Notes under the pieces: model-generated
What the model was told of the DNA's origin: nothing
Databases searched by the model: none
What the model saw: only the letters and a program-made list of their open reading frames with translations
Part shown: positions 1 to 32,786 of the stretch, piece by piece
How positions within the stretch are numbered: position 1 is the stretch's first letter
Layout of the letters: each line of letters begins with the position of its first letter
Program-made: the position numbers and the translations under genes
Assembly: GCA_022821265.1 (NCBI GenBank)
Contig: JAJEDW010000325.1
Span: 1 to 32,786, forward strand
DNA length: 32,786 nucleotides
Source: Acidobacteriota bacterium
Lineage (GTDB): Bacteria > Acidobacteriota > Terriglobia > 20CM-2-55-15
Direction of reading: 5' to 3'

Positions 1-564
1 GGGGGCGTCCACGGGCGGCTCCTCGGCGAGGTTCTCGTTCCACCACCGCTGGATTTCCTCGTAACCGATCAGGAACCGCGCTTTCAGGTCGAAGGGCGTC
101 AGCAACGACACGGCGCGCGAGCCGGCCAGGAAGTACGGCGACAACTGCGAGTCGCGGACCGCGGCGGTTCCGATTCCGAACGACGTCAGGCCCATGAAGA
201 TGACGGCCGCGATCAGCCACCCGCGCACCAGTCCGAACGCGCCTCCGAGCAGCCGGTCGAACCACTCGACATGAACCACCTGCATCGCCCGGTAGATCAG
301 CCAGATCCCGGCGAATCCGCCGGCGAGCACCGCGAGAAACAGGAACGCGAACCCGACGAACAGGGCCAGTTCCCGAGTCCGGACGACGCCTTCGATCAGG
401 CGCGCGGCGTCGTCGTGGAACCACGCGGCCAGGAACAGCGCGGCGACGACGGTGACCAGGCCCAGCACCTCGCGAAGCAGGCCGCGCATCGTGCTCATGA
501 CCGCGGAATAGGCCACGATGGCCAGGGCCAGCCAGTCCAGCAACGTCAGATCGAGAATCGACAT
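1..564 (-). CDS. CvpA family membrane protein, partial (3' end beyond window)
   Basis: Open minus frame from ATG at 564 to the window edge; manual translation MSILDLTLLDWLALAIVAYSAVMSTMRGLLREVLGLV... with several hydrophobic segments typical of CvpA. Not in the ORF track because the stop is off-window. Confidence 0.75.
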   Translation of the reverse strand, partial: MSILDLTLLDWLALAIVAYSAVMSTMRGLLREVLGLVTVVAALFLAAWFHDDAARLIEGVVRTRELALFVGFAFLFLAVLAGGFAGIWLIYRAMQVVHVEWFDRLLGGAFGLVRGWLIAAVIFMGLTSFGIGTAAVRDSQLSPYFLAGSRAVSLLTPFDLKARFLIGYEEIQRWWNENLAEEPPVDAP

Positions 565-598
565 GCGCCCGTCCGGGCCCGATGTTAACAGACTTCGG

Positions 599-1480
599 CT
601 ACAACGCGCGGCCCGTCACCTGGCGGAACGCCTCCGCGTACCGCCGGCTGGTGCCTTCGACCACGTCGGCCGGCAACTCGGGTCCCGGGGGCCGCTTGTC
701 CCAGCCCACGGTCTCGACGTAGTCGCGGACGAACTGCTTGTCGAAAGACGGCTGGGACCGCCCCGGCGCGTACTGGTCCGCCGGCCAGAAGCGCGAGGAG
801 TCCGGCGTGAGCACCTCGTCGATGAGGGCCACGCGGCCGTCGATCAGGCCGAACTCGAACTTGGTGTCGCAGATGATGATGCCGCGCTCCAGCGCGTACG
901 CCGCGGCCTCGGTGTAGATCCGGAGCGACAGGTCCCGCAGCTCGCCGATCCGGTCCCGGCCGATAATGTCGGCGGCCTGGTCCTCGGATATGTTCTCGTC
1001 GTGCCCAGTCGTGGCCTTGGTCGACGGCGTGAAGATCGGCTCGGACAGCTTGACGGACTCCTCGAGTCCGGCGGGCAACGGAATGCCGCACACCGCGCCC
1101 GTCTTCCGGTAGTCCTTCCAGCCCGATCCGGTCAGGTAGCCACGGACGACGCACTCCACCGGGAACACCTCGGCGCGGCGGACCAGCATCGAACGCCCCT
1201 CGATGGCGTCCCGGTGCGGCTTCAGGTGCTCCGGGTACGCGTCGACGTCGCCGCTGACGACGTGGTTCGGCACGAGATCCTCGAAGCGCCGGAACCAGAA
1301 CCGGGACATCTGAGTAAGGACCTTCCCCTTGCCGGGGATCGGCGTCGGCAACACGACGTCGAACGCCGACAGCCGGTCGGTCGCTATGAACAGCAGCGTA
1401 TCCCCGAGATCGTAGATGTCGCGCACCTTCCCCCGGGCATGAAGCTTGACGCCCGGCAACTCCGTCTGCATGACCGCCAT
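599..1480 (-). CDS. purC: Phosphoribosylaminoimidazole-succinocarboxamide synthase (SAICAR synthase)
   Basis: 293 aa with GKVRDIYDLGDTLLFIATDRLSAFDVVLPTPIPGKG, ECVVRGYLTGSGWKDY and ICDTKFEFG motifs; GGAGG upstream of ATG. Confidence 0.96.
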   Translation of the reverse strand: MAVMQTELPGVKLHARGKVRDIYDLGDTLLFIATDRLSAFDVVLPTPIPGKGKVLTQMSRFWFRRFEDLVPNHVVSGDVDAYPEHLKPHRDAIEGRSMLVRRAEVFPVECVVRGYLTGSGWKDYRKTGAVCGIPLPAGLEESVKLSEPIFTPSTKATTGHDENISEDQAADIIGRDRIGELRDLSLRIYTEAAAYALERGIIICDTKFEFGLIDGRVALIDEVLTPDSSRFWPADQYAPGRSQPSFDKQFVRDYVETVGWDKRPPGPELPADVVEGTSRRYAEAFRQVTGRAL

Positions 1481-1511
1481 GGAACCTGCCTCCGTGAAAC
1501 GATGGAAAATT

Positions 1512-4500
1512 TCAGTTCAACTGGACCGAGACCACGGACGAGACGCCGGCTTCTTCCATGGTCACGCCGTAGAGATGGCTGGCCGCCTCCATGGTCCGCT
1601 TGCTGTGAGTGATGACGATGAACTGCGTGTCGCGGCTCATCGCTTCGACGAGCTTGGCGAACCGTCCGACGTTGGCGTCGTCCAGGGGCGCGTCCACCTC
1701 GTCGAGGACGCAGAACGGGCTGGGCTTGAACCGGAACATCGCGATCAGAAGCGACAGCGCGGCCAGCGCCTTTTCCCCGCCCGAGAGCAGCAGCACGTTC
1801 TGCAGTTTCTTTCCGGGCGGCTGGGCGATGATCTCGATCCCGGCCTCCGCGTCCGAATCGGGGCCGTCCTCGATCAGCCGCAGCTCGCCGTGGCCGCCCC
1901 CGAACAGCTCGGCGAACGCTTCGGCGAACCGGGCGTTGATCGCGTCGAAGGCCTCGCCGAACTGCTTCTTCGAAACCCGGTCGATCTCCTCGATGGCCTC
2001 CGTCGTGTTGCGGATCGCGTCGAGAAGATCCTGGCGTTCCGCGCTCAGTTCCTCGAAGCGCCGGGCCGCCTCCTCGTACTCCTCCACCGCCATCGGGTTG
2101 ACGCTGCCGATCGAATCCAGCGTCCGGCGCAATTCCTGGCGTTCGGACTCGTACGCCGCCAGGGCCTTCTCATCGAGCGTCGCGAAGCCGTCCAGGCAGA
2201 CCGACTCGATGCTGTCGCCCAGCTCGATCCGGCATTCGTTGGTCAGGTTCTCGATAGCGGAAACGATTCCGTTCCGCTCGATCAGGAGATCGTTCTGCCT
2301 GTCCTTCCAGTCTTCCTGCGCCTTCCGCGCCGCGTCCCACTCCGATTCGGCCCCGCGCAGGTCTTCCCGCAGGCGCTCCAGATCCGCCGACGCGGTCTCG
2401 ATCCGCCGGCGCGCGTCGGCGGCCGTTCGCGTCAGGGTCTCCCGCCGCCCGCGCGCGTCGGCGATCTCCCGTTCCGCGTCGGCGCGGCTCGATGCGGCCT
2501 GGGCGATCTGTTCCTTCGTGCGCCGAAGCCGCGCCTCCAGCACCTCGGCTTCCGAGCCGAGCGCGGCCGCCTCTCCCGCGATGGCCCCTTTGCGCTCCTC
2601 CAGAACGGCCAGTTCCGAGCGCAGCCCCGCGGCCGCCGCCGCCAGCTTCTCCCCCGCCTCCTGAAGCCGGGCGCGGCTTCGCTGGCGCGACTCGATCTCG
2701 ACATCCAGGCCGGCCTTCTCCTCCCGGGCCGCCTCCAGCTCGCGGCGCGCCTCGGCCATCGCGCCCTCCATCTCCGCCCGTTCCGCGCGCAACCGCCGGG
2801 CCTCGGCCTCGCCCAGGCGCACGCGTTGCGCGGACCTCTCCAGGTCCCCGGCCAAGCCCCGGACACCGTGGTCCAGGCCCAGCGCCTCCTTCTCGGACTC
2901 CTGGAGCGCCGCGGCCAAGTGCGCGAACCGCGCGTCGAATTCCCCGACGCGGTCGCTCAACCGGGCCGCCTGCTTCGAGGCCGCTTCCGAAGCGGCCCGC
3001 GCGGCGTCGGCGCGCCGGTCCAGCTCGCGCATCTCGCGCTTGATCGACAACGGCCCGCGCGCCGAGCCGCCGCCCCACCGAATCACGCCGTCCCGCCCGC
3101 CCCCGCCGCCGCGCGGGGCTAACGTCGCGCCGGCATGCCGGCTCGACAGCTCCCAGGCCCGTTCCAGGTCGTCGACGACGTAGACGTCGTCCAGGCGGGG
3201 GGCGAAAGACCGCACGCGTTCGTCCAGCCGGACGATCCGCGAAACCGGAACCGCGCCGTCCATGGCGGCCGCCGGCGGCCGCGCCGGCTCGCCGCGTTCG
3301 AGGACCAGTAGATCGAGACGGCCGTGACCGGCTTCGCGTACGATCGCCAGCGCCCGGACGGCGTCGTCGAAGCGCTCCACCACGACGTATTGCAACTCGT
3401 CACGCAGCAGGTCTTCGACGACCGCCTCGTCGCCGGCGGCCACCTCGACGAAGTCGGCCACGATCCCGACCGGCGACCAGGCTTCCGCGCGGACGCGAGC
3501 GAAGAAGTCCTCGACCGACTCGCTGCCGTAGGCCCCGGCGATGGACAGTTCGCGGATGGCTTCCAGGCGGTGCCGCGCCGCCTGTTCCCGCGCCGCCGCG
3601 GCCGCCGCCTCGGCCTCGGCGGCATCCAGCGCGGCCCGCAACTCGCCCAGTTCGGCCTCCAACCCTTCGCGCTCCTCGGCCAGACGTCCGATTTCGGATC
3701 GTTTCGTGGACTGTTCGATCTCGACGTCCCGCAACCGCGCCCGGGCGGCCTCCAGCTCGCGCCGCGCCTCGTCCTCCTCCTCGCGAACCCGTACGGCCTG
3801 GACATCCAGGCGTCCCAGCATTTCCTCGTGGTTTTTCAGCCCGTTCCCCAGGCCGGCTTCCTTTCCGACGAGGTCGAACCGGCGGTTCCGCAACTGTTCG
3901 ATGGCCGCCTCCTCGTCCCGGCGGCGTTGGGAAGCCTCGTCCAGGTCGGACCCGCAAGCGGCGGCCTCGGCGCGGCGCTCGACGAGGCGCTCCTCCACCT
4001 CCTCGAGCCGGCCGCGGGCGTCCGCGATCGCCGAACGGCTCCGTTCGATTTCCCCGAGCACGCGTTCCTGTTCTTCCAGCAACTCGCGCGAGCGCCGTTC
4101 CTCGGACTCGGCCTGCTCGACGAGGTGCTCGATCCGCTGGGTCGTCTTCTGGAGATCCAGTTCCGTCGCCGTGCCGAGCTGCCGCGTTTCGTCCAACTTC
4201 GTCTCCGTGGCCTCCGTTTCGGCGCGCCGCCCCTGGATGCGCGCATCCAGGTCGGCGAGCCGCGCCTCCAGCGCCCGGCCCTCCCCATCGATGCCGGCCA
4301 GCGCCTCGGCCACGCGCTGTTCTCCGGCGACGAGCGCTTCCGCCCGGGTCGAGAACACCGCGGTCAGAACGTCGCGGAGACGGCGCCGGACTTCGCGATA
4401 TCGCCGGGCGCGTCCGGCCTGCCGGCGCAGCGAGTTTCGCTGGCGTTCGACCTCGACGAGGATGTCGTTCACTCGAGACAGGTTGTTTCGGGACGCTTCC

Positions 4501-5063
4501 AGCCGGGATTCGGCCAGCTTGCGCTTGGCGCGGAACCGCGTCACGCCGGCGGCCTCCTCGATCAGCATGCGGCGGTCCGACGGCTTCGCGGCGAGCAATT
4601 GCTCGATGCGGCCCTGCTCGATGATCGCGTAATGGTTCGGGCCGAGCCCGGTCCCCATGAAGACGTCCTGGATGTCGCGCAGTCGGCACGGGCGGCCGTT
4701 CAACATGTACCGGCTTTCGCCGGATCGGTACAGGCGGCGTTCGACGGCCAGTTCGGTCGGGCCCGGAGGCGGGCCCCCGTTGCTCGGCGCCGGCGCCTCG
4801 TCCAGCAACCGGACCGTGACCCGCGCCATGCCCAGCGGCGCGCGCTTGCCGGACCCGTTGAAGATGACGTCCTGCATCCTGGCGCCGCGCAGCATCCGGG
4901 GTTTCTGTTCCCCGAGAACCCAGGCGAGGGCGTCGGAAACGTTGCTCTTCCCGCACCCGTTGGGCCCGACGATCGCCGTGATCCCGTCCGGGTGGACGGC
5001 GATCTCCGCCTCGTCGTAGAAGGACTTGAAACCGTGGAGCTCGATCCGGCGCAGCTTCAGCAC
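1512..5063 (-). CDS. smc: Chromosome segregation protein SMC
   Basis: 1183 aa; Walker A GPNGCGKSNVSDALAWVLGEQ, coiled coils, hinge region, LLSGGEKALAALSLLIAMF signature and CVLDEVDAPLDDANV Walker B. GTG start. Confidence 0.97.
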   Translation of the reverse strand: MLKLRRIELHGFKSFYDEAEIAVHPDGITAIVGPNGCGKSNVSDALAWVLGEQKPRMLRGARMQDVIFNGSGKRAPLGMARVTVRLLDEAPAPSNGGPPPGPTELAVERRLYRSGESRYMLNGRPCRLRDIQDVFMGTGLGPNHYAIIEQGRIEQLLAAKPSDRRMLIEEAAGVTRFRAKRKLAESRLEASRNNLSRVNDILVEVERQRNSLRRQAGRARRYREVRRRLRDVLTAVFSTRAEALVAGEQRVAEALAGIDGEGRALEARLADLDARIQGRRAETEATETKLDETRQLGTATELDLQKTTQRIEHLVEQAESEERRSRELLEEQERVLGEIERSRSAIADARGRLEEVEERLVERRAEAAACGSDLDEASQRRRDEEAAIEQLRNRRFDLVGKEAGLGNGLKNHEEMLGRLDVQAVRVREEEDEARRELEAARARLRDVEIEQSTKRSEIGRLAEEREGLEAELGELRAALDAAEAEAAAAAAREQAARHRLEAIRELSIAGAYGSESVEDFFARVRAEAWSPVGIVADFVEVAAGDEAVVEDLLRDELQYVVVERFDDAVRALAIVREAGHGRLDLLVLERGEPARPPAAAMDGAVPVSRIVRLDERVRSFAPRLDDVYVVDDLERAWELSSRHAGATLAPRGGGGGRDGVIRWGGGSARGPLSIKREMRELDRRADAARAASEAASKQAARLSDRVGEFDARFAHLAAALQESEKEALGLDHGVRGLAGDLERSAQRVRLGEAEARRLRAERAEMEGAMAEARRELEAAREEKAGLDVEIESRQRSRARLQEAGEKLAAAAAGLRSELAVLEERKGAIAGEAAALGSEAEVLEARLRRTKEQIAQAASSRADAEREIADARGRRETLTRTAADARRRIETASADLERLREDLRGAESEWDAARKAQEDWKDRQNDLLIERNGIVSAIENLTNECRIELGDSIESVCLDGFATLDEKALAAYESERQELRRTLDSIGSVNPMAVEEYEEAARRFEELSAERQDLLDAIRNTTEAIEEIDRVSKKQFGEAFDAINARFAEAFAELFGGGHGELRLIEDGPDSDAEAGIEIIAQPPGKKLQNVLLLSGGEKALAALSLLIAMFRFKPSPFCVLDEVDAPLDDANVGRFAKLVEAMSRDTQFIVITHSKRTMEAASHLYGVTMEEAGVSSVVSVQLN

Positions 5064-5252
5064 GCAACCCTCGCGTTCACGATATCCTCAGGGTTGGAGC
5101 GCCGTGGCGGACACTCCGACCCCAACAGGATCTCACTCGGCCAGACAAATCGGGTCCCTATTCCCGATCTACCGTGTATATGACTTAGAATCAGCACCAT
5201 AGATGTTTATCCTGAATGTTTTGATCGAGGATTGGCCCCGCGGCCCGCGTTC

Positions 5253-5603
5253 ATGACCCGCCGCCCCGGAGCCCCGACGCGCGGCGGAACGACACGACGC
5301 GCGCGCATCCACGCCGTCGTCGCCCAGATCCCGCGCGGACGCGTCGCCAGCTATGGGCAGATCGCCGGCCTGGCCGGACTGCCCGGCCGGGCCCGGCAGG
5401 TCGGCTACGCGCTGGCCGCGCTGCCCGAGGCGACCCCCGTCCCGTGGCACCGCGTGGTCAACGCCCGGGGGGAGATCAGCACGCGCGCGCGGACCGGTTC
5501 CGAGGGCGCGCAACGGCGCCTCCTCGAGGGCGAGGGCGTCGCCTTCGACTCGACGGGACGCATTCCGATGGACCGTTTCCGGTGGAGGTCCGGCCTGCTA
5601 TAG
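5253..5603 (+). CDS. Alkyltransferase-like protein (MGMT/ATL family, Trp in place of the reactive Cys)
   Basis: IPRGRVASYGQIAGLAGLPGRARQVGYALAALPEATPVPWHRVVNARGEIS: MGMT DNA-binding fold with PWHRV instead of PCHRV. The start could also be TTG at 5232. Confidence 0.9.
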   Translation: MTRRPGAPTRGGTTRRARIHAVVAQIPRGRVASYGQIAGLAGLPGRARQVGYALAALPEATPVPWHRVVNARGEISTRARTGSEGAQRRLLEGEGVAFDSTGRIPMDRFRWRSGLL

Positions 5604-5604
5604 T
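5596..5604 (+). promoter_or_regulatory. Extended -10 element TGCTATAGT, 8 nt before the Rrf2 gene start
   Basis: TGC+TATAGT (5596-5604), then GACCTCGG, then ATG at 5613; overlaps the stop codon TAG (5601-5603) of the ATL gene. Confidence 0.6.
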
Positions 5605-5612
5605 GACCTCGG

Positions 5613-6038
5613 ATGAAGATTTCCGCCAAGGACGAGTACGCGTGCCTGGCCGTGCTGGAGCTGGCGCTTCACTACGATCCCGACGTGCCGATCCGGGTTC
5701 AGGACATCGCCGAACGCCAGCGCATACCGGTCAAGTTCCTGTTCCAGATCATGCAGGCGCTGAAGCGCGTGGATATCGTTCGCAGCAAGCGCGGCACCGA
5801 CGGCGGCTACGTCCTGGCCCGCCCGCCCGCCGACATCACGGTCGGCGACGTGCTGGAGAGCATCAGCGGACCCTTCGTTCAACTTTCGTCCAACCGCAAC
5901 GGCGGCAACGCGCACCAGCTCGAGCCGATCTGGAACGACGTCGGCTCCGCGATCGGCGCCGTGCTCCACGACGTCAGCTTCGCGTCCCTCGTCCAGCAGG
6001 CGCGCGCGCGGGAGCGCCAGGTCATGTATCACATATAG
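5613..6038 (+). CDS. Rrf2 family transcriptional regulator (CymR-like, lacking the IscR-type cysteine triad)
   Basis: MKISAKDEYACLAVLELALHYDPDVPIRVQDIAERQRIPVKFLFQIMQALKRVDIVRSKRGTDGGYVLARPPADITVGDVLESISGP; only one Cys in the translated protein. Confidence 0.92.
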   Translation: MKISAKDEYACLAVLELALHYDPDVPIRVQDIAERQRIPVKFLFQIMQALKRVDIVRSKRGTDGGYVLARPPADITVGDVLESISGPFVQLSSNRNGGNAHQLEPIWNDVGSAIGAVLHDVSFASLVQQARARERQVMYHI

Positions 6039-6039
6039 T
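6034..6039 (+). promoter_or_regulatory. Candidate -10 element TATAGT for the cyclophilin gene, containing the Rrf2 stop codon
   Basis: TATAGT at 6034-6039 embeds TAG 6036-6038; the predicted TSS near 6046 would leave a short leader carrying GGGGAGG before ATG 6063. Confidence 0.45.
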
Positions 6040-6062
6040 TGTCCAGATGGGGAGGCCGCGCG

Positions 6063-7145
6063 ATGACGTCTGCCCTAGCGACGTTCCTTCTGCTGAGTCC
6101 CGCCGCGCAGGACATCCTCGACGCGAGCGAGATCCGCGCCGTGGTCTCGACCACGGCCGGCGACTTCGCGATCGAATTCTACGCCGACCGGGCCCCGAAC
6201 CACGTCGCCCACTTCATCCGCCTGGTCGAGGAAGGCTACTACGACCGGACCACGTTCCACAGCGTGTTCGAGCACGGCCTCATCCAGGGCGGCGACCCGT
6301 ACACGCGCGATCCCGAACGGCGTGACGAGTACGGGACGGGCGGTTTCAACCTGGGCCTGGAAACCGAGTTCTCCGACATCGAGTTCACGGCCGGAACCGT
6401 TGCGGCCACGCTCCTGCCCGGGCTTCCGTCCAGCGCCGGCGCCCAGTTCTTCGTCTGTATCGGCGACCAGCCCCAGTTCACCGGCCAGTACACGGCCTTC
6501 GCCCGGGTCGTCGACGGGCTGGACGTCGTCGACGGCATCTCCTCCACGCCGGTCGACGAGGGCGCCATCGCCCTGGAACGCGTCGAGATCACCGGGATCA
6601 CGCTCGGACCGATTCCCCCGCCCCCGGTGCCGCCGTTCACGACCGAAACCGACGAGGAGCTGGGCGATCACCGGGTGGTGATGGAAACCGCGCTCGGCGA
6701 CGTCGTCGTGGAGTTCTTCCCCGAGGCGGCGCCCGCAACGGTCCGGCACTTCCTCCGGCTCGCGGCCCTGGGCGTCTACGACGACACGGCCATCCATCGC
6801 GTCGCGCCGGGCTTCGTCATCCAGGGGGGCGATCTGAACACGCGGATCGGAACGTACTCGTCGGAGGCGGCGCCCTGGGTGGTCCCGATCCCGGCCGAGT
6901 TGAGCGACATACCGCACGTCGCCGGCATCGTCTCGATGGCGCGGGGAGAAGAGATCGACAGCGCGCTCACGTCGTTCTTCATCGTCCTCGGGGACCAGCC
7001 CGTCCTCGACAACGTGTACACGGTGTTCGGCCGGGTGACGGAGGGCATGGACGTCGTCGAGCGGATCGCGGCCGTCGAGACCGAGGGCGAGACCCCCGTC
7101 GAGCGGGTGGACGTCTACGCGATGCGCGTCGAGCGCATGAACTGA
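6063..7145 (+). CDS. Two-domain cyclophilin-type peptidyl-prolyl cis-trans isomerase
   Basis: Two tandem cyclophilin domains (FHSVFEHGLIQGGD...GAQFFVCIGDQPQFTGQYTAFARVVDGLDVV and IHRVAPGFVIQGGD...TSFFIVLGDQPVLDNVYTVFGRVTEGMDVV) joined by a Pro-rich linker (GPIPPPPVPPF). SD GGGGAGG before ATG 6063. Confidence 0.93.
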   Translation: MTSALATFLLLSPAAQDILDASEIRAVVSTTAGDFAIEFYADRAPNHVAHFIRLVEEGYYDRTTFHSVFEHGLIQGGDPYTRDPERRDEYGTGGFNLGLETEFSDIEFTAGTVAATLLPGLPSSAGAQFFVCIGDQPQFTGQYTAFARVVDGLDVVDGISSTPVDEGAIALERVEITGITLGPIPPPPVPPFTTETDEELGDHRVVMETALGDVVVEFFPEAAPATVRHFLRLAALGVYDDTAIHRVAPGFVIQGGDLNTRIGTYSSEAAPWVVPIPAELSDIPHVAGIVSMARGEEIDSALTSFFIVLGDQPVLDNVYTVFGRVTEGMDVVERIAAVETEGETPVERVDVYAMRVERMN

Positions 7146-7816
7146 TCCCGCCCGGTCGAGAAGTCCCGGATCACCAGGTGCGCGCCGGCCGCGCTGAGCT
7201 GGTCGACGGTGTGGGCGCCGGTGGCGACCGCCACGGTCCGAAAACCCGCCCGGCGGCCGGCGTCGACGTCGCGCGGGGTGTCGCCGATCACGAACGTCCG
7301 GTCCGGGGCGAACTCCCGGCCCGACCATTCCGCGGCCCGCCGCGCGGCCGCGCGCACCACGTCCAGGCGATGCTCGGAAATCCCGCCGAAGCCGCCGAAC
7401 GGAAAGTACGCGTTCAGTCCGCCCCGCTCCAGCTTGATGCGGGCGCCGGCCTCCACGTTGCCGGTCGCCAGGCCCTGGACCACGTCGTCGAGCGCGTCCA
7501 GCTCGGCGAGGATCCCGCCCACTCCGGGCAGCACGGCGTAACGCTCCGAGGCGCGCACCTCCTCGGCCACGTACTCGACGTAGCGCGCCAGGATCCGGTC
7601 GACGGCGCCGGCCGCCCCCGCACCGCCATCCATCCCGTGCCGGGCGCACACCTCGCGAATGATCGCCGGATCGGTCTTGCCCTGGGGCGCGACGCGCGCC
7701 ATCGCGCCGTCCCATCCGTACACCTCGCGGAAGGCCCGATCGAGCGCGCGGATGCCGGCGCCGCCGGTCGTGACCAGCGTCAGGTCCACGTCCCAGAGCA
7801 GCAGCTTCATGGGCAT
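7115..7816 (-). CDS. HAD-superfamily hydrolase (phosphoglycolate phosphatase/PpaX-like)
   Basis: LLLWDVDLTLVTTGGAG (motif I), LATGNVEAGARIKL, FVIGDTPRDVDAGRRAGFRTVAVATG (motif IV). Overlaps the 3' end of the cyclophilin gene by 31 bp. Confidence 0.88.
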   Translation of the reverse strand: MPMKLLLWDVDLTLVTTGGAGIRALDRAFREVYGWDGAMARVAPQGKTDPAIIREVCARHGMDGGAGAAGAVDRILARYVEYVAEEVRASERYAVLPGVGGILAELDALDDVVQGLATGNVEAGARIKLERGGLNAYFPFGGFGGISEHRLDVVRAAARRAAEWSGREFAPDRTFVIGDTPRDVDAGRRAGFRTVAVATGAHTVDQLSAAGAHLVIRDFSTGRDQFMRSTRIA

Positions 7817-7938
7817 CCATTGTGGACCGGAACGGACGCGAGCCTCAACCGGCCGCCGCGGGGCCGTCCGCGATCCGTTCCCCAAACCGCCGTCTTGATC
7901 TATCCTGTGGTACGCACGGTCCAACGGAGGCGCGCCCG

Positions 7939-8079
7939 ATGGAAACGGATCCGGTCTGCCTGATGCCCATTGACGCGGCGGCGGCCGCGTTCACGATGGA
8001 GTACAAGGGACGCGAATACTGCTTCTGCTCGGCGGGATGTTACGACAAGTTCAAGCGGAATCCGAAAGACTACGTTTGA
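7939..8079 (+). CDS. Stand-alone YHS domain protein (46 aa)
   Basis: METDPVCLMPIDAAAAAFTMEYKGREYCFCSAGCYDKFKRNPKDYV matches the YHS pattern DPVC-M...Y-G-YFC--C---F---P--Y; GGAGG upstream of ATG 7939. Confidence 0.9.
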   Translation: METDPVCLMPIDAAAAAFTMEYKGREYCFCSAGCYDKFKRNPKDYV

Positions 8080-8783
8080 ACGCGTCGGCCCGAAACAGCG
8101 CCGAACCGCGCCGGCGCGGCTTCCGGCGGCGCCTGAAGATCGCGTTGGCCGCCTCGGCCGGATACTGGGCCATCCGTCTTGTCGGACGAACCATCCGTTG
8201 GGAAACCGAGGGCCTCGAGCATCTCGACGCGATCCACGCGTCCGGCCAGGCGGCGATCTTCGCGTTCTGGCACGGACGCATCGTGCCCGCGACGTGGTAT
8301 TTTCGCGGCCGGGGCATCGTCGTCATGATCAGCATGAACGTCGACGGCGAGATGATCGCGCGGGTGATCGAACGGCTGGGATACGCCACGGCGCGCGGTT
8401 CGAGTTCCCGCGGCGGGTTCCGCGCCCTGGCGGAAATGGCCGCGGCCGTCCGCCGCGGCCGGGACGTCGGCTTCAGCGTGGACGGGCCGCGCGGACCCCG
8501 TCATGTCGCCAAGCCGGGCGCGGCCATCCTGGCGCGCGAGACCGGGGCGGCCATCTTCTGCTTTCACGTGGCCATGAAACGGAAGCTCCAGCTTCGCAGT
8601 TGGGACCGGTTCCAGGTTCCGCTCCCGTTCACGCGCGCGCGCGTTTTCGGGGCGCCGCCGATCCGCGTCGACGCCGGCGCCGGATCCGACGCCGTCCGCG
8701 CCGCCCGCGAACGCATGCAGGCCGCGCTCGATGCGCTCCGGGAACGGGGCGACGGCTGGGAGGCGGCGGGCCGACGCTTGTGA
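8076..8783 (+). CDS. DUF374/LPLAT-family acyltransferase-like protein
   Basis: FAFWHGRIVPATWYFRGRGIVVMISMNVDGEMIARVIERLGYATARGSSSRGGFRALAEM...GFSVDGPRGPRHVAKPGAAILARETGAAIFCF. Likely TTG start at 8076 overlapping the YHS stop. Confidence 0.88.
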   Translation: MNASARNSAEPRRRGFRRRLKIALAASAGYWAIRLVGRTIRWETEGLEHLDAIHASGQAAIFAFWHGRIVPATWYFRGRGIVVMISMNVDGEMIARVIERLGYATARGSSSRGGFRALAEMAAAVRRGRDVGFSVDGPRGPRHVAKPGAAILARETGAAIFCFHVAMKRKLQLRSWDRFQVPLPFTRARVFGAPPIRVDAGAGSDAVRAARERMQAALDALRERGDGWEAAGRRL

Positions 8784-8865
8784 ATGCCCGGCGCGGTGGT
8801 GTAACGTTGAGGGTTGGATACATGACAAAGTTGATCGACTTGAATCATTTTCAGGCGGGAGAACG

Positions 8866-10029
8866 ATGAGTCCCAATTTCAACGATCTGCTGGCAGGCGT
8901 GAAGCGCGAGATCGACGAGGTCGCTCCGAGCGACGTGCAGAAGGGGCTGGGCCGCCCGCGCGACTTCGCGCTCCTGGACGTTCGCGAAAAGGACGAGTGG
9001 GACCAGGGGCATATCGACGGCGCCCTGTTCCTGCCGCGCGGTTTCCTCGAGGTCAAGGTGGAGAAGCTTCTCCAGGACAAGGACCAGCCGGTCGTCGTGT
9101 ACTGCGCCGGCGGCGTCCGCTCCGCGTTCGCGGCCAAGAGCCTGCGTGAACTGGGCTACCGGAACGTCCGTTCGATGGCGGGCGGCATCCGTGACTGGAA
9201 GGACCTCGGTTTTCCCCTGGTCGTTCCCGAAACCGTCGACAAGGACCGCATGGCGCGTTACAGCCGCCACCTATTGATTCCTGAAGTAGGTGAAGAAGGA
9301 CAGCTCAAGCTATTCAAAAGCAAGGTCTTGCTCGTCGGAGCCGGCGGCTTGGGCTCTCCGGCCGCGCTGTATCTGGCGGCTTCGGGCGTCGGCACGCTCG
9401 GCCTGGTCGACGACGACGTGGTGGACGAATCGAACCTGCAACGGCAAATTCTCCACTGGACGTCGTCGATCGGCACGCCCAAGACCGATTCGGGACGCCG
9501 AACGTTGTTCGAGGTCAATCCCGACGTGAAGGTCCGGACGCACAACATGCGTCTGAACGCCTCGAACGTGGAAGAGGTCTTCGCCGGCTACGACGTCATC
9601 GTCAGCGGATCGGACAACTTCCAGACGGCCTACCTGGTCAACGACGCGGCCGTCCTGCTCGGCAAGCCGGTCGCCTACGGCAGCATCTTCCGCTTCGAGG
9701 GGCAGGCGTCCACGTTCATTCCCCGCCAGGGGCCGTGCTACCGCTGCCTCTACGCGGCGGCGACGCCGCCCGAGCTGGCTCCCAGCTGCGCCGAGGCGGG
9801 CGTCCTGGGCGTGCTCCCCGGAACCATCGGGATGATCCAGGCCACCGAGGCCATCAAGCTCCTGCTCGGCATCGGCGAACCGTTGGCGGGCCGGTTGCTC
9901 GTCTACGACGCCCTGGAGCAGTCCTTCCGCGAGTTCAAGGTCCGCCGGGACCCGGAGTGCCTCACCTGCGGCGAGAACGCGCGCATCGAGCTGGCGGACG
10001 GCCCCGACGCCATGTGCGCGACGGGATGA
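8866..10029 (+). CDS. N-terminal rhodanese fused to ThiF/MoeB/HesA-type E1-like adenylyltransferase
   Basis: Rhodanese loop VVVYCAGGVRSAFAA; E1 motif ARYSRHLLIPEVGEEGQLKL...VLLVGAGGLGSPAALYLAASGVGTLGLVDDDVVDESNLQRQILH; CYRCLY and CLTCG Zn motifs; PSCAEAGVLGVLPG. Confidence 0.95.
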   Translation: MSPNFNDLLAGVKREIDEVAPSDVQKGLGRPRDFALLDVREKDEWDQGHIDGALFLPRGFLEVKVEKLLQDKDQPVVVYCAGGVRSAFAAKSLRELGYRNVRSMAGGIRDWKDLGFPLVVPETVDKDRMARYSRHLLIPEVGEEGQLKLFKSKVLLVGAGGLGSPAALYLAASGVGTLGLVDDDVVDESNLQRQILHWTSSIGTPKTDSGRRTLFEVNPDVKVRTHNMRLNASNVEEVFAGYDVIVSGSDNFQTAYLVNDAAVLLGKPVAYGSIFRFEGQASTFIPRQGPCYRCLYAAATPPELAPSCAEAGVLGVLPGTIGMIQATEAIKLLLGIGEPLAGRLLVYDALEQSFREFKVRRDPECLTCGENARIELADGPDAMCATG

Positions 10030-10460
10030 AGCCGGGTTCGCCTGCCCGGCGGATCGAGGTCGGCGATTTCACATACTGCCGCTCGGCCTACCATCGCGAT
10101 CAACTCGACATCCCGACCGACGCCGGCCTTGTCCTGGAGGTCAAGCGCAACCATTACCGTCTGCTCTACGGCGGGAACCGCTGCTTCTGGCTGCCGGGAC
10201 ACACGCTGGCCCGGCTCGACGGCGACGTGAACACACGGACGCTGGCGGGCCGCCTGCACTGGATCATCAAGCGCTTCGGCGCTCACGATTGCGAGTTGCG
10301 GGTCGATGACGACCTTTGTCAGGCCACGATGCGGGTGACGGCCATCGACGATCGGTCCGTCGACGCGCTTCGCGCGCTGTTGGAGGCGGACTTCCTCGGC
10401 CTGTCGCTGGCCCCGGAGGGCATGGCCTTCATGCTGGCCGAAGTCCGGTTTCGCCGGTAG
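10026..10460 (+). CDS. Uncharacterised protein translationally coupled to the rhodanese-ThiF gene
   Basis: ATG at 10026 overlaps the upstream TGA (ATGA); 144 aa MKPGSPARRIEVGDFTYCRSAYHRDQLDIPTDAGLVLEVKRNHYRLLYGG...; no family recognised. Confidence 0.75.
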   Translation: MKPGSPARRIEVGDFTYCRSAYHRDQLDIPTDAGLVLEVKRNHYRLLYGGNRCFWLPGHTLARLDGDVNTRTLAGRLHWIIKRFGAHDCELRVDDDLCQATMRVTAIDDRSVDALRALLEADFLGLSLAPEGMAFMLAEVRFRR

Positions 10461-11559
10461 GCGCGGGAGCGGCGCGGTCCGCGCCCGCCGCCACCGGATG
10501 GTAGAGCGTGTCGCGCTCGATGGGTGTCCGGCCGGCGGCGCGGATCAGGCTCTCGATCTGGGCGCGCGTCATGCCCAGTCCCGCCTCCCCGCCGGCCCCC
10601 TGGATGATCCGCTCTTCGACGATCGTCCCGTCCAGGTCGTCGGCGCCGAAACCCAGGGCCACCTGCGCCAGCTCCGGCGTCAGCGTGACCCAGTACGCCT
10701 TGATGTGCTGGACGTTGTCGAGTATCAGCCTGGCCACCGCGATCGTCTTCAGATCGTCGGTGCCCGTCGTCGGGGGCAGGTCGCTGTAGAACGTGTTCTC
10801 CGGATGGAACGCCAACGGGATCAGGCAGTTGAAGCCGCCGGTCGCGTCCTGGAGCGTCCTCAGCCGGATCAGGTGATCGACGCGCTCGTCGATGGTCTCG
10901 ATGTGGCCGTAGAGCATCGTGGCGTTCGAACGGACCCCGGCGGCGTGGACCGCCCGCGCGACCTCGAGCCAGCGCGCGCCCGAAATCTTGTGGCCGGCGA
11001 TCAGCGGCCGCGCGCGTTCCGAGAAGATCTCGGCGCCGCCGCCGGGACAGCTTCCCAGGCCGGCGTCCTTCAGCCTCTCGATCACCCATTCCACGGGCCG
11101 CTTCGAGATCCGGCTCAGGAAATCGATCTCCACCATCGTGAACGCCTTCAGGTGAACCGTCGGGAAGCGTTCCCTCAGGCCTTCGAGCAGGTCGGTGTAG
11201 TAGGCGAAGGGCAGCGCGGGATTGAGCCCGCCGACGATGTGGAACTCGGTGACGCCCGAGTGGTACTTCTGCGCGGCGAACTGGAAGACCTGCTCCAGCG
11301 ACATCGTGTAGCCGCCCGGCTCGCCCGGTTTCCGGGCGTAAGCGCCCTGGCAGAGCTGGCAGTCGATGGCGCAGACGTTGGTATAGTTGATGTGGCGGTT
11401 GACGTTGAAGTAGACGCGGTCCCCGTTCAGCCGCGTGCGAACGGTGTCGGCCAGTCGACCGAGTCCGTGGATGTCGTCGGTCTCGTACAGGGCCACGCCG
11501 TCGGCGAGCGTGAGCCGCTCGCCTCGCTGGACCTTGTCGACGATCGCGGAGTCGATCAT
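10429..11559 (-). CDS. mqnE: Aminofutalosine synthase MqnE (radical SAM, futalosine menaquinone pathway)
   Basis: CX3CX2C radical SAM cluster TNVCAIDCQLCQ; HIVGGLNPALPFAYYTDLL, LKAFTMVEI, GSCPGGGAEIFSERAR, NATMLYGHIET, FGADDLDGTIVEERI motifs. Confidence 0.92.
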   Translation of the reverse strand: MIDSAIVDKVQRGERLTLADGVALYETDDIHGLGRLADTVRTRLNGDRVYFNVNRHINYTNVCAIDCQLCQGAYARKPGEPGGYTMSLEQVFQFAAQKYHSGVTEFHIVGGLNPALPFAYYTDLLEGLRERFPTVHLKAFTMVEIDFLSRISKRPVEWVIERLKDAGLGSCPGGGAEIFSERARPLIAGHKISGARWLEVARAVHAAGVRSNATMLYGHIETIDERVDHLIRLRTLQDATGGFNCLIPLAFHPENTFYSDLPPTTGTDDLKTIAVARLILDNVQHIKAYWVTLTPELAQVALGFGADDLDGTIVEERIIQGAGGEAGLGMTRAQIESLIRAAGRTPIERDTLYHPVAAGADRAAPAPTGETGLRPA

Positions 11560-11567
11560 ATGGGGTG

Positions 11568-11573
11568 ATTATA
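11568..11573 (-). promoter_or_regulatory. -10 element TATAAT 8 nt upstream of the mqnE ATG
   Basis: Minus strand reads GGGTATAATCACCCCATATG; TATAAT contains the thiO stop TAA (11571-11569). Confidence 0.6.
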
Positions 11574-12690
11574 CCCTGTCGGCGGGAACGGACTCGGGCA
11601 ACCGCGCCGGTGTGAACGCCCCCGCATAGGATGCCGCCGGATCGCCGGCAAGGGCGGCCCGGACGATCTCCGCCGTGGCGGGGGCCAGCAGGATCCCGTT
11701 TCGATAATGCCCCAGCGCGTAGTACAGGCCGTCGGGCCCCGCCTCGCCGATGGCCGGCAAGCCATCCGGGGTCATCGGCCGCAGTCCGGTCCAGGTCTCC
11801 TCGATCGGGAACGCGCCCACGGCGGCCGCCATTCGCCGCGCGCCGTCGATCAGGGCGGCCACGCCGCCCGCCGTGACATTGCGGTCGAAGCCCGCATCCT
11901 CGTCCGTGCCCCCGACGATCAGGGCGTCGTCGTTTCGCGGGACCAGGTAGAGATGACGCCAGCGGACGATGCGCCGAACGCGCGGGCCCGGCATCCGAAG
12001 CGACAGGATCTGGCCTTTCCGGGGCCGAATCTCGACTCGGGGCGCCAGCCCGTCGATCGAAGACGACCACGCCCCGGCGGCGACGACGACCGTGGGCGCA
12101 TGGATCTCGGTGGTTCCGACCCGGACGCCGCGAACGGCGTCCCCGGCGGCGAGGACCGCGGCGGCGCCGGCGCCGGAAGCCACGTCCACGCCCCGCAGCA
12201 TGCAGGACCGTTCCAGCGCGTCCAGCAACCGGCGCGGCCGGACCTGGTGGTCCCCCGGACAGAAGAACCCGCCGGCGACCTCCAGCGTGAGCAGCGGCTC
12301 GAGACGCGCCACCGCGTCCGGGTCCAGCAGCTCGGCGTCCAGCCCGATGCGCCGCTGCCAGGCCGCGCGCCGCCCGAGGGCGTCCCACTCCTCGGCGCCG
12401 GAGGCCAGCACGAGAACGCCGTCCTCGCGATACTCCACGTCGATGCCGGTCTCGTCCCGAAGCTCCGAGACCCAACCGGGGTACATCGACATGCTGTCCA
12501 GACCGAACCGGAAGAGCGCCCCGTCCTCCTCGGCTTCGCTCTGGGGGCACAGCATGCCCGCCGCGGCCCACGACGCCTGCCGGCCGGGGCGGTCTCTCTC
12601 GACGAGAAGGACGGAACGCTCCGGTGCCAGCGCCCGCGCGACGGCCATGCCGACCGCCCCGCCTCCGACGACGATCACATCGTGTGACAT
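11569..12690 (-). CDS. thiO: Glycine oxidase ThiO-like FAD-dependent oxidoreductase
   Basis: N-terminal VIVVGGGAVGMAVARALA, WAAAGMLCPQSEAEEDGALFRF, VVVAAGAWSS, EETWTGLRPMTPDGLPAIGEAG, LYYALGHYRNGILLAPATAE typical of ThiO. Confidence 0.9.
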   Translation of the reverse strand: MSHDVIVVGGGAVGMAVARALAPERSVLLVERDRPGRQASWAAAGMLCPQSEAEEDGALFRFGLDSMSMYPGWVSELRDETGIDVEYREDGVLVLASGAEEWDALGRRAAWQRRIGLDAELLDPDAVARLEPLLTLEVAGGFFCPGDHQVRPRRLLDALERSCMLRGVDVASGAGAAAVLAAGDAVRGVRVGTTEIHAPTVVVAAGAWSSSIDGLAPRVEIRPRKGQILSLRMPGPRVRRIVRWRHLYLVPRNDDALIVGGTDEDAGFDRNVTAGGVAALIDGARRMAAAVGAFPIEETWTGLRPMTPDGLPAIGEAGPDGLYYALGHYRNGILLAPATAEIVRAALAGDPAASYAGAFTPARLPESVPADRV

Positions 12691-12699
12691 GAGCCGCCT

Positions 12700-12705
12700 A
12701 TTCTA
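12700..12705 (-). promoter_or_regulatory. Candidate -10 TAGAAT 9 nt upstream of thiO
   Basis: Minus strand GGTTAGAATAGGCGGCTCATG. Confidence 0.45.
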
Positions 12706-12717
12706 ACCGATCGCGCC

Positions 12718-12741
12718 GGCCCGGCCGGCCGGCCGCGGGCC
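12718..12741. repeat. GC-rich inverted repeat GGCCCG-(GCCGGCCGGCCG)-CGGGCC
   Basis: Arms 12718-12723 and 12736-12741 are perfect reverse complements; the inner 12 nt is itself nearly self-complementary. Confidence 0.6.
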
Positions 12742-12907
12742 ACTCGGAACCGTGTTACCGTGGTAGTGTCGTATCCCATAAATTCGCTGCCGAAGTCGGG
12801 GGCGGTCATTGGGCCAAGCGATCGCCTGCGGGTTCGGGCGTTTCCGATGATTGGGGCCGATGCTCAGACCTCTAAGTCACTGAGACCATTGTCATATGCT
12901 CAACTGG

Positions 12908-12932
12908 ACCCGCGGCGTCCCGCGCCGCGGGT
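12908..12932. repeat. Perfect 10-bp-stem hairpin ACCCGCGGCG-TCCCG-CGCCGCGGGT
   Basis: Perfect inverted repeat with 5-nt loop, no following T-tract, in the thiO/HAD divergent intergenic region. Confidence 0.75.
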
Positions 12933-13034
12933 GGACAACGCGGCGCGAGCCGCGGCGTCAGTTCAAGAAAACAGACCCACTGAAACGATGCCAAGAACTT
13001 GCGGGACGCCACAGTAGCTGCCTGGACGAATCCC

Positions 13035-13727
13035 ATGTTCAAAGCCTTCATTTTCGACTTCAACGGGGTTCTGGCCGACGACGAGCCGGTGCACATGGAG
13101 GCGTTCCGGTCCGTCGCCGAACGCGAGGGCATGCGGGTCACCGAGGCGGAGTACTTCGAGCGCTACCTCCCGTTTACCGACCGCGAGCTGTTCGGAACGC
13201 TCTTCGCCGACCGGGACCGCCCGCTCGAGCCTCACCGGCTTGACGCTCTCGTCCACGACAAGGCCCGTCACTACCACCGGATCCTGAAAGAGCGCGGCCA
13301 GTCCGACGGGCGGTCCATTCTCTTCCCCGGCGCCGGGGCGGCCGTCGAGGCCGCCGGCCGACGCGGGCCCCTGGCCATCGCATCCGGCGCCCGGCGCGAG
13401 GAGATCGATTTCGTTCTGGAAGCCGGGGGCCTCCGGGACCGGTTCACGGTCGTCGTGGCGGCCGAGGACGTGGAGCGCGGCAAACCGGATCCCGAGGCCT
13501 TCCTGAAGGCCGCCGAATGGGTGACGGCCCCGGGCGATTCCGCCTCGTCCGGTGCGTGCCTGGCGATCGAGGACTCCGCCGGCGGCATCCGCGCCGCCAA
13601 GGCGGCCGGCCTTCCCTGCCTGGCGGTCGAACACTCCTACGACCGGTCGCGGCTGGGCGACGCCGACTGGGTGATCCCGTCCATCGCGGATCTCGGCGGC
13701 TGGCTCGCCCGGGAGACCGGGCCGTGA
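13035..13727 (+). CDS. HAD-superfamily hydrolase (beta-phosphoglucomutase-like, subfamily IA)
   Basis: FKAFIFDFNGVLADDEPVHMEAFRSVAEREG, LAIASGARREEIDFVLEAGGL, GKPDPEAFLKAA, CLAIEDSAGGIRAAKAAGLPCLAV. Confidence 0.93.
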   Translation: MFKAFIFDFNGVLADDEPVHMEAFRSVAEREGMRVTEAEYFERYLPFTDRELFGTLFADRDRPLEPHRLDALVHDKARHYHRILKERGQSDGRSILFPGAGAAVEAAGRRGPLAIASGARREEIDFVLEAGGLRDRFTVVVAAEDVERGKPDPEAFLKAAEWVTAPGDSASSGACLAIEDSAGGIRAAKAAGLPCLAVEHSYDRSRLGDADWVIPSIADLGGWLARETGP

Positions 13728-14554
13728 CGGCACGGTCGCGCAAGACCTTCGAGGAACTCGTCACGCTGCCCGATCTGGCGATACCGATCGCCGAAGCGGC
13801 GCTTCTGCTCGCCTGCGAGGAATACCCGCAACTGTCGCTCGGGCCGTACCTGGACCGCCTCGACGACATGGCCGTGGACATCGACGGCCGCCTGAGGGGG
13901 TATCGGTCCCCGCTGGACACGATCGGCGCCATCAACGACGTGCTCTTCGTGGAATACGGCTTCCGAGGGAACAGCACGGACTACTACGACCCGCGCAACA
14001 GCTTTCTCAACGACGTGCTGGACCGGCGGACGGGCATCCCGATCACCCTGTCGGCCGTCTACATGGAGGTCGCCTCGCGCATCGGTTTCCGGATCGAGGG
14101 CGTCGGCATCCCGGGACACTTCATCGTCAAGCATGTCGCAGGCGCCGACGAAACCTTCCTGGACCCGTTCAACTCGGGCGCCGTCCTGACGCGGGAACAG
14201 TGCCTGGAGCTGGTCCGAAGGACGGCGCCCGGCGCGAACGACGCGGAACGCTGGCTCCGGCGCGTCTCGCATCGGCAGATGGTCGCCCGCATGCTCAACA
14301 ACCTGAAGGTCATCTACGTGAACGGCGGCGCCATCGACAAGGCGCTGGTCATGCTGGAGCTGCTGGTGTTGACCGATCCCGCCGAACCCGGACTTTACAA
14401 GGAACGCGGCATGCTCCGGCTGCAGCTCCGTCAGTTCGGACCGGCCGGGCGCGACCTGGACCGATACCTGAAGATCCGTCCGGACGCGCCCGACCAGGAG
14501 GAGATCGGCGACTGCCTCCAGGACATCCGGAGGATCCAGGCCATGATGAACTGA
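13724..14554 (+). CDS. SirB1-like transglutaminase-like/TPR protein
   Basis: RSPLDTIGAINDVLFVEYGFRGNSTDYYDPRNSFLNDVLDRRTGIPITLSAVYMEVASRIGFRIEGVGIPGHFIVKH...LDPFNSGAVLTREQC; GTG start overlapping the upstream TGA. Confidence 0.92.
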   Translation: MTARSRKTFEELVTLPDLAIPIAEAALLLACEEYPQLSLGPYLDRLDDMAVDIDGRLRGYRSPLDTIGAINDVLFVEYGFRGNSTDYYDPRNSFLNDVLDRRTGIPITLSAVYMEVASRIGFRIEGVGIPGHFIVKHVAGADETFLDPFNSGAVLTREQCLELVRRTAPGANDAERWLRRVSHRQMVARMLNNLKVIYVNGGAIDKALVMLELLVLTDPAEPGLYKERGMLRLQLRQFGPAGRDLDRYLKIRPDAPDQEEIGDCLQDIRRIQAMMN

Positions 14555-15054
14555 TGGACCGGGCGGAAAGACCTCTTCGGATCGGCGTCATGGGGCCGGG
14601 CGAATGCCGACCGGACACGGCGGCGCTGGCCGAGCGCGTCGGCCGGCGGATCGCCGAGGCCGGCGCGGTGCTCGTCACCGGCGGCCGGGGGGGCGTGATG
14701 GAAGCCGCGTCCCGGGGCGCCGCCCGGGCCGGCGGGATCGTCGTCGGCATTCTGCCCGGGGACGAGGAACACACCGCCAACCCGTTCGTCACGATACCGG
14801 TCGTCACCGGCATGGGCGAGGCCCGGAACGCGATCAACGTCCTCACCGCCCACGCCGTCATCGCGATCGAAGGCGGTCCCGGAACGTTGTCCGAGATCGC
14901 CCTGGCCGCCAAGACCGGCACCCCCCTGGTCGGGCTCCGGACCTGGCGCGCCGCGACGGATTCGGCTCGGATCGACATGCATCGGGCCGACGGCGCGGAC
15001 GAGGCGGTCGCCCGAGCGCTCGCGCTGGCCGATCCGGAGAACCGCGCGTGCTGA
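14554..15054 (+). CDS. TIGR00725/LOG-like (Rossmann-fold lysine-decarboxylase-like) protein
   Basis: IGVMGPGECRPDTAALAERVGRRIAEAGAVLVTGGRGGVMEAASRGAARAGGIVVGILPGDEEHTANPFVTIPVVTGMGEARNAINVLTAHAVIAIEGGPGTLSEIALAAKTGTPLVGL. Confidence 0.9.
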   Translation: MDRAERPLRIGVMGPGECRPDTAALAERVGRRIAEAGAVLVTGGRGGVMEAASRGAARAGGIVVGILPGDEEHTANPFVTIPVVTGMGEARNAINVLTAHAVIAIEGGPGTLSEIALAAKTGTPLVGLRTWRAATDSARIDMHRADGADEAVARALALADPENRAC

Positions 15055-15097
15055 GGACCCGGAAGAACCGCGGCCGGCTTCGCTTGGAGCACTTATC

Positions 15098-16510
15098 ATG
15101 ACCGACCATCTCGCAATGCCGCCCGAATTGATGCGCGATCTCGCGACGCACGTCACCGACATACTGATCAACCGGAGCACGGATCTGCCGGGTGACCGCG
15201 CCTGGGACGGCGAGTTCAAGCAGGAACTCGCGGCCTGGTTGGCGGAGGATCCTCCGGAAAGCGGCCGGCCGCCGCGCGAGGTCATCGACCGCGCCATCCG
15301 GCAGGTCCTGACCCCCGCGATGCGCCTCGATCATCCACGCGCGTTCGGATTCGTGCCGTCCGCGCCCACCTGGCCGGGCGTGCTGGCCGAGTTCCTGGTA
15401 AGCGGCTTCAACATCAACGCGGCGAGTTGGTTGACCGCCAGCGGTCCGAGCCAGCTCGAGGCCGTCGTCACCGACTGGTTTCGGCAATGGCTGGGATACC
15501 CCGCCACGGCTGGCGGCATCTTGACCAGCGGGGGTTCCGCCTCGGCGCTCAACGCGTTCGTGGCGGCGCGGGAGGCCGCCGGGAATCCCGAGCGCGCCAC
15601 GGTGTACATGAGCGACCAGAGCCACAGCGCGCAAGTTCGGGCCGCACGGATAACCGGCGTCCGTGCGGACTGCGTCCGGATACTGCCGACCGGCGCGGAC
15701 TTCCGTCTCGATACCGAGGCCTTGTCCTCCGCCGTCGCGTCGGACCGCGCCGCGGGATGCGTCCCCGTTGCGGTCTGCGCCGACGCCGGTTCCACCAGCA
15801 CCGGCGCCATCGACCGGCTGAGCGAGATCGCGGACTACTGTGCGATCGAGGGCATCTGGCTGCACGTCGACGCGGCGTACGGCGGGAGCGCGGCCGTCAC
15901 CGAGCCGGGCGCCAGCCTGCTCCGCGGCATCGAGCGCGCCGATTCCATCGCCGTCGATCCGCACAAGTGGTTCTTTCAGCCGTACGAGGCCGGGTGCCTG
16001 CTGGTCAAGAACGTGCGAACGCTCGAACATGCGTTCTCCTTCCACCACGATGTACTCCAGGATTCCATATGGGGGTCGAATCACCCGAACCAGGCGGACC
16101 GGGGCCTGCAGCTCAGCCGCCGTGACCGGGCGCTGAAGATCTGGATGTCCGTGCAGATCTTCGGCATGGCCGCGTTTCGGGCTGCAGTCGCCCAGGGCAT
16201 CGAGCTGGCCGAACGCGCCGCGCGGCACATCGCCGACAGCCGGCTGCTGGAGCTGTTGGCGCCGGTCTCGCTGGGCATCACCTGCTTCCGCGTCAACCCG
16301 GAAGGGGGCGCGAAGACCGAGGAAGCGCTCCACCGGATCAACAGGAACGTCCTCGCCCGCGTTTTCTGGGAGGAACGCGCGTTCATGTCATCGACGCTGC
16401 TCCGGGGGCGGTTCGCGCTTCGTTTGTGCGTCATCAACCACACGACGACGTGGGACGACATCCGCGAAACGCTGGAGGCCATCGAGCGATTCGGAGAGGA
16501 AGCGCTATGA
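15098..16510 (+). CDS. PLP-dependent group II (aromatic-L-amino-acid-type) decarboxylase
   Basis: FNINAASWLTASGPSQLEAVVTDWF, GGILTSGGSASALNAFVAARE, CADAGSTSTGAIDRL, WLHVDAAYGG, SIAVDPHKWFFQPYEAGCLLVK (PLP Lys). Confidence 0.94.
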   Translation: MTDHLAMPPELMRDLATHVTDILINRSTDLPGDRAWDGEFKQELAAWLAEDPPESGRPPREVIDRAIRQVLTPAMRLDHPRAFGFVPSAPTWPGVLAEFLVSGFNINAASWLTASGPSQLEAVVTDWFRQWLGYPATAGGILTSGGSASALNAFVAAREAAGNPERATVYMSDQSHSAQVRAARITGVRADCVRILPTGADFRLDTEALSSAVASDRAAGCVPVAVCADAGSTSTGAIDRLSEIADYCAIEGIWLHVDAAYGGSAAVTEPGASLLRGIERADSIAVDPHKWFFQPYEAGCLLVKNVRTLEHAFSFHHDVLQDSIWGSNHPNQADRGLQLSRRDRALKIWMSVQIFGMAAFRAAVAQGIELAERAARHIADSRLLELLAPVSLGITCFRVNPEGGAKTEEALHRINRNVLARVFWEERAFMSSTLLRGRFALRLCVINHTTTWDDIRETLEAIERFGEEAL

Positions 16511-16590
16511 ATCGACCGTGGCGGCGGGCGCCTCGAAGCTCCGTGCCCCGGATCTCCGTCGGCCCTCGTTCACCCGGTCGCCGGACGCTG

Positions 16591-16596
16591 TATAAT
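16591..16596 (+). promoter_or_regulatory. Consensus -10 TATAAT upstream of the class V aminotransferase gene
   Basis: TATAAT in otherwise GC-rich DNA (ACGCTGTATAATCAGCCG) 50 nt before GTG 16647, which has GGAGG just upstream. Confidence 0.5.
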
Positions 16597-16646
16597 CAGC
16601 CGTTTGCCGCGTGGACGGAAACACGCCATCGGAGCATCGGAGGACC

Positions 16647-17819
16647 GTGAAAGAGTTCAACGCACCGTTCCGCATCCTGATGGGACCCGGCCCCAGCGAC
16701 TGCGACCCGCGCGTCCTGCGCGCCATGTCCAACTCGATGGTGAGCCATCTGGACCCCGCGTTCGTCGGCGTGATGGATGACGTCCAGACCGGGCTCGAGC
16801 GCGTCTTCGAGACCGACAGCCCGCTGACCCTGCCGATTTCCGGGACCGGCACGGCGGGGATGGAAACGGCGATGGTCAACATGATCGAGCCCGGCGACAA
16901 CGTCGTCGTGTGCACGGCGGGCTTCTTCGGGGACCGCATGCAGACCATCGCCGAACGCGCGGGCGGCATCGTCCGCCGGGTCGAGGCGCCCCTCGGTCGC
17001 GCCGTGGAGCCCGACGCGCTCCGGACCGCCGTCGAGGAACATCGGCCCAGGGTCGTGGCGTTCGTCCACGTCGAGACCTCGACGGGGGTCTCCCAGCCGA
17101 TCGAGCCGCTCGTGGACGTTCTCCGGGGTCATGACGACGTCATCACGATCGTCGACTGCGTGGCGTCGCTGGCCGGTCAACCCATCGACGTCCGGCGAAA
17201 CGGACTGGACTTCGTCTACAGCGGCAGCCAGAAGTGCCTGAGCGTGCCGCCCGGCCTGGCGCCGATCACGCTGTCGGACAAGGCCATCCGGAGGCTCGAC
17301 CAGCGCCGGAACCCGGTCCGGAGCTGGTACCTCGACCTGAGCCGGCTCCGGACGTACTGGGGCGCGGAACGCCGCTACCACCACACCGCGCCCGTCTCGC
17401 TGGTCTTCGCGCTGCGCGAGGCCCTGCGCCTGATCGCGGACGAGGGGCTCCGGGAGCGCTTCGAACGCCACCGGACCAATCACGAGGCGCTCGTCGCCGG
17501 ACTCGAAGCGATGGGGCTGGAAATGTTCGCGGGCAAGGATGTCCGCGCCTGGACCGTCAACACCGTCGTCGTGCCCGAGAACGTCGACGAAGCGCGCGTC
17601 CGAGGAAAGCTGCTCGCCCGGCACGGCATCGAGATCGTCGGCGGCATCGAGGAGCTCAAGGGCCGCATCTGGCGCATCGGCCTGATGGGATCGTCGTCGC
17701 TGGAGCGCAACGTCCTGCTGTTCCTCGGCGCGCTGGACGAGATCCTCGCCGAGGAGGGATACCAGGGACCGCGCGGCACGGGCGTCACGGCGGCCGCCGA
17801 CCGGTACCGGACCGCATGA
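16647..17819 (+). CDS. Class V aminotransferase (alanine-glyoxylate/serine-type)
   Basis: FRILMGPGPSDCDPRVLRAMSNSMVSHLDPAFVGVMDDVQTGL, VVVCTAGFFGDRMQTIAERAG, YSGSQKCLSVPPGLAPITLS. GTG start with SD GGAGG. Confidence 0.94.
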   Translation: MKEFNAPFRILMGPGPSDCDPRVLRAMSNSMVSHLDPAFVGVMDDVQTGLERVFETDSPLTLPISGTGTAGMETAMVNMIEPGDNVVVCTAGFFGDRMQTIAERAGGIVRRVEAPLGRAVEPDALRTAVEEHRPRVVAFVHVETSTGVSQPIEPLVDVLRGHDDVITIVDCVASLAGQPIDVRRNGLDFVYSGSQKCLSVPPGLAPITLSDKAIRRLDQRRNPVRSWYLDLSRLRTYWGAERRYHHTAPVSLVFALREALRLIADEGLRERFERHRTNHEALVAGLEAMGLEMFAGKDVRAWTVNTVVVPENVDEARVRGKLLARHGIEIVGGIEELKGRIWRIGLMGSSSLERNVLLFLGALDEILAEEGYQGPRGTGVTAAADRYRTA

Positions 17820-17831
17820 CGCGACGGCCGG

Positions 17832-20800
17832 CTACGGCATCAGCACGGTCAACTCGTACGCGCCGGAATTGTGGACCACCACGCCGGTTTCGGCGCGCGT
17901 GTAGTAGCTGCGCACCTCCGCCACGTACCGGCCCGATGGAAGGTCGTCGGTCGAAATCAGCTCCGCCTGACCGTCGAGCCCGAGGTCGGATCGCTCCAGG
18001 ACGCGGCCGTTCGCATCCATGAGAAACAGGTCCAGGTCGTTGGCGGCCGGATTCATCGCCGGCCCCGGGCCTGTGATGTCGAGACGTACCGAGATCGCGC
18101 CGCCCGCGAAGTCGAAGGCGAACAGGTGCGCCGACTGCGCCAGGTTGCTCCGTCCGCGCGACAGCGAATCCAGTTCTCCCGTCACCGGCGAATCGACCGA
18201 GATCGGGCGCGGAAACGGGTTGGAAACCGTCGGCGTCCCGGAAGCCCGGTAGTCGATCATCCGCGATCGGGCCAGTTCTTCGACCGCGCCCGCGTTCACA
18301 CCGTCGACGGCGACCAGGCGGTCCAGGAACGTCGGCGCGTAGACGTAGGCGTCCGCCGACATCGCGCGGAACGCCCGCCACACGGGGTCCATGCCCAGAG
18401 CGACGCCGTCGTCGTCCATCCCGCCGCCGTCATCGACCAGGTCCCACAGCAACGAGTGCACGGCGAACTCGCTCCGATATCCCCCCGCGTCTCCCGGAAT
18501 CGCGTCGTCCTCGAGATCGAACTCGAGCACGGACGCGCCCCCGACGCCGAAGGTGTCGCGATACACGGAATCGCCCGTCACGTACGCCGAAAAGAAATTG
18601 GCCCACGCTTCCGACCACGCCACGCGCGGATCCAGCGCGTCGCCGGCCAGATGGGGTCCGCCCATCGAATCGTCCCTTGAGAACCGGTCGGCCAGCAGGT
18701 GCGCGTACTCGTGCACCAGGACCGAGTCATCGTACTCGTCGGAGTCGACCTGGCGGTCGCCGAGGACGTAGGCGTTGCCGCTGGCGGTGTCGAAGTAGGT
18801 GATGCCGATCGCTCCCGTGGACCGATCGCCGTCGCGCCGCGTGTTCATCGGGCTCCAGTAGACGGTCACGGCCGGGATCGGCAACTCGGGATCGATCGTC
18901 TCCAGCGCGCGGTTGGCCCGCCGCATGACGTCGAGTATGTTGAAGGCGCCCGCCGCCCGGCCGGCGTCGGTGACCACGGTCGCGGCCGGGGGCTCGGCGC
19001 CCAGCGCCGCGGAAAAGAAGTGCGTGGCGTCTCCCGACGTCGACGTATTGTCGGCCACGCGCACGCCCGACACGCCGTCGGAAGCCAGCACGCGGACGGC
19101 GTATCCTTCCGCCGGCGGGGCCGGAATCCTGTAACGCCCGGCGTCATCGGTCCGGGCCACCGCGAAAGTCTGGTTCGTCGATTCCTCGTAGACCTCGACC
19201 CGGGCGCCGCGTATCGGCACGGCGATGGGCCGGTCCAGCCGCAGGCCCTCGGGGCCGACGTCCAACTTGTGGAAGAACGCCCGGCTCCGGATGTCCCGGA
19301 GCATCGAGACATCGCCCAGCGAGCCCACCAGTATCGGGACCGGTTCCGACTCGACGCCTCGGTCCGACCGCAGCCGGATATCGACGTATCCGGCCTCGAC
19401 GTCCGCGGGCACATCCACGAAAACCCGTCCGAACGGCGAGAACAGGGGGCGCACGACCCGGTCTCCGAAAAGTACGACCGCGTCGCTGTTCACGCCGCCC
19501 ACGGCGAAAACGAGGCGACTCCCGGGCTCGGCCGGCACCGGGGGCCGGACCGACGTGAAATAGGGACGGATCGGCGCCGGCTCGAACAGCGTCGCCTCGG
19601 GCAGCGCCAGCGCCCCCACGATCGACAGGGATCGTCCGGAGGCTCCGGCGAACACGGCGGCGCCGTGGACGCGCTCCGCGCCGACGACGCCCACCCAGCC
19701 CGGCTTGCGGAGGGTGGCCCTGGGAAACAGGTCCGCCGGCGGAATCACGCGCTTCGAGTCGGCTGGAATCACCCGGCGCGCGCGAGACAGGGCGCCGCCG
19801 CGCGAATCGACGAAGACGAGTTCGATCGCGGCGTCCGACGCCCCCGTGTTCGTGAGCGCGAGGCTGACCTCGTCGGCCGTGCCGGGCGCGTACGGGAAGA
19901 ACCTCATGCCGGCTTCGACGGCCTGCAACGCGTACGCGCTGGCCGAGGCGCCCCGGGACACGACGAGAACCGCGCCCAGCGGCACGTTGGGCGAATCCAC
20001 CGCGAGCCAACCGTTCACCGCGGGCGCCGCCGGCAACCCGGTCAAGCCGGCGCCGTCGAGGACCGCGGTCGCGTTCGAGCCCACCGTCAGTGTGCGGCGG
20101 ATGGGTCCCGGCCGCAACGGGTCGATGACCTCGCCCGACCCGGCCGACAGCGTCACCGTGACGTTCACCGGTTGGCCGGTGGGATTCGCCAGCAACAACG
20201 TCGATTCGAACCCGTTGCCGAGCGGCACGTGCGGCGCGACGCGGCGGGTGGCCGACGTGCCCGACGCCGCCTGTCCCGCGATGCGCGACTCGGCGCCCCC
20301 CGCGGCGATCCGGGCTTCGGCCGCCAGCGAAACGTTCGAGTTGAGGCGAACCGTCAGCGGCCCCGACCGACGGCCGGCCAGCGCATCGATGTCGATCTCC
20401 CGTCCGGCGCCGGGGGCGAGGACGTCGGAGGTGACGGCCACCGACGCGCCCGTGACGCTCCGGATCGTCACGATCAGGCCCGCCGGTTCGTCGGTGGGGT
20501 TGACGGCTCGTAACGTGCGAACCGATCCCGCTCCGCCGTCGGGGATCGGGACGACCTGATCGCCCCACGCCGTGACGGCGCTCTCTCCCTCCAGTCCCGC
20601 CTCGGGAGCGGAGTGGAACAGCACGCCGCCGATTCCCGCGACCGGACTCCGTACTCGGACCCACGCCGAGACGCCGTCCAACGATCGCGCGAACACGTCC
20701 TCGGCCGACATGGAGAAATGCCCGCGCGGGGGAATCTCGTAACGGACCGGATTGACGGGACCGGGCATCGGCTCGCCGTCCAGACCGATCAGCGAGAACT

Positions 20801-20960
20801 CCACGTCGGCGACGCCCGTCGAGGGATGGGTCAGCGCGAAACGAGCCCCGCCGCCGACGTCGGGAAAGTACAGCTCGGTCTCGGCGCGCCCCGAACCGCC
20901 GAACACGGCGCCCGCAGCGAGAACGAACAACACACTCCGCACTGTGTCCGTCTTGACCAC
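17832..20960 (-). CDS. Large secreted multidomain protein: putative zinc metallopeptidase (HEYAH) with IPT-like, carboxypeptidase-regulatory-like and PPC-like domains
   Basis: Signal-peptide-like N-terminus (SVLFVLAAGAVFGGSGRAETEL); RPYFTSVRPPVPAEPGSRLVFAVGGVNSDAVVLFGD; VEVYEESTNQTFAVARTDDAGRYRIPAPP; VLVHEYAHLLADRF...WSEAWANFF; C-terminal HLFAFDFAGGAISVRLDI...NDLDLFLMDANGRVLERSD. Confidence 0.85.
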   Translation of the reverse strand: MVKTDTVRSVLFVLAAGAVFGGSGRAETELYFPDVGGGARFALTHPSTGVADVEFSLIGLDGEPMPGPVNPVRYEIPPRGHFSMSAEDVFARSLDGVSAWVRVRSPVAGIGGVLFHSAPEAGLEGESAVTAWGDQVVPIPDGGAGSVRTLRAVNPTDEPAGLIVTIRSVTGASVAVTSDVLAPGAGREIDIDALAGRRSGPLTVRLNSNVSLAAEARIAAGGAESRIAGQAASGTSATRRVAPHVPLGNGFESTLLLANPTGQPVNVTVTLSAGSGEVIDPLRPGPIRRTLTVGSNATAVLDGAGLTGLPAAPAVNGWLAVDSPNVPLGAVLVVSRGASASAYALQAVEAGMRFFPYAPGTADEVSLALTNTGASDAAIELVFVDSRGGALSRARRVIPADSKRVIPPADLFPRATLRKPGWVGVVGAERVHGAAVFAGASGRSLSIVGALALPEATLFEPAPIRPYFTSVRPPVPAEPGSRLVFAVGGVNSDAVVLFGDRVVRPLFSPFGRVFVDVPADVEAGYVDIRLRSDRGVESEPVPILVGSLGDVSMLRDIRSRAFFHKLDVGPEGLRLDRPIAVPIRGARVEVYEESTNQTFAVARTDDAGRYRIPAPPAEGYAVRVLASDGVSGVRVADNTSTSGDATHFFSAALGAEPPAATVVTDAGRAAGAFNILDVMRRANRALETIDPELPIPAVTVYWSPMNTRRDGDRSTGAIGITYFDTASGNAYVLGDRQVDSDEYDDSVLVHEYAHLLADRFSRDDSMGGPHLAGDALDPRVAWSEAWANFFSAYVTGDSVYRDTFGVGGASVLEFDLEDDAIPGDAGGYRSEFAVHSLLWDLVDDGGGMDDDGVALGMDPVWRAFRAMSADAYVYAPTFLDRLVAVDGVNAGAVEELARSRMIDYRASGTPTVSNPFPRPISVDSPVTGELDSLSRGRSNLAQSAHLFAFDFAGGAISVRLDITGPGPAMNPAANDLDLFLMDANGRVLERSDLGLDGQAELISTDDLPSGRYVAEVRSYYTRAETGVVVHNSGAYELTVLMP

Positions 20961-21023
20961 AACCCCCCGCCGGGCGATCGCAAACCGCTGGAAACACGTG
21001 GCCGCGGACCGCCGAATGCGTGG

Positions 21024-22334
21024 TTATGCAGGTAGCTTACCATCGAGGACGGCGCGTACGCGGTCGATGTCGGCCGCGACCTCGACCGGCAGGTTGCGCA
21101 GGGCGGGCTCCGAGGCCGGAACGCGGCCTTCGTGGACTCGAAGCTTGAAATCGGAGAACTTGAGCCCGTGCGCCGTGCTGACGATGACGACGCGCGACGC
21201 CGACGGGATCCGCCCCTCGGCGACCAGCTTCCGGGCGGCGGCGAGCGCGACGCCGGTCTGGGGATCGTTGAAGAAGCCGAACCGGTCCCCGAATGCCGCA
21301 GCGTCGGCCAGCTCGGCCTCGGACACCTGCGCGACGATGCCGTCGGTCGCCCGCAGAGCGCGGATCGCCTTGGGAAAGCTGACGGGGTTGCCGATCCGGA
21401 TGGCCGTCGCCAGCGTTTCGCGCGCGGTGACCGGGTCCATGCGCGCGAACCCGTCCAGGTAGGACCGGTAGAGGGGATTGGCCCGCTCGGTCTGGGCGCA
21501 GACCAGCCGAGGCACGCGATCCACCAGGCCCAGGTCCCGCGCCAGCACGAACCCGTTGCCGATGGCCGAAATGTTGCCCAGGTTCCCCCCCGGCGCCACC
21601 ACGTAGTCGGGCGCGGTCCAGTCCATCTGCCGCAGCAACTCGATGCTGATCGTCTTCTGGCCCTCGACGCGCAGGGAATTCAGCGAGTTGGCCAGGTAGA
21701 TCGAGCCGTCGGCGGTCACCTGCCGCACGATCTCCATGCAGCCGTCGAAATCGGTGTCCAGGGACAGCGTCAGCGCGCCGTTCGAGATCGGTTGGATCAA
21801 CTGCGCCTTCGACACCTTGCCGCGCGGCAGGAAGACGATCGACGGAATCCCGGCGGCCGCGCAATAGGCGGACAAGGCCGCCGAGGTGTCGCCGGTCGAT
21901 GCGCACGCCACGGCCCGGATCCGGTCGCGGATGCGGTGGACCATCGACACCAGGACCGTCATTCCGAGGTCCTTGAACGACCCGGTGTGCGAAGTCCCGC
22001 ACTGCTTGATCCGGATGTCGGCGACGCCGAGCCGCTCGGCCATCCGCGGACTGGCGATCAGCGGCGTGTTGCCCTCGCCGAGCGAGACGATGTTCCCCTC
22101 CTCGATGGCGGGCAGAACGAGTTCCCGCATCGACCAGACGCCGCCGTCGGTGAGGGCGCGCGACGCGATGCGCGCCTTCCATTCGCCGGCGGGAACCCGG
22201 GCCAGCGCGCCCGTGTCGTGGCGGACCTCGAGCAGGCCGCCGCAGTTCGGGCACCGGTAGACGATGTCCTCGAGCGAACGGCGCGCGCCGCACCCGGAAA
22301 AGCACTCGAACCACGCGTTGAACGGCGTCTCCAT
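21024..22334 (-). CDS. thrC: Threonine synthase
   Basis: N-terminal zinc-ribbon-like CFSGCG...CPNCGG; VSLGEGNTPLIASPRMAERLG, KQCGTSHTGSFKDLGMTVLVS (PLP Lys), ACASTGDTSAALSAYCAAAGIPSIVFLPRGKVS. An upstream ATG at 22418 is an alternative start. Confidence 0.94.
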   Translation of the reverse strand: METPFNAWFECFSGCGARRSLEDIVYRCPNCGGLLEVRHDTGALARVPAGEWKARIASRALTDGGVWSMRELVLPAIEEGNIVSLGEGNTPLIASPRMAERLGVADIRIKQCGTSHTGSFKDLGMTVLVSMVHRIRDRIRAVACASTGDTSAALSAYCAAAGIPSIVFLPRGKVSKAQLIQPISNGALTLSLDTDFDGCMEIVRQVTADGSIYLANSLNSLRVEGQKTISIELLRQMDWTAPDYVVAPGGNLGNISAIGNGFVLARDLGLVDRVPRLVCAQTERANPLYRSYLDGFARMDPVTARETLATAIRIGNPVSFPKAIRALRATDGIVAQVSEAELADAAAFGDRFGFFNDPQTGVALAAARKLVAEGRIPSASRVVIVSTAHGLKFSDFKLRVHEGRVPASEPALRNLPVEVAADIDRVRAVLDGKLPA

Positions 22335-22419
22335 GCCCGGCTCACGATTCCGGACGCCGGCCGGCCGCGCCGCGCCGGAACCGGAGGCGTTCCCCGGGAC
22401 AATCCGTCCGGAATCCATG

Positions 22420-22428
22420 TGCTAGAAT
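22420..22428 (+). promoter_or_regulatory. Extended -10 TGCTAGAAT 6 nt before the MFS transporter GTG
   Basis: TGCTAGAATCCGCCGGTG; no SD sequence between the -10 and the start codon. Confidence 0.6.
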
Positions 22429-22434
22429 CCGCCG

Positions 22435-23625
22435 GTGTCCAGCGGCGCGCAGCTTCCCCGGTTCCGGGCCAAGGGCGCTCTGATCCTGTTCACCGTTCTC
22501 TTCCTGGGTGTTTCCGACACTCAACTGGTTCCTCCGCTGCTGGCCACGATGGCCGCCGACCTCGACGTCCGGCCCGGCCGCATGGGCACGATCGTCACGG
22601 TGTTCGCGCTCGCGGCGGCCGCCTCGGCCCTGCTCCTGGGGCCGCTGTCGGACCGGATCGGCCGGAAACGGCTGATCTCGATCGCCTTGGCGGCCTTCGC
22701 GGCCGGCTCGCTGGCCACGTCGCAAAGCTCGCATTTTAGCACCCTGGCGGCGTCCCGCATGTTGACGGGCTTCGCGGCCGGCGCGCTCTCGACGCTCTCG
22801 ATTTCCTACGCGGGCGACCTCTACGCCTACCGGCATCGGGGCAAGGCGATGGGCATCCTGTCGACCGCGTATTTCCTCGCCTTCGTCATCGCCGTACCCG
22901 TGGGCGCCGTCGTCGCCACCGCGTACGGCTGGATGCGTGTCTTCGCCGGCTTCGCCCTCGCCGGCGCCGTGATGGCCTGGATCACGGCCCGGACGCTGCC
23001 GGAAGACGCCGGCGTCAGGCCGCGGACGGGCGCGGGCAGTTCGTTGCTGGCGCATTTTCGGCACCGGGACCGCATCGCGGGCGTCGCGGCCGCGTTCCTG
23101 ACTTCGGGCGGCCTGGTCGGCTTCATCACCTACGTCGGCGTCTGGCTGGACGGGCAGGGCGTGACGGTCCTCCGATACGCGTGGCTGTTCCTGGCGGCCG
23201 GCGTCGCGGCGTCCGCCGCATCCCCGTTGTCAGGCTGGCTGTCGGACCGCGTCGGGAAGCGAGGGGTGCTCCTGGCCTCCAACCTCGCGCTCGCGGCATT
23301 GTTCCTGGTCGTCGCCGGCATGGGCTGGGGCCCGGGGCTGTTCGCCGGGATCAGCCTCCTGGGCGTCACCGCCGGCGCCCGTCAGGGCCCGTTGCACGCG
23401 CTGACGACCGAGCTGGTCGACGCGCGGACCCGCGGCTCCTACGTGGCCGTTCGGAACGCGGCTTCCCAACTCGGAATCGCCGTCGTGGCCGCTGCCTCGG
23501 CCGCCGCGTTCGACCGGGCGGGCTTCCGCGCCGTGGCCGGCATCGCGGCCGGCGTGACGCTCCTGATACCGCTGACCCTGGTGTGGATGCGCGAACCCGG
23601 CCATAGGGGCGGCGCAAGCGTTTGA
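22435..23625 (+). CDS. Major facilitator superfamily transporter
   Basis: ~12 hydrophobic segments; GPLSDRIGRKRLISIALAAFAAGSLA (MFS motif A) and repeated GWLSDRVGKRGVLLASNLALAALF in the second half. Confidence 0.93.
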   Translation: MSSGAQLPRFRAKGALILFTVLFLGVSDTQLVPPLLATMAADLDVRPGRMGTIVTVFALAAAASALLLGPLSDRIGRKRLISIALAAFAAGSLATSQSSHFSTLAASRMLTGFAAGALSTLSISYAGDLYAYRHRGKAMGILSTAYFLAFVIAVPVGAVVATAYGWMRVFAGFALAGAVMAWITARTLPEDAGVRPRTGAGSSLLAHFRHRDRIAGVAAAFLTSGGLVGFITYVGVWLDGQGVTVLRYAWLFLAAGVAASAASPLSGWLSDRVGKRGVLLASNLALAALFLVVAGMGWGPGLFAGISLLGVTAGARQGPLHALTTELVDARTRGSYVAVRNAASQLGIAVVAAASAAAFDRAGFRAVAGIAAGVTLLIPLTLVWMREPGHRGGASV

Positions 23626-24893
23626 GATTCCCGATCGCCGGGACTAAACTGAAACGACGCCATGGCCCCCGCGCGAGAGTCGCAATCCTGTCATCGATCA
23701 TCACGGCCGCGCTCGTCTACGCCGTGCTGGAATGGCGTTCCGGCGCCGCCGCGTCCGCCGGCGCCGCGGCCGAAGACTCCGCCCCCAGGGTCACGTTCGC
23801 CGCGCCGTTCGAGCCCGTCCCGGCGGCGGCGCCCGAACCGCCGCCGCCCCGGCCCGCGGATGTCTCCCAGGACAGCCCGGACGGGGACGAGCGGAACAAC
23901 ATCGACATATACCGCCGCTACAGCCGGAGCGTCGTGAACGTGGCCTCGACCACGTATTCGTACACGTTCTTCTTCAGCGCCGTTCCCGAGACGGGTTTCG
24001 GATCGGGCGTGGTGATCGACGACGAGGGCCACATCGTCACGAACTACCACGTGATCCAGGACGCCAACGCCGAGTTGGTCGTGACGCTGGCGGACCGCAG
24101 CCGTCATGCCGGGGTCGTCGTCGGCGTCGACCCGCGCAACGACTTGGCCCTGATCCGCGTCGAGGCCGACGACGTCGATTGGGTGCCGCTGCCGATGGGG
24201 ACCACGCGCGGTCTGCAGGTGGGGCAGAAAGTGCTGGCCATCGGCAACCCCTTCGGACTGGACCGGACCCTGACCACCGGGATCGTCAGCTCCCTGGGGC
24301 GCGCGATCCAGGCCCCGGTCGTCAACCGGGACATCATCATCGAGGGGGTCATCCAGACCGACGCCGCGATCAATCAGGGAAACTCCGGCGGACCGTTGCT
24401 CAACACCGACGGCGAGCTGATCGGAATCAACACGGCGATCGTCTCCGGCGCCACCGGCATCGGCTTCGCCATCCCGGTCGAGACCGTGCGCCGCGTGACC
24501 GGCGACCTGCACACCTACGGGCGCGTCCGCCGCGTCTACCTCGGGATCGATCCCCGCAGCCCGGCGCTCTCGTCGCTGGGGTCTCCCCTGGTGCAGGCTT
24601 TGCGCCTCGGCACGGATTCGGGCGTTCTGATCACCGGGCTCACGCCGGGCGGTCCGGCCGAGACGGCCGGCATTCGGGGTCCGACGCGGCTCGAACCCAT
24701 AGGGGGGGTCTATTTTCCCCTCGGAGGCGACGTGATCGTGTCGGTCGACGGCCGCGACGTCCGCGGCCTCGCCGACGTCAGCGCGGCGCTGGAAACCCGC
24801 CGGCCGGGCGACGTCGTGCCCATCGGCGTCGTTCGCGGCGGCGAGCGCATGGAGCTGGAGATCGAACTCCAGGAAGAGCCGGTGGCGCGGTGA
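23622..24893 (+). CDS. HtrA/DegP-like S1C serine protease with PDZ domain
   Basis: GSGVVIDDEGHIVTNYHVI (His), DPRNDLALIRV (Asp), QTDAAINQGNSGGPLLNTDGELIGINTAI (Ser), C-terminal PDZ GVLITGLTPGGPAETAGI. TTG start overlapping the MFS stop. Confidence 0.95.
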   Translation: MRFPIAGTKLKRRHGPRARVAILSSIITAALVYAVLEWRSGAAASAGAAAEDSAPRVTFAAPFEPVPAAAPEPPPPRPADVSQDSPDGDERNNIDIYRRYSRSVVNVASTTYSYTFFFSAVPETGFGSGVVIDDEGHIVTNYHVIQDANAELVVTLADRSRHAGVVVGVDPRNDLALIRVEADDVDWVPLPMGTTRGLQVGQKVLAIGNPFGLDRTLTTGIVSSLGRAIQAPVVNRDIIIEGVIQTDAAINQGNSGGPLLNTDGELIGINTAIVSGATGIGFAIPVETVRRVTGDLHTYGRVRRVYLGIDPRSPALSSLGSPLVQALRLGTDSGVLITGLTPGGPAETAGIRGPTRLEPIGGVYFPLGGDVIVSVDGRDVRGLADVSAALETRRPGDVVPIGVVRGGERMELEIELQEEPVAR

Positions 24894-25306
24894 GCTTCTT
24901 CCGCTCGCGCGGCTGGGTCGTCGGCCGCCGCGTCGTCCTCGTCGTCATCGTGCTGGCGGCCGCCTACCGGAACTACGGCGACACGATCGCCGGCTGGCTC
25001 GGCCAACCCGCGCCCGGGATCGACATCGTCCTCACCCACGTCGAGTTCCGCGCGGACCTGGTGAACGATCAGCGTCCCGCATGGTTCATCGGCCTGTCGA
25101 ACCGGAGCCGGAACACGGCGTACCGCAACATCGTCCTGGAAGCCACGTACTCGAACGAGGCCGGCGTCCTGGAACAGGGCGAGATCGTCATCGACGAACA
25201 CCTGAACCCCGGCCAGGAGACCTTGATCGGCAGCCGTGACCCGGAGGCACGCTCGGGAGCGACGCGCGGGGCCCTGCGCGTCGTCGACGCCGAGGCCGTC
25301 GAATGA
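24890..25306 (+). CDS. Membrane-anchored FxLYD-like protein
   Basis: GTG at 24890 overlapping the HtrA stop; N-terminal TM (VVLVVIVLAAAY) then beta-rich region with RNTAYRNIVLEATYSNEAGVLEQGEIVIDEHLNPGQ. Confidence 0.7.
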   Translation: MSFFRSRGWVVGRRVVLVVIVLAAAYRNYGDTIAGWLGQPAPGIDIVLTHVEFRADLVNDQRPAWFIGLSNRSRNTAYRNIVLEATYSNEAGVLEQGEIVIDEHLNPGQETLIGSRDPEARSGATRGALRVVDAEAVE

Positions 25307-25935
25307 TCGTCGAGACCTTCGCCGTCGGCATGCTCCAGTGCAACTGCACGATCCTGGCGGGCGAGGACTCCGACGAGGCGATCGTGATCGACCCGGGCGA
25401 CGACGCCGAGCACAGTCTCGAGCGCCTGGCGGCTCGCGGCCTCCGGCTGGGCCGGATCGTCTGCACGCACGGCCACATCGACCACGTGGGCGCGATCCAC
25501 GCGCTGCAGGAACGCACCGGCGCGGAGGCGGCGCTCCACGCCGACGACCTGTTCCTCCTGGACAATCTGGCCTGGCAGGCCACGTGGATCGGCGGGCCGG
25601 CGCCGCCTCGCGGCCGGATCGACCGCTGGCTGAAGGAAGGCGACGTCGTCGAGTCCCCCGCCGTCGCGATCGAGACGCTGCACACGCCGGGACACACGCC
25701 GGGCAGCCTGACGTTCCGTCTCGACGGGGACCGCCCGGTGCTGTTCACCGGCGATACGCTGTTCATGAACGGCATCGGACGGACGGACCTTCCCGGCGGA
25801 TGCTTTCCCGACATCCTCGAATCCATCACGACGCGGTTGATGGCGTTCGGCGACGACGCGCGCGTCATCCCGGGCCACGGACCGGAAACGACCATCGGCC
25901 GGGAACGCGCCGAGAACCCGTTCCTGAGGACGTGA
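25303..25935 (+). CDS. Metallo-beta-lactamase-fold hydrolase (glyoxalase II-like)
   Basis: THGHIDHVGA, HTPGHTPGSLTFRL, LFTGDTLFMNGIGRTDLPGG, VIPGHGPETTIGRE. Confidence 0.94.
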   Translation: MIVETFAVGMLQCNCTILAGEDSDEAIVIDPGDDAEHSLERLAARGLRLGRIVCTHGHIDHVGAIHALQERTGAEAALHADDLFLLDNLAWQATWIGGPAPPRGRIDRWLKEGDVVESPAVAIETLHTPGHTPGSLTFRLDGDRPVLFTGDTLFMNGIGRTDLPGGCFPDILESITTRLMAFGDDARVIPGHGPETTIGRERAENPFLRT

Positions 25936-25938
25936 TCC

Positions 25939-26319
25939 GTGGACCCGGGCGACATCGCCATCCGGACGGTCATGCACCCGAAGGACACCAACCCGATGGG
26001 AACGGTCTTCGGCGGCGTGATTCTCGCCCAACTCGACATGGCCGGCGCCGTCGAGGCGCGGAAGCACACGTCTCGGCGCCTGGTGACGAAGGCGATGCAC
26101 GAGGTGGACTTCGTCGCGCCCGTCCACCTGGGCGACACGGTCACTTTCTTCACGCGGACACTCCGGAAGGGCCGCACCTCGGTCACGGTCGAGGTCGAAG
26201 TCGACGCCCAGCGCACCGGACCGCGCGGCAAGCGCGAAAGCGTCCACGTCACGTCGGCAACGGTCGTCTACGTCGCCGTCGACGAGAACGGGAATCCCAC
26301 GCCCCTGGACCCGGCCTGA
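25939..26319 (+). CDS. Acyl-CoA thioesterase, hotdog fold (YciA/BACH-like)
   Basis: MHPKDTNPMGTVFGGVILAQLDMAGAVEARKHTSRRLVTKAMHEVDFVAPVHLGDTVTFF; GTG start. Confidence 0.93.
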   Translation: MDPGDIAIRTVMHPKDTNPMGTVFGGVILAQLDMAGAVEARKHTSRRLVTKAMHEVDFVAPVHLGDTVTFFTRTLRKGRTSVTVEVEVDAQRTGPRGKRESVHVTSATVVYVAVDENGNPTPLDPA

Positions 26320-26324
26320 CATCC

Positions 26325-27236
26325 ATGCCCCCCACCCCCGCGACGAACGGGCAGCCGGTCTTCCTGATCGACGCGCTCAACTACGTCTTTCGCTCCTACT
26401 ACGGGTTGCCCGCCAGCATCACGGCGCCCTCGGGCATGAAGACCAACGCCGTCCTCGGCTACCTCAGGACGCTGCTGCGCATCATCCGCGACCAGAACCC
26501 CCCGTTCATCGCGGCCGCGTTCGAGGGCGCGCACTCGTTCCGGCGCCGCATCTACGCCGACTACAAGGCGAACCGCGCCGCACCGCCGGACGACCTGAAG
26601 ACCCAGTTCCCCTACTGCCGCCGCATTACCGAGGCCGTGGGCGTCGCGGCCTTCCAGATGGAAACCTACGAGGCCGACGACGTCCTGGGCTCCCTGGCCG
26701 TCCAGATGGCGGACCGGGGACACCCGGTGGTGATCGTTTCCGGCGACAAGGACCTGGCCCAGTTGGTGGACGAGCGGATCCGGATCTACGACCTGGCCCG
26801 GAACGTATGGCTGGACCCGGACGGCGTCCGGGGCCGCCTCGGTGTGAAGCCGTCGCAGGTTCCGGACCTGCTGGCCCTGCTGGGCGACACCGTCGACAAC
26901 ATCCCCGGGATCACGGGCGTCGGCGGCAAGACGGCCGTCAAGCTGCTCTCGGTCTGCGAGACCATCGAGGACATCGCGGCCTCGGACCTGGAGAACGTCA
27001 CCATTCGCGGCCGCGACGGCGTCCTGCGGCGCATCCGCGAGAACCTGGAGCTGGCCCGCACCAGCCGCGAGCTGGCCCGCATCCGCTGCGACGTCGACCT
27101 GGGCGCCACGCCCGAGCAACTCCGCTACCGCAAGGGCCGGCCGCGCGAGATCATCCCGCTGTGCCGCGAGCTGGGCCTGGACAACGTCCTCGACGACATC
27201 CCCCTGCGTTTCGACCAGCCGGGCCTGTTCGACTAG
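26325..27236 (+). CDS. Stand-alone 5'-3' exonuclease (PolA N-terminal/FEN-like)
   Basis: FLIDALNYVFRSYYGLP, AAAFEGAHSFRRRIYADYKANRAAPPDDLKTQ, YEADDVLGSLAVQM, VSGDKDLAQLV, LLGDTVDNIPGITGVGGKTAVKLL; stops before any polymerase domain. Confidence 0.94.
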   Translation: MPPTPATNGQPVFLIDALNYVFRSYYGLPASITAPSGMKTNAVLGYLRTLLRIIRDQNPPFIAAAFEGAHSFRRRIYADYKANRAAPPDDLKTQFPYCRRITEAVGVAAFQMETYEADDVLGSLAVQMADRGHPVVIVSGDKDLAQLVDERIRIYDLARNVWLDPDGVRGRLGVKPSQVPDLLALLGDTVDNIPGITGVGGKTAVKLLSVCETIEDIAASDLENVTIRGRDGVLRRIRENLELARTSRELARIRCDVDLGATPEQLRYRKGRPREIIPLCRELGLDNVLDDIPLRFDQPGLFD

Positions 27237-27413
27237 CAGGCCGTCGGACTTGGACCTGCGGCAAGACGAGGTGGACGGCGACCAGACGCTTGTCGAACAG
27301 ATCCCGGAACCGAGACGTCTTTGGTATCGTATGAGAGGTTCGCGTCAGCCGGTGGCTTCCACGGTTGGCCAACGCTAGTGCTCGGCCCCAACGGCCGAAG
27401 GAGGAAAGACGAG

Positions 27414-28208
27414 ATGCTCAACAGGATCACACCCTTGCCTGCTGCCGACACGTCATGCACGCTGCCGCCAACGTCACGCCGAGCCTTTGGACAACGTCTT
27501 GGCCTGTCGGCCGCCGGCCTGGCCCTGGCGGGATGCTCCGCGTCCGATCCCTCGGCCGACTCGGCGCCCGTCGAGGCGGAAGCCGACCAGGAGTTCGCGC
27601 CGGCCCAGGATGCCGCGTCACAGGCTGCCATCACTCCGAACGCCGCCCTCACGCTCCTGACCGAGGGCAACGCGAGATTCGTCGGCGGGACTCCCGTACG
27701 TCGCGACTACAGCGATCAGATTCAAGCGACCGCCGCCGGGCAGTACCCGTTCGCGGTCGTGCTCGGGTGCATCGATTCTCGAGTCCCGATCGAGACCATC
27801 TTCGATCAGGGGATCGGAGACATTTTCTCGGCCAGGGTCGCCGGAAACATCGTGAACACCGAAATACTCGGCAGCATGGAATTCGCCTGCCAACTCGCGG
27901 GAGCGAAGCTCGTGGTCGTCCTCGAACACACCTCGTGCGGCGCCGTGAAGGGCGCCATCAGCAGCGCCCGGCTCGGCAATCTCACGCAACTCGTGCAGAA
28001 GATCGAACCCGCCGTGGAGGCGATCGAAGGCGAGCGCGATGTCGACAACGACGACTACGTCGACGGGGTTGCCGAAGAGAACGTGCGCATGGTGATCGCG
28101 GAGACTCGCCGAGAAAGCTCCGTACTGGCCACGATGGAGCAGGAAGGAGAGATCCGAATCGTGGGCGGCATGTACGATGTCTCCACCGGCGTCGTGCGCT
28201 ACATCTGA
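27414..28208 (+). CDS. Beta-class carbonic anhydrase with Tat/lipoprotein signal
   Basis: TSRRAFGQRLGLSAAGLALAGC (twin Arg plus lipobox); VVLGCIDSRVPIETIFDQGIGDIFSARVAGN and VVVLEHTSCGAVKGA zinc-site motifs; SD GGAGG. Confidence 0.92.
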   Translation: MLNRITPLPAADTSCTLPPTSRRAFGQRLGLSAAGLALAGCSASDPSADSAPVEAEADQEFAPAQDAASQAAITPNAALTLLTEGNARFVGGTPVRRDYSDQIQATAAGQYPFAVVLGCIDSRVPIETIFDQGIGDIFSARVAGNIVNTEILGSMEFACQLAGAKLVVVLEHTSCGAVKGAISSARLGNLTQLVQKIEPAVEAIEGERDVDNDDYVDGVAEENVRMVIAETRRESSVLATMEQEGEIRIVGGMYDVSTGVVRYI

Positions 28209-28212
28209 CCCC

Positions 28213-28920
28213 ATGCTGCGCGTGTGGATCGGCGCCGTTGTTGTCACCGGCGCGATGCTGGTCCCCGGTGCGGCCCTGGCGCAGACGCCGGTCGACCGGG
28301 ACCAGCTCGGGGCCTGGTACATGCTGTTCTGGTCGACTCGCTTCGACGACTCGCCGATCGGATTACAGGGTGACGTGCAGCACCGCAACTGGAACGCGGG
28401 AAGCGACCTGGAGCAGTTGCTGATCCGGGCCGGCCTGACCTACGCCCCGCCCAATGCCCCTGTGCTGTTCACCGGCGGCGTGGCGCACATCACGAGCGGC
28501 GCCTTCGGCGACAGCGACGAGACCAGCGCCGAGCGACGCGTGTATCAGGAAGCGTTGGTTCGCCAGCCCTTGGGACGGTTGGTTTCTCTGCGCCATCGCT
28601 ACCGGTTCGAACAGCGTTGGGTCGACGGCCAGGACTTCCGGACACGGTTTCGCTACGCCCTTTTCGGCGATGTCGGATTGAACGGACGAGGGACCGGCGA
28701 CGGGTCGATTTACCTCGCGCTGTACAACGAAGTCTTCATAAACGGGCAGCTCGAGGTCGGACGAGGCAGGACTGTAGAACGCTTCGACCGCAACCGGTTC
28801 TACACGGCCGTTGGCTTCGGAATCAGCGACCAGGCGCGGCTACAGGCCGGCTACATGCTCCAGACGTTACCAGGCGGCTCGAAGGGGCAGATCCAGATCA
28901 GTCTCCACGCATCCTTCTGA
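28213..28920 (+). CDS. DUF2490-like outer-membrane-type protein
   Basis: Signal peptide (GAALAQTP), QLGAWYMLFWSTRFDDSPIGLQGDVQHRNW, LRHRYRFEQRW, RFRYAL, LYNEVFINGQL. Confidence 0.8.
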   Translation: MLRVWIGAVVVTGAMLVPGAALAQTPVDRDQLGAWYMLFWSTRFDDSPIGLQGDVQHRNWNAGSDLEQLLIRAGLTYAPPNAPVLFTGGVAHITSGAFGDSDETSAERRVYQEALVRQPLGRLVSLRHRYRFEQRWVDGQDFRTRFRYALFGDVGLNGRGTGDGSIYLALYNEVFINGQLEVGRGRTVERFDRNRFYTAVGFGISDQARLQAGYMLQTLPGGSKGQIQISLHASF

Positions 28921-29140
28921 ATCGGTTGGCCGACCGCTTGCCACCGTTACCCGTTTGACAACGGCTGGCGCCGCCCTCGAAGAACCGTTCCCGCCATCGA
29001 TGCGGCAACTTTCAGGTCCCTCCTCTACTCTCGCTCCCGTTCGCTTGCCCCCTACCGATGAGAAATGCGGGCCGCGTCGGGCGGGGTGCGTCATCCGCGC
29101 GCGACATCGGCTGTCCCGATCGACCCTTCCAACGTTCATC

Positions 29141-29192
29141 TGCCATCACGATGGCACCGATGATGACATTTTTGTGGCATCATGTCTGCCAT
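29141..29192. promoter_or_regulatory. Candidate VapB/AbrB operator: TGCCATcacgATGGCA plus repeated TGGCAT/TGCCAT half-sites
   Basis: Perfect 6-bp palindrome arms at 29141-29146/29151-29156; related half-sites at 29175-29180 and 29187-29192 overlapping the antitoxin start. Confidence 0.5.
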
Positions 29193-29436
29193 GAAGACCA
29201 AGATGGATTCCGCCGGCCGCATCGTTGTCCCGAAACCGTTAAGAGAGTCGTTGGGTCTGGAACCGGGTCAGAAGCTTGAGATTCGCGCCAGTGATCGTGG
29301 TTTCGAGCTCGAGATCGTTCCCACCGGGATGCAATTGAAGAAACGGGGGAAGGGCGTCGTCGCAGTCCCCGACATCCCGTTGCCGCCACTGCGGGCGGAC
29401 ACGGTCCGCGGCGTGTTGGATCAAATCCGAAAATGA
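29182..29436 (+). CDS. AbrB/SpoVT-type antitoxin (VapB-like)
   Basis: MKTKMDSAGRIVVPKPLRESLGLEPGQKLEIRASDRGFELEIVP; may start at ATG 29191. Confidence 0.9.
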   Translation: MSAMKTKMDSAGRIVVPKPLRESLGLEPGQKLEIRASDRGFELEIVPTGMQLKKRGKGVVAVPDIPLPPLRADTVRGVLDQIRK

Positions 29437-29837
29437 GGACCGCCGATACCAGCGCCGTGATCGCGGCTTTCGCGTCCTGGCACGAGAACCACGACGCCGC
29501 GCGCCGCGCCCTGGACAGCGGATCGAGATTGATCGCGCATTGCGCACTGGAATCGTATTCGGTGCTGACACGGTTGCCCGCGCCGCACCGCGCCGCGGGA
29601 ACCGTCGTGAGCCGGTTTCTGAAGGCCCGTTTCCCGCAACCGTTCATACGACTCAGCGACAGAGAGTACAGAGAATTCGTATTCGCGCTGCCGGATCATG
29701 CGGTTCGGGGCGGCGCCGCGTACGACGCGCTGGTCGCGGCGACGGCCGCGAATGCCGGACTCGAGCTGGTCACGTGTGACCGACGCGCGTTGCCGGTGTA
29801 CGAGCGATACCGCGTCAAGACGCACTACCTCGCTTAG
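29433..29837 (+). CDS. PIN-domain toxin (VapC-like)
   Basis: MRTADTSAVIAAF, AHCALESYSVLTRL, AAYDALVAATAANAGLELVTCDRRAL; ATGA overlap with the antitoxin. Confidence 0.92.
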   Translation: MRTADTSAVIAAFASWHENHDAARRALDSGSRLIAHCALESYSVLTRLPAPHRAAGTVVSRFLKARFPQPFIRLSDREYREFVFALPDHAVRGGAAYDALVAATAANAGLELVTCDRRALPVYERYRVKTHYLA

Positions 29838-29902
29838 AGGAAAGTCCGCTCGATATTCCGTGAGTATTCGATCCAACGCGACCCGCTTCGGGGCGGCGGC
29901 GG

Positions 29903-30640
29903 CTAATTTGCCGGATCGACCGGGGTGATCGACCGCTCGCCGAGCTTTTCGATCAGGCGCTGCCGCGCTCTCTCGAGGTAAGCGGCGTCCTTCGACTCCA
30001 GCGTGAGCCTCACCTTGTAGTCCGGGTTCTCGAACGCCGGATACGAGCCCAGCGCCAGGTCGGGAAACACCTCCAGCAGCTCGTGGAGCGTGTCGGCCAC
30101 CTCGCCTTCCTCGGCCTGGACGAAGACGTCCGAGGCGTGAAACGGCGGCTGACGGAACATCTCGCGGATCCGCTCGAACTTGGCCGCCAGGATCTCGGGA
30201 ACCCCCGGGAAGATGTAGACGTTGCCGACCGCCACGACGGGAAACAGCGTCGGCCGGGAGCGGACCAGAACGGCGCCTTCGGGCACGTCGGCCATGCGCA
30301 GCATGGCGCCCCCCAGCGCGCCCTGATAGTATTGCTCCAGCGCCGCAACGAGCTCGGGATCGCGGCGTACGCCCTGACCGAACGCCGCCGCGATCCCTGG
30401 AACGGTGACGTCGTCGTGCGTCGGTCCGACGCCGCCCGAGGTGAACACGAAGTCGAATTCGGAGGAGAACCGGCGCACTTCATCGCGAATCACGGCCAAT
30501 TCGTCCGGAATCACCGACAGTCTCCGTACGTCGACGCCCAGCTCTCGAAGCTGGCGGAAAAGATAGGACCCGTTCCGGTCCGGCGTGCGGCCCGACAGGA
30601 TCTCGTTGCCGATCACGATGATTCCCGCGGTCTTCGACAC
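29903..30640 (-). CDS. Molybdopterin-binding (CinA N-terminal/MoCF) domain protein
   Basis: SKTAGIIVIGNEILSGRTPDRNGSYLFRQLRELGVDVRRLSVIPDE...FTSGGVGPTHDDVTVPGIAAAFG; no C-terminal CinA deamidase domain. GTG start at 30640. Confidence 0.92.
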   Translation of the reverse strand: MSKTAGIIVIGNEILSGRTPDRNGSYLFRQLRELGVDVRRLSVIPDELAVIRDEVRRFSSEFDFVFTSGGVGPTHDDVTVPGIAAAFGQGVRRDPELVAALEQYYQGALGGAMLRMADVPEGAVLVRSRPTLFPVVAVGNVYIFPGVPEILAAKFERIREMFRQPPFHASDVFVQAEEGEVADTLHELLEVFPDLALGSYPAFENPDYKVRLTLESKDAAYLERARQRLIEKLGERSITPVDPAN

Positions 30641-31804
30641 ATGAAGCACTATAGCAAACGGTCCTCGGACGCCCCGGCGGCGGAGGCCCGACTGATCGTG
30701 GCCTCCAGCGACGGCGACGCCAACATGCTCTGGGCGACCCGGATGTTCGTCCCGGATCCCTTCATTTTCATCAAGAAGGGCCGGCTGAAATACGCCGTGA
30801 TGAGCGATCTCGAGGTGGACCGCGCGCGCGTCCAGGCGTCCGTGGACCGGGTCCTCGCCCTGTCCGACTACATCGCGCGCGCGCGCGCGTCCGGCGTGGG
30901 GACCCCCTCGATGGCCGACGCCCTGACCTGCGTGCTTCGCGACCTGGGGATCGGCCGGGTCCGCGTGCCGGCCAACTTCCCCCTGGCGTTGGCCGACCAC
31001 CTGCGCGCGGCCCGGGTCACGGTCCGGCCGCAGCCGGATCCGTTCTGGCCGGACCGGGAGGTCAAGACCCCCGAAGAGGTCGGCCACATCCACGACTCCC
31101 TGAAGATCGCCGAGGAAGGCATGGGCGCCGGCATCGCGGCCCTGAAGCGCACGACGATCGGCCGGAACGGCGTTCTGCGCCTGGACGGCGCGCCTCTGAC
31201 CTCGGAGCGCCTCAAGGCCGTCATCAACAGCCGGATCATGGAGCGCGGCGCCGTCCCGAGCCACACGATCGTCGCATCGGGGCCCCAGTGCGTCGACCCG
31301 CACAACGAGGGCAGCGGTCCGATCCACGCCCACACGTCCATCATCATGGACATTTTCCCGCGGTCCGAGACCACCGGATACTTCGGCGACATGACGCGGA
31401 CGGTCGTTCGCGGCCGGGCCTCGGACGCGCTGAAGCGCGCCTACCGCGCGGTCGAGGAAGCGCAGGCGATCGGGTTCCGCGACATCCGGACCCGGGCCAG
31501 CGCGTACTCCATTCATTGGAAGATCCTGGAACACTTCCGCGCGCGCGGTTTCGAGACCGGGCGGAAGGACGGGCGGATGCAGGGCTTCTTCCACGGGACC
31601 GGGCACGGACTCGGGCTCGACATTCACGAGCTGCCGACGTTCGGCCTGCGCTCGACCGGCCGGTTCCGCCGCAACCACGTCGTGACCGTCGAGCCCGGCC
31701 TGTACTACGCCGGCATGGGGGGCGTCCGGCTCGAGGACGTCGTGGTGGTCGGCGACACGGGATGCCGCAACCTGGTGCGGTTCCCCAAGTTCCTCGAAAT
31801 CTGA
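30641..31804 (+). CDS. M24 family Xaa-Pro aminopeptidase-like protein
   Basis: ASSDGDANMLWATRMFVPDPFIFI; PEEVGHIHDSLKIAEEGM; DIFPRSETTGYFGDMTRTVVRG; GFFHGTGHGLGLDIHELPTFG; VVTVEPGLYYAGMGGVRLEDVVVV. Start could be ATG 30641 or GTG 30698. Confidence 0.92.
   Translation: MKHYSKRSSDAPAAEARLIVASSDGDANMLWATRMFVPDPFIFIKKGRLKYAVMSDLEVDRARVQASVDRVLALSDYIARARASGVGTPSMADALTCVLRDLGIGRVRVPANFPLALADHLRAARVTVRPQPDPFWPDREVKTPEEVGHIHDSLKIAEEGMGAGIAALKRTTIGRNGVLRLDGAPLTSERLKAVINSRIMERGAVPSHTIVASGPQCVDPHNEGSGPIHAHTSIIMDIFPRSETTGYFGDMTRTVVRGRASDALKRAYRAVEEAQAIGFRDIRTRASAYSIHWKILEHFRARGFETGRKDGRMQGFFHGTGHGLGLDIHELPTFGLRSTGRFRRNHVVTVEPGLYYAGMGGVRLEDVVVVGDTGCRNLVRFPKFLEI
30648..30656 (-). promoter_or_regulatory. 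Extended -10 TGCTATAGT 7 nt before the CinA-like GTG start
   Basis: Minus strand reads TTTGCTATAGTGCTTCATGTGTCG; same 9-mer as upstream of the Rrf2 gene. Confidence 0.6.
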
Positions 31805-31822
31805 CCTGGCGGAAGTCGGGAC

Positions 31823-32758
31823 ATGGCCGTCAAGTTCAAGGACTATTACGAGACGCTCCAGGTGGGGCGCGGCGCGAGCCCCGACGACATCAAGAAGTCG
31901 TACCGGAAGCTCGCCCGGAAGTACCACCCCGACGTCAACCCCGACGATCGGTCCGCCGAAGACAGGTTCAAGGAAGTCCAGGAAGCCTACGAGGTCCTCG
32001 GTGACGAGGAGAAGCGCCGGCGCTACGACCAGCTCGGCGCGAACTGGAAACACGGGGCCGAGTTCCGTCCGCCGCCGGGATGGTCCGGCGGTTTCGAAAC
32101 CGGATTCGACCTCAACGACATTCTCGGAAGGGCCGGGACCGGGACCAGCGGTTTCAGCGATTTCTTCGAGGCCATCTTCGGCCGGATGGGCGGGTCGGCC
32201 GCGCAGGCGGGGGCCGGCTCGCCGGGCCGGGGAAGACGGCGCGGGCGCCGCCCCTCGGAAACCGAGCTCGCCCTGCCGATCGAGGACATGCACACCGGCG
32301 TGACGCGCCGGCTGACGCTGCAGGTCGGCAGCCAGCAGAAGACCGTCGAGGTCCGCATGCCGAAGGGCGCCCGCGACGGCGACCGGATCCGCGTGCCCGG
32401 GGGCGGCGTCGACGGCGAGGACCTGTATATCCGGCTCCGGCAGTCGCCGGGTTCGCCGTTCCGCGTCGAGGGCGACGACACCGAGATCGATGCGCCGATC
32501 GCTCCGTGGGAAGCCGCGCTGGGGGCGGCGATCCAGGTCCCCGCGCTTGACGGCCCTCAGTCGATCAAGGTCCCGTCCGGCGCGTCGTCGGGCCAGCGGA
32601 TACGGATGAAGGGCATGGGGCTCAACATCCGGACGGGCGGCCGCGGCGACCACTTCGTACGGCTCCGGATCGTCACGCCGAAGACGCTGACCGGGGAGGA
32701 GCGCGAGCACTTCGAGGCGCTCGCCCGGATTTCCGCGTTCAAGCCCAGGGACGGGTGA
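31823..32758 (+). CDS. DnaJ/CbpA-type J-domain co-chaperone (no zinc-finger domain)
   Basis: [37 protein letters not shown]-terminal Dna[21 protein letters not shown]...[12 protein letters not shown]; no CxxCxGxG repeats. Confidence 0.94.
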
Positions 32759-32786
32759 CGAACGGCAGGGAGGACACCTCGGCGCC

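Follow-up and report, generated by a model that had tools for sequence, protein, structure and literature searches.

A conserved extended -10 element, probably the one-directional promoter of a CinA-like gene, at a zero-gap junction with a divergent M24 peptidase gene in Acidobacteria

When two divergent genes meet start to start and a TATA-containing palindrome lies just inside one of them, the question arises whether a single symmetric -10 element serves both genes or whether the palindrome belongs to the promoter of only one. Such a junction is found in the window, that is, the whole stretch of 32,786 nucleotides of Acidobacteriota DNA analyzed here (contig JAJEDW010000325.1), whose nearest named relative is the Acidobacteria MAG JAJEEE010000088.1, with 98% protein identity. 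The minus-strand gene (29903 to 30640) starts with GTG at 30640 and encodes a CinA-like protein of 245 amino acids with Pfam matches to MoCF_biosynth and FLAD1_M (1.9e-29 and 9.5e-22), while the plus-strand gene (30641 to 31804) starts with ATG at 30641 and encodes an M24 metallopeptidase of 387 amino acids (Pfam PF00557, Peptidase_M24, 4.6e-37). The junction reads ...GTCTTCGACAC up to the boundary and ATGAAGCACTATAGCAAAC... after it, so that the GTG at 30640 to 30638 touches the ATG with 0 bp between the two starts. This arrangement had been reported in a preliminary description of the DNA and is borne out by the sequence of the window and by the Pfam-supported reading frames, as is the CTATAG palindrome just inside the M24 gene, at 30649 to 30654. 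All family members share the aligned position of the CinA-like start codon. On the plus strand at 29182 to 29837, convergent with the CinA-like gene, lie a short AbrB-type-antitoxin-like open reading frame (ORF) and, after it, a gene for a PIN-domain protein (PF01850, 1.2e-10); the two probably form a toxin-antitoxin pair.

On the minus strand, the palindrome is contained in a longer and asymmetric element. TGCTATAGT, at 30648 to 30656, consists of TG and one further base followed by the hexamer TATAGT (30653 to 30648), and it is by a wide margin the best minus-strand -10 candidate. It is separated by 7 nt from the CinA-like GTG, giving TATAGT-N7-GTG with the hexamer beginning 13 bp before the start codon. 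The GTG is preceded by GCTTCAT and no Shine-Dalgarno sequence, nor is one apparent in the relatives, and a scan of both strands found no -35/-10 pair at the junction. Within the window, CTATAG is only mildly rare (2 occurrences versus 0.35 expected), whereas TGNTATANT is seen 3 times versus 0.03 expected. The same 9-mer as at the CinA-like site recurs on the plus strand at 5596 to 5615, where TGCTATAGT is followed by N8 and an ATG at 5613. The N terminus encoded there looks like that of an Rrf2-type regulator (MKISAKDEYACLAVLELALHYD...), and this ORF is probably a second leaderless gene with an identical 9-base promoter. TGGTATAGT, at 11379 to 11387 of the plus strand, lies inside a minus-strand ORF and is followed by no convincing gene start.

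According to homolog searches, nine other genomes of the family have the head-to-head CinA-like/M24 pair, with a start-to-start gap of 14 to 26 nt in the eight relatives outside the window's genus. We compared ten distinct junctions aligned on the CinA strand, among them that of G003/L041, in which the CinA-like gene has no M24 neighbor. The motif TGnTATA(T/G)T is present on the CinA strand in all ten, including an invariant TG separated by one base from the -10 hexamer, and it precedes the CinA start by 6, 6, 7, 9, 9, 9, 9, 10, 15, and 18 nt, i.e., by 6 to 10 nt in eight genomes and by 15 and 18 nt in the other two. Conservation is limited to the TG, the TATA, and the last T; the n position is free and the flanks are variable. 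The neighboring CinA codons are saturated, with 0/40 invariant fourfold sites and 2/78 invariant synonymous third positions, and seven invariant bases seem very unlikely to have arisen by chance, even for genomes that share ancestry and an alignment that is anchored on the motif. We regard the element as being of long standing in this Acidobacteria family and as maintained by strong purifying selection. The minus-strand TGCTATAGT, proposed earlier as a -10 at leaderless spacing from the GTG, is supported by its 7-nt spacer and by the invariance of the motif TGnTATA(T/G)T in the ten junctions. The symmetry of the -10 as a functional feature fared otherwise: just 2 of the 10 distinct junctions contain the palindrome CTATAG, versus all 10 for TGnTATAnT, one of them lacking the M24 gene, and the identical TGCTATAGT stands before the Rrf2-like gene at 5596. 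In G003/L041, TGCTATATT is still found, 10 nt before the CinA start. Since the element is kept without an M24 neighbor and only its asymmetric form is conserved, it belongs to the CinA-like gene, and CTATAG is best read as a fortuitous palindrome, a by-product of TGCTATAGT.

We therefore favor, with a probability of roughly 0.88, the explanation that 30648 to 30656 of the minus strand is a one-directional sigma-70-type extended -10 element driving a leaderless or almost leaderless CinA-like mRNA. TGCTATAGT would be recognized by a sigma-70-type factor, and the distance from hexamer to transcription start site (TSS) predicts transcription from A 30642 or G 30640 (about 30640 to 30642, minus strand), leaving a leader of 0 to 2 nt and presumably requiring leaderless GUG initiation at 30640. 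In the two relatives with spacers of 15 and 18 nt, the mRNA would have a short leader rather than none. With a TSS at A 30642, the mRNA would begin AUGUG, its AUG lying two bases ahead of the GTG and out of frame with it; a start at G 30640 avoids this. That AUG would open an ORF of 9 codons (MCRRPRESS, 30642 to 30613, minus strand) overlapping the GTG start. The M24 gene, in turn, is packed against the CinA -10 and would need a promoter of its own, located at its ATG or farther upstream; this promoter would sit inside the CinA gene, antisense to the 5' end of that gene.

The M24 side of the junction depends on where translation of the peptidase begins. In the other genera of the family, nothing separates the M24 ATG from the TATA core (TATAACATG, TATAGCATG; eight relatives), and most of these relatives have no other canonical in-frame start ahead of the conserved core, a stop codon being found a short way upstream. 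The window's genus has AAA at the homologous codon, and ATG 30641, five codons upstream, serves as the start instead; because the start is taken there, the -10 now falls within the M24 reading frame. ATG 30641 is the sole ATG/GTG/TTG upstream of residues A16 and L18 within 75 codons and, judged by sequence, the plausible M24 start. It had been proposed that a plus-strand -10 shifts the M24 start to the internal GTG at 30698 to 30700. We rejected this GTG, which is not conserved in the other genera and would delete residues 16 and 18; A16 and L18, both encoded upstream of it, are nearly invariant among 18 M24 homologs, several of which are not beside CinA, and GTG 30698 is thus unlikely to be the main start. 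The plus-strand hexamer TATAGC (30650 to 30655), described as the weaker one, is indeed present and lacks the -7T. As an M24 -10 it was discarded, since its TSS would lie near 30662, after ATG 30641, and after the ATG in the relatives too. More generally, the plus-strand TSSs predicted from TATA-overlapping hexamers lie 3 to 8 nt past the A of the ATG in the relatives and 18 to 23 nt past it in the window, and in L011 and L012 poorer hexamers just upstream (CAAAAT and CAAACT) would place the TSS 1 nt past. The proposed shift thus did not survive.

If M24 starts at ATG 30641, its transcript begins at or upstream of this position and abuts or overlaps the CinA transcript head to head. For the corresponding promoter, no sigma-70-type site passes the scan at the junction. 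Ahead of the M24 start, the plus-strand hexamer that scores best as a -10, though still weakly, is GATGAT (30617 to 30622), within CinA codons constrained by the IIV motif. Synonymous conservation is not raised in the first 40 CinA codons, where diversity (0.52 to 0.61) resembles that of the rest of the gene. A plus-strand promoter within these 40 codons was thus not retained, as synonymous diversity shows no depression and as it is the IIV codons that dictate the top-scoring hexamers (GATGAT/GATAAT).

The alternative that survives best is an addition compatible with the one-directional explanation, namely, that the core fires both ways, the plus transcript being a weak noncoding by-product and M24 being transcribed from another promoter. 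Bacterial promoters commonly give rise to such noncoding divergent transcripts (PMC10268837, PMC12825309), and the reciprocity of -11A and -7T holds here; however, the junction provides no positive evidence of such a transcript and the plus-strand matches are poor, so that we consider this addition possible but on balance unlikely. More doubtful is a conserved reciprocal coupling of the two genes, in which the location of the CinA -10 on the M24 start would make the presence of polymerase there and M24 transcription mutually exclusive, through promoter occlusion together with head-to-head antisense overlap with the leaderless mRNA.

That one pseudo-symmetric -10 drives both genes, with M24 translated from GTG 30698, appears very improbable to us. 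The minus-strand -11A and -7T do coincide with the plus-strand -7T and -11A (30652 and 30648), which is the geometry of bidirectional promoters as outlined in PMC10268837, and a GGAGG lies 11 nt upstream of GTG 30698. This reciprocity, however, is automatic for any such hexamer, and in a -10 matrix of approximate E. coli frequencies, suitable for ranking only, the plus hexamers on the core score at most 5.7, versus 8.8 to 11.3 for the minus strand, and have no TG extension. Furthermore, the plus TSS falls past what is in most relatives the sole canonical M24 start before the conserved core, the near-invariance of residues 16 and 18 speaks against translation from GTG 30698, and the element persists without an M24 neighbor.

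A transcription factor operator in place of a core promoter, as might be suggested by strong conservation within a short intergenic gap, is scarcely credible given that conservation is confined to the bases read by sigma-70, that the relation to the CinA start is nearly fixed, and that similar sites lie upstream of unrelated genes. Finally, although CTATAG by itself is not very rare, the conservation of the minus-strand motif in ten genomes refutes a chance palindrome in GC-rich DNA as its origin, and the expectation of 0.03 occurrences of TGNTATANT in the window speaks against it as well.

Signs of leaderless starts were also looked for elsewhere in the genome, the family, and beyond. In about 1.47 Mb of the sister species, 34 of 174 TATANT sites have a coding ORF beginning within 50 nt, versus 15 of 209 sites of the reversed motif used as a control, and the TAYNNT spacers peak at 6 to 8 nt (13, 8, and 12, versus about 5 per position). 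In 0.4 Mb of one family relative, the TATANT spacers peak at 8 to 10 nt. We take this to be a modest signal of leaderless genes in the sampled sequence. It comes from a motif-first test, which superseded a gene-start motif scan of 346 predicted genes that was too noisy because the leftmost starts were overextended. In the genome of the window itself, six of the seven distinct TGNTATANT-N(3-9)-RTG sites read out open long ORFs, with spacers of 6 to 9 nt, and the six N termini resemble, by inspection only, SRAP, TrmFO, LpxD, Rrf2, a CinA-like protein, and a secreted protein. TGnTATAnT was not found before CinA-like starts outside the family. Nevertheless, 5 of 16 more distant CinA-like homologs have TANNNT at 5 to 10 nt upstream of the start codon, versus 7 of 128 control windows, and leaderless initiation may recur in CinA-like genes across phyla. 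In L043, L045, L048, L052, and L054, TANNNT is located 6 to 8 nt upstream of distant CinA-like starts.

Taken as a whole, the locus would be a clean case of a leaderless extended -10 promoter defined by phylogenetic footprinting, in Acidobacteria that are known from draft genomes, and it illustrates that a shift of a start codon can place the promoter of one gene inside the reading frame of another. It also calls for caution, as a TATA palindrome is not equivalent to a two-way promoter: here, the relatives and the loss of the neighboring gene show selection on the motif of one strand only. In bidirectional promoters (Warman et al. 2021, as cited in PMC10268837 and PMC12825309), the -10 is symmetric with reciprocal -11A and -7T, TSSs lie 18 bp apart, and the class is defined by divergent TSS pairs 7 to 25 bp apart. 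Our junction shares with them a divergent gene pair around one TATA core and the -11A/-7T reciprocity; it differs in that the symmetry is unconserved, the TG and the consensus hexamer are one-sided, and the plus TSS misses the M24 start codon. Symmetry kept by selection, a test we added outside the published definition, is not seen (CTATAG in 2/10 junctions, versus 10/10 for the asymmetric motif), and the plus TSSs predicted from TATA-overlapping hexamers all fall beyond the A of the M24 ATG. Since both conserved symmetry and a usable plus TSS are lacking, we do not class the element as a promoter of both genes. With extended -10 (TGn) promoters that have no -35, in contrast, it shares TGCTATAGT and the lack of a -35/-10 pair in the scan, and there is no notable difference. 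The other close parallel is the class of TA-led leaderless genes, with TANNNT about 12 bp upstream of the start, described by Zheng et al. 2011 (PMC3160421), who reported that leaderless genes make up about 13% of genes in Acidobacteria (13.3% on average). The CinA-like gene has the sequence features of this class, i.e., TANNNT at about 12 bp, a spacer of roughly 6 to 8 nt, and no Shine-Dalgarno sequence. Shared are TATAGT 13 bp before the GTG, the conserved spacing class, and a phylum with about 13% leaderless genes, while the CinA element differs in its extended TGn, in its position within or directly against the start of the opposite gene, and in the short leaders expected in two relatives of the window. 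The CinA-like promoter is real, well conserved, and ordinary in kind, a new example of features already known, set in an unusually tight layout.
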